Of a stretch of 64,000 bases of DNA, positions 1-64,000 are shown one piece after another. Positions within the stretch are counted from its first letter, which is position 1, and the number at the start of each line of letters is the position of its first letter. The notes beneath the pieces are model-generated. The model searched no databases. It worked only from the letters and a program-made list of their open reading frames with translations, and was not told where the DNA came from. The stretch lies in contig NZ_JALJAZ010000001.1 in the NCBI RefSeq assembly GCF_022899245.1, forward strand, positions 1,895,001-1,959,000, in the 5' to 3' direction. The DNA is from Falsirhodobacter halotolerans (GTDB taxonomy: Bacteria > Pseudomonadota > Alphaproteobacteria > Rhodobacterales > Rhodobacteraceae). The translations under genes and the position numbers were made by a program.

Positions 1-613
1 GCGCCAGCCGCAACTGCGCCTCGGTCCCGAACTGGCCCGCAAGGGCGACGGGCTGATGGTCGGCCCCCAGAATCGCCTCGCGCAGCGCGACAAGACGCGG
101 GCGCATCCGGTCGAACACCGCGCCGATCGTGTCGGCGGTCGCCTCCGGTTCGTAATCGTCGATCAGCGCGTCATAAAGATCGCCACCCCCCGCAAGGGCC
201 GCCGCCTCCTCGCGCCGCAAACGCACCACCTGCCCCAGAACCGGCAGGAACGACGCCACGTCGTCCTTTGCCCGCGCTTCCGCCCAGATCCCCTGTGCAA
301 GAGAGGTGACGCGCGCCAGTTCCTCCGCCAGACGTCCCGGCACCTTGGTGCTGCGTTCATAGTTGCGGCGGATCAGACGCAACTGCGCCTGCCCCTCGTC
401 ATCGGAGGCTTCGGCCCGTGCCAACCACTCGGCAATGCGCGGATCGGTGCGGCGGGCGTGCAGCACGCCCTCCATCGCCGCCATCTCCTCGCCCCGCTGC
501 TCGGCGGCGCCGCGCGGCATCATCGTTTCCTGATCCCAGCCCAGACGGCCCGACACCTGCGACAATGCCTCGGTCTGGCGCTGGAACGCCATCAGATCCT
601 CATATGCGGTCAT
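1..613 (-). CDS. M32 family carboxypeptidase (Taq type), N-terminal part only
   Basis: Metallocarboxypeptidase that trims C-terminal residues from peptides in the cytoplasm. The reading frame runs off the left edge of the window, so only about 204 N-terminal residues are present and the HEXXH zinc site is not visible. The motif LGWDQETMMP at residues 24-33 is the conserved N-terminal signature of the M32 family, and the following helical Glu/Arg-rich stretch fits it. The ATG has a GAGGAAGG ribosome binding site embedded in the last codons of ctaA and lies one base after the ctaA stop, so the two are probably translationally coupled. Family assignment is firm; the C-terminus cannot be judged. 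Confidence 0.88.
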   Translation of the reverse strand, partial: MTAYEDLMAFQRQTEALSQVSGRLGWDQETMMPRGAAEQRGEEMAAMEGVLHARRTDPRIAEWLARAEASDDEGQAQLRLIRRNYERSTKVPGRLAEELARVTSLAQGIWAEARAKDDVASFLPVLGQVVRLRREEAAALAGGGDLYDALIDDYEPEATADTIGAVFDRMRPRLVALREAILGADHQPVALAGQFGTEAQLRLA

Positions 614-614
614 G

Positions 615-1760
615 TCACACCCTTCCTCTGATCGTGGCGACACGCGGATATTGCGACAGATAGCGCGCGCGGATGATCGCGACCCACAGGAAGATCGCCC
701 CCAGCTGGTGGGTGATCGCCACATGCAGATGCGCCGCCGTCAGCGCGGTGAAGATGCCCAGCACCACCTGCCCGATCAGCACGGCGAACACGATGTGGAA
801 CGCGCGGCGCGTCGCGGCATGGGCCGATTTGCGCCCCCGCAGCCAGACCACCACCCCGAAGGCGAACAGCAGATAGGCCGCCATGCGATGCACGAACTGC
901 ACCAGTCCCGGATTCTCGAAGAACGCCCGCCAAACGGCGCCATCCGGCACATAGAAGGCGTCGGCGGGAAAGAAGGATCCGTTCATCAACGGCCATGTCG
1001 GGAAGCCGCGCCCGGCGTCGATACCCGCCACCAGCGCCCCCAGCAAAATCTGCAGGAAGGCGAAGTGCATCAGGCCGGTGGACATGGAGAACAGCTTGCC
1101 CTCCCGCACCCGCCGCGCCTGCAGCAGCGCCCCCTCGGGCCGACCCAGTAGCAGCGCATACCACGCAAGGAAGCCAAGGATGATGAAGGCCAGCCCCAGA
1201 TGCGTCGCCAGACGATAGCTCTGGACGGTCACCATGCCGTCTTCCAGCCCCGAGGACACCATCCACCACCCGATCACCCCTTGAAGGCCACCCAGCACCC
1301 CGATCAGGAACAGACGCCCCTTCCAGCCCGCCGGGATCTTTCCCGCCACCCAGAAGCCGACAAAGCCCAGCGCCCAGACCAGCCCGACAAAGCGCCCGAG
1401 GAACCGGTGCGCCCATTCCCACCAATAGATGGTCTTGAACTGGGCCAGGGTCATGCCCTCGTTCATGATCTGATATTGCGGGCTTTGGCGGTAAAGATCG
1501 AACTCCGCCATCCAATGCGCGGCGGACAAGGGCGGGATCGCCCCCGTGACCGGCTTCCATTCCGTGATCGACAGGCCCGCATCCGACAGGCGGGTCAATC
1601 CGCCCACCACGACCATCGCGGCCACCAGAACGAACAACACCACCAGCCAGATGCGGATCGCCCCCCGCGCGCCACCCGTTCCACGGTCGATGCCGCCCGA
1701 ACGGGGCACATCGCGCGCCGCCCCCTCGCCCACATCTTCGAATATGCTGCGTTTCGCCAT
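615..1760 (-). CDS. ctaA: Heme A synthase (COX15/CtaA)
   Basis: Integral membrane monooxygenase that converts heme O to heme A for aa3-type cytochrome oxidase. The 381-residue product has about eight hydrophobic segments, the first at residues 36-57. Conserved histidines typical of the family sit in WWEWAHR (113-119), LATHLGLAF (near 187), QFVHRMAAY (near 291) and HLHVAITHQLG (near 351). I chose the ATG giving MAKRSIFED because a GAAAGGG element precedes it; a longer frame adds 19 unconserved-looking residues. The M32 carboxypeptidase gene starts one base beyond the stop. No other cytochrome oxidase genes are next to it here. Confidence 0.93.
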   Translation of the reverse strand: MAKRSIFEDVGEGAARDVPRSGGIDRGTGGARGAIRIWLVVLFVLVAAMVVVGGLTRLSDAGLSITEWKPVTGAIPPLSAAHWMAEFDLYRQSPQYQIMNEGMTLAQFKTIYWWEWAHRFLGRFVGLVWALGFVGFWVAGKIPAGWKGRLFLIGVLGGLQGVIGWWMVSSGLEDGMVTVQSYRLATHLGLAFIILGFLAWYALLLGRPEGALLQARRVREGKLFSMSTGLMHFAFLQILLGALVAGIDAGRGFPTWPLMNGSFFPADAFYVPDGAVWRAFFENPGLVQFVHRMAAYLLFAFGVVVWLRGRKSAHAATRRAFHIVFAVLIGQVVLGIFTALTAAHLHVAITHQLGAIFLWVAIIRARYLSQYPRVATIRGRV

Positions 1761-1791
1761 GATCACGGGCCCTTTCGTTGCGCGGGCGAGA

Positions 1792-2280
1792 CTAGGCCCC
1801 CTTCCCCGCCCCTTCAAGGCCGACCGGGAGCACAGTCGTGTGCTTGATCTCCTCCATCGACAACAGGGCCGTGACGTTGTGGATCTTCACCTGGGAAATC
1901 AGCGCCTGGTAGAAGCGGTCATAGGCGCGGGCGTTCTCCACCCGCACCTTGACGATGTAATCGACCTCCCCCGCCAGACGGTGGGCCTCCAGCACCTCGG
2001 GGCGTTCGCGCAGAACCGTCAGAAACTTCCGCTGCCATTCCCCATCATGTTCGGACGTGCGGATCAACACGAAGAAACACGCCTCCAGCCCAAGCGATTC
2101 CGCGTCCAGCAGCGCGGTCTGCCCCAGGATCACCCCCGTTTCGCGCATGCGGCGAATGCGATTCCAGACCGGCGTCTTTGAACTGCCGACCTTGCGCGCA
2201 ATGTCGTCCAGCGACTGGGACGAATCCCGCTGCAACTCGGCAAGGATCTTCCGGTCGATCTCGTCCAGACGGGCCGTCAT
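1792..2280 (-). CDS. Lrp/AsnC family transcriptional regulator
   Basis: DNA-binding regulator of the feast/famine family. The 162-residue product has an N-terminal winged helix-turn-helix (about residues 5-60, starting LDEIDRKILAELQ) and a C-terminal RAM/AsnC ligand-binding domain containing the AHRLAGEVDYIVKV stretch. The chosen ATG is preceded at nine bases by AGGAG; an upstream in-frame ATG would add 12 residues. It is transcribed away from the cobA-cysI-cysH operon, and the 139-base divergent spacer holds a TGTTC-N6-GAACA palindrome. Control of the sulfur operon is an inference from this arrangement; control of an amino-acid pathway elsewhere is equally possible. Confidence 0.9.
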   Translation of the reverse strand: MTARLDEIDRKILAELQRDSSQSLDDIARKVGSSKTPVWNRIRRMRETGVILGQTALLDAESLGLEACFFVLIRTSEHDGEWQRKFLTVLRERPEVLEAHRLAGEVDYIVKVRVENARAYDRFYQALISQVKIHNVTALLSMEEIKHTTVLPVGLEGAGKGA

Positions 2281-2379
2281 TCGTGCAAACTCCTGCTTGG
2301 CGGAACCATGTTCCATCTGCCGTCTTTATGTGAACACCTGTCCTTATTGGCAAGGGCGTATGGCGCGATCATGGGACGA

Positions 2380-2395
2380 TGTTCTATCTTGAACA
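2380..2395. promoter_or_regulatory. Candidate operator palindrome upstream of cobA
   Basis: Perfect inverted repeat TGTTC-N6-GAACA in the divergent region between the Lrp/AsnC gene and cobA, about 25 bases before the cobA start. Its size and symmetry suit a dimeric regulator. Another TGTTC and another GAACA occur, more widely spaced, near 2308-2336. No binding data; assignment to the adjacent regulator is inference. Confidence 0.4.
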
Positions 2396-2419
2396 GGCAA
2401 CGCAGACCCGGAGCCAGCC

Positions 2420-3184
2420 ATGACCCAGTCCCAGCCCCCGATCCTTCCCGTCGCCTTCGTCGGCGCGGGCCCCGGCGCGGCCGAGATGCTGACCCTGGGG
2501 GCCCTGCGCGCGATCGAAGGGGCGGATGTGGTGATCCATGACCGCCTGGTCGGGCCGGAGGTTCTGGCCCTGATCCCCGCCCACGTCACCCGTGTCGATG
2601 TCAGCAAAGAGGGATTCGGCCCCTCCACCCCGCAAAGCGCGATCAACGCGCTGATTGTGGGCCATGCGCTGACGGGCGCGCGCGTCGTGCGGCTGAAGGG
2701 TGGCGATCCCGGCATTTTCGGCCGTCTGGATGAGGAAATGACCGCGCTGGAGGCGCACGGCATTCCGTTCCGTGTCCTGCCGGGCCTCACCTCGGCCACG
2801 GTGGCCGCCGCCGCCATCGGCCAAAGCCTGACGCAGCGCGGGCGCAACCGCGGCCTGCGCATCGTGACGGGGCACGACATGGACGGGTTCGCCGATCAGG
2901 ATTGGGCGGCGCTGGCCCGGACGGGCGAGGTCGCGGCGATCTACATGGGCAAGAAGGCCAGCCGCTTTATCCAAGGCCGCTTGATGATGCATGGCGCGGC
3001 CCCCACCACCCCCGTGACGCTGGTCGAAAACGCCTCCCGCGCCGATCAGCGCGTGGTGTCCGCCACGCTCGCCACACTTGCGGACGAGGCGGGCTGCCTG
3101 AACGGCCCCGCCATCCTTCTCTACGGCCTCGCCCCCCGCGCGGCTGTCCACGCCCTGACCGATCTGAACGAGGCCACCGGATGA
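2420..3184 (+). CDS. cobA: Uroporphyrinogen-III C-methyltransferase
   Basis: SAM-dependent methyltransferase that turns uroporphyrinogen III into precorrin-2, the first step to siroheme (and B12). The 254-residue protein has the family motifs VAFVGAGPGA (11-20), HDRLV (40-44) and RLKGGDPGIFGR (91-102). It is the methyltransferase domain only, without the CysG-type dehydrogenase/ferrochelatase domain, so siroheme completion must be encoded elsewhere. A GGAG site precedes the ATG. The stop overlaps the next start as ATGA. Placement directly ahead of the siroheme enzyme CysI indicates that it serves sulfite reductase cofactor supply. Confidence 0.93.
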   Translation: MTQSQPPILPVAFVGAGPGAAEMLTLGALRAIEGADVVIHDRLVGPEVLALIPAHVTRVDVSKEGFGPSTPQSAINALIVGHALTGARVVRLKGGDPGIFGRLDEEMTALEAHGIPFRVLPGLTSATVAAAAIGQSLTQRGRNRGLRIVTGHDMDGFADQDWAALARTGEVAAIYMGKKASRFIQGRLMMHGAAPTTPVTLVENASRADQRVVSATLATLADEAGCLNGPAILLYGLAPRAAVHALTDLNEATG

Positions 3185-3498
3185 GCCGGAAGTTTTCCCC
3201 CAAAGTCGTGACCGCCAACGATCTGCTGGTCGGCGATGTCGTCTATTTCACCGCCGCCGACCAATGGACCCGCAACCACACGGAGGCGGAGCTGATCGAG
3301 GATGAGGCCCACGCCCAGATCCGCCTTCTGGACGCCAGCGCCCAGCGCAACGTGATCGTCGGCGCCTATCTGGCCGATGCCCGGGCGGGCGATCACGGCC
3401 CCGAACCCGTCCATTTCCGCGAGGTGTTCCGCACCCGCGGCCCGTCGAACTATGCCATGGGAAAACAGGTGGGCGAACGGCCCGGCCCCCGCAGCTGA
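3181..3498 (+). CDS. DUF2849 family protein
   Basis: A 105-residue soluble protein with no signal peptide or membrane segment. It matches the DUF2849 family, found in alphaproteobacterial sulfite-reductase operons (for example the DLLVGDVVYFT segment near residues 14-24). The biochemical role is not established. It overlaps cobA by four bases and ends nine bases before cysI, so it is almost certainly co-translated with them. A role in sulfite reductase assembly, siroheme delivery or electron transfer would fit the position but is only inference. Confidence 0.8.
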   Translation: MSRKFSPKVVTANDLLVGDVVYFTAADQWTRNHTEAELIEDEAHAQIRLLDASAQRNVIVGAYLADARAGDHGPEPVHFREVFRTRGPSNYAMGKQVGERPGPRS

Positions 3499-3507
3499 GG
3501 ACATCGC

Positions 3508-5175
3508 ATGTACAGCTACAACGATTTCGACGAAGCGTTCGTGCGCGCTCGCGTCGCCCAGTTCAGCCAGCAAGTCGCCCGCCGCATCGACGGCAGCCTG
3601 ACCGAGGACGAGTTCAAGCCGCTGCGGCTGATGAACGGCCTCTATCTGCAGCTTCACGCCTATATGCTGCGGGTCGCGATCCCGTATGGCACGCTGAACA
3701 GCCGCCAGATGCGGCAACTGGCCCATATCGGACGGACGTGGGACAAGGGCTATGGCCATTTCACCACGCGCCAGAACATCCAGTTCAACTGGCCCGTCCT
3801 GTCCGACGTGCCCGCGATCCTGTCCGCCCTGGCCGATGTCGAAATGCACGCGATCCAGACCTCAGGCAACTGCGTCCGCAACGTCACGGCGGACCACTTC
3901 GCCGGTGCCGCGGCGGATGAGATCGAGGACCCCCGCCCCTATGCGGAGTTGCTGCGCCAATGGTCCACCGACCACCCGGAGTTCCAGTTCCTGCCGCGCA
4001 AGTTCAAGATCGCCATCACCGGCAGCCCCAACGACCGCGCCGTGACCAAGGCGCATGACATCGGCCTGCGCATGGTCCGCAATGGCCGGGGCGAGCCGGG
4101 GTTCGAGGTGCTGGTGGGCGGCGGTCTTGGCCGCACGCCGATGATCGGCCAGATCGTGCGGGAATTCCTGCCCGTGGCCGACCTGCTGCCGTATGTCGAG
4201 GCGATCCTGTCGGTCTACAACATGCTGGGCCGCCGCGACAACAAATACAAGGCGCGGATCAAGATCACCCTGCACGAAACCGGCCGCGACGAGATCCGCC
4301 GCTTGGTGGAGGAACGGTTTGCCGAAATCCGTCCCGAGTTCCACGGCCACGATCAGGCCCTGCTGGACGACATCCGCGCGGCCTTCGCCCCGCCCGCCTT
4401 CCGCAACGCACCCGTCGACGCGCATACGGCAGCGCAGGTGGCCCCCGCCTATCGCGCATGGGCCGACACGAACCTGACCCGCCACCGCAACGACCAGTAT
4501 GCCATCGTGACGGTCAGCCTGAAGGCGCATGGCGACACGCCGGGCGATGCGACGTCGGACCAGATGGACGTGCTGGCCGATCTGGCCCGGCGCTTCGGCC
4601 ATGACGAGCTGCGGATCAGCCATGAGCAGAACGTCATCCTGCCGCATGTCCACAAATCCGACCTGCCCGAGGTTTATGCCGCGCTGAAGGCCGCGGGGCT
4701 GGCCACGGCCAATGTCGGGCTCATCTCCGACATCATCGCCTGCCCCGGCATGGATTACTGCGCGCTGGCGACCGCACGGTCGATTCCCGTGGCGCAAGAC
4801 ATCGCCACCCGCTTCGACGACCTGAAGCTGGAGCATGACATCGGTCCGTTGAAGATCAAGATCTCGGGCTGCATCAACGCCTGCGGGCACCATCACGTCG
4901 GCCATATCGGGATTCTGGGCCTCGACCGCGCGGGGGTGGAGAACTATCAGATCACCCTTGGCGGCGACGGCACCGAAACCGCCGTCATCGGCGAGCGCGC
5001 CGGGCCGGGCTTCGCCTATGACGAGATCGTACCCGCCATCGAACGTCTGGTGCTCGCCTATCTGGACCAGCGCGAGGGGCCGGAGGAAACCTTCCTCGCC
5101 GCCTATCGCCGTCTGGGCCTCGCGCCGTTCAAGGCCGCCCTCTATCCGGCGGAAGGGGCGCAGGATGCGGCATGA
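3508..5175 (+). CDS. cysI: Sulfite reductase hemoprotein (siroheme, 4Fe-4S)
   Basis: Cytoplasmic assimilatory sulfite reductase that makes sulfide with six electrons. The 555-residue protein has the two-repeat ferredoxin-like/siroheme architecture of the nitrite/sulfite reductase family. The [4Fe-4S]-siroheme cysteines are visible as CPGMDYC (412-418) and GCINAC (455 and 459). The N-terminal TRQNIQF stretch is also typical. Neighbouring cobA, cysH and fpr support sulfite rather than nitrite as substrate. No cysJ flavoprotein gene is present, so electrons probably arrive via ferredoxin or flavodoxin and the downstream Fpr. The stop overlaps the cysH start by 11 bases. Confidence 0.92.
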   Translation: MYSYNDFDEAFVRARVAQFSQQVARRIDGSLTEDEFKPLRLMNGLYLQLHAYMLRVAIPYGTLNSRQMRQLAHIGRTWDKGYGHFTTRQNIQFNWPVLSDVPAILSALADVEMHAIQTSGNCVRNVTADHFAGAAADEIEDPRPYAELLRQWSTDHPEFQFLPRKFKIAITGSPNDRAVTKAHDIGLRMVRNGRGEPGFEVLVGGGLGRTPMIGQIVREFLPVADLLPYVEAILSVYNMLGRRDNKYKARIKITLHETGRDEIRRLVEERFAEIRPEFHGHDQALLDDIRAAFAPPAFRNAPVDAHTAAQVAPAYRAWADTNLTRHRNDQYAIVTVSLKAHGDTPGDATSDQMDVLADLARRFGHDELRISHEQNVILPHVHKSDLPEVYAALKAAGLATANVGLISDIIACPGMDYCALATARSIPVAQDIATRFDDLKLEHDIGPLKIKISGCINACGHHHVGHIGILGLDRAGVENYQITLGGDGTETAVIGERAGPGFAYDEIVPAIERLVLAYLDQREGPEETFLAAYRRLGLAPFKAALYPAEGAQDAA

Positions 5176-5902
5176 GCCGATCGCACAGCGGGCGGAGCAT
5201 CTGAACCACCGCTACCGCAATCACGCGGCGATCTCGGTCATGGAATTGGCCTTGCGGGATCACGACGTGGGGCAGACGGCGCTGGTCTCGTCCTTCGGGG
5301 CGGAATCGGTGGTGCTTTTGCATATGGTGTCGGTGCTGGATCCCGACCTGCCGGTGCTGTTCATCGACACGCAGATGCTGTTCATGGAAACCCTGACCTA
5401 TCAGAAGGATGTCGCGGACAAGCTGGGTCTGACCAACATCCAGACCATCCGCGCCGATCCGGCGGCGGTGGAGTTCGACGACCCCGACGGCACATTGCAC
5501 CAGTTCAACACCGACGCCTGCTGCGCCCTGCGCAAGACGATCCCGCTGGAACGCGCCCTCGCCCCCTATGACGCGTGGATCACGGGGCGGAAGCGGTTCC
5601 AATCCGGCACCCGCGCGGAATTGCCGTTCTTCGAACCCGAGACGGACACGCGCCTGAAGATCAACCCGCTGGCGATGTGGGGACGCGAGGATGTCGAGGA
5701 TTACATAATCAACAACCGCCTGCCGCGCCATCCGCTGGTCGCCAAGGGCTATCCTTCGATCGGATGCGCGCCCTGCACCAGCCCCGTGAAACCGGGCGAG
5801 GATCCCCGTGCGGGTCGCTGGCGGGGCAGCCAGAAAACCGAATGCGGCATTCATTTCGTGAACGGCAAACCCGTTCGCATCGGAAAGGAGGACGCGGCAT
5901 GA
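5165..5902 (+). CDS. cysH: Adenylyl-sulfate (APS) reductase of the CysH family
   Basis: Reduces activated sulfate to sulfite. The 245-residue protein has the PAPS-reductase fold (SSFGAESVVLLHM near residues 41-53). It carries a cysteine pair at 119-120 and CAPC at 201-204, the ligands of a [4Fe-4S] cluster, plus the catalytic ECGIH with Cys227. That CC/CxxC pattern is known to mark assimilatory APS reductases, whereas the enterobacterial PAPS enzyme lacks it, so APS is the likely substrate. Its start lies inside the end of cysI and its stop overlaps the DUF934 gene as ATGA. Confidence 0.92.
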   Translation: MRHEPIAQRAEHLNHRYRNHAAISVMELALRDHDVGQTALVSSFGAESVVLLHMVSVLDPDLPVLFIDTQMLFMETLTYQKDVADKLGLTNIQTIRADPAAVEFDDPDGTLHQFNTDACCALRKTIPLERALAPYDAWITGRKRFQSGTRAELPFFEPETDTRLKINPLAMWGREDVEDYIINNRLPRHPLVAKGYPSIGCAPCTSPVKPGEDPRAGRWRGSQKTECGIHFVNGKPVRIGKEDAA

Positions 5903-6294
5903 GCGTCATCGTCACGGATCGGGGCTTTGCCCCCGACGATTTCACCGGCCCCGTCACCCCGCTTGCCGAATGGACCGGGGGCGCCGTCGATCTGGCGAAC
6001 ACGGACGACCCCACGGGGCTGGACCTTGGGTCCATCCCAATGATCCGCGTGGCCTTCCCCTCCTCGACGGACGGGCGCGGCTTCACCCTTGCCGCCCGCC
6101 TGCGCCGCATGGGCTATGCGGGCCGCCTGCGGGCCGCGGGCCACGTCATCGCCGACCAATACGCCATGGCCCGTCGCGCAGGCTTTGACGAGGTGGAGAT
6201 TTCCGACGACCTCGCCGCGCGCCAGCCGGAGGATCAGTGGCAGTTCCGCGCGGATTGGCACGCCCACGACTATCAATCCCGCCTGCGCGCCTGA
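5899..6294 (+). CDS. DUF934 family protein
   Basis: A 131-residue soluble protein of the DUF934 family, repeatedly found beside cysH and cysI in proteobacteria and sometimes annotated as an oxidoreductase or CysX-like. Conserved-looking blocks are RVAFPSSTDGRGFTLAARLR (about 50-70) and GHVIADQYAMARRAGFDEVE (about 87-106). No cofactor motif is evident. It overlaps cysH by four bases (ATGA), so it is tightly coupled to sulfate reduction. Function is unknown; I would not call it an enzyme from sequence alone. Confidence 0.82.
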   Translation: MSVIVTDRGFAPDDFTGPVTPLAEWTGGAVDLANTDDPTGLDLGSIPMIRVAFPSSTDGRGFTLAARLRRMGYAGRLRAAGHVIADQYAMARRAGFDEVEISDDLAARQPEDQWQFRADWHAHDYQSRLRA

Positions 6295-6342
6295 CGCCGG
6301 GGTTTCCCTCCTCCCCCTCATGCCCTACGAAAAGGATCAGAG

Positions 6343-7170
6343 ATGACCGAGAGCGCCATGACCCTGACCCAACCCGCCCCCGCCGCCAAGGCCTCCCCCG
6401 ACACGCAGACGGTGACCTCGGTCACGCACTGGACCGATTCGCTGTTCTCCTTCCGCACCACGCGGCCCCAGTCCCTGCGTTTCCGGTCGGGAGAGTTCGT
6501 GATGATCGGCCTTCCGGGCGACAACGGCAAACCGATCATGCGCGCCTATTCCATCGCCTCCCCCAACTGGGACGAGGAGCTGGAATTCTACTCCATCAAG
6601 GTGCCGGACGGCCCGCTGACCTCCCGCCTGCAGAACATCAAGGAAGGCGACCAGATCATCCTGCGCCCGAAACCCGTGGGGACGCTGGTCCATGACGCGC
6701 TTCTGCCGGGCAAACGGGTGTGGTTTCTGGCCACCGGCACGGGCTTTGCCCCCTTCGCCAGCCTGATGCGCGACCCGGAAACCTATGAGAAGTTCGACGA
6801 GGTCATCATGATGCACACCTGCCGCACGGCGGAAGAGCTGACCTATGGCCGCGAACTGGTCGAAGGGCTGGAACAGGATGAGCTGTTCGGCGAGATCGTG
6901 GCGGGCAAGCTGCGCTACTATCCCACCACCACACGGGAAGATTCGCCGCTGATGGGCCGCATCACCGACAACCTCGCCTCGGGCAAGGTCTTCACCGATC
7001 TGGGTCTGGATCCGATGGACCCCGCCACCGACCGCGCGATGGTCTGCGGATCGCTGGCGTTCAATCAGGACGTGATGAAGGTGCTGGAAGGCTTCGGCCT
7101 GCACGAAGGGGCCAATTCCGAACCGCGCGAATACGTGGTGGAAAAGGCCTTCGTGGGCGACGGGGTTTAA
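6343..7170 (+). CDS. fpr: Ferredoxin/flavodoxin-NADP+ reductase
   Basis: FAD enzyme that exchanges electrons between NADPH and ferredoxin or flavodoxin. The 275-residue protein has the FAD-binding RAYS motif (67-70) and the NADP-binding TGTGFAPF motif (131-138), and it ends in VVEKAFVGDGV, the extended C-terminus typical of bacterial subclass I Fpr. It is the last gene of the cobA-cysI-cysH run, 48 bases after the DUF934 gene, which suggests it powers CysI; a separate oxidative-stress role is also known for this family. The stop codon overlaps the end of the convergent downstream gene by four bases. Confidence 0.93.
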   Translation: MTESAMTLTQPAPAAKASPDTQTVTSVTHWTDSLFSFRTTRPQSLRFRSGEFVMIGLPGDNGKPIMRAYSIASPNWDEELEFYSIKVPDGPLTSRLQNIKEGDQIILRPKPVGTLVHDALLPGKRVWFLATGTGFAPFASLMRDPETYEKFDEVIMMHTCRTAEELTYGRELVEGLEQDELFGEIVAGKLRYYPTTTREDSPLMGRITDNLASGKVFTDLGLDPMDPATDRAMVCGSLAFNQDVMKVLEGFGLHEGANSEPREYVVEKAFVGDGV

Positions 7171-7754
7171 AGCCCCAAAGCTTCGCGGGCCGAGGCGAGC
7201 GCGGCGGCCAGCGTCTCGGGCGTTTGTTCGGCGGCGGCCAGCGCGCGTTTCAGCGTCTCCTTCGCGGCGCCGGGAATGCTTTGGTCGTCGATATAGTCCC
7301 GCACCAGCGCGGGGTCGTAGTTTTCGACCGTGAACAGGTCGGCGGGCGACAACTGGCTGATGGCGTCGGTCGCGGCCTGGCTGGCCGCCGCGGCGGCCGC
7401 CTGCGCACGATCGGCGGCGGTGGCGGCCGAATCAGCTGCGGCCTGGGCTTCCTCGGACCCGATGGCATTCTCCATCGCGGCCATCGCCTCGGCCGCTGCG
7501 TCCGACGCGGCGGCGGCGGCGGCATCGGCGGCGGCGGATGCGTTGGCGGCGGCGGTGGGGGCATCCTCGGGCGCCATCTCGGCGGCTTCCTGCGCCATTT
7601 CCGCAGCTTCCTCGGCCTCGGCCTGCGCCATCTCGGCGGCCTCGGCCTGTGCGGCGGCGGCGGCGGCCTCGCGTTCGGCGGGGACATGCACGAACTGATA
7701 ATAGCCCAGTCCGGCAAGGGCCGCGATGATCACCAGCGCAAAAATGGTCTTCAT
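7167..7754 (-). CDS. Alanine-rich membrane-anchored protein of unknown function
   Basis: I do not recognise a family. The 195-residue product starts MKTIFALVIIAALAGLGYY, an uncleaved-looking anchor or signal peptide. From about residue 25 to 140 it is almost entirely Ala with Glu, Gln, Met and Ser, predicting a long amphipathic helix or coiled coil. The last 55 residues (from SPADLFTVENYDP) are of normal composition and look like a small folded domain. The start has an AGGAG site before it. It is tail-to-tail with fpr, the two stop codons overlapping. The region outside the anchor would lie in the periplasm. Confidence 0.75.
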   Translation of the reverse strand: MKTIFALVIIAALAGLGYYQFVHVPAEREAAAAAAQAEAAEMAQAEAEEAAEMAQEAAEMAPEDAPTAAANASAAADAAAAAASDAAAEAMAAMENAIGSEEAQAAADSAATAADRAQAAAAAASQAATDAISQLSPADLFTVENYDPALVRDYIDDQSIPGAAKETLKRALAAAEQTPETLAAALASAREALGL

Positions 7755-7894
7755 TGGAACTCCTGATCCCTCAAGGTCCGTGGCGGACCCCATGTTTTCA
7801 GCCCAACGCATGACGATACTGGGCCGTTCCCTGCGGCTTTATGGTTGAAAGATAACGCTTGCGGCCCTATTTTGCGCTATGAATTGCAAATGCT

Positions 7895-7900
7895 GAAGGA
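7895..7900 (+). promoter_or_regulatory. Ribosome binding site of infC that decides its AUA start
   Basis: The sequence GAAGGA ends eight bases before the ATA codon at 7909, ideal spacing for initiation there. No ATG, GTG or TTG lies between this site and the conserved N-terminal IF-3 residues, and an in-frame stop at 7894-7896 bounds the frame upstream. Confidence 0.75.
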
Positions 7901-7908
7901 CGCTGACC

Positions 7909-8457
7909 ATAGCCCGCAGACCCCACAACGCCCCGCCGCAACGTGACACCGGACCGCGCACCAACGATCGCATCCGCGCGCCGGAAATCCGCCTGATCGG
8001 TGCCGATGGCGAAAACGTCGGCGTCGTCACGCCGGCGCGCGCCATGGTGATGGCCGCCGATGCCGGCCTCGACCTGGTGGAAATCTCGCCCAATGCGGAA
8101 CCGCCGGTCTGCAAGATCATGGACTTCGGCAAGTTCAAGTACGAGACGCAGAAGCGCGAGGCCGAGGCCCGCAAGAAGCAGCACGTCATCGAGATCAAGG
8201 AAATCAAGTTCCGCCCCGGCACCGACACGCATGATTACGACGTGAAGATGCGGTCGGTCCTGAAGTTCCTTGGCGAAGGCGACAAGGTGAAGGTCACCCT
8301 GCGCTTCCGTGGTCGCGAAATGGCCCACCAGGATCTCGGCCTCGATCTGCTGAACCGCGTTGCCGCCGACGTGAACGCGGCGGAAGCGGGCAAGGTCGAA
8401 TCGATGCCGAAGCTGGAGGGCCGCCAGATGGTCATGATGATCGGCCCGACCAAGTAA
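7909..8457 (+). CDS. infC: Translation initiation factor IF-3 (non-canonical AUA start)
   Basis: Binds the 30S subunit, keeps it apart from 50S and checks start-codon pairing. With initiation at ATA the product is 182 residues and begins (M)[16 protein letters not shown], the alphaproteobacterial IF-3 N-terminus. The N-domain contains [12 protein letters not shown] and the C-domain the [18 protein letters not shown] region. The first in-frame ATG lies 45 codons further in, inside the N-domain, so starting there would destroy a conserved domain. Rare AUU/AUA/AUC starts are the known basis of IF-3 autoregulation, and the same is likely here. rpmI and rplT do not follow; the next plus-strand gene is pyrC. 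Confidence 0.9.
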
Positions 8458-8465
8458 GCCCTACC

Positions 8466-8858
8466 TCACATCGGGCGCGCGATCTCATCCAGTTCGCGCG
8501 TCCGGTCCTCGGTCAGACGCGTGCGGCACTGCGCCTCGACCATCGGCTGGATCGATCCGCCCGCATTGATCCACGCCTCCGCCGCACATCCCTTGTCGCG
8601 ATAGGTGATCCACGCCCGCTGCGCCGCGCGCAAGGCATCCTCGCCGCCGCGCAAAGGTTCCTCCAGCCCCGCATCCACCGCGCGCAGACGCTCCATCGCG
8701 CCGTCATAGGCGGTGTTCAGCGCCGCATCCGCCGCCGCGTAATCGTCGCCCGCGCATTGGCTCATCTCGGCCTGCGTGCCGTCGGTGTTGCAGACAGGGG
8801 CCTGCGCCAAAGCGGGCAACGGCAAAAACGCCAAGGCAAGTGCTGAAATTCTGAACAT
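8466..8858 (-). CDS. DUF1311/LprI-like periplasmic protein
   Basis: A 130-residue exported protein with a signal peptide (about residues 1-20, ending PALAQA). The mature part has the DUF1311 pattern seen in LprI-type lysozyme-inhibitor proteins: an N-terminal [13 protein letters not shown] pair of cysteines, then [13 protein letters not shown], and a further cysteine near the C-terminus, suggesting two disulfides. Role in this organism is unknown. It is convergent with infC, eight bases between the stops, and divergent from pyrC. Confidence 0.8.
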
Positions 8859-8951
8859 GTGGATATCCTTTCACGCGAAAAAGGTAAGCGCGGCCCCCGA
8901 CCTTGCAAGTCGTGCTGGAAAAAACGGCGACAATCGGCTAGCGCGAGGGCC

Positions 8952-9986
8952 ATGACACACAGCCTCGCGATCCTTCGCCCCGATGACTGGCACCTGCATC
9001 TGCGTGACGGCGCGATGCTGAACGCCGTGCTGCCCGAAACCGCCCGCCATTTCGCCCGCGCGATCATCATGCCCAACCTGATTCCCCCCGTGGTGACGGC
9101 GGCGGATGCGGCGGCCTATCGCGACCGGATCATGGCCGCCCTGCCCGAAGGGGCGGCGTTCGAACCGCTGATGACCCTTTACCTGACGGAACAGACCGAT
9201 CCCGCCGATCTGCGTGCGGCGGTGGAGAGCGGTCTGGTCAAGGCCGTCAAACTCTATCCCGCCGGGGCCACGACCAATTCCCACGGCGGCGTGCGCGACT
9301 TCGACCGTGTGCGCGGCGTGCTGGAGACGATGGCCGACCTGGGCACCCCCCTGTGCATCCATGGCGAGGTCACGACGCCCGAGGTCGACATCTTCGACCG
9401 CGAGGCGGTCTTCATCGACACCGTCCTCGACCCGCTGCGCCGCGCCACCCCCGGCCTGCGCGTGGTGATGGAACACATCACGACCGCCCAGGGCGTGGCC
9501 TATGCCCGCGCGGGCACCGATCTGGCGGCGACGATCACGACGCATCATCTGGTCATCAACCGCAACCACATCCTCGTGGGCGGGATCAAGCCGCATTACT
9601 ACTGCCTGCCCGTCGCCAAGCGCGAGGAACATCGTCTGGCCCTGCGTGAAGCAGCGACCAGCGGCGAGGCGACGTTCTTCCTCGGCACCGATTCGGCCCC
9701 GCATACCGACGCGCTGAAGGAACATGCCTGCGGCTGCGCGGGCTGCTTCACCGCCACCAACACGATGTCGATCCTTGCACATGTGTTCGAGGAAGACGGC
9801 GCGCTGGACCGGCTGGAGGCCTTCACCTCGCTGAACGGACCTGCCTTTTATCGCCTGCCCACCAACACCGACCGCATCACGCTGGTGAAGGGTGATGCCG
9901 TCACCTACCCGTCGAAGATCGACACGGGCGATGGCACCGTCACCGTGTTCGACCCCGGCTTCCCCCTGCACTGGACCGTCAAATGA
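8952..9986 (+). CDS. pyrC: Dihydroorotase (type II)
   Basis: Zinc enzyme closing carbamoyl-aspartate to dihydroorotate in pyrimidine synthesis. The 344-residue protein has the metal-binding HLHLRDG (14-20), the carboxylated-lysine region [27 protein letters not shown] and the active-site GTDSAPH. Overall size and motifs match the E. coli-type PyrC rather than the multifunctional CAD-type. The ATG after GCGAGGGCC was preferred over a longer frame that would add 31 unconserved residues. The stop overlaps the pyrE start as ATGA, so pyrC and pyrE form a coupled pair. Confidence 0.95.
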
Positions 9987-10660
9987 TCCCCACCGCCTTT
10001 CCCCCGCGCGACGAAATCGCCCGCCTGACCGCCCGCATGTTGCTGGAGATCAAGGCCGTCCATTTCAACGCCGACACGCCGTTCACGCTGGCATCGGGCC
10101 TGCCGTCGCCCACCTATATCGATTGCCGCAAGCTCATCTCCTATCCCCGCATCCGCGCGACGCTGATGGATTTCATGACCGTGACCGTCATGCGCGACGC
10201 GGGGTTCGAAGCGTTCGACAACATCGCGGGCGGCGAGACGGCGGGCATCCCCTTCGCCGCCATGGTGGCCGAACGGATGGCCCTGCCCATGACCTATGTG
10301 CGCAAGAAGCCGAAAGGGTATGGCCGCAACGCCCGCATCGAAGGCGCCATGACCGAAGGCCAGCGCGTTCTGCTGGTGGAGGATCTGACCACCGACGGCG
10401 GATCGAAGCTGTCTTTCGTCGATGCGATTCGCGACACGGGCGCGACCTGCGCCCATACGGCGGTCATCTTCTATTACGGCATCTTCCCCGATACGGAAAA
10501 GACGCTGGCCGATCACGGGGTGCAGTTGCACCACCTGTGCACCTGGTGGGACGTGCTGGCCGAAGCCCGCGCCTCCGCCGCCTTTGATGAGGCGACGCTG
10601 ACCGAAGTCGAATCCTTCCTCAACGCCCCTCGCGCCTGGCAGGACGCCCGCCGCGCGTAA
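9983..10660 (+). CDS. pyrE: Orotate phosphoribosyltransferase
   Basis: Makes OMP from orotate and PRPP, the step after dihydroorotate oxidation. The 225-residue protein contains the PRPP-binding motif [13 protein letters not shown], the [12 protein letters not shown] lysine-rich loop and [15 protein letters not shown] near the N-terminus. It overlaps pyrC by four bases, linking two consecutive-pathway genes; pyrD is not in the window. Confidence 0.95.
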
Positions 10661-10741
10661 ATCCCCCATGCGGCGCATCCCCCTTTGCGCCGCATTCGGC
10701 TTCGCGATAAGGTCGGACCAATCCCGAACCAGCGAAGTCCG

Positions 10742-12223
10742 ATGAACGAAATCACCCAGTTCCGCCCGAATCAGGCCCCCGATGCCGATGTCCTGCCCCA
10801 CAATATCGAGGCGGAACAGCAGCTTCTGGGTGCCATTCTGACGAATAACGACGTGTTCGACCGCATCGCCTCGCTGTGCCGGGCCGAACATTTCTACGAC
10901 CCCGTCCATGCCCGCATCTTCGAAGTGGCGGCGGCCCGGATCCAGAAGAACGCCCTTGCCTCCCCCGTGACACTGAAGGCGTTTCTGGAGGATGACGCGG
11001 GCCTGAAGGAATTGGGCGGCCCCTCCTATCTCGCGCGGCTGGCGGGGGCGGCGATCTCGGCCTTCGCCGCGCGCGATTACGCGCAGATGATCTATGACCT
11101 TGCGGTGCGGCGCGAATTGATCGGTCTTGGGCGCGACATTTCGGCCAAGGCGGCCAAGGTGGATGTGGCCTCCGAACCCAAGGAACAGATCGTCGAGGCG
11201 GAACAGCGCCTGTATAAGCTGGGTGAACAGGGCGTGGCCGAACGCGGCTTCCAGTCCTTCCTCAAGGCCGTGACGGATGCGGTGAACGTGGCCAACGCCG
11301 CCTATCAGCGCGACGGGGGTCTGGCGGGCATTTCCACGGGTCTGGTCGATCTGGACAAGAAGCTGGGCGGTCTGCACCCGTCCGACCTTCTGATCCTTGC
11401 AGGGCGTCCGTCGATGGGCAAGACCTCGCTGGCGACCAACATCGCCTTCAACATCGCCAAGGCCTACAAGCGCGGCATCACCCATGACGGGCATGAAGGC
11501 GCGGTCGAAGGTGGGGTCGTCGGCTTCTTCAGCCTTGAGATGTCGGCCGAGCAGCTGGCCGCCCGTATCCTGTCCGAGGCGTCCGAGGTTCCCTCCGAAC
11601 AGATTCGCCGCGGCGACATGACCGAAGGCGAGTTCCGCCGGTTCGTGGAAGCGGCCAAGTCGCTGGAGGCCTGCCCGCTTTACATCGACGACACGCCCGC
11701 CCTGCCGATCAGCCAGGTCGCCGCCCGCTGCCGCCGCCTGAAACGGACGCACGGGCTGGACGTGCTGATGGTGGACTACCTCCAGCTTCTCAAAGGCTCC
11801 TCCAAGGAAAGCCGGGTGCAGGAGGTGTCGGAGATCACCCAAGGCCTGAAGGCCATCGCCAAGGAATTGAACATCCCCGTCATCGCCCTGTCGCAGCTGT
11901 CACGTCAGGTCGAAAGCCGCGAGGACAAGCGGCCCCAGCTCTCGGACCTGCGCGAATCCGGTTCGATCGAGCAGGACGCCGATGTGGTGATGTTCGTTTA
12001 TCGCGACGAATATTACAAAGAACGCGAAAAGCCGGGCGACCATGATCTGGAGGCCATGGCGAAATGGCAGCAGGTCATGGAACAGGTGCACGGCAAGGCC
12101 GAATGCATCATCGGCAAACAGCGCCACGGGCCGATCGGCACGGTGGAACTGTCGTTCGAAGGGCGCTTCACCCGGTTCGGCAATCTTGTCAAACCGTGGC
12201 AATCGGGCAGCGACGGCTTCTAA
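10742..12223 (+). CDS. dnaB: Replicative DNA helicase
   Basis: Hexameric 5'-3' helicase of the replication fork. The 493-residue product has the N-terminal DnaB domain (PHNIEAEQQLLGAIL near residues 20-34), a linker, and the RecA-like ATPase with Walker A GRPSMGKT at 221-228, Walker B-like VLMVDYLQLL, and SQLSRQVESREDKRPQLSDL toward the C-terminus. Start chosen at MNEITQF; upstream codons in frame are not conserved-looking. The stop overlaps the stop of the convergent EcsC-family gene. There is no intein, and length is normal. Confidence 0.96.
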   Translation: MNEITQFRPNQAPDADVLPHNIEAEQQLLGAILTNNDVFDRIASLCRAEHFYDPVHARIFEVAAARIQKNALASPVTLKAFLEDDAGLKELGGPSYLARLAGAAISAFAARDYAQMIYDLAVRRELIGLGRDISAKAAKVDVASEPKEQIVEAEQRLYKLGEQGVAERGFQSFLKAVTDAVNVANAAYQRDGGLAGISTGLVDLDKKLGGLHPSDLLILAGRPSMGKTSLATNIAFNIAKAYKRGITHDGHEGAVEGGVVGFFSLEMSAEQLAARILSEASEVPSEQIRRGDMTEGEFRRFVEAAKSLEACPLYIDDTPALPISQVAARCRRLKRTHGLDVLMVDYLQLLKGSSKESRVQEVSEITQGLKAIAKELNIPVIALSQLSRQVESREDKRPQLSDLRESGSIEQDADVVMFVYRDEYYKEREKPGDHDLEAMAKWQQVMEQVHGKAECIIGKQRHGPIGTVELSFEGRFTRFGNLVKPWQSGSDGF

Positions 12224-12987
12224 CGCAACGCCTTCGCCCCGGCGGCGCGGAAGGCCTGCATCACCTCCCCCTCGGGATGGGCTTTGGCCAGCTTCAGCAG
12301 GCCGAACCGCACATGGGCCAGTTCCTGATAATAGGTGATGAAGGCAAGGTTCACCGTCGCCCCCGTCACCGCCCCCAGAACCGGCACCGTCTGCGCGGCC
12401 AGCTTCTGGCTCAGCACCGCCGCAAGACGGGGGGCGATGGTCGCGATCATCCCCTGCGCGCCGATCCCCGTCATCGCAAGGCGCGAGGCCAGAAAGGCGG
12501 TGTTCACGCCGTCATCCTCCTCGAACGGGGTGCCCGAGCCGAACACGCGCAGGCATTCCAGCCGCACCGCCTCGTCATTCGGGTCGAACCCGTATTCGAC
12601 CGCCACCTTCTGAATGGCGGCAAAGAAGATCGACACCGTGGCCGGCAGCTCCACCACCGCCGACGGCAGCCCCCCAAGACCGCCCGCGCCCCCCGACAGG
12701 ACGGCGGCGATGCGGTGCCCGTGCTTGCCCGATGCGGGCAGCCGCGTGCTGGACCGGGCCATGTTGGCCGCGGAATAGCAGCGACGGAGGCCGAAGGCCG
12801 TCGCATCCTCGATCCGCGTGCGCATCGCGTCGGGAATATGGGCCATCAGCCCCTCGGCCCGCGACCCGGCGAAGGAAATGACTTTCATCAGCGGTCCGCC
12901 CGCCTGCCGCGCGCGGCGGGACAGGGCCGCGATCTCCGCCTCGGTCGCGGGCGTCAACGGGGGAAGGACGGGGGCGCTCTGGGTCAT
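12220..12987 (-). CDS. EcsC family protein
   Basis: A 255-residue protein of the EcsC family, named for the third gene of the Bacillus ecs locus; its biochemical role is unknown. Visible features are the helical N-terminus, Gly-rich segments such as [20 protein letters not shown] that resemble membrane-associating stretches, and a C-terminal hydrophobic region ([22 protein letters not shown]). The start is uncertain: ATG at 12987 has GAGGA four bases upstream, while ATGs at 13002 and 13011 are in frame without a better site. It is convergent with dnaB. Confidence 0.75.
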
Positions 12988-13039
12988 CGGATCCTCATTC
13001 ATCTTTGTCATAGGTAAGCGCGCCCCGCCCGCGTGCAAG

Positions 13040-14713
13040 TTACCGCGACAATCGCAGGACGAAGTCCCCCGCCCGCATTTCATTCTGACGGCGGGGGGTC
13101 AGCGCCATCTCCCCCTCCAGATAGGCGGCAAGCGCACCGGGGGCGGTGGAATAGATGCCGCTTCCCTCCACCGGCAGCCGTTCCACCACGCCGTCCTTCA
13201 GGACCATCCCTTCAACCATGGTCGATTGCCACCCGCTGAGGATCACCGCCTGATCGCCCCCCAGATCGGGCAGGAAATTCGCCACGATCATCAGGCACCC
13301 CACCCGCCCGTCCGTCCGGCGATCCCGAAGGCAGGCGCGATGCCACAGGCGGCGCTGTTCGTCGTCCACCGCCCCAAGGATCCGGTCGCGCGCGGCGGCG
13401 GCACCCGGCGGGCGCACGGGCATCAGGGCCGACAGGTCCGCCACCGTCACCGGCGCATCCGCCGCCGCAAGGTCGGCCCGCGCCGGCGGCCCCATGCCCC
13501 GCGCCCGCAAGTCGGCCAGCGCCCTCTCTCCCGCCAGCCCCCACCGGGTGAACTGCCGTTCGGACAGGTCGGCCCCCGCGATCACCCGGGCCGCCTGACT
13601 GTTCGCCGAAATACGCTCGGCGTTCAGGACCGGCGTCATCCACAAGGCAGCCAGCCCGATCGTGACCAGCGCCAGCGCCACATTCGCCCGCCGGATACGC
13701 CCCGCCCATCCCGGCCCCCGCAGAACCGCCCCGGCATAGGCCACCCCATAGGACAGGGCGAGCGCCGTGACCGTCACCCCCAGCACCCGCTGCGGCGTCC
13801 AGCCATAGTCCGCGATTCGCAACCACAGCGACCAGCCCGCCAGCCCCGCCGGGATCGGCAACAGGACGGCCAGCGCCTGGGTCGCCCACCGCATCCCCCG
13901 ACGCGGCACCGGCGCATCGCCCGCGCAATCAAGCGCCGTGGTGATCAGCGTCGTGGCAATCGCGCAGACGGCCAGCAGCGTCATCGCCGCCGACAGGGTG
14001 CCGAACGTCTCGGACACCCCCTGCACCGGCAGCGCCACCAGAAAGACGCCCAGAACCACAAGAACCACCGGAATCAGCAGGCGCAGCAACATCAGGACGG
14101 GGCCCAGCGACACGCGTTCCCCCGCTTCGGCCATGACGGCGATCCCAAGGCCAAGCGCCACCCCCGAGATCAGCCACGGCCCGACCGCCGTATCCATCAG
14201 CCGGTCCAGCACGTCGATGCCCACCATCCCCAAAAGGGCCGACGACAGGACGATCACCCCCCACACCACCGCCACGAACAGCCAGCCCGACATCAGGCGC
14301 AGGACGATGGCCCACGCCTCCTGAAACAGGACGGCGTAATCCATCATCCGGCCCCGCGCCGCCGCGACCCAGAACGGCAGCGGCAGCAGGATCAGGATCA
14401 GGAACGCCCCGACGCCGGAAAAGGCCGTCACCTGATCGCCATGGCGCAGGGACATGAGGTTCAGCAGCGCCACCGCCGGAGCGGTCACGGCCACTGCCCC
14501 CAAAGCCGACCGCGCCATCGTCAGCGGGCCGACCATCGCCAGAAAGGAATGGAAGAACGCGGTCATCGTCGCGGCGATCAGCATCGCCTGTCGCGCCGTC
14601 AGCAGGTCCGAGGCATAGTAGTCCTCCAGCAGCCAGAATCCCGTGCCCGCAAGCGCGCCCGCGAATGCCAGCGCCAGCCGCCGCCCGATTGCCGTTCCCA
14701 TCGGATCCCCCAT
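13040..14713 (-). CDS. DUF4153 family multi-pass membrane protein
   Basis: About 557 residues with roughly ten or eleven hydrophobic segments in the first 360 residues, followed by a soluble C-terminal region of about 190 residues that probably faces the periplasm or cytoplasm as one domain. The membrane part matches DUF4153 proteins of alphaproteobacteria, whose function is unknown. Start is uncertain among ATGs at 14734, 14713 and 14701; I chose the one following a GGCGGGGGA element. It is divergent from gatC and shares no evident pathway with its neighbours. Confidence 0.72.
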
Positions 14714-14827
14714 TGCGTCATCCCCCGCCACCATAGCCGCGCCGCCCCACCCCCGAAAGCCCCGCAGGCTTGCGATCCCGCCCCCTGCGCGCTACACCCG
14801 AACCCGATAGAAATCCCGGAGCTTTCC

Positions 14828-15115
14828 ATGTCGATCGACACCGAGACCGCCCGCAAGGTCGCGCATCTGGCCCGCATCCGCGTGGACGAGGCCGACCTTC
14901 CCGCGCTGGCAGGCGAACTCAGCAACATCCTCGCCCTGATGGAGCAGTTGAACGAGGTCGATGTGGACGGGGTGGAGCCGATGACCTCGGTCACGCCGAT
15001 GCGCCTGAAACGCCGCGCCGATGTGGTGACGGACGGCGACATGGCCGACCGCGTCCTGAACAACGCCCCCGACGCGCGCGAGGGCTTCTTTGCCGTGCCG
15101 AAGGTGGTGGAATGA
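14828..15115 (+). CDS. gatC: Asp-tRNA(Asn)/Glu-tRNA(Gln) amidotransferase subunit C
   Basis: Small stabilising subunit of the GatCAB amidotransferase that corrects Glu-tRNA(Gln) or Asp-tRNA(Asn). The 95-residue protein has the typical start [16 protein letters not shown] and the end [19 protein letters not shown] site lies before the ATG. It overlaps gatA as ATGA. gatB is not in the window. Confidence 0.94.
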
Positions 15116-16590
15116 CCGCGAATACCCTGACGATCGACGCCGCCCGCACCGCGCTGAAGGCGCGGGAGATGACCGCGGTGGAACTGACCGAGACCTGCAT
15201 CGCCGCGATGGAGGCGGGGGGCGCGCTGAACGCCTTCGTGCACAAGACGCCCGAGATCGCGCTGGAACAGGCCCGCGCCGCCGATGCCCGTCTGGCAACC
15301 GGCGATGCGCCCGCGCTGTGCGGCATCCCGTTGGGCATCAAGGATCTGTTCTGCACCAAGGGCGTCCCGTCCCAGGCCGCGTCGAACATCCTGGCGGGGT
15401 TCAAGCCGGATTACGAATCCACCGTCACGTCGAAGCTGTTCGATGCGGGCGCCGTGATGCTGGGCAAGCTGTCCATGGACGAATTCGCCATGGGCTCGTC
15501 CAACGAAAGCGCCTGCTACGGCCCCGCGATCAACCCGTGGAAGGTCGATGACGTGGCTCGCACACCGGGCGGATCGTCGGGCGGGTCGGCGGCGGCGGTC
15601 GCGGCGGATCTGTGTCTGGGGGCCACCGGCACCGACACCGGCGGGTCGATCCGTCAGCCCGCCGCCTTCACCGGCATCGTCGGCATCAAGCCCACCTATG
15701 GCCGCGTGTCGCGTTGGGGGGTGATCGCCTATGCCTCCAGCCTTGATCAGGCCGGGCCCATGACGAAGACGGTGCGCGATTCGGCCATCATGCTTCAGGC
15801 GATGGCCGGGCATGACGAGAAGGATTCGACCTCCGCCGATCTGCCCGTGCCGGATTTCGAGGCGGCGCTGAGCGGCGACATCCGCGGCAAGGTCATCGGC
15901 ATCCCCCGCGAATACCGCATGGACGGGATGAGCGATGAGATCGACGCCCTGTGGCAACAGGGCACGGCCATGCTGCGCGACGCGGGGGCCGAGGTGCGCG
16001 ACATCTCCCTTCCCCACACGAAATACGCGCTGCCCGCCTATTACGTCATCGCCCCGGCCGAAGCGTCGTCGAACCTCGCGCGCTATGACGGGGTCCGGTA
16101 TGGCCACCGCGCGGCTTTGGCGGCGGGCGACGGCATCGTCGACATGTATGAAAAGACCCGCGCCGAGGGCTTCGGCAAAGAGGTCCAGCGCCGGATCATG
16201 GTCGGCACCTATGTGCTGTCGGCGGGCTTCTACGACGCCTATTACAACCGCGCGCGCAAGGTGCGGACGCTGATCAAGCGCGATTTCGAAACCGTCTTCG
16301 CCGATGGCGTGGACGCGATCCTGACCCCCGCCACCCCATCCGCCGCCTTCGGCATCGGCGAGGTCAGCAGCGCCGACCCGGTCGAGATGTATCTGAACGA
16401 CGTGTTCACCGTCACGGTGAACCTTGCGGGCCTTCCCGGCGTTTCGGTTCCGGTGGGCGTGGACGCCAATGGGCTGCCCCTTGGTCTGCAACTGATCGGA
16501 CGGCCGTGGGAGGAAGGATCCCTTCTCAATCACGCCTACGTGTTGGAGCGTGCGGCCGGGTTTGTAGCCAAGCCCGCCAAATGGTGGTAA
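15112..16590 (+). CDS. gatA: Asp-tRNA(Asn)/Glu-tRNA(Gln) amidotransferase subunit A
   Basis: Glutaminase subunit of GatCAB, releasing ammonia for transamidation of mischarged tRNA. The 492-residue protein has the amidase signature with a Lys-cisSer-Ser triad: Lys77 in GIKDLF, Ser155 in [15 protein letters not shown] and Ser179 in [12 protein letters not shown]. The [14 protein letters not shown] stretch is also diagnostic for GatA over other amidases. It is coupled to gatC by a four-base overlap. Length is normal. Confidence 0.95.
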
Positions 16591-16612
16591 GCGCGAAAAT
16601 CAACGTGACGGA

Positions 16613-17317
16613 ATGGTGAAGATGTCGGTGAAGCGGATCGGTTTGGTGGTATCGGTGTCCTTGATCGCGGGGGCGCTTGCGGCGTGTGCGCCTGCGGTGC
16701 CCGACAGCAGCTATCAATCCTATATGCGCAATCAGGCGCAGAACCCGATCCCGCCCGCCTATCAGACGGGCGGCGTGTCGCAGGGATTTTCCACCCAAGG
16801 CGCGCTTGACGCGATCAACAACGCCGAATCGGGCGGCGCGCCGGCCGTCATGCCTTCGGGCGAACGCCCGCGCGGCAACGCCCCCATGGGCATCCGTGAG
16901 GAATCGGGCGAAATGACCGCTGTGCGCGGCAATACCGGCATGTCGAACGAGAACAGCTTCGAGGCGGTGTCGGCCGAACGCTCCATCGCCGAGGATGCGG
17001 CGGTGATCGCGCAGAACCGTTCGCAATATGTGCAGGTGCAGCCGACCGCCCTGCCGCAGCGCAGTTCCAATACCCCCAACATCGTCGCCTATGCCTTGCA
17101 GACCTCGCATCCGCGGGGGCAGCAGATGTTCGGTCGCTCGTCCATCCGGTTCAGCAATTCGGCGGAACAATGCGCCAAATACGGCTCGCCCGATCTGGCG
17201 CAGATCGCGTTTCTTGAGGGGGGCGGCCCGCAGCGGGATCGCAACAACCTCGATCCTGACGGCGACGGCTATGCCTGTTCGTGGGATCCGGCCCCGTTCC
17301 GCGCAGGCGTACGCTGA
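16613..17317 (+). CDS. Lipoprotein with C-terminal excalibur-like calcium-binding domain
   Basis: The 234-residue product has a lipoprotein signal with lipobox LAAC (Cys25), so it should be membrane-anchored on the periplasmic side. Residues 26-185 are low-complexity, rich in Ser, Asn, Gln and Pro. The last 50 residues hold a Cys, then NNLDPDGDGYACSWDP, the DxDxDGxxC pattern of excalibur domains, known to be EF-hand-like. The start could be three codons later (MSVKRIG). The 3' end overlaps the following amidase gene by 37 bases if that gene starts at GTG, suggesting coupled cell-wall roles. Confidence 0.75.
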   Translation: MVKMSVKRIGLVVSVSLIAGALAACAPAVPDSSYQSYMRNQAQNPIPPAYQTGGVSQGFSTQGALDAINNAESGGAPAVMPSGERPRGNAPMGIREESGEMTAVRGNTGMSNENSFEAVSAERSIAEDAAVIAQNRSQYVQVQPTALPQRSSNTPNIVAYALQTSHPRGQQMFGRSSIRFSNSAEQCAKYGSPDLAQIAFLEGGGPQRDRNNLDPDGDGYACSWDPAPFRAGVR

Positions 17318-17949
17318 CCCTTTCGCCCAATCACGGCCCCCGCCGCATCGCGGCGCCACCTGACCTGATCGTCCTGCACTATACCGGCATGACCAGCTTT
17401 GCGGCGGCGCGGGATCGGCTGTGCGATCCACTGGCCGAGGTGTCGGCCCACTGGCTGATCGACGAGGATGGGACCACCCTGCCCCTGGTGGATGAAGCCC
17501 GTCGCGCCTGGCACGCGGGGGCGGGATCGTGGCGCGGGCGGGACGACGTGAACTCGCGCTCGATCGGGATCGAGTTGCAGAACAACGGACGTTCGCCATT
17601 TCCGGACCCGCAGATGCGCGCGCTTGAGACGCTGCTGCGCGGTATCATGGCGCGGTGGTCCATCCCGCCGCACGGCGTGATCGCCCATTCCGACCTTGCC
17701 CCCGGCCGCAAGATCGACCCCGGCCCGCGTTTCGACTGGCGCCGCCTGGCGCGCGAGGGCCTCTCGGTCTGGCCCGCCCCCGCCCCTGCGGGCGATCTGG
17801 AGAGCGATCTGACCCGCATCGGCTATGCCGACCACCCGGAGCGTCTGGCGGCCTTCCGCCTGCGCTTTCGGCCCGGCGCGGCGGGTCCTGCGGACAAGAT
17901 CGACGGCGCGCTTGCGGCGGGCCTTGACGCGGGCGACGGCGGCGCATAA
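17281..17949 (+). CDS. N-acetylmuramoyl-L-alanine amidase (AmpD/amidase_2 type)
   Basis: Zinc amidase that cuts the MurNAc-L-Ala bond of peptidoglycan or of recycled anhydro-muropeptides. The 222-residue protein has VLHYTGM (first zinc His), SIGIELQNNG (catalytic Glu region) and HSDLAPGRKIDPGPRFDW (second zinc His and third ligand Asp). No signal peptide is visible, consistent with cytoplasmic muropeptide recycling. No ATG lies near the N-terminus; GTG at 17281, inside the end of the lipoprotein gene, is the best start, though a shorter start near LTLSPNHGPRR is possible. RNase P RNA follows ten bases after the stop. Confidence 0.88.
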   Translation: MGSGPVPRRRTLTLSPNHGPRRIAAPPDLIVLHYTGMTSFAAARDRLCDPLAEVSAHWLIDEDGTTLPLVDEARRAWHAGAGSWRGRDDVNSRSIGIELQNNGRSPFPDPQMRALETLLRGIMARWSIPPHGVIAHSDLAPGRKIDPGPRFDWRRLAREGLSVWPAPAPAGDLESDLTRIGYADHPERLAAFRLRFRPGAAGPADKIDGALAAGLDAGDGGA

Positions 17950-17959
17950 CCCCACCCTC

Positions 17960-18365
17960 GCGCGGATGGCTGGATGATCGCGGGGGGCAACCTTCGAGGA
18001 AAGTCCGGACTCCATGAAGACAGGGCGCCGGGTAACACCCGGCCGGGGCAACCCGAGGGAAAGCGCCACAGAGAAGAGTCTGCCGCGCAGGTCGCGGTCA
18101 GGGTGAAACGGTGGGGTAAGAGCCCACCGCGGTCCGGGCAACCGGAACGGCACGGCAAGCCCCGCCCGGAGCAATGCCGAATAGGGACCTCGCGCCCCGT
18201 AAGGTCCGCGCGCAAGCGGAGACCACGGTGCAGGGATCTTCAGCCCAGAGGTCCGGGTTGGCAGCACGATCCCGTCGGCAACGGCGGGACCAGATGAATG
18301 GTCATCAAAGGGGAAACCGTGAATTCGGGCCCCGGAACAAAATCCGGCTTACAGGCCATCCGCGC
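17960..18365 (+). ncRNA. rnpB: RNase P RNA (type A)
   Basis: Catalytic RNA of RNase P, which matures tRNA 5' ends. Ends are set by the P1 helix: GCGCGGATGGC at 17960-17970 pairs with GCCATCCGCGC at 18355-18365. The conserved core is visible: GAGGAAAGTCCGGACTCC near 17996 and GAGGGAAAGCGCCACAGAGA near 18055, then GGTAAGAGCCCACCG near 18115, and the 3' conserved segment with GGCTTACAGGCC. About 406 nt is the normal size for alphaproteobacteria. The 3' end abuts the stop of the convergent glutaredoxin gene. Confidence 0.95.
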
Positions 18366-18367
18366 GC

Positions 18368-19129
18368 TCAGACCATCGACAGCATCCACAGGGCCATGAA
18401 GACCATCATCAGGTTTTCCAACAGCGACACGAAGCCCAGGGGCACGTTGCTGTTGCCGCCGACACAGGCGCATTTCAACTCGCGCTTCTCGACATAGACG
18501 GCCTGGAACACCGACACGGCCCCCACGATGCCGATGAACAGGGCCACCGGGATCGACACCCAGCTCAGCACGCCGGTGATCATCAAAAGCCCGGCCCCTG
18601 TTTCCGCAAAGGGATAGATGTAGGCATAGGGCACCCAGCGCTTTGCCAAGAGGTCGTAGTTCAGGAAGCTTGACGAGAAGCTTTCGACATCCTGCAATTT
18701 CTGAAAACCCAGAAGACACATGGCAAAGGCGATGGTCCATTGCAGCCACGTGGCGAACCCCGCATCCCCCACGACCCACCGTGCCGCCAGCGCCATCAGC
18801 GCGGCCAGAGCGAACAGCACGATCACGGGACGATAGGTCAGCGCGTCCTTGGCGGGCAGCGGCTTGCCGAACCACGCGCGCAGCTCGCTGTGCCCGCCGA
18901 TCCGCTCGCCGTCGATGAAGGTCTGCGGCGTCGTCTCCACACCATGCCTGGCCTTGAAGGCGTCCACCTCCTCCCGCGTGCGCAGGAAATGATCCTCGAC
19001 CTCGTATCCGTTGCGTTCCAGCAGCGATTTCGACTTCAAGCCAAAGGGACAGACATGCCCGGGCATCACCATCCGATAAAGAACCGCCTTGCGGGTCGCC
19101 CGCGCTTCGATCTCTGGAATTGTCGTCAT
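18368..19129 (-). CDS. Glutaredoxin-MauE/DoxX-like membrane fusion protein
   Basis: A 253-residue two-domain protein. Residues about 12-90 are a glutaredoxin fold with CPFG at 27-30 (a monothiol site: the second active cysteine is Gly) and the cis-Pro motif TTPQTFIDG (66-74). Residues 100-250 form four hydrophobic segments resembling the MauE/DoxX methylamine-utilisation family, which handles disulfide or electron transfer in the membrane. A KCACVGG dithiol (219-225) lies after the third segment. The ATG has AGGAAAGGA nine bases upstream; a longer frame adds 14 residues. It is divergent from rpmG. A thiol-redox role is likely but the partner is unknown. Confidence 0.8.
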
Positions 19130-19217
19130 GCCGCACCGTCCTTTCCTGTTGCTGTCAATGTAAGGGGACACCCCCCGGCAACAAGAGTTTTTCCGGGGAT
19201 GTCCGGCAGAAACACGG

Positions 19218-19245
19218 TTGACTCTGCCCCCCGCGCGGGTAAAAG
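19218..19245 (+). promoter_or_regulatory. Probable sigma-70 promoter of rpmG
   Basis: TTGACT and TAAAAG separated by 16 bases, in the 171-base divergent spacer before rpmG. The spacing and -35 match are good; the -10 is moderate. Transcription would start about 50 bases before the rpmG ATG. Confidence 0.5.
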
Positions 19246-19300
19246 GCGGGCTTCTAGGATTTTACCGGGACATGACGCTCCCGACGCAGTGGAGACGATT

Positions 19301-19468
19301 ATGGCGAAGCCGACGACGATCAAGATCCGTCTGAACTCGACGGCGGGCACCGGGCACTTCTATGTGACCAAGAAGAATGCCCGCACCATGACCGAGAAGA
19401 TGACGGTCCGCAAATACGACCCCGTCAAGCGGGAACACGTGGAATACAAGGAGGGCAAGATCAAGTAA
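19301..19468 (+). CDS. rpmG: 50S ribosomal protein L33
   Basis: Small basic protein of the large ribosomal subunit. The 55-residue product matches the proteobacterial L33 pattern: [19 protein letters not shown] at the N-terminus, then FYVTKKNAR and [18 protein letters not shown]. The zinc-binding cysteines of the C+ form are absent, so this is the C-minus form. It is monocistronic, with its own promoter and a terminator downstream. Confidence 0.96.
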
Positions 19469-19491
19469 GATCGCCCCTTTCGACCCGATCG

Positions 19492-19521
19492 AAGCCCCCG
19501 GCCCTGCCGCGGGGCTTTTTT
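19492..19521 (+). terminator. Rho-independent terminator of rpmG
   Basis: AAGCCCC and GGGGCTT arms with a short inner CGG/CCG helix, followed by a run of T residues. It lies about 24 bases after the rpmG stop. Confidence 0.8.
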
Positions 19522-19563
19522 CATGCCCGCCTTCTCCATCCCATGCCTCCCCGTCCCATGAAG

Positions 19564-19591
19564 AAAGCCCCGGAGTTTCCTCCGGGGCTTT
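19564..19591 (-). terminator. Terminator hairpin of the Bax-inhibitor gene, possibly bidirectional
   Basis: Perfect 12-bp stem AAAGCCCCGGAG / CTCCGGGGCTTT with a four-base loop, 20 bases beyond the stop of the minus-strand YccA/BI-1 gene. On the minus strand it ends in CTTTCTTC, a modest T tract. Confidence 0.65.
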
Positions 19592-19611
19592 GGCATGACG
19601 TGCGGCGCGCG

Positions 19612-20388
19612 TTACTCGCGATTGCCCATGAACTGCAGCAGGAACATGAACAGGTTGATGAAGTCGAGGTAGAGTTGCAGCGCGCCCATGATGGCCGCTT
19701 TGCCCAACCACTCGCTGTCGCCCATCTGCGCGTGCTGGATGTAGGTGTTCTTGATGTTCTGCGTGTCATAGGCGGTCAGGCCGGCAAAGATCAGCACGCC
19801 GATGGCCGAGATCGCGAACATCAGCGCCGGCGATTGCAGGAAGATGTTGACGATCATCGCCACGACCAGACCGATCACACCCATCATCAGGAAGGTGCCA
19901 AGGCCGGTCAGGTTGCGCTTGGTGGTATAGCCGTAAAGCGACAGGCCCGCGAAGGCGATGGCCGTGATCAGGAACGTCTGCGCGATGGATGCGCCCGTGA
20001 ACACGAGGAAGATCGACGACAGCGACAGCCCCATCAGCACGGCATAACCGTAGAACACGACCTGCGCGGTGGCGGCCGACATGCGGTTGATCATCGCGCT
20101 GAACGCGAACACCGCGATCAAGGGCGCGAACATGATCACCCACTTCAGCGGCGAGGCATAGATCGCCGCCCCGAGCGAGGTCAGATACTGACCATTGCCA
20201 AGCTGCGCCGCCGCCAGCGACGGATCGGTGGTGGTGGCCAAGCCCGAGATCGCCCAGGCGGCGGCACCGGTCAGCAACATGCCGATCGACATGACGCCAT
20301 AGACCTTGTTCATGTGGGCGCGCAGACCCGCATCGATCTGTCCCGCGCGCGTACCGGCGCGAACGCCAGCCGTCTGGTATTGAGCCAT
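19612..20388 (-). CDS. Bax inhibitor-1/YccA family membrane protein
   Basis: A 258-residue inner-membrane protein with seven hydrophobic segments, the BI-1/YccA fold. The segment VYGVMSIGMLLTGAAAWAIS (first helix) and the C-terminal GALQLYLDFINLFMFLLQ with its acidic residue are typical of the family; related proteins act as pH-sensitive calcium leaks or modulate FtsH. The ATG has GGAGG six bases upstream. It is monocistronic with its own terminator. Confidence 0.9.
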   Translation of the reverse strand: MAQYQTAGVRAGTRAGQIDAGLRAHMNKVYGVMSIGMLLTGAAAWAISGLATTTDPSLAAAQLGNGQYLTSLGAAIYASPLKWVIMFAPLIAVFAFSAMINRMSAATAQVVFYGYAVLMGLSLSSIFLVFTGASIAQTFLITAIAFAGLSLYGYTTKRNLTGLGTFLMMGVIGLVVAMIVNIFLQSPALMFAISAIGVLIFAGLTAYDTQNIKNTYIQHAQMGDSEWLGKAAIMGALQLYLDFINLFMFLLQFMGNRE

Positions 20389-20454
20389 AGAAACCTCCGT
20401 AACTTCCCTCTCGAACCGCCAACTTCCGCCGAGACCGGGGGGTGCGTCCGAATT

Positions 20455-20598
20455 ATGTCAGATATCGGCAGCCGCGCCACTCATTTCAACTGGGAACGCG
20501 TGATACGTCAGTGTCGTATCGTCGCAGGCCCCCGGTTTGATTTCGAACCGTTCGGATTGAAATAAAACGGCCCCAGCGCAACCTCGGGTTGCTTTTTT
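20455..20598 (+). ncRNA. Candidate small RNA or tiny ORF, terminator-ended
   Basis: The stretch ends in a clear intrinsic terminator yet lies downstream of no plus-strand gene. It holds a perfect 6-bp hairpin, GATACG / CGTATC (20502-20520, seven-base loop), and further short complementarities (GGTT/AACC and CGAA/TTCG near 20534-20553). A 36-codon ORF, 20455-20565, fits inside, but only about 57 percent of its third positions are G or C, well below the neighbouring genes, so a non-coding RNA seems more likely than a peptide. No promoter is obvious. Identity is unknown. Confidence 0.4.
20578..20598 (+). terminator. Intrinsic terminator in the spacer
   Basis: GCAACC-TCG-GGTTGC stem with a three-base loop immediately followed by six T residues. 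On this strand the upstream transcript is the candidate small RNA. Confidence 0.7.
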
Positions 20599-20885
20599 CG
20601 CACCGAGTATGTGTGAAAATAAGGGCTGTATTAATATCTGATCCGTGTAGATGATCATCTTTTCGCGCAATGGTCGCTCAGGTCTTCGTCATTGTTGCCA
20701 AGTGCCCTATTATCTGCGATGACCCGCGTCGAAGGTGTTGGTGTTCCGTTCGATCCGGGGCGTCATTGCGGCTTCGTCAGCTGGAATGTTGAGTGTTTGA
20801 GGCCGCCTGGATGTGCCGGGCCACCTTGTTCAAGGAATTCGCGATGTGGGACTCCCATGTCGCAAGAAGTGCTACGGAGTAACGA

Positions 20886-21242
20886 ATGCCTCATCCTGTC
20901 GACACCCATGTGGGCAAACGCATCCGCCATCGCCGGTGGATGATCGGAATGACACAGCAGCAGCTGGCCGACGCCGTCGGCATCAAGTTCCAGCAGATCC
21001 AGAAATACGAAACGGGCGCCAACCGCGTCAGCGCGTCGCGGCTTTGGGACATCTCGCTGGTTCTGGGCGTGCCCATGCCGTTCTTCTTCGACGGGATCGA
21101 GGCGGGTCAGGACTCGGGCGCCGGAATGGACATGGCCGCCAACAAGGAAGCGATGTATCTGGTGCGCGTCTACAACGCCATCCCGGAAACGCAGCGCCGC
21201 CGCCTGTTCGATCTGGCCCGCGCCCTCAGCTCGGTCGCCTGA
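20886..21242 (+). CDS. XRE family helix-turn-helix regulator
   Basis: A 118-residue DNA-binding protein. The Cro/CI-type HTH occupies about residues 10-64, with MTQQQLADAVGIKFQQIQKY forming helices 2 and 3. The C-terminal half (from GIEAGQD) is helical, with RRLFDLARALSSV at the end, and resembles the short alphaproteobacterial XRE regulators. A GGAG site stands seven bases before the ATG. hisN starts six bases after the stop, so the two are probably co-transcribed; whether the regulator controls hisN is unknown. Confidence 0.87.
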   Translation: MPHPVDTHVGKRIRHRRWMIGMTQQQLADAVGIKFQQIQKYETGANRVSASRLWDISLVLGVPMPFFFDGIEAGQDSGAGMDMAANKEAMYLVRVYNAIPETQRRRLFDLARALSSVA

Positions 21243-21248
21243 GGAATA

Positions 21249-22034
21249 GTGACCGAGCAGGATCATATCGTCGCCACGGCCCATGCCATGGCCGATGCCG
21301 CCCGCGCGGCCATCCTGCCGCATTTCCGCAGCAAGGGACTTGAGGCGGACACCAAGTCGGACCTTCTGTTCGACCCGGTGACCGTGGCCGACCGCGAGGC
21401 GGAGGCCGCCATGCGCGCCGTGCTGGCCGAACGCCGTCCGCAGGATGCGATCCTGGGCGAGGAAATGGGCCTGACCACCGGCACCAGCGGCATCACCTGG
21501 GTGCTCGATCCGATCGACGGCACCCGCGCGTTTTTGTGCGGCACGCCCAGCTGGGGCATCCTGATCGCCGCCGGGGGGCCGGAGGGTCCCGAATTCGGCC
21601 TGATCGACCAGCCCTATATCGGAGAGCGGTTCGAGGGCGGCTTCGGCATCGCGCGGATGACCGGCCCCTTGGGCGAACGCGCCCTCGCCACCCGCCCCGC
21701 CCGCCCGTTGGAGCAGGCGCTGCTGATGACGACCTTTCCCGAAGTGGGCACCGCCGAGGATGAGACCGCCTTCCGCCGCGTGGCCGCGCAGGTGCGCCTC
21801 GTGCGCTATGGCATGGACTGTTACGCCTATGCCCTTCTGGCGGCCGGTCATATCGATCTGGTGATCGAGGCGGGGCTGCACCCCTATGACATTCAGGGGC
21901 CCATGGCGGTCATTCTCGCGGCCGGCGGTGTCGTGACCGACTGGACCGGCGGGCCCGCCGCGCAGGGGGGCCGCATTCTGGCCGCCGCCAATCCGCAGGT
22001 TCACGCCGCCGCCATGGCACTGTTGAACGCCTGA
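21249..22034 (+). CDS. hisN: Histidinol-phosphatase, inositol monophosphatase family
   Basis: Removes phosphate from L-histidinol phosphate, the penultimate histidine-synthesis step, in organisms that lack the HisB-type phosphatase. The 261-residue protein carries the IMPase metal-site motifs: GEEMGL near residue 74, DPIDGTRAF from 87, and GMDCYAYALLAAGHIDLVIE toward the C-terminus. The DPIDGTRAF/SWG pattern matches HisN better than SuhB or CysQ, though a related substrate is possible. It starts with GTG after GAGGA, six bases beyond the XRE stop. Confidence 0.82.
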   Translation: MTEQDHIVATAHAMADAARAAILPHFRSKGLEADTKSDLLFDPVTVADREAEAAMRAVLAERRPQDAILGEEMGLTTGTSGITWVLDPIDGTRAFLCGTPSWGILIAAGGPEGPEFGLIDQPYIGERFEGGFGIARMTGPLGERALATRPARPLEQALLMTTFPEVGTAEDETAFRRVAAQVRLVRYGMDCYAYALLAAGHIDLVIEAGLHPYDIQGPMAVILAAGGVVTDWTGGPAAQGGRILAAANPQVHAAAMALLNA

Positions 22035-22095
22035 CCCTTCCTTTTTGTCCGCCCGCCGTTAGGTATGGTCGATATCATGGCAAAAAGAGGCTCCC

Positions 22096-22788
22096 ATGAA
22101 GCTTACATGGCTTGGACATGCCGGGTTCCGGCTGGAGATCGAAGACGCCGTCCTCCTGATCGACCCGTGGTTCAGCGGCAACCCCGCCTTTCCCGAAGGC
22201 CGCGTGGACGAGGTGATCGCCGGCGCGACCCATATCCTGATCACGCACGGGCATGGCGACCACACGGCGGATGCCCTTGCCCTCAGCAAGCAGCATCACA
22301 TCCCGCTGGTCGGCATCGCCGATCTGATCGGCTGGTGGTCGGGAGAGGAAGGGATCAAGGGCACCGGGTTCAACAAGGGCGGCACGGTGGACCTGAACGG
22401 CGCCAAGGTCACAATGGTGAACGCGGTCCACTCCTCCTCTGTCGACGGGCGCACCGGCCCGATCTATGCCGGGACCGAATCCGGCTATATGATCGCCGGT
22501 GAGGGGCACACCATCTATCTGTCGGGCGATACGGACATCATGGCCGACATGGACTGGATGGGCGATTACCACAAACCCGACATCGGCATCCTGGCCTGCG
22601 GCGGGTTCTATACGATGGACATGGCGCGGGCCGCCTATGCCGCGAAACGGTATTTCGACTTCAAGACCGTGATCCCCTGCCACTACAAAACTTTCCCCGC
22701 GCTGGAGCAGTCGGCCCAGCCGCTGATCGACGCCCTGCCCGGCGTCAAGGTCCTGACGCCCGAAGTGCTGGAAACCCTGACCCTATGA
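22096..22788 (+). CDS. UPF0173 metal-dependent hydrolase (metallo-beta-lactamase fold)
   Basis: A 230-residue cytoplasmic protein. The family signature MKLTWLGHAGFRLE opens it, and HGHGDH at 51-56 is the dinuclear metal site; later GDTDIMADM and PCHYKTFP supply the remaining ligands. It matches the YtkL/UPF0173 family, whose substrate is not known. A GGCTCCC stretch rather than a strong Shine-Dalgarno precedes the ATG. It is convergent with the SBF-like transporter gene, overlapping its stop by six bases. Confidence 0.88.
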   Translation: MKLTWLGHAGFRLEIEDAVLLIDPWFSGNPAFPEGRVDEVIAGATHILITHGHGDHTADALALSKQHHIPLVGIADLIGWWSGEEGIKGTGFNKGGTVDLNGAKVTMVNAVHSSSVDGRTGPIYAGTESGYMIAGEGHTIYLSGDTDIMADMDWMGDYHKPDIGILACGGFYTMDMARAAYAAKRYFDFKTVIPCHYKTFPALEQSAQPLIDALPGVKVLTPEVLETLTL

Positions 22789-23766
22789 TGCGACCTGCGC
22801 GGCGGCCTCCGGGGCCGCCGCCCGCTGGGCAATGACCGCACAGACCAGAAGCTGGGACATGTGAAAGATCATCACCGGCAGGATCATCAGGCCGATCATG
22901 TCCGGCGCGAACAACGCCGCCGCGATGGGCAATCCGCTGGCAAGACTTTTCGTCGATCCGCAGAAGAACAGCGCCGTGCGGTCGGGCCGGTTCATGCCCG
23001 ATATCCGCCCGATCAGGCGCACGGCCACCATGCCCAGCGCAAGGAACACCAGAACGACCGCGATCAGCGTGCCCAGCGTGACCGGCGGGATCAGGCGCCA
23101 CAGGCCCGCCGTCGTGCCCGCGCTGAACGCGGCATAGACGATCAGCAGGATCGCCCCCCGGTCCACCACCGTGGTCAGCATCTTGCGACGGCGCACGAAA
23201 TCCGAAAGCCAGCGACGCAGGCACTGGCCCAGCACGAAGGGCAGCAGGATCTGCAATGCAATCTTCAGCACCGCATCGCCCGACGCCCCGCCCCCGCCCG
23301 AATGCAGCAGCACCGCCGCCAATGCGGGTGTCAGGAACACCCCCAGCAAATTCGACAGCGTGGCCGAGCAGATGGCCCCCGACACGTTGCCCCCCGCCAT
23401 GCCGGTCAGTGCGATGGACGAATTGATGGTGGACGGCAGAACCGACAGGAACAGAAGGCCCAGCGCCAGTTCGTCCCCGATCAGGGGGCGCGCCGCCCAG
23501 GCGACCCCGATGCCGAAAATCGGGAACATCACGAATGTGATGCCGAAGCTGAGGCTTTGAAGCCGCCAGTTGGTCAGGCCGGCCATGACCTCGGCCGCGT
23601 TCATCCGCACGCCGTAAAGAAAGAACAGAAGGGCAATGGCGCCCATGGTCACATACCCCAGCACGACCGCGGCCATGCCTTGCGCGGGCACGACCGCCCC
23701 CAGCACCACCATGCCGATCAGCAGCATCATGTATCCGTCGATGCCGAAGCGTTTGAGAATGCCCAT
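22783..23766 (-). CDS. Bile acid:sodium symporter family (SBF-like, YfeH type) transporter
   Basis: A 327-residue inner-membrane protein with about ten hydrophobic segments. The pattern IGVAWAARPLIGDELALG, then SVLPSTINSSIALTGMAGGN and FCGSTKSLASGLPIA, matches the SBF-like family. The substrate is unknown; relatives carry organic anions. The start at MGILKRFGIDGY follows an AAGGGG element; a longer frame adds 63 residues overlapping the mocA end. It is the last gene of the minus-strand Pao/MocA/XdhC block, 20 bases after mocA, so it may move a substrate or product of that enzyme. Confidence 0.83.
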   Translation of the reverse strand: MGILKRFGIDGYMMLLIGMVVLGAVVPAQGMAAVVLGYVTMGAIALLFFLYGVRMNAAEVMAGLTNWRLQSLSFGITFVMFPIFGIGVAWAARPLIGDELALGLLFLSVLPSTINSSIALTGMAGGNVSGAICSATLSNLLGVFLTPALAAVLLHSGGGGASGDAVLKIALQILLPFVLGQCLRRWLSDFVRRRKMLTTVVDRGAILLIVYAAFSAGTTAGLWRLIPPVTLGTLIAVVLVFLALGMVAVRLIGRISGMNRPDRTALFFCGSTKSLASGLPIAAALFAPDMIGLMILPVMIFHMSQLLVCAVIAQRAAAPEAAAQVAS

Positions 23767-23786
23767 TCCATGCCCCTTCTGTCCCG

Positions 23787-24356
23787 TCAGGATGGGGATA
23801 CGAAAGCCCCGTCCGATTGTATAGCCTTCAGATCCTCGGGCCGGTCCACGTCGTGCAGACGGGATGGTGGAAGGGACACAAGCGTGGGTGAGGCTGCGCG
23901 CAGCAACGCGCCCGCCCCCCGGTCGCCGGTCAACGCCGTCAGGTCCGAAAGCCATGCGCGCGGGAAGATAACCGGGGGCATCATCACCCCGTCAAGAACC
24001 GCACAGGCCGGTCGGGACGGATCGGTTGCCAGCAGCCGGTCGACATCCCCGGCGGTCAGATCCGGCATGTCGCCCAGAAAGACCGCCAGACGGTCCACTG
24101 CGCCAAGACGCGACACGGCGGCGGCAAGGCTGTCGCCCTGCCCCCCGGCGGGAATGCGGTGCGTGCTCACCCCCTCCGCCTCGATCACGGGCCGCACGGC
24201 GTCGCTGGACACAACCGCCAGACGTTTGGGAAAGCGCGCCACCAGCCGGGCGGCATGGCAGACCATCGGCACACCGCGCACAGGGGTCAGAAGCTTGTCC
24301 TCTGCCCCGAACCGCCGCGACGCGCCGGCCGCCAGAAGAACGGCGCCAAGGATCAT
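23787..24356 (-). CDS. mocA: Molybdenum cofactor cytidylyltransferase (MocA-like)
   Basis: Nucleotidyltransferase that attaches CMP to molybdopterin to make the MCD cofactor used by xanthine-oxidase-family enzymes. The 189-residue protein has the MobA/MocA-type LLAAGASRRFG loop (7-17), a K following EDKL, and LGDMPD near residue 94. It overlaps the upstream xdhC gene by four bases and lies beside paoABC, whose family uses MCD, which supports MocA over the GMP-adding MobA. Confidence 0.85.
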   Translation of the reverse strand: MILGAVLLAAGASRRFGAEDKLLTPVRGVPMVCHAARLVARFPKRLAVVSSDAVRPVIEAEGVSTHRIPAGGQGDSLAAAVSRLGAVDRLAVFLGDMPDLTAGDVDRLLATDPSRPACAVLDGVMMPPVIFPRAWLSDLTALTGDRGAGALLRAASPTLVSLPPSRLHDVDRPEDLKAIQSDGAFVSPS

Positions 24357-25252
24357 CGGCGCGCGGCGGTCAGAACATCCGCCAGAACGCCCACCGCCAA
24401 GGTGCGCGCGTCACGGGCCGAGGGGATGGTGCCGAACGGATCGGCCATGCGGTCGATCTGCCCCTCCGGCACCCCGGCGGCGATCAGCGCCGCGCGCCGC
24501 CGCGCCCGCGCCTGAAAGCTGCCCTGCGCCCCCACGTAAAAGGCGGGCGAGGCCAGTGCCGTCGTCAGGATCGCCGGTTCCCAATCGTGGTCGTGAAAAA
24601 ACAACGTGACGGCGGTCCGGTCATCGATCGCCACCCCATCGGGCCAGCCGGGCGACAGCAGCGGCGTCGTCGCGAGGTCGGATGGCATGTCGGTGACATC
24701 GGGCGAAAACACCTCGACCAGATAACCGGAGGTGCGGGCCAACGAGGCGAAGGTCGCGGCCTCCGGCCCCTTGCCGAAGACCAGATGACGAATTTCGGGC
24801 AAGATGCGCAGGGTCAGGCCGTCCGCCTGCGGGGCCGTCGCCAGATGCCCATCCCGCCCCACGGACAGAACCGCCGCCTGCCGTGCGCGCAGGGCGGCGG
24901 CGATGCCCGACAACACGGCCCGATCCGGCGCGGGCACGATCAACACGTCCAAGCCCCCACCGCAGGGCAGCGCCAGATCGACGAAGGCCGACCCGCGACC
25001 ATAGCGCAGAACCTCGGGCCGATCCGCCGCTTCGGCCCGCAAGGCGACGTCCTGATCGATGCAGCCGGAGGAAAGCGATCCCGTCCGCCTCCCGTCCGCC
25101 CCGATCGCCATGGCCGCCCCGACGGGCCGATAGGACGGCCCCTCCACCCCCACGATCATCGCCAGCCGCGCCCCGTCCTCGCACAGCGCGGCCAAGGGCA
25201 TATCGCCCTCGGGCAGGGCGATGATCGGGGCGGGGTGGCCACCGTCCATCAT
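24353..25252 (-). CDS. XdhC family molybdenum-cofactor maturation factor (PaoD-like)
   Basis: Binds the molybdenum cofactor, protects it during sulfuration and inserts it into the partner enzyme. The 299-residue protein has the XdhC N-terminal domain (LSSGCIDQDV near residue 60, LPCGGGLDVL near 95) and a C-terminal Rossmann-like XdhC_C domain ending in GTIPSARDARTLAVGVLADV. It sits between paoC and mocA with four-base overlaps on both sides, like E. coli paoABC-paoD. Start may be the first or second of two consecutive ATGs. Confidence 0.87.
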   Translation of the reverse strand: MMDGGHPAPIIALPEGDMPLAALCEDGARLAMIVGVEGPSYRPVGAAMAIGADGRRTGSLSSGCIDQDVALRAEAADRPEVLRYGRGSAFVDLALPCGGGLDVLIVPAPDRAVLSGIAAALRARQAAVLSVGRDGHLATAPQADGLTLRILPEIRHLVFGKGPEAATFASLARTSGYLVEVFSPDVTDMPSDLATTPLLSPGWPDGVAIDDRTAVTLFFHDHDWEPAILTTALASPAFYVGAQGSFQARARRRAALIAAGVPEGQIDRMADPFGTIPSARDARTLAVGVLADVLTAARR

Positions 25253-27429
25253 GCGGCCGGCAGATGGTCGATCAAGCGGTCCACCGTCACCGGGTAATCG
25301 CGCACGCGGACGCCTGTCGCATCATGCACCGCGTTGGCAATCGCCGCCGCGACGCCGCACAGGCCCAACTCGCCAATCCCCTTGGCCTTCAACGGCGACG
25401 AGTTCGGATCGTCGGCGTTCAGGAAGATCACCTCCTGCACCGGGATATCGGCATGGACCGGCACCTCGTATCCCGCCAGATCGTGATTGGCGAAGAAGCC
25501 TTGGGTGACATCCACCTCCATCTTCTCGCTCAGCGCGGCGCCAAGGCCCATGGTCATCGCTCCGATCATCTGGCTGTGGGCGGTGACGGGGTTCAGGATG
25601 CGGCCCGCATCGGCAACGGCCAGCATCCGGCGCACCCGCACCTCGCCCGTGACGGCATCCACCCCCACCTCCACGAAATGGGCGGCGAAGGTGGCAAGCT
25701 CGTATTCCTTCGAGCGGAAATCACCGAACTCCATCTTGTCCTCGGCCACGATCTCCCCCTCGGCGGCCACTTCGGCCAAGGTGCGGGAGACGTTCCCGTC
25801 GGTTACCAGCCCGTCGCGGAAATCCAAGGCGTCGGGTTGCGATCCGATGCGCCGCGCCACCGCCTCGCGCAGGGCGATGCAGGCGGCATAGACGCCGCCG
25901 GTCGCACTGACCGCGCCGAATTGTCCGCCCGACCCGGCCGACACCGGGAAGGAGGAATCCCCCAGACGCACCTCGACCGCGCCCAGCTCCACCCCCATCA
26001 TCTCGGCCGCCGTCTGGCCAAGAATGGTATAGCTGCCGGTGCCGATGTCGGTCATGTCGGTTTCCACGATCAGACGCCCGTCCGGCTGCAACCGAACCCG
26101 CGCCCCGGAGGGCATGACGGGCGAGCCGCGATACGCCCCCGCCACGCCCTGCCCGATCAGCCAGTTCCCGTCACGGCGTGTGGCCGGTGCGGGTCGGGAC
26201 GCGTCCCAGCCGAATGCCTCCGCCCCCCGTTCCAGACACTCGATGAAATGCCGGTTGGAAAAGGTGCGGTCCGGGTCTTCCGGCACGGTCTGCGTGTCGT
26301 TCAGGATGCGGAACTGCACGGGATCGACGCCTGCGGCCTCTGCCGCCTCGTCTATCGCGATTTCCAGCGCCATCAGACCCGACGCCTCGCCCGGCGCGCG
26401 CATCGCATTCGCTTCCGGCAGGTCCAGCGTCGCCAACCGGTTCACCACCAGACGGTTGTCCCCGGCATAGAAATAGCGGGTCTGGTTCGTCGCATCCTCG
26501 CCATCGCCGTCCGGCAAGGTGCCGGAGGTGTTGTCATGCGCGATTGCCGTGATGCGCCCATCCGCGTTCATCCCGATGCGCAGGCGCTGGATCGTGGCCG
26601 ACCGGTGGGTGGTGTTGTTCATCATCATCGGACGGGGCAGCGCCACCTTCACCGCGCGCCCCACCTTGCGGGCCGCAAGGGCGGCCAGAACCGCATCGGC
26701 CCGCAGGAACAGCTTTCCGCCGAACCCGCCGCCGATATAGGGGCTGTCGATCCGCACCTTGTCCTTGGGCATCTCCAGCGTGTTCGCCAGACCCTTCTTG
26801 CCCCAGGCAATCATCTGGTTGGAGGTCCAGACCGTCACGGCATCCCCCTCCCACGCCGCGATGCTGGCATGGGGTTCCATCATGGCATGGGACTGTCCGG
26901 GCGTGGTATAGGTCTGATCGACCGTCACCGCCGCCTTGGCGAAGGCCGCGTCGAAATCGCCGACGGTCTTTTCCAGCGCGACCTCGGTGTCGGCCGCCTC
27001 CATGTCGAACCGCCCCTTTTCGGGCGCGTAATCGACGACGATGGCCTGGGCGGCGGCGCGGGCCTGTTCGAACCCTTCGGCCACGACCACGGCGATGGCC
27101 TGATGGTAATGCCGCACCTCGTCCCCCCCGAACAGCGACGTGACGTTGTTGCTGTCGGTGGGCAGGGCGTCCATGTCGAGCGTGGTCAGGATATCGACCA
27201 CACCCGGCATCGCGCGGGCCGCGGTCGTGTCCATCGACCGGATGCGCCCCTTGGCGATGGTCGCCCCAAGGGGATACCCGATCAGCTGATCCGGGGCCAC
27301 GTCATGCCGCTCATAGGCATAGGGGGCGCGTCCGGTGACCTTCAGCGGCCCTTCGATCCGCGGATGCGGCTTGCCCAGAACGGTCATACGGTCGGCGGGG
27401 GTGCCGCCTGCGGGTTTGTCGAATTTCAT
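25249..27429 (-). CDS. paoC: Aldehyde oxidoreductase molybdenum-binding subunit (PaoC/YagR-like)
   Basis: Catalytic subunit of a xanthine-oxidase-family enzyme oxidising aldehydes with water as oxygen donor. The 726-residue protein is close in size to E. coli PaoC. It has the MCD-binding segments YIGGGFGGK and AMRAPGEASG, and GIGELGLCG near the C-terminus, where Glu687 is in the position of the catalytic base (Glu692 in E. coli PaoC). The stop overlaps the XdhC gene and the start lies one base after paoB. The physiological aldehyde is unknown; an isoquinoline or nicotinate-type hydroxylase is a less likely alternative. Confidence 0.86.
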   Translation of the reverse strand: MKFDKPAGGTPADRMTVLGKPHPRIEGPLKVTGRAPYAYERHDVAPDQLIGYPLGATIAKGRIRSMDTTAARAMPGVVDILTTLDMDALPTDSNNVTSLFGGDEVRHYHQAIAVVVAEGFEQARAAAQAIVVDYAPEKGRFDMEAADTEVALEKTVGDFDAAFAKAAVTVDQTYTTPGQSHAMMEPHASIAAWEGDAVTVWTSNQMIAWGKKGLANTLEMPKDKVRIDSPYIGGGFGGKLFLRADAVLAALAARKVGRAVKVALPRPMMMNNTTHRSATIQRLRIGMNADGRITAIAHDNTSGTLPDGDGEDATNQTRYFYAGDNRLVVNRLATLDLPEANAMRAPGEASGLMALEIAIDEAAEAAGVDPVQFRILNDTQTVPEDPDRTFSNRHFIECLERGAEAFGWDASRPAPATRRDGNWLIGQGVAGAYRGSPVMPSGARVRLQPDGRLIVETDMTDIGTGSYTILGQTAAEMMGVELGAVEVRLGDSSFPVSAGSGGQFGAVSATGGVYAACIALREAVARRIGSQPDALDFRDGLVTDGNVSRTLAEVAAEGEIVAEDKMEFGDFRSKEYELATFAAHFVEVGVDAVTGEVRVRRMLAVADAGRILNPVTAHSQMIGAMTMGLGAALSEKMEVDVTQGFFANHDLAGYEVPVHADIPVQEVIFLNADDPNSSPLKAKGIGELGLCGVAAAIANAVHDATGVRVRDYPVTVDRLIDHLPAA

Positions 27430-27430
27430 C

Positions 27431-28372
27431 TTACGCCCCTTTCAGCAGGTCGGACGCGATCCGGCCCGCCAACGCGAGTTTGAACTTGTTGTCTTCCGTG
27501 GGGGTCGCGCCCTTGAAGGTCTCGGCCAGAAAGGCGTCCACATCGGGCAGCAGGTTTTCCGCCGCCTCCACCCGCCACGGGCGCGGGGCCATTCCGCCGA
27601 ACGCCATCTGCGCCGTGCCGTCGGGCTGCACGATGGCCGCTACCGACACAAGCGCGAAGGCATAGGACGCGCGATCCCGCACCTTGCGATAGGTCTGCAC
27701 CCCGCCCACGGGCGGCGGCAGCGTCACATGGGTGATGATCTCACCCTGTTTCAACGCCGTCTCAATATGCGGCGTGTCCCCCGGCAGGCGGTGGAACTCC
27801 CCCAAGGGGATGTCCCGCGTGGCCCCGGTGGCGTCCGCCACGGTCACCACCGCGCCCAGCGCGCGCAAGGCCACGGCCATATCGCCGGGATAGGTGGCGA
27901 TGCACGCCTCGCTGACACCGATCACGCCCAATTGCCGGCTGGCCCCCGTCTGCGCCGCGCATCCCGATCCGGGGGTGCGCTTGTTGCAGGCCATGCCCGT
28001 ATCATAGAAATACGGACACCGTGTGCGCTGCATCAGGTTCCCGGCGGTGGTCGCACGGTTCCGCAACTGCCCCGAGGCCCCGGCCACGATGGCGCGCGAC
28101 AACACTGGCCAATCCTTACGCACCCGCGCGTCCGCCGCCAGATCGGTGTTGCGCACCAGGGCGCCGATCTTCAGACCGCCATCGGGGGTCGTCTCGATCC
28201 CGTCCAGATCCAGCCCATTCACGTCGATCAGATGGGCGGGGGTTTCCACCCCGATCTTCATTAGGTCCAAAAGGTTGGTGCCCCCGGCGATCACCTTCGC
28301 CTCGGGCCGGTCCAGGATCATCGTCGCGGCCTCTGCCACCGAACCTGCGCGGTCGTAGGAAAACGCCCTCAT
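27431..28372 (-). CDS. paoB: Aldehyde oxidoreductase FAD-binding subunit (PaoB/YagS-like)
   Basis: Passes electrons from the Fe-S subunit through FAD. The 313-residue protein has the FAD-binding [13 protein letters not shown] (27-39) and the [13 protein letters not shown] segment. Cys119, Cys129 and Cys138 (TRCPYF...GMAC...GSGC) are the ligands of the additional [4Fe-4S] cluster known in PaoB. It overlaps paoA by four bases. Confidence 0.87.
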
Positions 28373-28887
28373 GCCCCAGCCTCCACCGAACGCAACGCCG
28401 CGAGGATGTTGGCATAGGCGCCGCAGCGGCAGATGTTCCCGCTCATCCGCTCCTTGATCTCGTCATCCGTCATCTCCACCCGGTCCAGATTGGCGGATAC
28501 GTGGCTGGGAACCCCGGCGCGGATCTCTTCCAGCATCGCCTTGGCCGAACAGATCTGACCGGGCGTGCAATAACCGCACTGATACCCGTCATGCTCCACA
28601 AAGGCCGCCTGCAGCGGGTGCATATCCTCGGGCGTTCCAAGTCCCTCGATCGTCGTGACCTCATCCCCTTCATGCATCACGGCCAGGGAAAGGCAGGAGT
28701 TCATGCGCCGCCCGTTCACGATGACGGTGCAGGCCCCGCACTGCCCGTGATCGCAACCTTTCTTGGTTCCGGTCAGGCGCAGATGCTCGCGCAGGGCGTC
28801 CAGCAGCGTTACGCGCGGGTCGAGGGTAAGGTTCACATCCTTTCCGTTCACGGTCATGCGAACGGCGGTTGGGGCTGCGGTGGTCAT
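28369..28887 (-). CDS. paoA: Aldehyde oxidoreductase [2Fe-2S] subunit (PaoA/YagT-like), no Tat leader
   Basis: Carries the two [2Fe-2S] clusters. The 172-residue protein has plant-type ferredoxin cysteines 45, 50, 53 and 65 ([10 protein letters not shown]...) and the second-cluster cysteines 104, 107, 153 and 155 (CGYC...NICRC). E. coli PaoA has a twin-arginine leader of about 50 residues that exports the whole complex; here the protein begins [15 protein letters not shown] with no leader, so the enzyme is probably cytoplasmic. AGGAGG lies six bases before the ATG. First gene of the paoABC-xdhC-mocA-transporter run. Confidence 0.87.
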
Positions 28888-28960
28888 GGCTGGCCTCCTG
28901 AAATTCGGGCTGGCGATTGGGGCGATGAATTCGGGGCGAAATCGCCCTTTTCACAAGGTG

Positions 28961-28985
28961 AACGTGACCGGGCGAACACGGTTCC
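28961..28985 (-). promoter_or_regulatory. Candidate ECF sigma promoter of paoA
   Basis: On the minus strand GGAAC and CGTT are separated by 16 bases, matching the GGAAC-N16/17-CGTT consensus known for EcfG-type and related ECF sigma factors in alphaproteobacteria. It would give a leader of roughly 65 bases before paoA. No sigma-factor gene is nearby; functional assignment is inference. Confidence 0.4.
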
Positions 28986-29006
28986 CGTCAATCGCGTGAA
29001 TCCCAG

Positions 29007-29033
29007 GGAACCGGATGCCCCCGGCCCCTGTTC
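29007..29033 (+). promoter_or_regulatory. Weaker ECF-like promoter toward the response regulator
   Basis: GGAAC followed after 17 bases by TGTT, one base off the same ECF consensus. Its GGGAACC is the right arm of an inverted repeat whose left arm (28980-28986) is the -35 of the paoA candidate. It could drive the response regulator about 105 bases downstream. Confidence 0.25.
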
Positions 29034-29146
29034 ATACCCCATCGAACCGCTGGGCGGCCAAGATAAACGATGATCCGGCGGCGAAAAACGAAGGGGCACG
29101 GCAGACGGGCGCATCGCGTCCCGATGTCACGAGTGGAGCGAACACA

Positions 29147-29527
29147 ATGATACACGCACCGATAGAGATAAGCGCCGCGCGCGTGCTTGTCGTCGAGGAT
29201 GAGCCTCTGATCGCCATGCTTATGGAAGATTACCTGAGCGATCTTGGATATTCCGTCATCGGTCCCGCCCGCGGGGTGAGCCAGGGCCTCTCGCTCTTGC
29301 AGGCCGAGGCGGTGGATTTCGCCGTTCTGGACGTCAATCTGGCAGGCGAGGTCTCTTTTCCCATCGCGGATGCCCTGGCGGATCGCGGAATCCCCTTCAT
29401 CTTTGCCAGCGCAAACAGCCGCGCCTGCCTGACCCCGCGGCATTGCGACGCGCCGATGCTGGGCAAACCCTTCGCCTTGGCCGATCTGGAACGTGTTCTG
29501 GGCGGCGCGGACCTTCATCACGTCTGA
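29147..29527 (+). CDS. Single-domain response regulator
   Basis: A 126-residue receiver domain without an output domain. The acidic pair is in VVEDEP (Glu17-Asp18), the phospho-acceptor Asp62 is in VLDVNLAGE, the switch Ser88 in FASAN, and the conserved Lys107 in LGKPF. The [13 protein letters not shown] stretch resembles receivers paired with HWE/HisKA2 kinases in alphaproteobacteria. A GGAG site nine bases before the ATG selects this start. No kinase gene is adjacent, and the next gene, surE, is 53 bases on, so it is an orphan here. Confidence 0.87.
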
Positions 29528-29580
29528 ACGGTTGTCGGCGGGGGTTCGCTCGTCTAATCAGGGGGAAACGGAAGGTTCCC

Positions 29581-30363
29581 ATGCGCATCCTGATCACGAA
29601 CGACGACGGCATCGCCGCCCCCGGCCTGAATGCGTTGACCGAAATCGCCCACACCCTCGCCGGACCCGAGGGTGAGGTGTGGACCGTGGCCCCCGCCTTC
29701 GAACAATCGGGGGTCGGCCATTGCATCAGCTATACCCACCCCACCCTGATTTCCCGCCTGGACGACCGCCGCTATGCCGCCGAAGGCAGCCCCGCCGATT
29801 GCGTTCTGGCCGCCATCCATGAGGTGTTCGGCGGCGACAAGCCGGATCTGATCCTGTCGGGCGTCAATCGCGGCAACAACGCGGGCGAAAACGTGGTCTA
29901 TTCCGGCACCGTGGGCGGCGCGATGGAAGGGGCGCTGCAGGGCGTGCCCTCCATCGCCCTGTCGCAATACATGGGCCCCGCCACGCGCGCGCTGGACGAT
30001 CCCTTCGAGGCCGCCCGCATCCACGGGGCCGATGTGATCCGGCGCCTGCTGGATCGCGGCATCTGGGACGAGGCCGCCTATCGCATCTTCTACAACGTGA
30101 ACTTCCCGCCCGTGGCCGCCGCCGATGTCAAAGGGTTGCGCGTCGCGCCGCAGGGCTTCCGCACCGGCAGCCATTTCACGACCGAACCGCATCTGTCCCC
30201 CTCGGGCAAGCCGTTCTTCTGGATCAAGGGCGGTGCGCAAGGACCGGCCGAACCGGGCAGCGACGTGACCCTGAATCTGGAGGGATACGTCACCGTGACG
30301 CCTTTGCGCTGCGATTTGACCGCCCATGACCGCCTGAAGGATCTGGAGGCCGCGCTGGCATGA
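29581..30363 (+). CDS. surE: 5'/3'-nucleotidase SurE
   Basis: Metal-dependent phosphatase acting on nucleoside monophosphates, tied to stationary-phase survival. The 260-residue protein opens [16 protein letters not shown] with the metal-binding Asp8-Asp9, and has [18 protein letters not shown], the rest of the SurE site. A GGAAGG element precedes the ATG. It overlaps pcm as ATGA, the classical surE-pcm-nlpD order. Confidence 0.95.
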
Positions 30364-31013
30364 CCGACCGCGCGGAGGACATCGCCGAACGCAAGATGCG
30401 CTTTCTCTACGCCCTCCGGTCGAAGGGGGTGACCGATGGCCGCGTCCTGACCGCGATGGAGCGGGTGGATCGCGGTGCCTTCGTCCGCGGCCTCTTCGCC
30501 GAACGCGCCTATGAGGATACGCCCCTGCCCATCGCTTGCGGGCAGACGATCAGCCAGCCGTCCATCGTCGGGTTGATGACGCAGGCGCTGGCCATCGCCC
30601 CGCGCGACCGCGTGCTGGAGGTGGGGACCGGCTCGGGCTATCAGGCCGCCGTTCTGGCGGGGCTGGCGCGGCGCGTCTATACCATCGACCGTCACCGCCG
30701 CCTTGTGCGCGAGGCGGAGGAGACGTTCCGCACCCTCGGCCTGTCCAACATCACCGCCTTTACCGGCGACGGAAGCCACGGCCTGCCCGATCAGGCGCCG
30801 TTCGACCGCATCCTTGTCACCGCCGCCGCCGAAGATCCGCCCGGCCCCCTTCTGGCCCAGCTGAAGGTGGACGGTATCATGGTCGTGCCCGTGGGGCAGA
30901 CCGACGCCGTGCAGACCTTGGTCAAGGTGGTGCGGACCGAGGCGGGGTTCGAATATGAGGAACTCCGCTCGGTCCGGTTCGTGCCGCTGGTCGAAGGCCT
31001 TGCGGCAGACTAA
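30360..31013 (+). CDS. pcm: Protein-L-isoaspartate O-methyltransferase
   Basis: SAM-dependent enzyme that methylates isoaspartyl residues in damaged proteins so they can be repaired. The 217-residue protein has [17 protein letters not shown] and the SAM-binding [17 protein letters not shown]. It overlaps surE by four bases; nlpD follows 35 bases on. Confidence 0.94.
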
Positions 31014-31048
31014 AACGGCGGCACGCCGCCATGCGTAAGAGGTTGCCC

Positions 31049-32092
31049 ATGAAAAGATCCCGCCCCCTTCTGGCCCTCTCGGGTCTTGCCCTGATGGCCG
31101 CCTGCGCCGCCCCGCAGGACTGGGACCTGCGCCCCGGCCTGAACACCGGCGGCGCGGCTCAGGGGGCCACGCAGGCCCGCCCGCAGCCCGACGCGCGCGG
31201 GGTCATCAGCTATCCCAACTATCAGGTCGTGATCGCGGCACCGGGGGAAACCGTCGGCGCCATCGCGGCCCGCATCGGCGCAAGCGCCGATCAGATCGCG
31301 CAATACAATGCCATCGCCCCCAACGCCCCACTGCGCGGGGGCGAGGTGATCGCCCTGCCGCCGGGGGCCACGGCCGAAATGGCGTCCCCCATGGTGGGGG
31401 GGCCGGTGGCGACCGGCATCCAGACCTCGGGGATCGAGACGACGACCCTGGCCCCCACGCCGGGATCGGCCCCCGCCCCCACGGCCACATCGGGCGCGCA
31501 ACCGGCGCAGCACCGCGTGGCACGGGGCGAAACGGCCTATTCCATCGCGCGCACCTACAACGTCTCGCCCAAAGCGCTGGCGGAATGGAACGGGCTGGAT
31601 GACAGCCTGTCGCTGCGCGAAGGCCAGATGCTGATGATCCCCGTGGCCTCCAACACACCGCCCACCCAGACCGCGTCGGCCGCACCGGCCCCGGTCCCGG
31701 CCGCGACGCCCCCGGCCCCCGCGCCTGCGCCCGCCGCCAATTCGACCCAGTTCGCCATGCCCGCCAGCGGCAGCATCATCCGCCCCTATGCCAAGGGCCG
31801 GAACGAAGGGATCGACATCGGCGCCGCCGCCGGGTCGAACGTGGTGGCCGCCGCCGACGGCACCGTGGCCGCCATCACCCGCGACACCGACCAAGTGCCG
31901 ATCCTGGTCATCCGCCACCCGGGCGATCTTTTGACCGTCTATGCGGGCATCGACAATGTGAAGGTGGAACGCGGCGCATCGGTATCGCGTGGGCAGTCCA
32001 TCGCCACGGTGCGGCAGGCCAGCCCCGCCTTCCTGCATTTCGAGGTGCGCAAGGGGTTCGAGAGCGTCGATCCCGCCCCCTATCTGCAGTGA
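31049..32092 (+). CDS. NlpD-like LysM/LytM lipoprotein with degenerate peptidase domain
   Basis: Envelope lipoprotein that, in relatives, activates periplasmic amidases during septum splitting. The 347-residue product has lipobox LMAAC (Cys19), two LysM modules (about 55-102 and 155-200), a Pro/Ala-rich linker and a C-terminal M23/LytM domain (about 240-345). In the LytM domain the zinc His of HxxxD is Asn (NEGID), YAH is YAG and HLH is FLH, so it should be non-catalytic, as in E. coli NlpD. ATG chosen for the GAGG site six bases upstream. Follows surE-pcm, but rpoS does not follow. Confidence 0.86.
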   Translation: MKRSRPLLALSGLALMAACAAPQDWDLRPGLNTGGAAQGATQARPQPDARGVISYPNYQVVIAAPGETVGAIAARIGASADQIAQYNAIAPNAPLRGGEVIALPPGATAEMASPMVGGPVATGIQTSGIETTTLAPTPGSAPAPTATSGAQPAQHRVARGETAYSIARTYNVSPKALAEWNGLDDSLSLREGQMLMIPVASNTPPTQTASAAPAPVPAATPPAPAPAPAANSTQFAMPASGSIIRPYAKGRNEGIDIGAAAGSNVVAAADGTVAAITRDTDQVPILVIRHPGDLLTVYAGIDNVKVERGASVSRGQSIATVRQASPAFLHFEVRKGFESVDPAPYLQ

Positions 32093-32099
32093 ACCTGCG

Positions 32100-32123
32100 C
32101 GGGGTCGCTACAGCGCGACCCCG
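32100..32123. terminator. Hairpin between nlpD and the DUF815 gene
   Basis: Perfect 9-bp stem CGGGGTCGC / GCGACCCCG with a six-base loop at a convergent gene end, overlapping the DUF815 stop codon. There is no T run on either strand, so termination would need another factor; it may simply end both transcripts. Confidence 0.4.
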
Positions 32124-32944
32124 TGCCGTGCGGCAAGGTCGGTGAAGAACTGCCACGCGACCCGGCCCGACCGTGCGCCGCGCGTGGCCTGCCACTCGAT
32201 CGCCTCCGCCCGCAGGGTGGCCTCGTCCACCCGCAGACCGTGTTCGGCGCAATAGCCGCGAATCATCGCCAGATAATCGTCCTGCGAACAGGGGTGGAAG
32301 CCCAGCCACAGCCCGAAACGGTCGGAGAGTGACACCTTCTCCTCCACCGCCTCGGACGGGTTGATTGCGCTGGACCGTTCGTTCTCGATCATGTCGCGCG
32401 GCATCAGGTGGCGGCGGTTCGACGTGGCATAGAGGATCACGTTGTCCGGCCGCCCCTCGATCCCGCCATCCAGCACCGCCTTCAGCGATTTGTAATGCTG
32501 GTCGTCATGGCTGAAGGACAGGTCGTCGCAGAACAGGATGAACCGCCGGTCGGGGGCCGCGCGCAAAGCGGTCAGCAGGCGCTGCACGCTGGGCAGATCC
32601 TCACGCGCGAGTTCGACCAGCGTCAGGGGCAGCCCCTCCGCCCGGATCGCGCCATGGATCGCCTTCACGAGCGAGCTTTTCCCCATCCCCCGCGCGCCCC
32701 AAAGCAACGCATTGTTGGCCGGCAGACCTTGGGCGAAATGGCGGGTGTTGGCCAAAAGCGTGTCGCGCGCGCGGTCGATCCCCACCAGCAGCGAAAGATC
32801 GACGCGGGCCACGCGGGCCACCGGCTCCAATCGGTCGGGGGCCGTGTGCCAGACGAACGCCTCCGCCGCGCCCAGATCGGCGGGTTCGGGCGGGGGTGGG
32901 GCCAGACGCTCCAGCGCCGCCGCGATCCGCTCCATCTCGGTCAT
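32108..32944 (-). CDS. DUF815 family AAA ATPase
   Basis: A 278-residue cytoplasmic P-loop protein. Walker A is GARGMGKS at 83-90 and Walker B is ILFCDDLSF near 134-142. The [20 protein letters not shown] block and the preceding [14 protein letters not shown] match DUF815 proteins, whose substrate is unknown. Its ATG overlaps the tatC stop by four bases, so it is translated with the Tat genes; a link to Tat export has not been established as far as I know. Confidence 0.85.
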
Positions 32945-33825
32945 CGCTTGGCCGAATCCGTCACATCGGTGCCGATCTCCTCATCCTCGAACCACAGGCC
33001 CTCGGCCCGCAACTCCGCCTCCCGCCGCTTTTCGATGCGGCGGATCAGGAAGATCGACACCTCATACAAGGGATAGACGGCCCCGAACAGGATCACCTGG
33101 CTCATCATGTCGGGGGGCGTGGCCACGGCCGACAGGGCCAGGATCGCGACGATCGCGTATTTCCGCACCGACACCAGCCCGGCGGAGGAGATGATCCCGG
33201 CCTTGCCCATCAGCGTCAGCAGAACCGGCAGCTGGAAGCACAGGCCGAACGCCATGATGAACTTCATCGTCAGGCCCAGATATTCCTGCGCCGAACCCTG
33301 GAACACGATCCCCGCATGGGCGGCGCGGTCCACCACCTCGCCCACTTGCGGGCTTGGCGGGGCGTTCTGCGCCTGCTGGAACGTCAGGAAGAAGTCGAAC
33401 GCGATCGGCAGAACCACGTAATAGCTGAACGCCGCCCCCAGAAAGAACATGACGGGCGAGGCGATCAGGAACGGCAGGAAAGCCGACTTTTCGGACCGGT
33501 AAAGCCCGGGCGCGACGAAGCGCCAAAGCTGGAACGCGATGATCGGAAAGGCCACCACCAGACCGCCGAAAAAGGCGATGTTGACGGAAACGAAGAACCC
33601 TTCCTGCAGCCGGATCATGATCAGACCGCATTCCTGCCCGCGTTTGGCCAGCGCGTTGCACACCGGAAAGGACAGGAAGTTGAAGACCTGGTTGGCGAAG
33701 GGAAACACCAGGCAGACGGCGGCGATATAGGCAGCCAACGCCCAGATCACGCGCGAGCGCAACTCCTTCAGGTGCTCGATCAGCGGGGCGCTGCTGTCGT
33801 CGATGTCGTCTGCGCTTTGGGTCAT
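32941..33825 (-). CDS. tatC: Sec-independent protein translocase TatC
   Basis: Polytopic core of the twin-arginine translocase that recognises RR signal peptides. The 294-residue protein has six hydrophobic segments and the family motifs [12 protein letters not shown] at the N-terminus and the [17 protein letters not shown] first periplasmic/cytoplasmic loop. The C-terminal tail is longer and charged ([17 protein letters not shown]). It follows tatB by 13 bases and overlaps the DUF815 gene. Confidence 0.95.
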
Positions 33826-33838
33826 GCCGTTGGGCCGT

Positions 33839-34339
33839 TCATTTCTTGGGGGTCGGACGGCGCGGCACGGCGCGACGGCGGGGGCTTTCGGTGAACATGG
33901 CGCGACGCCGCACGGCCTTGGGCCGCGCCCGCACGGCGGGGGGCGGCACCGGCACCTCTTTCGGCGGCGGCATGACGGGTGCGGCGGTCACCGAGGCGGC
34001 GCTGTGACGGATCTCCTCCGCCTCCACCGCCTTCTTGACCGAGGCATCGCGCGACGATTTCAGCGGATCCCAGCTTTCGAACTTGGTCGCCGCGTTGCGC
34101 ATCGTGTCAAGCCCCATGGATTTGGGCGACGCGATCTTGCGCAGATCGCCCGCCACGTCATGGACGCCCGATTCCTTGGCCGCATCCTCCATCGCGTGCG
34201 AAAACTCACGCGCCATGGATTTCGCCTTCGATGTGAAACGCCCGATCTGCCGGAACATGTCGGGCAGATCCTTGGGACCGACCACGATCAACGCGATGGC
34301 CCCGATCAGGACAAGCTCACTCCATCCGATGTCGAACAT
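33839..34339 (-). CDS. tatB: Sec-independent protein translocase TatB
   Basis: Single-pass partner of TatC in Tat substrate recognition. The 166-residue protein has the N-terminal helix with [21 protein letters not shown]-type sequence and the Glu typical of TatB at position 8, then an amphipathic helix ([19 protein letters not shown]). The last 60 residues are Pro/Arg-rich ([19 protein letters not shown]) and very basic. It lies three bases after tatA. Confidence 0.92.
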
Positions 34340-34342
34340 GCG

Positions 34343-34564
34343 TCAGAGGTTCTTGCTGCGCTCACGCTCTTCGGGCGTCACGTCGCGCGCGTCGGTGGCG
34401 CGCTGCGTCTCGATCTCGTTGTCGCCCTCCTTGATGCCCTTCTTGAACGAGGTGATGCCCTTGCCCACCTCGCCCATCAGCGAGGACACCTTGCCCCGCC
34501 CGAACAGCACAAGAACGATCACGGCAATCAGCAGGATGCCCGGAAGGCCGATATTGTTCAGCAT
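34343..34564 (-). CDS. tatA: Sec-independent protein translocase TatA
   Basis: Pore-forming Tat subunit. The 73-residue protein starts [20 protein letters not shown], with the hinge FGRGK and the amphipathic helix that follows, [24 protein letters not shown] lies before the ATG; a longer start would add five residues. tatABC and DUF815 form one minus-strand unit. Confidence 0.93.
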
Positions 34565-34667
34565 GTCGCCACTCCCCAATGTCGAAACGACGTGAATTGA
34601 TACAGCCCATATCTAAGGGCATCGGGGCCGCGATAACAGCCCCTTTCGCGCGCCCCATCCTCACATT

Positions 34668-35444
34668 TCAAAGGCTGAGATTCGCGGCCCCCCCGTCGAT
34701 CAGGATGTTCTGGCCCACGATGAACCGGGCATGGTCGGAACACAGGAACGCGCACATCGCGCCGAAATCCTGCGGCCGGCCATAGGTGCGGGCGGGGATC
34801 GTCGCCTCACGCCGGGCGCGCGCCTCATCCTGGGTGATGCCGTCGGCGGCCATCACCCCGGCATCGAGCGAGGCGGAACGGTCCGTCGCGTGGATGCCCG
34901 GCAGCAGATTGTTGATGACCACCCCATGCGGCGCGACCTGCCGCGAGGTTCCGGCGACATAGCCCGTCAGCCCCGCCCGCGCGGAATTGGACAGGCCCAG
35001 TTGCGGGATGGGCGCTTTCACCGACCCGGAGGTGATGTTGACCACACGCCCCCAGCCCCGTTCGATCATGCCCGGAAGCGCGCCCTTCATCAGCGCGATC
35101 GGGGCCAGCATGTTGGCGTCCAGCGCGCGGATGAAATCGTCCCGGTCCCAATCGGACCACATTCCGGGGGGAGGTCCGCCCGCGTTGGTCACGAGGATAT
35201 CGAACGGCCCCGCCGCCAGAACCCGGCTCTGCCCCTCGGGGGTCGTCACGTCGCAGGCAACCGTCGTGACCCGCACGCCGAACCGCGCGCGAATGTCGGC
35301 GGCGGCGGCCTCCAGCGCCTCGGCCCCGCGCGCGTTCATCACCAGATCGACGCCCGCGTCGGCCAGCGCCTCGGCGCAGCCGCGCCCCAACCCCTTGGAC
35401 GATGCGCAGACCAACGCCCGTTTGCCGCGAATACCCAGATCCAT
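34668..35444 (-). CDS. SDR family oxidoreductase lacking the canonical Tyr-x3-Lys
   Basis: A 258-residue Rossmann-fold protein resembling 3-oxoacyl-ACP reductases. The nucleotide-binding stretch is CASSKGLGRGCAEAL rather than the usual TGxxxGxG, with NAGG later. At the catalytic site NITSGS is followed by GLSNSARAGLTGYVAG, where Tyr and Lys of YxxxK are replaced by Ser and Arg. This matches a known FabG-like SDR subgroup with imperfect catalytic residues. Function is unknown. It is upstream of tatABC on the same strand, 103 bases away, and divergent from prfC. Confidence 0.8.
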   Translation of the reverse strand: MDLGIRGKRALVCASSKGLGRGCAEALADAGVDLVMNARGAEALEAAAADIRARFGVRVTTVACDVTTPEGQSRVLAAGPFDILVTNAGGPPPGMWSDWDRDDFIRALDANMLAPIALMKGALPGMIERGWGRVVNITSGSVKAPIPQLGLSNSARAGLTGYVAGTSRQVAPHGVVINNLLPGIHATDRSASLDAGVMAADGITQDEARARREATIPARTYGRPQDFGAMCAFLCSDHARFIVGQNILIDGGAANLSL

Positions 35445-35511
35445 GTCTCACCTCCGTTTTCGGGCACGCTAGCAGATGGACGGGGGCATTCCCATCAGGT
35501 AAAGGCAGGCC

Positions 35512-37110
35512 ATGTTGGACAATCGCCCCACCCTTCCGCCCGAAATCGCCCGCCGCCGGACGTTTGCGATCATCTCGCATCCCGACGCGGGGAAAACCAC
35601 GCTGACCGAGAAGTTCCTGCTGTTCGGCGGCGCGATCCAGATGGCGGGACAGGTCCGCGCCAAGGGCGAGGCGCGGCGCACGCGATCCGACTTCATGAAA
35701 ATGGAGCAGGATCGCGGCATCTCGGTCTCCGCCTCGGCCATGTCGTTCGAATTCGGCCCCTACCGCTTCAATCTGGTGGACACGCCCGGCCACAGCGACT
35801 TCTCCGAAGACACCTACCGCACGCTGACGGCGGTCGATGCGGCGATCATGGTGATCGACGGCGCGAAGGGGGTCGAATCCCAGACGCGCAAGCTGTTCGA
35901 GGTCTGCCGCCTGCGCGACCTGCCCATCCTGACCTTCTGCAACAAGATGGACCGCGAATCCCGGGACGTGTTCGAGATCATCGACGAGATTCAGGAAAAC
36001 CTCGCCATCGACGTGGCCCCCGCCTCGTGGCCCATCGGCATGGGACGTGAGTTCGTCGGCGCCTACGACCTTCTGCACGATCGGCTGGAGATCATGGACC
36101 GCGCCGATCGCAACAAGGTGGCCGCATCCATCAAGATCAGCGGTCTGGACGATCCGAAGCTGGCCGACCACATCCCCGCCGACCTGCTTGCCAAGTTCCG
36201 CGAGGAGATCGAGATGGCGCGCGAACTGCTGCCCGCCTTCGACCGTCAGGCGTTTCTGGAAGGCCACATGACGCCAATCTGGTTCGGGTCGGCCATCAAC
36301 TCGTTCGGCGTGAAGGAATTGATGGACGGCATGGGCGAATACGGCCCCGAGCCGCAGCCCCAGACCGCCAAGGAACGCCAGATCGACAGCGCCGAGACAA
36401 AGGTCGCGGGCTTCGTGTTTAAGGTGCAGGCCAACATGGACCCCAAGCACCGCGACCGCGTGGCCTTCGTCCGCCTCGCCTCGGGCCATTTCGAACGCGG
36501 GATGAAGCTGCTGCATGTCCGCTCGAAAAAGCAGATGGCCGTGTCGAACCCGGTCCTGTTCCTTGCCGCCGACCGCGAACTGGCCGAAGAGGCCTGGGCC
36601 GGCGACATCATCGGCATCCCGAACCACGGACAGCTTCGCATCGGCGACGCGCTGACGGAAGGCGAGGCGCTGCACTTCACCGGCATCCCCAGCTTCGCGC
36701 CCGAACTGCTGCAGGGCGTGCGCGCGGGTGATCCGATGAAGGCAAAGCATCTGGAAAAGGCGCTGATGCAGTTTGCCGAGGAAGGGGCCGCCAAGGTTTT
36801 CAAACCGGCCATCGGATCGGGCTTCATCGTGGGCGTCGTGGGCGCGTTGCAGTTCGAGGTTCTGGCCAGCCGGATCGAACAGGAATACTCGCTTCCCGTG
36901 CGGTTCGAACCCTCGGGCTTCACCTCCGCCCGCTGGGTGCAGGGGCCCAAAGCGGCGGTGGACGCGCTGGCGAACGTCAACAAAGGGCACATGGCCACCG
37001 ACAGCGACGGTGACATCGTCTTTCTGACCCGCCTGCAATGGGACATCGACCGCGTCGTCCGCGACCACCCCGATGTCAAGCTGACGGCCACGAAGGACAT
37101 GATGGTCTGA
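35512..37110 (+). CDS. prfC: Peptide chain release factor 3
   Basis: GTPase that removes RF1 and RF2 from the ribosome after termination. The 532-residue protein has the G1 motif SHPDAGKT (22-29), DTPGHSDF (G3), NKMDRE (G4) and the RF3-specific RGISVSASAMSFEF segment, followed by EF-G-like domains. An AAAGGCAGG site precedes the ATG. It is single, divergent from the SDR gene. Confidence 0.95.
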   Translation: MLDNRPTLPPEIARRRTFAIISHPDAGKTTLTEKFLLFGGAIQMAGQVRAKGEARRTRSDFMKMEQDRGISVSASAMSFEFGPYRFNLVDTPGHSDFSEDTYRTLTAVDAAIMVIDGAKGVESQTRKLFEVCRLRDLPILTFCNKMDRESRDVFEIIDEIQENLAIDVAPASWPIGMGREFVGAYDLLHDRLEIMDRADRNKVAASIKISGLDDPKLADHIPADLLAKFREEIEMARELLPAFDRQAFLEGHMTPIWFGSAINSFGVKELMDGMGEYGPEPQPQTAKERQIDSAETKVAGFVFKVQANMDPKHRDRVAFVRLASGHFERGMKLLHVRSKKQMAVSNPVLFLAADRELAEEAWAGDIIGIPNHGQLRIGDALTEGEALHFTGIPSFAPELLQGVRAGDPMKAKHLEKALMQFAEEGAAKVFKPAIGSGFIVGVVGALQFEVLASRIEQEYSLPVRFEPSGFTSARWVQGPKAAVDALANVNKGHMATDSDGDIVFLTRLQWDIDRVVRDHPDVKLTATKDMMV

Positions 37111-37126
37111 CGCCATCCACGAAAAC

Positions 37127-37153
37127 TTGACCGCTGTGGGGAAATAGGATAAC
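37127..37153 (+). promoter_or_regulatory. Possible promoter of the DEAD-box gene
   Basis: TTGACC followed by an ATAACC -10-like element after 15-16 bases, about 95 bases before the helicase ATG. The same stretch contains GTGGGG / CCCCAC (37136-37158), which with the T run at 37165-37169 could instead be a weak prfC terminator. Confidence 0.4.
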
Positions 37154-37246
37154 CCCACGGCAGGTTTTTGCCGATGACGCCGGGGCGCCCGGAATTCACG
37201 CGTCCCTGACCCTTTTGCGGTCCGATACCGCAGCTACAGGACGCAG

Positions 37247-38644
37247 ATGACAAAGTTTACCGATCTCGCGCTGGACCCCCGCGTGCTCAAGGCCGTTCAG
37301 GAAGCGGGCTACGATTCCCCCACGCCCATTCAGGCGCAGGCCATCCCCCACGCGCTGGAGGGCAAGGACGTCCTTGGCATCGCCCAGACCGGCACGGGCA
37401 AGACGGCCAGCTTCACGCTGCCGATGATCACCCTGCTGGGCAAAGGCCGCGCCCGCGCGCGGATGCCCCGCAGCCTGGTCCTCGCCCCCACCCGCGAACT
37501 GGCCGCCCAGGTGGCCGAGAATTTCGAAACCTATGCCAAGCACACCAAGCTGACCAAGGCGCTGCTGATCGGCGGCGTGGCCTTTGGCGAACAGGACAAG
37601 CTTATCGACCGCGGCGTGGACGTGCTGATCGCGACGCCGGGCCGCCTGCTCGATCATTTCGAACGCGGCAAGCTGCTGCTTCAGGGCGTGCAGATCATGG
37701 TGGTGGATGAGGCCGACCGTATGCTCGACATGGGGTTCATCCCCGATATCGAACGCATTTTCAGCCTGACGCCCTTCACCCGCCAGACCTTCTTCTATTC
37801 CGCCACCATGGCACCGGAGATCGAGCGGATCACCAACACCTTCCTGCAGAACGCGGTGAAGATCGAGGTGGCGCGCCAGAACTCCACCTCGAACACCATC
37901 GAACAGGCGCTGGTCAACGTCACCCCCAGCCGCAAGGACCGCAGCAGCGCCGAAAAGCGTGACGCCCTGCGTGACCTGATCCGGTCGGAGGGCGAGGCCT
38001 GCACCAACGCCATCGTCTTCTGCAACCGCAAGATCGAAGTGGACGTGGTGGCGAAGTCCCTGAAGTCGCACGGCTTCAACGCGGCCCCGATCCATGGCGA
38101 TCTGGAGCAGCGTCAGCGCATGGCGACGCTGGACGGCTTCCGGGAGGGGACGGTGCACATCCTCGTCGCGTCGGACGTGGCGGCGCGCGGGCTGGACGTG
38201 CCTTCGGTCAGCCATGTCTTCAACTTCGACGTTCCGACCCACCCCGAGGATTACGTTCACCGCATCGGCCGCACGGGGCGCGCCGGCCGCAAGGGCAAGG
38301 CCTTCACCTTGGCCACCCCGACGGACGAGAAATACGTGACGGCGATCGAGGCGCTTGTGGGCCAGCCGATCCCCCGCGCGGCGGTCTCCGCCCCCGTGGC
38401 ACCGGCGCCCGCCGCTCCCACCGAGGAGCCGCGCGAGGAGCGCACCACCCGCAGCCGCCGTCGTCGCAGCAGCGACCGTGAGGATCGCGCCCCCCGGGCC
38501 GAGGCCCCCAAGGCCGAACGTCCGGCAGCGGAACGCGCGCCCGACACGTCCGGCCCCGTCCTGGGCCTTGGGGATCACGTGCCCGATTTCATGCTGCGCA
38601 GTTTCGCGGTGCCGGAACGAACCATCACCGACGAGGACGCGTAA
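37247..38644 (+). CDS. DEAD-box ATP-dependent RNA helicase (RhlE-like)
   Basis: Unwinds RNA duplexes in ribosome assembly or RNA decay. The 465-residue protein has the Q motif PTPIQAQAI, motif I AQTGTGKT (46-53), Ia PTRELAAQ, II DEAD (154-157), III SAT and VI HRIGRTGRAGR. After residue 375 comes an Arg/Glu/Pro-rich tail (TTRSRRRRSSDREDRAPR), typical of RNA-binding tails in RhlE-group helicases. The next gene, convergent, encodes RNase J, a possible functional partner in RNA decay. Confidence 0.91.
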   Translation: MTKFTDLALDPRVLKAVQEAGYDSPTPIQAQAIPHALEGKDVLGIAQTGTGKTASFTLPMITLLGKGRARARMPRSLVLAPTRELAAQVAENFETYAKHTKLTKALLIGGVAFGEQDKLIDRGVDVLIATPGRLLDHFERGKLLLQGVQIMVVDEADRMLDMGFIPDIERIFSLTPFTRQTFFYSATMAPEIERITNTFLQNAVKIEVARQNSTSNTIEQALVNVTPSRKDRSSAEKRDALRDLIRSEGEACTNAIVFCNRKIEVDVVAKSLKSHGFNAAPIHGDLEQRQRMATLDGFREGTVHILVASDVAARGLDVPSVSHVFNFDVPTHPEDYVHRIGRTGRAGRKGKAFTLATPTDEKYVTAIEALVGQPIPRAAVSAPVAPAPAAPTEEPREERTTRSRRRRSSDREDRAPRAEAPKAERPAAERAPDTSGPVLGLGDHVPDFMLRSFAVPERTITDEDA

Positions 38645-38673
38645 GAAAAGGGGCCTCGCGGCCCCTTTTCTTA
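38642..38673. terminator. Bidirectional terminator between the helicase and rnj
   Basis: A perfect 14-bp stem, beginning TAAGAAAAGGGGCC and closing GGCCCCTTTTCTTA, with a TCGC loop. A and T runs flank the GC core on both sides, so it can end transcripts from either strand. It includes the helicase stop codon and lies five bases from the rnj stop. Confidence 0.85.
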
Positions 38674-38678
38674 TCCCC

Positions 38679-40352
38679 TCATTCGTCCGAGAGGCGGGAG
38701 ATGACCACCGTCACCTCGGGCTTCTTGCCGATTTCGTTCTGACCGATGTTGCGGACCTGGCGGCGGATGCCCTCCTCCAGACGGTCGTCGTCGCGCATCA
38801 TCTTGGCACCCGCCTTGTCCAGCCAATCGGTCAGATCCCGCTCCAACCCCTCGCTGAACGGGCCGGTGCGGCCGACATTGGACAGGCCCATCGTCTCCAC
38901 CCACGCCTCGCCCATCAGCTCGTCATTCTCATCGACCAGCAGGGTGACCATGATATGGCCGTTCAGCGCCATGCGGATCCGGTCGCGCACCACGCCGTCG
39001 AACGCGCCGATCAGCATTCCGCCGTCCAGATAGACGCGCTTCGGCTCGATCCGCTCCACCGGCACCGGCGTGTTGCCGGTGATGTCCATGACCATGCCGT
39101 TGGTCACGATGGTGCTGCGGATGCCCGCCTCGGTCGCCAGACGCGCATGTTCGCGCAGGTGGCGATGCTCGCCATGCATCGGGATCATCATCTGCGGTTT
39201 CACGATGGAATGGACGGCCACCAGATCGGGCCGGTTCGCATGGCCCGACACATGGTAAAGACCGCCGCCATCGTCCTGCAGCGTGACGCCCATTTCCGAC
39301 AGTTGGTTCATGATCCGGCCCACCGACCGCTCATTCCCCGGAATGGTGCGCGAGGAGAAGAGGAACATGTCCCCTTCCTTCAGGTCGATGCCCAGATACT
39401 TGCCGCGCGCCAGCTGCGCCGTCGCCGCGCGGCGTTCGCCCTGGCTGCCCGTCACGATCAGCAGCACGTTGTCGCGCGGCATGTCCAGCACCTGTTCGGG
39501 GCTGATGGTGGCCGGGAAATCGGTCAGGATGCCGGTTTCCTGCGCCGTCGCCACCATGCGCCGCATCGCGCGGCCCAGAAGGCAGATCGACCGGCCCGAC
39601 GCCTGCGCCGCATCGGCCAGCGTTTTCAGGCGCGCAACGTTCGATGCGAAGGTCGTGGCGACGACCATGCCCTTGGCATTGCCGATCAGCTCGCGCAACG
39701 GCCCGCCCAGCGTGCTTTCCGAACGTCCCGGATGCGGGGTGAACACATTGGTGGAATCGCACATGAGCGCCTTGACCGGACGCTCCGACGCGATCGCCTC
39801 GAACGCCGCGGGATCCCATGCCTCGCCCACCACGGGGGCGGGGTCGAGCTTGAAGTCGCCCGTATGCACCACCCGCCCCGCAGGGCTGTCGATCACCAGG
39901 GCCGAGCTTTCGGGCACCGAATGGCTGATTGGCACGAACTGCACGTCGAACGGACCGGCGTTGACCACCGCCGGACGCGCCTCCACTACGGTGATCGCGT
40001 CCTTGGGAAGGCCGACATCCTGCATCTTGTGCCGCCCGATGGCCGCCGTGAACTTGCGGGCATAGATCGGGGCGTTCAGCTTGGGCCAAAGATGGGCCAA
40101 GGCGCCGATGTGATCCTCATGCGCATGGGTGATGAAGATCGCCTCGATCCGGTCGGCCCGCGCCTCCAGCCACGAAATGTCGGGCAGGATCAGGTCGATG
40201 CCGGGGGTGGAATCCATGTCGGGGAAGGTCACGCCCAGGTCGATGACGATCAAACGTTCCCGCCCCGGCGCGCCGTGGCCGTATACATAGCAGTTCATGC
40301 CAATCTCCCCCGCGCCGCCAATGGGGAGGTAGATCAGCCGTTCATTCGTCAT
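38679..40352 (-). CDS. rnj: Ribonuclease J
   Basis: Metallo-beta-lactamase/beta-CASP nuclease with endo- and 5'-3' exoribonuclease activity, known in alphaproteobacteria to trim 23S rRNA and other RNAs. The 557-residue protein has the zinc motif HAHEDH (76-81), later SGHANRPDL and PMHGEHRHL, and the beta-CASP signature region FSSRTIPGNE. Its ATG overlaps the coaX stop, putting it at the 3' end of the nuo-birA-coaX run. Confidence 0.93.
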   Translation of the reverse strand: MTNERLIYLPIGGAGEIGMNCYVYGHGAPGRERLIVIDLGVTFPDMDSTPGIDLILPDISWLEARADRIEAIFITHAHEDHIGALAHLWPKLNAPIYARKFTAAIGRHKMQDVGLPKDAITVVEARPAVVNAGPFDVQFVPISHSVPESSALVIDSPAGRVVHTGDFKLDPAPVVGEAWDPAAFEAIASERPVKALMCDSTNVFTPHPGRSESTLGGPLRELIGNAKGMVVATTFASNVARLKTLADAAQASGRSICLLGRAMRRMVATAQETGILTDFPATISPEQVLDMPRDNVLLIVTGSQGERRAATAQLARGKYLGIDLKEGDMFLFSSRTIPGNERSVGRIMNQLSEMGVTLQDDGGGLYHVSGHANRPDLVAVHSIVKPQMMIPMHGEHRHLREHARLATEAGIRSTIVTNGMVMDITGNTPVPVERIEPKRVYLDGGMLIGAFDGVVRDRIRMALNGHIMVTLLVDENDELMGEAWVETMGLSNVGRTGPFSEGLERDLTDWLDKAGAKMMRDDDRLEEGIRRQVRNIGQNEIGKKPEVTVVISRLSDE

Positions 40353-41128
40353 GCCGTGTCCAATTCTAAGTTATGCCTATGGATCAGAACCAGACCCTGC
40401 ATGGTCAGATCGTCGTCCACGCTGTCAAATAGGTCGAAACCCTGATCGAACAAAGGGGCGAGGCCCCCCGTGCCGATGACTTTCATCGGCCGATCCCGTT
40501 CCTGCCGGATGCGACGGACAACGCCCTCGACCAGCCCGATATAGCCCCAATACACGCCCGATTGCATGCAGGCCACCGTATTCGTCCCGATCGCCGCCTG
40601 CGGGCGGGAAATGTCCACATGCGGCAGCGCCGCCGCCGCCATGTGCAGCGCCTCAAGGCTCAGGTTCACGCCCGGTGCGATGGCCCCGCCGATATAGGCG
40701 CCGTCGTGATCCACCACGTCGAAGGTGGTCGCCGTCCCGAAATCCACGATGACCAGATCGCCGCCATGCCGATGATACCCCGCCACCGTGTTCACCAGCC
40801 GGTCCGGCCCCACGGTCGTGCCCTGATCCACGCGCGGCATCACCGGCAGCGCGCAATCGGGCTTGCCCACCACCAGCGGGCGGCAGTTGAAATATCGGTT
40901 GCACAGGACACGCAGGTTGAACACCACCCGCGGCGCGGTGGAGGAGATGATTGCATCCGTCACCGTCACATCCGCCCCGCCCAGGTGCAGCAGGCTGGTC
41001 AGCCAGACGTAGTATTCGTCCGCCGTCCGCGTGTGATCGGTCGAGATGCGCCAGGTGCCGACGAATTTCGCGCCGTTCCAGATGGAGAAGACCGTGTTGG
41101 TGTTTCCGCAGTCGATGGCCAGAAGCAT
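40349..41128 (-). CDS. coaX: Type III pantothenate kinase
   Basis: Phosphorylates pantothenate, the first step to coenzyme A, and unlike CoaA is not feedback-inhibited. The 259-residue protein has the ASKHA phosphate motifs AIDCGNTNT (4-12), FGTATTFDVV and GTGGLAPLF. A GGAG-like sequence lies upstream within the end of birA, and the start was chosen there over a frame 23 codons longer. It overlaps rnj by four bases. Confidence 0.94.
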   Translation of the reverse strand: MLLAIDCGNTNTVFSIWNGAKFVGTWRISTDHTRTADEYYVWLTSLLHLGGADVTVTDAIISSTAPRVVFNLRVLCNRYFNCRPLVVGKPDCALPVMPRVDQGTTVGPDRLVNTVAGYHRHGGDLVIVDFGTATTFDVVDHDGAYIGGAIAPGVNLSLEALHMAAAALPHVDISRPQAAIGTNTVACMQSGVYWGYIGLVEGVVRRIRQERDRPMKVIGTGGLAPLFDQGFDLFDSVDDDLTMQGLVLIHRHNLELDTA

Positions 41129-41129
41129 G

Positions 41130-41891
41130 TCAGGGATCCGCAAAGAAGATGTCGGCGGCGGGAATGGTGATCCGCCCCGCCTCGGTATCAAGCACAAGCG
41201 CGCCGTGGTCGTCCACTGTGCGATAGATGCCGGTATGGCTGGCCGTCATGGTGCGGGCGGTAATCCGTTCGCCCACCCGCGCGGCATGGGCCAGAAAATC
41301 GTGCCGGATGCCGTCGAACCCCTGGGCCAGCTGCGCCTCGCGCGCGGCGAAGGCGGGGGCGAGGCGGGCCAGAAGCTGCTCCGGCGTCAGGCGAAAGCCG
41401 GTCTCGGCCAGAAGGTTGGTCGGGCGGACGGTCGTCGCCTCCACCGCCTCCGCCGGGGGGGATGCGATGAGGTTCACCCCCATGCCGACGGCCAGCAGAC
41501 CGCCCTGCCCCTCCAGCAGGATGCCCGACAGCTTGCCCCCGTTCAGCAGAACGTCGTTCGGCCATTTCAACGTGAATGCCGTCTCCAGCCCGGTGACCGC
41601 GACCAGCGCATCGCGCAAGGACAGCGCCGCCACAAAGGACCGCAGGGCCGCGCGATCCGCAGGGCCGGTTGGCCGGGACACATGGCTGCCATAGAAATTG
41701 CCGCGCGGGCTGGACCAGATGCGTCCGCGCCGCCCCCGCCCCGCCGTCTGTTCGACCGCCAGAACCCAGGCCGGGTGGGCGGTCAGACGGAAGCCCTCGG
41801 CATTCGTGCTGTCCACGCGGTCAAGGACATGACGCGCGACCCCCTCCGGCCAATCAGCGGACAAGAGAACCCGCCGCAAGGGCCGCCGCAC
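41130..41891 (-). CDS. birA: Biotin-[acetyl-CoA-carboxylase] ligase
   Basis: Activates biotin as biotinyl-AMP and attaches it to BCCP. The 253-residue protein has [19 protein letters not shown] (biotinyl-adenylate loop) and [19 protein letters not shown]. It lacks the N-terminal HTH of E. coli BirA, so it is an enzyme only. The start overlaps the end of nuoN by 38 bases; a TTG at 41864 in the same frame is an alternative. A birA-like gene behind nuoN is known from Paracoccus nqo clusters. Confidence 0.92.
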
Positions 41892-43290
41892 CGTCCACGC
41901 CGAACAGGTTCACCACCCCCGCCAGCATGATCACGCCCGACACCATCAGCACGACCCATTGGGTGCGGCCCATTCCGCCGTCCAGCGGGCTGTCCTCTTT
42001 CCCGAAATACATCAGGAACACCACCCGCAGGTAGTAATAGGCCCCGATCACCGATCCAAGGACACCCAGAATGGCCAGCCACCACAGCCCCGCATCCACC
42101 GCCGCCCGCAGCACATAGAATTTGCCGAAAAAGCCGATGAAGGGCGGCACGCCCGCCATGGAGAAGAACAACGCCAGAAGCGCCAGCGCCTTCAGCGGTT
42201 CCTTCTTGGAATAGTTGCTGAGGCTGTCGATCCGGCTGGTGGCGACTCCGTCCCGCTCCATCGTCAGGATGAAGGCGAAGACACCGATGCTCATCGCGAC
42301 ATAGATGGAGACATAGACGAGCATCGCCTGCACCCCCTGCTCGGTCCCCGCCGCCAGCCCCATCAGGGCAAAGCCCACATGCGCGATGGAGGAATAGGCC
42401 AGCAGCCGCTTGATGTCCGTCTGGCCGATGCCCGCGATGGATCCCACGAAGATCGACAGCACTGCCAAGACCGCCAGGATCTGTCCCCAATCGCCCGGCA
42501 GCGCCCCGAACGCGTCGTGCATCAGGCGCGCCATAAAGGCGAGGCCGGCGATCTTGGGCGCGGTGGCAAAGAAGGCCGTCACCGGCGTCGGCGCACCTTC
42601 ATAGACATCGGGCGTCCACATGTGGAACGGCGCGGCCGACACCTTGAAGGCGACCCCGGCCAGCATGAACACCATCCCGAACAGCAGCCCCGTCGGCATT
42701 CCCTGATCCAGCGTGGACAGGATGCCCGCGAACTGGGTGGTGCCGGCAAACCCATAGGTCAGCGACGCGCCATACAGGAACATCCCCGAGGACAGGGCCC
42801 CCAGCACGAAATACTTCATCCCCGCCTCGGACGAGCGGGCGGAATCGCGGCGGAAGCTGGCGATGACGTAAAGCGCCAGCGACTGCAGTTCGATCCCCAT
42901 GTAAAGCGCGATCAGATCGCCTGCGGATACGGTGACCATCATCCCCACGATCGAAAGGGTGATCAGGATGGGATACTCGAACTTCAAGAGCGACCGGCGC
43001 GCCAGGTAATCCTGGCTCATCAGCAGGACCACGGCGGCGGACAGAAGGATCGCCACCTTGGCGAAGCGGGCGAACCCGTCTTCCACGAACATGCCGAAGA
43101 AGGCCGTCCGGTCCGGCCCGCCCGCCACCCCGATCATCACGGCCAGCGCGACATAGACCGCCGCCGTCACCCACATCAGAAGGGGGGCCGTCCGGTCCTT
43201 GCCCGCATAGACCCCGAAGAGGATGGAGCCGAGCGCGAAGACCGTCAGCAGGAATTCGGGCAGGATGGTGGTGAAATCGGCTTGGGTCAT
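41854..43290 (-). CDS. nuoN: NADH-quinone oxidoreductase subunit N
   Basis: Antiporter-like proton-pumping subunit in the membrane arm of complex I. The 478-residue protein has about 14 hydrophobic segments and the family region with [17 protein letters not shown] and the lysine-containing [20 protein letters not shown]. It is separated from nuoM by nine bases. Confidence 0.95.
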
Positions 43291-43299
43291 CTTCTGTCC

Positions 43300-44841
43300 T
43301 CAGTTCATCACGGCGCCGACACCCGGATCGGGAATCGGCATCGCGGCCTGAAAGGTCTGGGTCAATTGGGCGGTGGAGGCAGCGATCAGGTCGGTCAGCA
43401 CCGCCGGATACAGGCCAAGCCACAGGACCATCACGATCAGCGGCGCGAAAATCGCCTTTTCGCGCCAGCTCAGGTCGGTCACGTTCTTCAACGCCTCACG
43501 CAGCAGGTCGCCCAGCATGATCCGACGATAGAAACGCAGGCCATAGGCCGCCGCGAGGATCACGCCGCTGGTCGCGAACAACGCCACCCAGGTGTTCGAC
43601 TGGAACGCGCCCATCAGCGTCAGGAATTCCCCGACAAAACCGCTGGTCCCCGGCAGGCCGACATTGGCCATGGTGAAGAACATGAAGAACAGCGCATAGA
43701 CCGGCATCCGCGCGACCAGCCCGCCGAAGGCGTCGATCTCCTGCACGCGCAGCCGGTCGATCACCACGCCCGCGCACAGGAACATCCCCGACGCGACGAA
43801 CCCGTGCGAGATCATCTGCACCACCGCGCCGTCCATGCCCACCTGCGTGGCCGAGAAGATGCCAAGCGTCACGAAGCCCATATGCGCGATGGAGGCATAG
43901 GCGATCAGGCGCTTCATGTCCGTCGCGACCAACGCCACCAGCGAGGTATAGACGATGGCGATCGCCGACAGCCACATCATGATGTCCGCCATCACCACCG
44001 CCCCTGCGGGGAACATGCCCACCGAAAACCGCAGGAAGCCATAGCCGCCCATCTTCACGAGGATGCCCGACAGGACCAGCGTGGTGGAAATCGGCGCCTC
44101 GGCATAGGCGTCCGGCTGCCAGGTGTGCAGCGGCCACATCGGCAGTTTCACCGCGAAGCTCGCAAGGAAGCCGAGGAACAGCAGCGTCTGCAGACCGCCC
44201 ATCACGCCCATGCCCGCCACCGTGATGGGGGCGGAGGCGAAATCATGCGCCAGAAGCGCCACGATGTCGGTGGTGCCCGCGTCGAAATACATGGCGATCA
44301 TCGCCACCAGCATCAGCACCGACCCGGCAAAGGTATAAAGGAAGAACTTGAACGCCGCATATAGCCGCGCCTTCCCCCCCCAGATGCCGATCAGCAACGA
44401 GGCCGGAATCAGCGTGCCTTCGAAGAAGATGTAGAACAGCACCAGATCCAGCGATGCGAAAACCCCGATCATCAGCGTTTCCAGCACCAGATAGGCGATC
44501 ATCATCTCCTTCACGCGATAGGTCACGTTCCAGCACGCGCCGATCACCACGGGCATCAGTGCCGTCGTCAGCAAGACGAAGGCCAGCGAGATGCCGTCCA
44601 CCCCCAGCTTGTAACGCAGGCCCGCGATCCAGGCGTGATCCTCGATGAACTGGAACCCCGGATTGGCGGTATCGAACTGCGCATAAAGGAAAAGCGAGAT
44701 CAGGAAGGTCGAGACGGTCGCCAGTAGCGCCAGCCATTTCGCGTTGCGTTGCGCCGCGGCATCATCGCCGCGCAGGAACACGGCCAGGATCAGCGCCGCG
44801 ATCGCCGGAATGAAGGTGACGATGGAAAGAAGGTTGTCCAT
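43300..44841 (-). CDS. nuoM: NADH-quinone oxidoreductase subunit M
   Basis: Second antiporter-like proton-pumping subunit. The 513-residue protein has about 14 hydrophobic segments, the conserved Glu in [11 protein letters not shown]-adjacent helix 5 region, the [18 protein letters not shown] loop and [16 protein letters not shown]. The start giving [13 protein letters not shown] overlaps the nuoL stop by one base; a longer frame adds ten residues. Confidence 0.95.
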
Positions 44842-46829
44842 CAGCGTGCGCCCCCCGAAAGCGTGACCCATGTGACCAGAACGGCCACGCCGACGACCAT
44901 CGCGAAGGCATAGTGGAAAACATACCCCGACTGCATCCGCTGCGCGAACCGCGTCAGCTTCGGCACGATCCCGAGGGCGACGCCATTCACCGCGCCGTCG
45001 ATCCCGCGCTCATCCCCCCGACGCCACAAAAGGGTGCCAAGGCAGCGGGCGGGCGTGACGAAGATGCGGTCGAAAAGCTCGTCGAAATACCATTTGTTCA
45101 GCAGGAACGCATGGGCGCCCCGCATCCGTTCGGCCATCCGCGCCGGCAGGGCCGGATCCCGGATATACATCGCCCAAGCCAGAACCAGCCCCGACAGCAT
45201 CGCCACGAACGGCGCGACCTTCACCCAGGCGGGGACGTCATGCGCGGCATGGATCATGTGGTTCTCGGGCCCGAGGAACAGCGCACCCTGCCCCATCGGC
45301 ACATCTTCCACGATGTGGAACCATGCGCGGACCGCCGCCTCATCCCCGAAGAACGGGCCATACCACAGCGTTCCGGCCAGAACGGCCCCCACGCCCAGCA
45401 CCGCCAGCGGGATCAGCATCCCGCGCCCGGATTCGTGCGCGTGATCATGCACCTTGGCCGACCCGCGCGGCGCGCCGAAGAAGGTCAGGAAAATCAACCG
45501 CCAGGAATAGAACGCGGTCATCGCCGCGGAAATCACCAGCACCCAGAAGACCAGCCCCGACCCGGCATAGGCCGTCTCGATCACCGCATCCTTGGACACG
45601 AAGCCCGCAAAGCCGATATGGGTCAGCGGAATCCCCACGCCGGTCAGGGCCAGCGTGCCGACCACCATGGCCCAGAAGGTCGCGGGCATCTTGGCGCGCA
45701 GGCCGCCATAGTTGCGCAGATCCTGTTCGCCGCTCATCCCATGGATCACCGAACCGGCGCCAAGGAACAACAAAGCTTTGAAGAAGGCGTGCGTGAACAG
45801 GTGGAACATGGCCACGGAATACACACCCATCCCCGCCGCCACGAACATGTATCCCAGCTGCGACATGGTCGAATAGGCGATGACGCGCTTGATATCGGTC
45901 TGCACCAGCCCGATGGTCGCGGCCACGAAGGCCGAGGCCGCGCCGATCACCACGACCAGCGTCTGCGCATGGGGCGCGAATTCATAGATGGGCGACATGC
46001 GGCACACGAGGAACACGCCCGCCGTCACCATGGTGGCGGCATGGATCAGCGCCGATACCGGCGTCGGCCCCTCCATCGCGTCGGCAAGCCAGGTGTGCAG
46101 ACCCAGCTGCGCCGATTTCCCCATCGCGCCGATGAACAGAAGGACGCCCACGATCTCGGCCGCGTTCCAGTTGATCGACAGGAAGGACACCTGCATCTGC
46201 GCCAGTTCGGGCGCCGCGGCGAACACATCGGTCAATCGGACCGAGTCGGTCAGGAAATACAGCGCGGCGATCGCCAGCAGAAATCCGAAATCTCCCACCC
46301 GGTTGACGACGAAGGCCTTGACCGCCGCCGCATTGGCCGACCCCTTGCGGTAATAGAACCCGACCAGAAGATAGGAGACGAGCCCCACCCCTTCCCAGCC
46401 GAAGAACAGCTGCACCAGATTGTCCGCCGTCACCAGCGTCAGCATGGCGAAGGTGAACAGCGACAGGAAGGCGAAGAACCGGGCGCGGTAATGTTCGCCC
46501 GGGCGGAAATTGTCGTCATGCGCCATATAGCCGAAGCTGTAGAGGTGCACGAGAACCGAGACCGTGTTGACCACGACCAGCATGATCGCGGTCAGACGGT
46601 CCACCCGGACCGACCAATCGCCCATCAGGCTGCCGCTTTCGATCCAGCGCATCAGGACGGCCTGCGTCGCCGGACCCTCGAAGTTCAGGAACACGGCCCA
46701 GGACAGCATGGCCGCCAGAGCCACCAGCGCCGTCGCCACCACCTGCGCCGCCGTCTCCCCCAGAAGCCGCCAGCCGAACCCGCAGATCAGCGCGCCCAGA
46801 AGGGGCGCCAGAACGATGATCGTGGTCAT
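44841..46829 (-). CDS. nuoL: NADH-quinone oxidoreductase subunit L
   Basis: Distal antiporter-like proton pump of complex I, with the long lateral C-terminal helix. The 662-residue protein has [39 protein letters not shown] and [16 protein letters not shown]. Length is normal for NuoL. Confidence 0.96.
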
Positions 46830-46833
46830 GCCG

Positions 46834-47139
46834 TCAGCCTTTCATCACGTTGACGTCGTCGACGTCGATCGACCGCTTGTTGCGGAAGAAGGTCACGAGG
46901 ATCGCAAGGCCGATCGCCGCCTCGGCCGCGGCCACGGTCAGGACGAACATGGTGAAGATCTGCCCCGTCAGATCGCCCAGGAAGCTGGAAAAGGCGACGA
47001 GGTTGATGTTCACCGCCAGCAGCATCAGTTCGATCGACATCAGGATGACGATCACATTCCTGCGGTTCAGGAAGATGCCGAAGATGCCGATGACGAACAG
47101 CGTCGCCGCGACCACCAGATAATGTTCCAGTCCCACCAT
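46834..47139 (-). CDS. nuoK: NADH-quinone oxidoreductase subunit K
   Basis: Small three-helix membrane subunit (101 residues) lining the central proton path. It has the conserved Glu in [13 protein letters not shown] and the C-terminal [17 protein letters not shown]. It lies four bases before nuoL and 27 after nuoJ. Confidence 0.95.
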
Positions 47140-47166
47140 AGTCTTCCCTCCAACCGCAAGCGGCCC

Positions 47167-47781
47167 TTACAGGCCCTGCCCCGGTTTCACGTCCTTCAGT
47201 TCCAGCGTCTTCGCCGGGTCGCGCCACATTTGGTGCAGCACGTTCTGCCGCTTCACGTCCGTCCGATGGCTGAGCGTCAGCACGATCGCCCCGATCATGG
47301 CGACCAGCAGGATCAACCCCGACATCTGGAACAGCAGCAGATACCGGTCGAACAGGATCAACCCGATCGCGCGCGTGTTCTCGATCTGCACGGGGTCCGG
47401 CGTCACCGCCTGCCGCAGACCCATCGCCCCGTCCGCCTGCACCCAGGCGCCCACGCCCAGGGCCAATTGCACCAGAAGGATCACCCCGATCAGCGCGGCG
47501 ATCGGCGCATGTTTGATCACGCCCGCCTTCAGCTGCGCGAAGTCCACGTCCAGCATCATCACGACGAACAGGAACAGCACCGCCACCGCCCCGACATAGA
47601 CGATCAGCATCAGCATCGCCACGAACTCCGCCCCCAACAGGACGAACAGGCCGGCCGAGGACAGGAAGGTGGTGATCAGCCACAGCACCGCATGGACCGG
47701 GTTGCGGGCCAGCGTCACGCACAGCCCCGCGACGATGGTCACGAAGGCGAAGGCGTAAAAGGCGATATCGGCAACGGTCAT
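47167..47781 (-). CDS. nuoJ: NADH-quinone oxidoreductase subunit J
   Basis: Five-helix membrane subunit of the proton path. The 204-residue protein starts [19 protein letters not shown] and has the family stretch [21 protein letters not shown]. The ATG was chosen over a frame 57 codons longer that overlaps nuoI. The C-terminal 35 residues (RHTD... [19 protein letters not shown]) are soluble. Confidence 0.94.
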
Positions 47782-47806
47782 GTGGTCATCCCCTGTATCG
47801 GGCCGG

Positions 47807-48304
47807 TCATCGGTAGGGCGCGTCGAGTTCGAGGTTGCGGGCGATCTCCGCCTCCCACCGCGCGCCATTGTCCAGAAGCTTCTGCTTGTCGTAGAACAGC
47901 TCTTCCCGCGTTTCGGTCGAGAACTCGAAATTCGGCCCCTCGACGATGGCATCGACGGGACACGCCTCCTGACAGAAACCGCAATAGATGCATTTCGTCA
48001 TGTCGATGTCATACCGCGTGGTGCGGCGGCTGCCATCCTCGCGCGGTTCGGCGTCGATGGTGATGGCTTGTGCAGGGCACACCGCCTCGCACAGCTTGCA
48101 GGCGATGCAGCGTTCCTCGCCATTGGGATAGCGGCGCAGCGCGTGTTCGCCGCGGAATCGGGGGGACAGAGGGCCCTTTTCATGCGGATAGTTGATGGTC
48201 TCCTTTGGGGCCGCGAAGTATTTGAACCCCAGCTTGAACCCTTTCAGGAAATCGAACAGCAGCGCGTATTTGGTCGCGCGGGCCCAGTCGATCGTCTGTG
48301 CCAT
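47807..48304 (-). CDS. nuoI: NADH-quinone oxidoreductase subunit I
   Basis: Ferredoxin-like subunit carrying clusters N6a and N6b near the quinone site. The 165-residue protein has two [4Fe-4S] motifs, [16 protein letters not shown] and [16 protein letters not shown]. Its stop lies 25 bases from nuoJ and its start two bases after nuoH. Confidence 0.96.
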
Positions 48305-48306
48305 CG

Positions 48307-49344
48307 TCAGCCTCCCATCGCCCAGCGGGCCCAGAAGCCGCCGAACAGTTCGAATTTCGCCAGAAACGCCACCAGAACCACCCAGGCAAGCGACAGTGGC
48401 AGGAACACCTTCCAGCCGATCCGCATCAATTGGTCATAGCGGTAGCGGGGCGTGATCGCCTTCACCATGGCGAACATGAAGAAGAAGAACGCCATCTTCG
48501 CGACCATCCACAGCACACCGTCGGGCAGGCCCGGAATGGGCGACAGCCAACCGCCGAAGAACAGGATCGACATCAGCGCGCACATCAGGAAGATCGCGAT
48601 GTATTCGCCCGCCATGAACAGCAGGAACGCGGTGGAGGAGTATTCCACCTGATAGCCCGCGACCAGTTCCGACTCCGCCTCGGGCAGATCGAAGGGCGGG
48701 CGGTTGGTTTCCGCCAGCGCGGAAATGAAGAACAGCACCACCATCGGCAGATGCGGCAGCCAATACCAGTTCAACAGCCCGAAATCGCCATCCTGCGCCC
48801 GCACGATGTTGCCGAAATTCATCGACCCGGTGGAGATGATGATCCCGATGATGATCAGGCCCAGCGACACCTCATAGGAGATCATCTGCGCCGCCGAGCG
48901 GAGCGACCCCAGGAACGGGTATTTGGAGTTCGACGCCCAGCCACCCATGATCACGCCATACACCTCCAGCGCCGAAACGGCGAAGACGAACAGCACGGCC
49001 ACGTTGATGTTGGCCAGCACCCAGCCATCGGCGAAGGGGATGACGGCAAAGCCCATCATCGCCAGCGTGAAGGACAAAAGCGGCGCCAGGAAGAAGACGA
49101 AGCGGTCCGCCCCGGCGGGGACCACGATCTCCTTGAAGACGTATTTCATCGCATCGGCGAAGGTCTGCAGCAGCCCCCACGGCCCCACGACGTTCGGTCC
49201 GCGCCGCATCTGAACCGCCGCCCAGATCTTCCGGTCGCCATAGACCATGAAGATCAGCGAGATCATGACGAACGCTACGACCCCCAACGCCTGAAGGGCG
49301 ACGAGGACGAAGATCCCCAAACCTGTCTGGAAAAAGTCAGCCAT
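48307..49344 (-). CDS. nuoH: NADH-quinone oxidoreductase subunit H
   Basis: Membrane subunit that joins the peripheral arm and forms part of the quinone chamber. The 345-residue protein has eight hydrophobic segments, [19 protein letters not shown] and the charged loop [20 protein letters not shown], both diagnostic. Confidence 0.96.
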
Positions 49345-49356
49345 CCCGTCCCCTCG

Positions 49357-49754
49357 TTACACCGTCGGTATTCCGCTTGCCTTGCAAGCGGCAATGGTCG
49401 GGCGGGCGTCGATCACCCGCTCCCCGTCCGGCGCGTCCTTCGACAGGGCATAGACGGCATCCGCCACCCAGGCCCCGCCCCGTTTATCGATGTTCGTGCG
49501 GATGCGGCGGGCAAAGCCCAAGCCGCGGATCTCCGCATATTGCGCCGCGGCGCAGTCGGTATAGGCGTCGATGTCCGACGAGGCGCGCGGGCGGTCGATC
49601 GCCACACGAAACTGCGCCAGTTCGTCATCGATCATGATCGTCTGCACCCCCAGATGGGTCGGCGCGGGCAGCGGCTCGGCCCCCTCCTCCACGGCGGGGA
49701 TCTCGCGCGGCAGCGTGGTGCAGGCGGACAGGAGAAGAACCACGGCCACCGCCC

Positions 49755-49758
<4 letters not shown>
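49357..49758 (-). CDS. Small lipoprotein within the nuo operon (unknown function)
   Basis: A 133-residue predicted lipoprotein with signal [13 protein letters not shown] (lipobox LLSAC, Cys13). The mature part contains an [17 protein letters not shown] segment and three further cysteines (DCAAA, ACKASG). I do not recognise a family. It is placed between nuoG and nuoH: its ATG overlaps the nuoG stop and nuoH begins 12 bases after it, so it is made with complex I. It would lie outside the cytoplasm, where no conserved complex I subunit is found; an accessory role is speculation. Confidence 0.75.
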
Positions 49759-51755
<1,997 letters not shown>

Positions 51756-51777
51756 CGGCGACCCTTCCCATCTTCCA

Positions 51778-52122
51778 TCATCGGCACGCCCCCGGGAACA
51801 CCCAGTTCGGCGCCTCGTACCGCCCGACCGCCGCCGGGTTGAATCGCATCATCCGCGCGGCGCAGGCCCGCACGGCCACATCCTTGGCAACCTTCCCCTG
51901 ATCGTAACGCAAGGGGTCGGTCGGGCTGTAGATCGCGAGGGTCGCCCCTTCGATCGGCGTGGCCCCGTCGGCCGTGATCACATGCCCCACGCCCGCCGGG
52001 CGCAGAACCGACACATAAGGCCCGTCGGTCAGCGACGGCGCGGGCACCGGCGCGGTCGTGTCGGCACAGCCGGCCAAAGCCGCCAGTCCCGCCACCGCCA
52101 TGATGCCCCGCGCGCCCGTCAT
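51778..52122 (-). CDS. Small lipoprotein within the nuo operon, between nuoF and nuoG (unknown function)
   Basis: A 114-residue predicted lipoprotein: N-terminal [19 protein letters not shown] with lipobox LAGC. The mature domain contains [17 protein letters not shown] and ends NWVFPGACR, with two more cysteines that may pair. No family is recognised. Its ATG overlaps the nuoF stop by four bases and nuoG begins 22 bases after its stop, so it is translationally coupled to complex I genes. It differs in sequence from the other nuo lipoprotein. Confidence 0.75.
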
Positions 52123-53414
52123 TCCGCCGCCATCGCCCCCATGCGTCCCGTCCGCTTGGCCTTGATCCGGTCCTCGATCTCCTCGCGGAAATGCCGGACG
52201 AGGCCCTGGATCGGCCATGCGGCCGCATCGCCCAGGGCGCAGATCGTGTGGCCCTCGACCTGCTTGGTCACGTTGACCAGCATGTCGATCTCCTCGACCT
52301 CCGCCTCGCCCCGCACCAGCCGGTCCATGACCCGCATCATCCAGCCCGTGCCCTCGCGGCAGGGCGTGCACTGGCCGCAGCTTTCATGGGCAAAGAACTT
52401 CGACAGCCGCCAGATCGCCTTCACCACATCGGTGGACTGGTCCATGACGATCATGCAGGCGGTCCCGAAGCTGGAGCGGTTTTCCCGCATCCAGTCGTAA
52501 TCCATCAGCGCCTCGTTGCACAGGTCCGCCGGCAGGATCGGACAGCTTGCGCCCCCCGGGATCACGGCCTTGAGGTTCTTCCACCCGCCGCGCACGCCGC
52601 CGCCATGCCGCTCGATCAGCTCGCGCATGGGGATCGACATCGCCTCCTCGACCACGCAGGGCGTGTTGACGTGGCCGGTCATGGCGAACAGCTTCACGCC
52701 CGTGTTGTTCGGACGCCCGAAGCTGGAATACCACTCCGCCCCCCGCCGCAGGATCGTCGGCACGACAGACACGGATTCCACGTTGTTCACCGTGGTGGGC
52801 GAGCCATACAGCCCCGCCCCCGCCGGGAAGGGCGGCTTCATCCGCGGCATCCCCTTGCGCCCCTCAAGGCTCTCCAGAAGCGCCGTTTCCTCGCCGCAGA
52901 TATAGGCGCCCGCACCGTGATGCAGGAACACGTCGAAGTCATAGCCCGATCCGCAGGCGTTGCGGCCAATCAGGCCCGCGTCATACGCTTCGTCGATGGC
53001 GGCCTGAAGGGCCTCCTTCTCGCGGATGTATTCGCCACGGATATAGATATAGGCCGCGACCGCCCCCATCGCGAAACCGGCGACCAGACACCCTTCGACC
53101 AGCGTGTGCGGGTCGTGGCGCATGATCTCGCGGTCCTTGCAGGTCGCGGGTTCGGATTCGTCGGCATTCACCACCAGATAGGCCGGACGCCCGTCCGACT
53201 TCTTCGGCATGAACGACCATTTCAGCCCCGTGGGGAACCCGGCCCCGCCGCGGCCCCGCAAGCCGCTGGCCTTCACCTGATCGATGATCCAGTCGCGCCC
53301 GTTGGCCAAAAGCCCCGCGGTGTTGTCCCACAGCCCGCGCTTGCGCGCCCCGGCCAGGGAACGGTCATACATGCCATAGATGTTTTGGAAGATACGATCC
53401 TGATCCTTCAGCAT
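52119..53414 (-). CDS. nuoF: NADH-quinone oxidoreductase subunit F
   Basis: NADH- and FMN-binding subunit with cluster N3. The 431-residue protein has [17 protein letters not shown] (NADH/FMN), the Rossmann-like [19 protein letters not shown] (FMN region) and [15 protein letters not shown] ([4Fe-4S] ligands). Confidence 0.96.
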
Positions 53415-53421
53415 GATCCCC

Positions 53422-53622
53422 TCACTCCTTCCCGCGCCAGGCGCGTGTGACGGCCACGGCCCCCCAGATGAACCCGGCCAAGGCCAGCGCGTCGAACACC
53501 AGCATCAGTTCCGGGCCCCAACCCTGACGTCCCCCGACGCTCTGGATCAGCATCCAGATCAGCGCGGTGCCCACGATGATCAGGGACGCGCGCCGCCCCT
53601 CGGCTCCGATGCCCCCGCTCAT
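53422..53622 (-). CDS. DUF5337 family small membrane protein
   Basis: A 66-residue protein with two predicted transmembrane helices ([18 protein letters not shown] and [20 protein letters not shown]). It matches the DUF5337 family of Rhodobacterales, found in nuo operons; function unknown. Its ATG overlaps the nuoE stop by four bases and nuoF starts seven bases after its stop. Confidence 0.8.
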
Positions 53623-54506
53623 GACTTGTCATCCACGGGCTGGCCCGGTTCGGCCTTGGCGGTCCCGCCCGTGGCGACCCCGTCCTCGTCCTTCATCCGC
53701 GCGGCGGGCTTCACCGGGGCTTCCTCCTTGGAAATCCCCGTCTCGTCGATCGGATGCCCTGCGCCGGGGGTGGGTTCGGGCGTCGCCGTCTCCGCCACCT
53801 CGGGCTGGCGCTGCCACGGGGTGCGCAGCGGCACCTCGGTCCCGTCGATGCGGCGCACGGTGTCGCCCAGATCGACCGCGCGTTGCACCGCGCCGTTCAA
53901 CTCCAGCCGCTCGCCTTCGGTCAGGGCGGTCGGCCCGCCCTTTGGCTCGGCCCCGAAGCGGCCGTTCTGCGGGCCGGGACGCGGCACGTCCCCTTCGGCA
54001 AATCGGTCGATCAGCGCGGCCAGCGTCTCGGGGGTCAGATCCTCGTAATTGTCCTTCCCGATCTGGGCCATGGGCGCGTTGGTGCAGGCGCCCAGACACT
54101 CGACCTCCTCCCACGAGAAGCGACCGTCGGCCGAAACCTGGTGCGGATTCGGCGCGATCTTCTCGCGGCAGACGGCGATCAGATCCTCCGCCCCGCAGAT
54201 CATGCAGGTCGTCGTGCCGCAGATCTGGATATGCGCCACGCTGCCCACGGGCGACAGGTGGAACATGAAATAGAACGTCGCCACTTCCAGCGCGCGGATA
54301 TAGGCCATGCCCAGCATGTCCGCGACCGTCTCGATCGCCGGACGGCTCAGCCAACCCTCCTGCTCCTGCGCGCGGAACAGCAGGGGGATGATGGCCGAGG
54401 CCTGACGACCTTCGGGGTATTTGGTGATCTGACCTTCCGCCCAGGCCAGGTTCGCCGGGGTGAAGGCGAAGCGGTCGGGCTGAACGGGGTGCAAGCGGCG
54501 CAGCAT
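53619..54506 (-). CDS. nuoE: NADH-quinone oxidoreductase subunit E, with a long C-terminal tail
   Basis: Thioredoxin-like subunit with [2Fe-2S] cluster N1a. The core (about residues 10-180) has the ligands CGTTTC and CLGAC and [11 protein letters not shown]. Beyond residue 180 the 295-residue protein continues for about 115 residues rich in Glu, Pro, Asp and Thr (for example [19 protein letters not shown]), absent from E. coli NuoE and likely disordered; longer NuoE proteins are known in related genera. The start overlaps the nuoD stop by one base. Confidence 0.93.
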
Positions 54507-55711
54507 CAGCGGTCAACCTCTCCGAACACGATATCCATGGTGGCGATGATGGCGGACACGTCGGCCAGCTGATGACCCTTGGCCAGATGGTCGATCGCCT
54601 GAAGGTGGGGATAGCCCGGCGCGCGGATCTTGGCGCGATACGGGCGGTTGGTGCCGTCGGCCACAAGGAACACCCCGAATTCGCCCTTCGGCGCTTCGAC
54701 CGCGGCATAGACCTCGCCCGCCGGGACGTGGAACCCTTCGGTATACAGCTTGAAGTGGTGGATCAGCGCTTCCATCGAGCGCTTCATCTCCGCCCGCTTC
54801 GGCGGCGCGATCTTGCCCCGCGCCAGCACATCGCCGGGGTTCTGCCGCAGCAGCGCGCAGGCCTGCTTCACGATCTTCAGCGATTCCCGCATTTCCGCCA
54901 TGCGGCACAGATACCGGTCATAGCAGTCGCCGGACTTGCCCACCGGGATCTGGAAATCGAACTCGTCATAGCATTCGTAGGGCTGCGACCGCCGCAGATC
55001 CCAGGCCAGACCCGAGCCGCGCGCCATGATGCCCGACATGGACCAGTCGAACACGTCCTGCTGGCTGACGATGGCGATATCGACGGTGCGCTGCTTGAAC
55101 ACGCGGTTTTCGGTGATCAGCTCATCCACGCGGTCCAGAACGGCGGGGAACGTCTCGCACCATGCCTCGATATCGTCGATCAGGTCGGGCGGCAGATCCT
55201 GATGCACGCCGCCGGGCCGGAAATAGGCCGCGTGCAAACGCGCACCGCAGGCCCGCTCATAGAACACCATCAGCTCCTCGCGCGGAACGAAGGTCCAGAG
55301 TGGCGCGGTCAGCGCGCCCACGTCCAGCGCGCCGGTGCCGACGTTCATCAGATGGTTCAGCAACCGGCCGATCTCGCAGAACAGCACGCGGATGATCGAG
55401 GCGCGGCGCGGCACCTCCGTCCCCGTCAGCTTTTCGATGGCCAGACACCAGGCATGTTCCTGGTTCATCGGCGTGACGTAATCCAGCCGGTCGAAATAGG
55501 GCAGGTTCTGCAGATAGGTCCGGCTTTCCATCAGCTTTTCGGTGCCGCGGTGCAAGAGACCCACATGCGGATCGCAGCGCTCCACCACCTCGCCGTCCAG
55601 TTCCAGCACCAGACGCAGCACGCCGTGCGCCGCCGGGTGCTGCGGCCCGAAGTTGATGTTGAAGTTGCGGATCTTCTGTTCGCCCGCGGGGGTGGGAAGA
55701 TCGTCCATCAT
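54506..55711 (-). CDS. nuoD: NADH-quinone oxidoreductase subunit D
   Basis: 49-kDa subunit forming the quinone site with NuoB. The 401-residue protein has [19 protein letters not shown] near the N-terminus, the HRGTEKLME quinone-site histidine region and a C-terminus ending DIVFGEVDR. NuoC and NuoD are separate here, unlike the E. coli fusion. Two consecutive ATGs are possible starts. Confidence 0.96.
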
Positions 55712-56334
55712 GGCTTGGCCTTGTCATCGCCGGGAAGGATGTATTCCGCACCCTCCCACGGGCTGAGGAAGTCGAACTGCCGGTATTCCTGCACCAGCTT
55801 CACCGGCTCGTAGACGACGCGCTTCAGCGTCTCGTCATACCGCACCTCGGTATAGCCGGTCGTGGGAAAATCCTTGCGCAGCGGATGGCCGCGAAAGCCG
55901 TAATCCGTCAGCAGGCGGCGCAGGTCGGGATGGCCCGAGAACAGGATGCCGAACATGTCGAACACCTCCCGCTCATACCAGTTGGCCGCCGGATAGACGC
56001 CGGTGATGGACGGCATCATCCCGTCCTCGGCCAGCGCGCATTTGATGCGGATGCGGTGGTTCAGGTGCATCGACAAAAGGTTGTAGACCAGATCGAACCG
56101 CTCTGGCCGTTCGGGGTAATCCACCGCCGTAATGTCGATCAGCGTGCCGAACCGGCAGGCGCCGTCCTGCTTCAGGACTTCCATCACCGCGACGATGGCG
56201 TCGGCCCGCACCTCGACCGTCAACTGCCCATGCGCGATCGCATGGCCCGTCACTGCGTCGGGCAGGCGCAGTTCGATCTGGGCGCCAAGCTCGGCCAGCG
56301 CGTCGAACGTCGTATCGGGAGAGGCGTCGGTCAT
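55708..56334 (-). CDS. nuoC: NADH-quinone oxidoreductase subunit C
   Basis: 30-kDa subunit of the connecting arm. The 208-residue protein has [38 protein letters not shown] (the diagnostic 30-kDa signature) and a C-terminal tail with [12 protein letters not shown]. It overlaps nuoD by four bases. Confidence 0.95.
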
Positions 56335-56350
56335 CGTGGCGTCCCTTTCC

Positions 56351-56884
56351 TTAGCGCGTCAGCGTGCCGGTGCGGCGGATCTTGCGTTGAAGCTGCAGGA
56401 TGCCATACAGCAGCGCCTCCGCCGTGGGGGGGCAGCCGGGAACATAGATATCCACCGGAATCACCCGATCACAGCCCCGCACCACGGAATAGCTGTAGTG
56501 GTAATACCCGCCCCCGTTGGCGCAGGAGCCCATGGAGATGACATAGCGCGGTTCGGGCATCTGGTCATAGACCTTGCGCAGCGCGGGGGCCATCTTGTTG
56601 GTCAGCGTGCCGGCCACGATCATCAGGTCCGACTGGCGCGGCGAGGCGCGGGGCGCCGTTCCGAACCGTTCGATGTCATAGCGCGGCATGGAGGTCTGGA
56701 TCATCTCCACCGCGCAGCAGGCCAGCCCGAACGTCATCCAGTGCAAGCTGCCGGTGCGCGCCCAGTTGATCACATCCTCGGTGGAACTGAGGAGGAACCC
56801 CTTGTCCTGCAACTCCCGGTTCAGGGCTTGCGTCGCGACCTCGGGGTCGCCGCCCGCGCGGTTCACGGATGTGCTCAGGCCCAT
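56351..56884 (-). CDS. nuoB: NADH-quinone oxidoreductase subunit B
   Basis: PSST subunit with cluster N2, the final electron donor to quinone. The 177-residue protein has the adjacent cysteines in [26 protein letters not shown] and [17 protein letters not shown]. The start [12 protein letters not shown] lies inside nuoA (10-base overlap); a longer frame in the same direction would run through nuoA and is discarded. Confidence 0.95.
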
Positions 56885-57240
56885 TCCAACGCCCCCTTCT
56901 TCCATTCGTAGATGAATCCGACCGTCAACACCCCAAGGAATACCATCATCGACCAGAACGCCGCCATGGAGATGTCGCCGAAGGCCACGGCCCACGGGAA
57001 CAGGAACGCCACCTCAAGGTCGAAGATGATGAACAGGATGGAGACGAGATAGAAGCGCACGTCGAACTTCATCCGCGCGTCGTCGAACGCGTTGAACCCG
57101 CATTCATAGGCCGACACCTTTTCCGGGTCGGGATTGCGCACCGCGATGAGGGCCGCCGCCAGAAGCAGAACCAGCCCCAAGGCCACGGTGATCCCAAGGA
57201 AAACGATGAGCGGGAAGTACTCTCGGAGAAGTTCGTCCAC
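56875..57240 (-). CDS. nuoA: NADH-quinone oxidoreductase subunit A (GTG start)
   Basis: Three-helix membrane subunit near the quinone site. The 121-residue protein begins at a GTG preceded by AAGGAG at six bases, [16 protein letters not shown], and has the conserved loop with [26 protein letters not shown] in which the Cys is redox-sensitive in homologues (quoted here in two parts: KVSAYECGF, then FDVRFYLV). First gene of the nuo run. Confidence 0.95.
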
Positions 57241-57296
57241 GAGTGGCTCCTTCAGCCAGCACCCACCTCAGAGTGCGCGAAAAGTTGCTGCGCTTC

Positions 57297-57324
57297 ATGT
57301 ATCCTTGGAAGGCACAGGGGTCAA
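57297..57324 (-). promoter_or_regulatory. Probable promoter of the nuo operon
   Basis: On the minus strand TTGACC is followed after 15-17 bases by GGATACAT, a fair -10. It lies 57-84 bases upstream of the nuoA GTG. No FnrL-type TTGAT-N4-ATCAA site was found beside it. Confidence 0.5.
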
Positions 57325-57425
57325 CCGAGCACGGGGAATGGCCACGTCAGTAAAATAAGGGAAAGCGCACCCGATGATCAAAAAATATTCTTTGGGATAC
57401 CCGCGCATTCGACGGCATACCGAAA

Positions 57426-58091
57426 TCATCGGACAAGCCGGTCCATCACGGCCTCCAGATCGGCATAGCGGTGCAGGAGCGCGTCGGGCTTCAGCGCCGC
57501 CACCGCCCCGCCCGCCGGGCCGAAGGTCACCAGCGCCACGGGCACCCCGGCCGCCGCCCCGGTCTTCAGGTCCGTCTCGGTATCCCCGACCAGGAACGAC
57601 CGCCCCACCTCGCCCCCCGCGCGCCGGACCGCCTCGAGGTAGGGGGCCGCGTCGGGTTTGCGGGTGGGCAGCGTGTCGGCCCCGATCATCGCGTCGAACA
57701 GGTCCGTCACCCCCAGATGCGCAAGCAGCGTATGGGCCAGACCCTCGGGCTTGTTGGTGCAGACCGCCGTCGCAACTCCGGCGCGGCGCAGCCCCTCGAC
57801 GGCCGCCACCGCGCCGGGATAAAGGGTCGTGTGCACCGCGATCGCCTGGCCATAGGCCTCCAGCAGGATCGGGAATTGCCGGTCGATATCGGCATCGGTG
57901 AAGGCCGTCCCCACCCGCTCGAACCCCAGCTTCAGCATGGCCCGCGCGCCACGCACCGCCGTCGCCGCATCCTCCACCGGATGCAGGCGGTCGCCATGCC
58001 CCAATGCGCGAAAGCAGTGGTTGGCCGACGCCACCAGATCGGCGGAGGTGTCGGCCAGCGTCCCGTCCAGATCGAATACCACGCAACGCAT
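57426..58091 (-). CDS. gph: Phosphoglycolate phosphatase (HAD superfamily)
   Basis: Removes phosphate from 2-phosphoglycolate. The 221-residue protein has the HAD motif I FDLDGTL (Asp7 and Asp9), motif II CTNKP and the motif IV region LVGDTETDLKTGAAAG. The ATG giving MRCVVFDLDGTL follows GGAGG-like CCGGAGG. Other HAD substrates cannot be excluded. It is divergent from glmU. Confidence 0.85.
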   Translation of the reverse strand: MRCVVFDLDGTLADTSADLVASANHCFRALGHGDRLHPVEDAATAVRGARAMLKLGFERVGTAFTDADIDRQFPILLEAYGQAIAVHTTLYPGAVAAVEGLRRAGVATAVCTNKPEGLAHTLLAHLGVTDLFDAMIGADTLPTRKPDAAPYLEAVRRAGGEVGRSFLVGDTETDLKTGAAAGVPVALVTFGPAGGAVAALKPDALLHRYADLEAVMDRLVR

Positions 58092-58186
58092 CTTGAAACC
58101 TCCGGTAAGACAGTGTGACCGCCCCGCCCCTTGCGGTGCCCCGCCCAAGGGGTAAAACCAGCGGCAGACAAAGACCAGAGGGACAT

Positions 58187-59530
58187 ATGGCCGGGGTTTC
58201 GCTCATCATCCTTGCGGCGGGCATGGGCTCGCGCATGAACTCGGACCTGCCCAAGGTTCTGCACCGCATCGGCGCGGCCCCCCTTCTGCATCATGCGATG
58301 CAGGCCGGGCGCGCGCTGGATCCCGATCGCACCATCGTCGTCACGGGCCACGGCGCCGACGCGGTGGACGCCGCCGCCCGCGCCTTCGACCCGGAGGTGG
58401 AGACCGTGCGCCAGACCGAGCAGCTGGGCACCGGCCATGCGGTGGCGCAGGCGGCCCCCCTTCTGGCGGGGCAGACGGGCGACGCCGTGGTTCTTTACGG
58501 CGACACGCCCCTGATCCGCCCCGAGACGCTGGAGGCGATGCGCGCCGCCCGTGCCCGCCACGCGGTCGTGGTCCTGGGCTTTCACCACCACGGCGCGGGC
58601 CGCTATGGCCGCCTGATCGCCGAGGGCGAGGCGCTGGAGAAGATTGTCGAATACAAGGACGCCACCGAGGACCAGCGCGCCGTCACGCTGTGCAATTCCG
58701 GCGTCGTCTGCGCCGATGCGGGCACGCTGATGGACCTTGTGGCCCGGATCGGCACCGCCAACGCGGCAGGAGAATACTACCTGACCGACATCGTGGAGAT
58801 CGCGCGCGCCCGTGGTCTGACCGCCGGTGTCGTGATCTGCGACGAGGCCGAGACGCTGGGCATCAACACCCGTCAGGAACTCGCCGCCGCCGAGGCCGCC
58901 TTCCAGACCCGCGCCCGGGCCGAGGCGCAGGAGAACGGCGTCACCCTCACCGCGCCCGACACCGTGTTCTTTGCGCTGGATACCGTGGTGGGCCGCGATA
59001 CCGTCATCGGCCCGAACGTGGTCTTCGGCCCCGGCGTCACCGTGGAAAGCGAGGCGGAGATTCGCCCCTTCTGCCATCTGGAAGGGTGCCACATCTCTCG
59101 CCTTGCCACGGTCGGGCCCTTCGCCCGCCTGCGCCCCGGCGCGGAACTGGCCGAGGATGTGCATGTCGGCAACTTCGTCGAGATCAAGAACGCCATTCTG
59201 GACGAGGGCGTGAAGGTCGGCCATCTCACCTATCTGGGCGATGCGCATGTGGGCGAGAGGACCAATATCGGCGCGGGCACCATCACCTGCAATTATGACG
59301 GCGTGAACAAGCACAAGACGACCATCGGCCCGCGCGTCTTCATCGGGTCGAACACGATGCTGGTCGCCCCCGTGACTGTGGGGCGCGACGCCATGACCGG
59401 ATCGGGCAGCGTCATCACCGAGGATGTCCCGGCCGAGGCGCTGGCCATCGGGCGCGCGCGGCAGGTCACCAAACCCGGTCTGGCGGTGAAGTTGATGGAC
59501 CTGTTCCTGTCCAAGAAAAAGAAGGGCTGA
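58187..59530 (+). CDS. glmU: Bifunctional UDP-GlcNAc pyrophosphorylase / GlcN-1-P acetyltransferase
   Basis: Makes UDP-GlcNAc for peptidoglycan and LPS. The 447-residue protein has the uridylyltransferase domain (LAAGMGSRM at 9-17, then LPKVLHRIG) and a left-handed beta-helix of hexapeptide repeats from about residue 245, with the acetyltransferase region NIGAGTITCNYDG. GAGGG precedes the ATG. glmS follows four bases after the stop, so the two pathway enzymes are co-expressed; glmM is not here. Confidence 0.95.
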   Translation: MAGVSLIILAAGMGSRMNSDLPKVLHRIGAAPLLHHAMQAGRALDPDRTIVVTGHGADAVDAAARAFDPEVETVRQTEQLGTGHAVAQAAPLLAGQTGDAVVLYGDTPLIRPETLEAMRAARARHAVVVLGFHHHGAGRYGRLIAEGEALEKIVEYKDATEDQRAVTLCNSGVVCADAGTLMDLVARIGTANAAGEYYLTDIVEIARARGLTAGVVICDEAETLGINTRQELAAAEAAFQTRARAEAQENGVTLTAPDTVFFALDTVVGRDTVIGPNVVFGPGVTVESEAEIRPFCHLEGCHISRLATVGPFARLRPGAELAEDVHVGNFVEIKNAILDEGVKVGHLTYLGDAHVGERTNIGAGTITCNYDGVNKHKTTIGPRVFIGSNTMLVAPVTVGRDAMTGSGSVITEDVPAEALAIGRARQVTKPGLAVKLMDLFLSKKKKG

Positions 59531-59534
59531 CCCC

Positions 59535-61340
59535 ATGTGCGGCATCATCGGAATCCTCGGAAAGCACGAGGTCGCCCCGCAATTGGTGGAGGCGCTGCGC
59601 CGTCTGGAATATCGCGGCTATGATTCGGCGGGCATCGCCACCGTGAACGCGGGCGTGCTGGATCGCCGGCGGGCGGTCGGCAAGCTCGTGAACCTCTCCG
59701 ATCGGCTGGTGCATGACCCGCTGGCGGGGAAATCCGGCATCGGCCACACCCGCTGGGCCACCCATGGCGCGGCCACCGAAACCAACGCCCACCCCCATCG
59801 CGCGGGCAAGGTGGCGGTGGTCCATAACGGCATCGTCGAGAATTTCCGCCCCCTGCGCGAAGAGCTGGAGGCCGACGGCTATGCCCCCGAAGGCCAGACC
59901 GATACCGAGGTCGTGGCCCTTCTGGTCGCGCGGGAGATGGACCGTGGCGCAGCCCCCCGCGACGCGGCCCTGTCGGTGATCGACCGGCTGGAAGGGGCGT
60001 TCGCGCTGGCTTTCCTGTTCGACGGGGAAGAGGACCTGATGATCGGCGCGCGCAAAGGCTCCCCCCTGGCCGTGGGTCATGGCGAGGGGGAGATGTTCCT
60101 CGGCTCGGACGCCATCGCTCTCGCCCCCTTCACCAACCGCATCACCTATCTGGACGAAGGCGACCGCGTGATCCTGACCCGCGCGGGGGTGGAGATCCTG
60201 GATGCCGAGGGCACCCGCGTCCCCCGCGCCATGGCCCGTATCGACGTGGGCGCGACCCAGATCGACAAGGGCGGGTTTCGGCATTTCATGGCCAAGGAAA
60301 TCGCCCAGCAGCCCGCCGTTCTGGCCGATGCGCTGGCCCATTACGTCCCGTCCGACCTGAACATGCCGCTGGATTTCCGCGCGGTGGATCGCCTGACGCT
60401 GGTCGCCTGCGGCACCGCGCATTACGCCTGCCACGTCGCGAAATACTGGTTCGAACAGATCGCCCGCCTGCCGGTGGACATCGATATCGCCTCCGAATTC
60501 CGCTATCGCGATCCGGTGCTGACCGACCGCCAATGGGCCGTCTTCGTCAGCCAGTCGGGAGAGACGGCGGACACCCTCGCCGCCTTGCGCCACGCCACGG
60601 GTCGGGTGGGCAAGACGGTGGCGGTGGTCAACGTCGCTACCTCCTCCATGGCGCGGGAGGTGGATGTGGCGCTGCCGATCCTTGCGGGGGTGGAGGTGGG
60701 CGTGGCGTCCACCAAGGCCTTCTCCTGCCAGCTTCTGGTGCTGCTCCTGATGGCGCTGAAGGCCGCGCATGACCGGCGCGTGATCGACGACGCGACCCTG
60801 ACCGCCCGACTGGCCGAGGTTCGCACCCTGCCCGGCCTGATGAATCAGGCGATGACCGTGGCGGACCCCATCGCCGCCCTGTCCGACGATCTGGCCGAAG
60901 CGCAGGACATCCTGTTCCTTGGCCGCGGACCCATCTATCCCTTGGCGCTGGAAGGCGCGTTGAAGCTGAAGGAACTCAGCTACATCCACGCCGAAGGCTA
61001 CCCTTCGGGCGAATTGAAGCACGGCCCCATTGCCCTGATCGACAGCCATGTGCCGGTGGTGGTCCTTGCCCCCCGCGACGCCCTGTTCGACAAGACCGTG
61101 TCGAACATGCAGGAGGTCATGGCCCGCCACGGGCGCGTCCTTCTGATTTCGGACGCGCAGGGGCTGGCCGAGGCGGGGGCGGGCTGCTGGCGCACGGTGC
61201 GTATGCCCGACGTGCCCGACGTTCTCGCGCCGCTCGTCTATGCCGTTCCGGCCCAGCTTCTGGCCTATCACACCGCCGTTGCCAAAGGCACCGATGTGGA
61301 CCAACCCCGCAACCTCGCAAAATCGGTGACCGTGGAATGA
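59535..61340 (+). CDS. glmS: Glutamine-fructose-6-phosphate aminotransferase
   Basis: Makes glucosamine-6-phosphate from fructose-6-phosphate and glutamine. The 601-residue protein begins MCGIIGIL with the N-terminal nucleophile cysteine, followed by the GATase_2 domain (THGAATETNAHPH) and two SIS domains (VACGTAHYACHVAKYW; LGRGPIYPLALEGALKLKE). No glmS ribozyme is seen in the four-base gap. The stop overlaps the next gene as ATGA. Confidence 0.95.
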   Translation: MCGIIGILGKHEVAPQLVEALRRLEYRGYDSAGIATVNAGVLDRRRAVGKLVNLSDRLVHDPLAGKSGIGHTRWATHGAATETNAHPHRAGKVAVVHNGIVENFRPLREELEADGYAPEGQTDTEVVALLVAREMDRGAAPRDAALSVIDRLEGAFALAFLFDGEEDLMIGARKGSPLAVGHGEGEMFLGSDAIALAPFTNRITYLDEGDRVILTRAGVEILDAEGTRVPRAMARIDVGATQIDKGGFRHFMAKEIAQQPAVLADALAHYVPSDLNMPLDFRAVDRLTLVACGTAHYACHVAKYWFEQIARLPVDIDIASEFRYRDPVLTDRQWAVFVSQSGETADTLAALRHATGRVGKTVAVVNVATSSMAREVDVALPILAGVEVGVASTKAFSCQLLVLLLMALKAAHDRRVIDDATLTARLAEVRTLPGLMNQAMTVADPIAALSDDLAEAQDILFLGRGPIYPLALEGALKLKELSYIHAEGYPSGELKHGPIALIDSHVPVVVLAPRDALFDKTVSNMQEVMARHGRVLLISDAQGLAEAGAGCWRTVRMPDVPDVLAPLVYAVPAQLLAYHTAVAKGTDVDQPRNLAKSVTVE

Positions 61341-61873
61341 CCGCTCTCGACACACTTCACACGGCCATCGACGCCGCCGACCGCCCGCAGGCCGCCATCG
61401 ACGCGCAGGTGGCCGAATGGCGCGACACCCTGACGGTGGAGGATCGCGTGGCCCTTGCCGCCGATCTGTGGGACAGCGGCGAGGAGCCCGCCCGCATCGC
61501 TGCCGCCCGCCTTCTGTTTCAGGCCCGCCTGCGCCCCGACGACCGGGCGTGGGGGCTGCTTCAGGCCTGGGTGGCCCAGGCCGCCGATCAGAAACAGGCC
61601 GATCTGGTCGCCAAAAGCGCCGAGAAACGAGTGATGGCCGACCTGTCGCGCCTTCCCGTCGTGGCGGACTGGCTGGAGGACGCCTCCCCCCTGATCCGTC
61701 GAGCGGGGCTGATCGCCACGCTGGCGCTGGCCAAGCTGGACCACCCCTCCGAAGCGCAGGCCGAAGCCCGCACCCGCATCTATGCCCACCTGCCCCGCAT
61801 GATGAATGACGAGGATCGGATGGTGCGCGGTGCGGTGGCCGAATGGCGCACCGTCTATAACCGCCATAAATAA
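61337..61873 (+). CDS. AlkD-like / HEAT-repeat helical protein
   Basis: A 178-residue all-helical protein. The arrangement of paired helices with SPLIRRAGLIATLALAKLD and the terminal NDEDRMVRGAVAEWRTVYNR resembles the ALK-repeat DNA alkylation repair family, whose members flip-free excise alkylated bases. It is shorter than AlkD (about 230 residues), so loss of activity or another HEAT-repeat role is possible. It overlaps glmS by four bases, an unexpected partner. Confidence 0.6.
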   Translation: MTALDTLHTAIDAADRPQAAIDAQVAEWRDTLTVEDRVALAADLWDSGEEPARIAAARLLFQARLRPDDRAWGLLQAWVAQAADQKQADLVAKSAEKRVMADLSRLPVVADWLEDASPLIRRAGLIATLALAKLDHPSEAQAEARTRIYAHLPRMMNDEDRMVRGAVAEWRTVYNRHK

Positions 61874-61894
61874 AGGCCGGGTTTCCCCGGCCTT
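61873..61894. terminator. Hairpin between the AlkD-like gene and lpdA
   Basis: Perfect 9-bp stem AAGGCCGGG / CCCGGCCTT with a TTTC loop at a convergent gene boundary, starting at the last base of the plus-strand stop codon. T residues flank the stem only weakly, so termination may be partial. Confidence 0.6.
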
Positions 61895-61900
61895 CCATCC

Positions 61901-63292
61901 TCAGATATGCAGCGCCTTGCCATAGGCGCTCAGCACCGATTCGTGCATCATCTCGCTCAGCGTCGGGTGCGGGAAGACGGTCTGCATCAGGTCTTCCTCG
62001 GTCGTCTCCAGCGTGCGGCCGATGACATAGCCCTGGATCAGTTCCGTCACCTCGGCCCCGACCATGTGGGCACCCAGAAGCTCGCCGGTCTTGGCGTCGA
62101 ACACGGTCTTGATCAGGCCCTCGGCCTCGCCCAGGGCGATCGCCTTGCCGTTGCCGATGAAGGGGAAACGCCCGACTTTCACGTCGAAGCCTGCTTCCTT
62201 GGCCTTCGCCTCGGTCATGCCGACCGACGCGATCTGGGGGTAGCAATAGGTGCAACCCGCAATCGTCCCGGGCTTGATCGGATGGCCCTTCTGGCCCGCG
62301 ATCATCTCGGCCACCATCACGCCTTCATGGCTGGCCTTGTGCGCCAGCCACGGCGCACCGGCAATGTCGCCAATGGCATAGACACCGTCCACGCCCGTGC
62401 GGCAGTATTCGTCCACCACCACATGCGTCCGGTCGATCTTGACGCCCAGCTCTTCCAGCCCCAGCCCTTCGACATTGCCGACGATGCCCACGGCGGAAAT
62501 CACCGTGTCGAACTCCTGCGTCGTGACCTTGCCGCCGGATTCCAGATGGGCAGTGACCTTGCCGCCCGCCTTGTCCAGTTTCTTCACGGACGTCTTTTCA
62601 AGGATCTTCATCCCCTGCTTCTCGAACGCCTTCTTGGCGAAGCCCGCAATCTCGGCATCCTCCACCGGCAGGACGCGATCCATGACCTCGACCACGGTGG
62701 TGTCGGCGCCCAAAGTGTTGAAGAAGGACGCGAATTCGATGCCGATCGCGCCCGACCCGATGACCAGCAGCTTCTTCGGCATCCGCTTGGGTTGCAGCGC
62801 GTGGCGATAGGTCCAGACCAGATCGCCATCGGCCTCCAGCCCCGGCAGGGTGCGGGCCCGCGCCCCGGTGGCCAGCACGATGGCCTTGGCGGTCAGGTCC
62901 TGCGTCCCCTTCTCGCCCTTGACGGACACCTTGCCCTTGGCGGGGATCGTCGCCTCGCCAATGACCACGGTGATCTTGTTCTTCTTCATCAGGTGGCCGA
63001 TGCCCGAGGACAGCTGCTTTGCCACCCCGCGCGAGCGTTTGACCACCGCGTCGAGATCATAGCTGATACCTTCGGCCTTCAGCCCGAATTCCTTGGCACG
63101 GTGCATCAGGTGGAACACTTCGGCCGAGCGCAAAAGCGCCTTGGTCGGGATGCAGCCCCAGTTCAGGCAGATGCCGCCCAGATTCTCGCGTTCCACGATC
63201 GCGACCTTCAAGCCAAGCTGCGCGCCACGGATGGCCGCCACATAGCCGCCGGGTCCGGCGCCAATCACGATCATGTCGAAGTTGTCGGCCAT
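61901..63292 (-). CDS. lpdA: Dihydrolipoyl dehydrogenase
   Basis: FAD enzyme (E3) that reoxidises lipoamide in the pyruvate, 2-oxoglutarate or glycine complexes. The 463-residue protein has the FAD motif IVIGAGPGGYVAA (8-20), the redox disulfide CLNWGC (42-47), a second Rossmann VIGSGAIGIEFA and the C-terminal HPHPTLSEMMHE with the catalytic His-Glu. GGAGGG before the ATG selects the start over a GTG four codons upstream. It is not next to E1/E2 genes, so its complex cannot be told from context. Confidence 0.94.
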   Translation of the reverse strand: MADNFDMIVIGAGPGGYVAAIRGAQLGLKVAIVERENLGGICLNWGCIPTKALLRSAEVFHLMHRAKEFGLKAEGISYDLDAVVKRSRGVAKQLSSGIGHLMKKNKITVVIGEATIPAKGKVSVKGEKGTQDLTAKAIVLATGARARTLPGLEADGDLVWTYRHALQPKRMPKKLLVIGSGAIGIEFASFFNTLGADTTVVEVMDRVLPVEDAEIAGFAKKAFEKQGMKILEKTSVKKLDKAGGKVTAHLESGGKVTTQEFDTVISAVGIVGNVEGLGLEELGVKIDRTHVVVDEYCRTGVDGVYAIGDIAGAPWLAHKASHEGVMVAEMIAGQKGHPIKPGTIAGCTYCYPQIASVGMTEAKAKEAGFDVKVGRFPFIGNGKAIALGEAEGLIKTVFDAKTGELLGAHMVGAEVTELIQGYVIGRTLETTEEDLMQTVFPHPTLSEMMHESVLSAYGKALHI

Positions 63293-63311
63293 CGAGCCCT
63301 CCACTGAAAAC

Positions 63312-63329
63312 TAGTTCAGTATTAAACTA
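63312..63329. promoter_or_regulatory. AT-rich palindrome upstream of lpdA
   Basis: TAGTT-N8-AACTA in the 37-base gap between lpdA and the DUF924 gene. It is strikingly AT-rich for this genome and lies just ahead of the lpdA ribosome binding site, so it could be a small operator or part of a promoter. Confidence 0.3.
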
Positions 63330-63923
63330 TCACCGGACCACACGCAACGGACCCTCCGCCCGGAAACGTTCGACGAAGCCGGCATAGGCCCCTTCGGACA
63401 TGAACGCCTCTTCTTCGGGGGTATTCGCGCGGCCCAGGGCGGCGTTGCGGAACGGGAATCGCCCGAACTGCTTGATGATCGCCTCATGCGCGCGGGCGTG
63501 AAGATAGTTCTCCGCCCCTTCCGGCATCCGTTCCCGGAAGAGGTGAACGGCCAGCGCCTGATCCTCGGGATATTCGGAATGTTCGAACGGCAGATAGAAA
63601 AACTGCCGCTCCGGCTCGGGGGCCAGCATGTCCCAGCCATGTTCCAGGGCGCGGCGTGCGGCGGCGCGGGCCTGCGGATCGGTGGCGAAGGCGCGCGCCT
63701 TGCCGCGCCAGATGTTGCGCGAAAACTGGTCGCAGACGATCAGGAAGGCCAGCGTTCCCGCCGGGCCGTCGATCCAGTGGTCCAGACCGCCCTGCAGCGC
63801 CGCCTCCCACAGATCGCCGAAACTTTCGCGGATCTCCTCGTCCAGTTCGGGATCGGCGGAATACCAGTCCTCGGGGGAACATTCGCCCAACCAGAAATCG
63901 AGCACGCTTTGTGGATCGTCCAT
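63330..63923 (-). CDS. DUF924 family protein
   Basis: A 197-residue soluble protein of the DUF924 family, widespread in proteobacteria and of unknown function. It starts DPQSVLDFWLGECSPEDWYS and has the family signatures FLIVCDQFSRNIWRG and FYLPFEHSEYPEDQ, forming a helical fold. GGAGG lies six bases before the ATG. The gene precedes lpdA on the same strand, 37 bases apart, and may share its transcript. Confidence 0.88.
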   Translation of the reverse strand: MDDPQSVLDFWLGECSPEDWYSADPELDEEIRESFGDLWEAALQGGLDHWIDGPAGTLAFLIVCDQFSRNIWRGKARAFATDPQARAAARRALEHGWDMLAPEPERQFFYLPFEHSEYPEDQALAVHLFRERMPEGAENYLHARAHEAIIKQFGRFPFRNAALGRANTPEEEAFMSEGAYAGFVERFRAEGPLRVVR

Positions 63924-64000
63924 CAGATACCTCCGTCCCCCCACCGTGACAGAGCGGCGGGGGTCTGACAACACTAGGGCGATCTCAGAGTTGCTCCACC

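Follow-up and report, generated by a model that had tools for sequence, protein, structure and literature searches.

The two GGAAC boxes lying back to back between paoA and a single-domain response regulator gene are probably the -35 elements of divergent EcfG promoters, one serving paoABC and the other the regulator. The genome encodes an EcfG-type sigma factor, NepR and PhyR, and each box recurs before its own gene in relatives, both of which support the EcfG-type promoter reading put forward from the sequence alone. On this evidence the inverted repeat that the boxes form is best read as the outward appearance of two back-to-back -35 elements, i.e. of two divergent EcfG promoters, and the element adds a conserved example to a type of regulon that is already known; it is not a new kind of element. 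The two sides are supported in different ways, the regulator-side box more firmly as an inherited state and the paoA-side box more firmly as a habit of the whole family. Elsewhere in the genome, a 20-kb piece of contig C3 has its best match in a Falsirhodobacter algicola plasmid (80.7% over 23% of the query), so that Falsirhodobacter or a close relative, within the Rhodobacteraceae, is the likely source. Below, the window denotes the entire 64,000-nucleotide stretch of DNA that was analysed.

Architecture of the paoA-regulator region

The inverted repeat described in the sequence-only reading is present to the base (Table 1). The minus-strand GGAAC (28985-28981) and the CGTT downstream of it (28964-28961) are separated by 16 bases, the plus-strand GGAAC (29007-29011) and its TGTT (29029-29032) by 17; the neighbours are also those that had been claimed, with paoA (minus) on one side and the single-domain response regulator (plus) on the other. 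Set against the layout of an EcfG-dependent promoter (GGAAC, then CGTT or NGTT after 16-17 bases), the minus-strand site is a strict match and the plus-strand site a looser one, N17-TGTT. The latter layout is covered by the EcfG motif of Sphingomonas melonis, GGAAC-N17-20-GTT, and the target table for that organism lists an N17-TGTT site, #0072 (PMC6599016). The repeat arms extend imperfectly to 19 nt with 79% complementarity, and the two GGAAC boxes stand 21 nt apart, a gap at which polymerases at the two boxes might hinder each other.

Table 1. Predicted promoter elements in the window and the genes around them
Feature	Position	Strand	Remarks
paoA-facing promoter (predicted), GGAAC-N16-CGTT	28961..28985	-	ends 73 nt before paoA start codon
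regulator-facing promoter (predicted), GGAAC-N17-TGTT	29007..29032	+	ends 114 nt before regulator ATG
inverted repeat left arm, GGTTCCC	28980..28986	+	-35 of leftward promoter (predicted)
inverted repeat right arm, GGGAACC	29006..29012	+	-35 of rightward promoter (predicted)
MobA-like nucleotidyltransferase	23787..24356	-	
XdhC/CoxI-family maturation protein (paoD-like)	24353..25252	-	
paoC, molybdenum subunit	25249..27429	-	NCBI PaoC model 1219.6 vs cut-off 1180, passed
paoB-like FAD subunit	27431..28372	-	Pfam FAD_binding_5, CO_deh_flav_C
paoA, 2Fe-2S subunit of aldehyde oxidoreductase	28369..28887	-	NCBI PaoA model 313.9 bits, cut-off 322
single-domain response regulator, FATGUY-like (PFIFASAN)	29147..29527	+	
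surE	29581..30363	+	downstream of regulator in 7/7 genus genomes

All three subunits of PaoABC are recognisable by family scores, with PaoC above its cut-off, PaoA slightly under its own and the FAD subunit assigned by Pfam. The window PaoA aligns with the NCBI PaoA model only from position 50; an N-terminal export signal thus seems to be missing, and the enzyme may be cytoplasmic, in contrast to the exported PaoABC enzyme of E. coli (PMC4273604).

The product of the rightward gene is a stand-alone receiver with a motif of its own, PFIFASAN, the FATGUY consensus being PFxFATG(G/Y); its relatives carry PFIFATGN, PFIFATAN, PFIFATGG, PFCFATAH and, twice, PFIFATGY. It resembles the FATGUY-type receivers of the general-stress pathway (MrrA/SdrG), with or near which it would belong.

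A putative EcfG, NepR and PhyR in the genome

The promoter proposal had been made to depend on an ECF factor of this specificity being encoded in the genome, and an EcfG-type sigma factor was found, together with NepR and PhyR; promoters of this layout are also predicted where these genes lie. A PF04542 search returned seven sigma factors. One of their genes adjoins that for PhyR (365.7 bits, cut-off 240), its product passes the NCBI equivalog PRK12546 (ECF sigma factor; 326.6 vs 270), and the NepR gene sits between phyR and ecfG. The name EcfG is taken from this arrangement of phyR, nepR and sigma factor genes together with established knowledge, no matched model bearing that name. The phyR-nepR gap holds two overlapping predicted GGAAC-N16-CGTT promoters, one per strand, and of the six HWE kinases encoded in the genome one lies near ecfG.

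Two further sigma factor genes lie close behind strict sites. A second EcfG-like ECF gene, L036 (G000:C1:2131405-2134590, minus; 168 aa from the likely ATG), has a strict GGAAC-N16-CGTT site (G000:C1:2133170-2133194) 28 nt upstream of its start, which suggests that expression of this sigma factor may itself depend on a stress sigma. At L010 a sigma-70-family factor gene (311 aa and not ECF-sized, from L010:1562) begins 37 nt past the strict site G000:C1:554012-554037, so the stress sigma may also be connected to a sigma factor of a different kind.

Placement of the motif across the genome

The genome-wide search proposed in the sequence-only reading gave a divided answer, in that strict sites are placed before genes but show no excess in number over the reversed pattern. 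The 3.08-Mb genome contains 61 strict GGAAC-N16/17-CGTT matches vs 60 of the reversed pattern, so the mere presence of the motif means little, genome-wide counting is uninformative, and the case rests on position and conservation instead of number. Within the window the looser GGAAC-N16..19-GTT has nine matches vs a shuffle mean of 4.6, with 6 of 100 shuffles reaching nine; three of the nine lie outside called coding sequence, namely the back-to-back pair and one at 7805. This last (7805-7830, minus) is a strict GGAAC-N17-CGTT site, 7 bases of which fall within the beginning, as called, of a 214-aa frame (7167-7811, minus). The frame has no Pfam or NCBIfam match, and its true start may lie further in.

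Placement was compared for the first 30 of the 61 strict and the first 30 of the 60 reversed-pattern sites, in contig order, using a simple gene call from third-position G+C. Strict sites were intergenic in 21/30 cases vs 7/30 for the reversed control (Fisher p 6.3e-4), and both intergenic and before a same-strand start in 14/30 vs 1/30 (Fisher p 1.7e-4). The proteins scanned behind these sites (10 of the 14) comprise two PRC-barrel proteins, a DUF982 protein, DJ-1/PfpI, BrkB, a fasciclin protein, OmpA with a glycine zipper, a short-chain dehydrogenase, a Rieske/pyridine-nucleotide oxidoreductase and a sigma-70-family factor, several of which we take to be products of the usual general-stress genes. 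A PRC-barrel gene is listed in the S. melonis EcfG target table (PMC6599016).

Conservation on the regulator side

The regulator is present in 7/7 genomes of the genus, at 55-63% identity in the other six. Three of these (G002, G004, G005) share the window's gene order of paoA, regulator and surE and carry a perfect GGAAC-N16/17-CGTT on the regulator strand, 116-128 nt before the ATG. To judge from its nearly equal distance (114 nt), the window TGTT box is the counterpart of these better boxes, although weaker than their CGTT form; the four paoA-regulator gaps align poorly (G004 and G005 being only partly included), and box-to-ATG distances were used instead. In G001, where the upstream gene order differs, GGAAC-N16-GGTT lies 78 nt before the regulator ATG. 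The only motif match in G003 and G006 falls inside the upstream histidine-kinase gene and was not counted; the regulator of these two genomes (L043, L044) stands directly behind this HWE-like kinase gene, which is likely to be its partner and this its older neighbourhood.

Beyond the genus, a perfect intergenic box was found for one (L068) of five more distant Rhodobacteraceae regulators, the match in L072 falling inside an upstream kinase gene and that in L071 on the other strand, with none in L069 and L070. From a regulator-alignment scan of named genomes 80 loci were kept, the best at 51% identity, which is below the genus orthologues and makes the scan uninformative for the genus. At 16 of these loci the motif stood on the coding strand and at 3 on the other strand; the reversed pattern gave 1 and 2, respectively. 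The 28 best-ranked loci (L073-L100) account for 3 of the 16, and all but one of the remaining 13 come from Rhizobium-group records, so that the scan weakly supports the idea that EcfG and FATGUY receivers are linked in general.

Conservation upstream of paoA

Homologues of paoA (E at most 1e-50) were found in 42/295 Rhodobacteraceae genomes, with 55 matches in all. GGAAC-N15..18-NGTT lies no more than 400 bp upstream on the coding strand at 18/30 and 7/25 of these loci, and on the other strand at 3/30 and 1/25; the reversed pattern was absent from the coding strand in both sets of loci and occurred on the other strand once, among the 25. The homologues were divided into a full-length class (matching over 465 nt or more) and a shorter one, a split made after the matches had been seen. 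For the 44 full-length homologues a count was made of every 5-mer/3-mer pair at promoter spacing within 300 bp upstream, and GGAAC..GTT ranked first with no preset motif, occurring on the coding strand at 24/44 loci; the second-ranked pair (13 loci) is the same motif shifted by one base. Over 60 dinucleotide-shuffle rounds GGAAC..GTT averaged 0.4 and reached at most 2, the best of any pair being 16. Twenty of the 44 loci have no match, five of them (L166, L167, L169, L171, L190) showing a one-mismatch form 41-69 bp upstream, and TGTT is also seen in the family sites L174, L181, L182 and L192. Within the genus the paoA-facing box was found only in the window species, being absent from 3/3 syntenic relatives (G002, G004, G005).

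In the shorter class the motif occurs within the family at 1/11 loci, at -240. A class draw outside the family (400 bp) gave 2/15 full-length and 6/12 shorter loci with the motif, the controls for the shorter and full-length classes being 1 and 1 on the other strand and 1 and 0 for the reversed pattern. The motif is therefore not special to PaoA proper, and EcfG-type boxes also precede other molybdenum-hydroxylase operons in other Alphaproteobacteria. In a phylum draw (300 bp; 27 new and 37 further loci, all full-length, with L292 dropped at a contig end, and the remaining matches, some of them full-length, left out of the count) it was found at 2/30 full-length loci of other Alphaproteobacteria and 1/33 of other classes. 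Pooled, full-length paoA has the motif at 24/44 loci in the family vs 5/78 outside it (p 4e-9, a value that ignores shared descent), which suggests that full-length paoA carries an EcfG-type motif mainly in Rhodobacteraceae.

NepR was found in 139/295 family genomes (137 above the curated cut-off). Taking the paoA and NepR draws as the same genomes, since their handles and numbers agree, NepR is present in 41/42 genomes with paoA vs 98/253 without (p 3e-14, again ignoring shared descent). The sole paoA genome lacking NepR, G187, has only a shorter-class match, without the motif.

Alternative readings

Only one of the two boxes may be functional: the paoA box could be active and the regulator-side TGTT decayed, or the inherited regulator promoter active and the paoA box due to chance in this species. 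Such a state, which we regard as unlikely, would fit the TGTT found in place of CGTT on the regulator side, the missing paoA-facing box in the three syntenic relatives and the equal abundance of the strict motif and its reversed control; however, TGTT occurs in the four family paoA sites named above and in the S. melonis target list, most full-length family loci (24/44) have a box facing paoA, and control matches are seldom both intergenic and upstream of a gene. The boxes could instead be read by another ECF factor, i.e. the second EcfG-like one rather than that linked to phyR, and the strict site before L036 gives this idea some footing. Promoters of this layout also stand beside the gene of the phyR-linked factor, however, so that the observations fit either factor and the two may overlap in specificity; we consider a reader other than the phyR-linked factor improbable.

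The sequence-only reading had also allowed that the repeat might be an operator, in which case a dimeric regulator would bind it to control both genes and the likeness to promoters would be accidental. Palindromic arms within a shared divergent region are what such a site would offer, but the arms are not kept together in G002, G004 and G005, each of which retains a single arm, and the unit that recurs is one GGAAC followed by GTT at the distance expected of a promoter, pointing one way with respect to each gene. Since the boxes recur before orthologous genes, mostly without each other, a pair of promoters is the better reading, and we hold a palindromic operator to be highly improbable.

Proposed mechanism and relation to known systems

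Under the two-promoter reading, stress would lead to phosphorylation of PhyR, which would draw NepR off EcfG, as in the described pathway where PhyR phosphorylation releases EcfG from NepR (PMC5830050). We infer that EcfG-RNA polymerase would then transcribe paoABC and the maturation genes leftward and the single-domain regulator rightward, with paoABC serving as an aldehyde-oxidising effector during stress and the regulator carrying phosphate between kinases of the HWE type and the PhyR circuit. Phosphate transfer between HWE/HisKA2 kinases and that circuit is the described role of MrrA and SdrG (PMC5964349; PMC6599016); were the window regulator to act like them, its EcfG promoter would constitute a feedback loop in stress signalling, as the divergent arrangement suggests. 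The likeness to MrrA (Caulobacter) and SdrG (Sphingomonas) lies in the stand-alone receiver, in the PFxFATG-like motif of the window protein's relatives, some of whose genes immediately follow an HWE-like kinase gene or face one, and in the six HWE kinases of the window genome, whereas the window motif itself, PFIFASAN, differs; the comparison is drawn from motif and neighbourhood.

The predicted promoters resemble known EcfG (RpoE2/SigT) promoters in having equally spaced GGAAC and GTT boxes and in the presence of the sigma, anti-sigma and PhyR genes, but differ in standing as two back to back, for an aldehyde oxidoreductase and a receiver, and in being known from sequence. In S. melonis Fr1 a CoxL/M/S-type operon (#1297-1299) appears in the EcfG target table (log2 ratios -3.3, -4.5 and -4.8) and, like paoABC, is a molybdenum-hydroxylase operon with a GGAAC box for its small subunit (PMC6599016); it belongs, however, to another order of Alphaproteobacteria and is likened to PaoABC by operon type only. 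As far as the available parts of the reports go, the PhyR system of Rhodobacter sphaeroides is reported to matter mainly for membrane stress (PMC5830050), and a three-subunit enzyme of the xanthine-dehydrogenase family in Rhodopseudomonas palustris rises with ppGpp, EcfG control not being stated there (PMC13343836). In the open-licence literature we found no paper linking EcfG and the general stress response to an aldehyde oxidoreductase, or PaoABC to an alphaproteobacterial stress sigma factor.

On a broader proposal we are evenly divided, namely that paoABC is a core, lineage-wide EcfG output in Rhodobacteraceae, occurring almost only with NepR, and that it here shares a back-to-back promoter with a FATGUY phosphate carrier feeding into that pathway, the aldehyde-oxidising enzyme and the gain of the stress signal being switched together from 72 bases. 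If this is true, paoABC would provide a conserved and assayable output of the general stress response, and its promoter a readout, for Rhodobacteraceae.

Paired boxes at other loci

Back-to-back GGAAC boxes, their 5' ends 26 bp apart, also lie between paoA and a divergent gene at L175 (G097; 1380-1455). The divergent gene is BrkB/YihY-like as read by eye, and a BrkB gene stands behind a strict site in the window genome too (L020). Upstream of the small-subunit homologue at L222 (G393) and L217 (G675) there are face-to-face, overlapping GGAAC promoter pairs, a layout like that in the phyR-nepR gap of the window genome.
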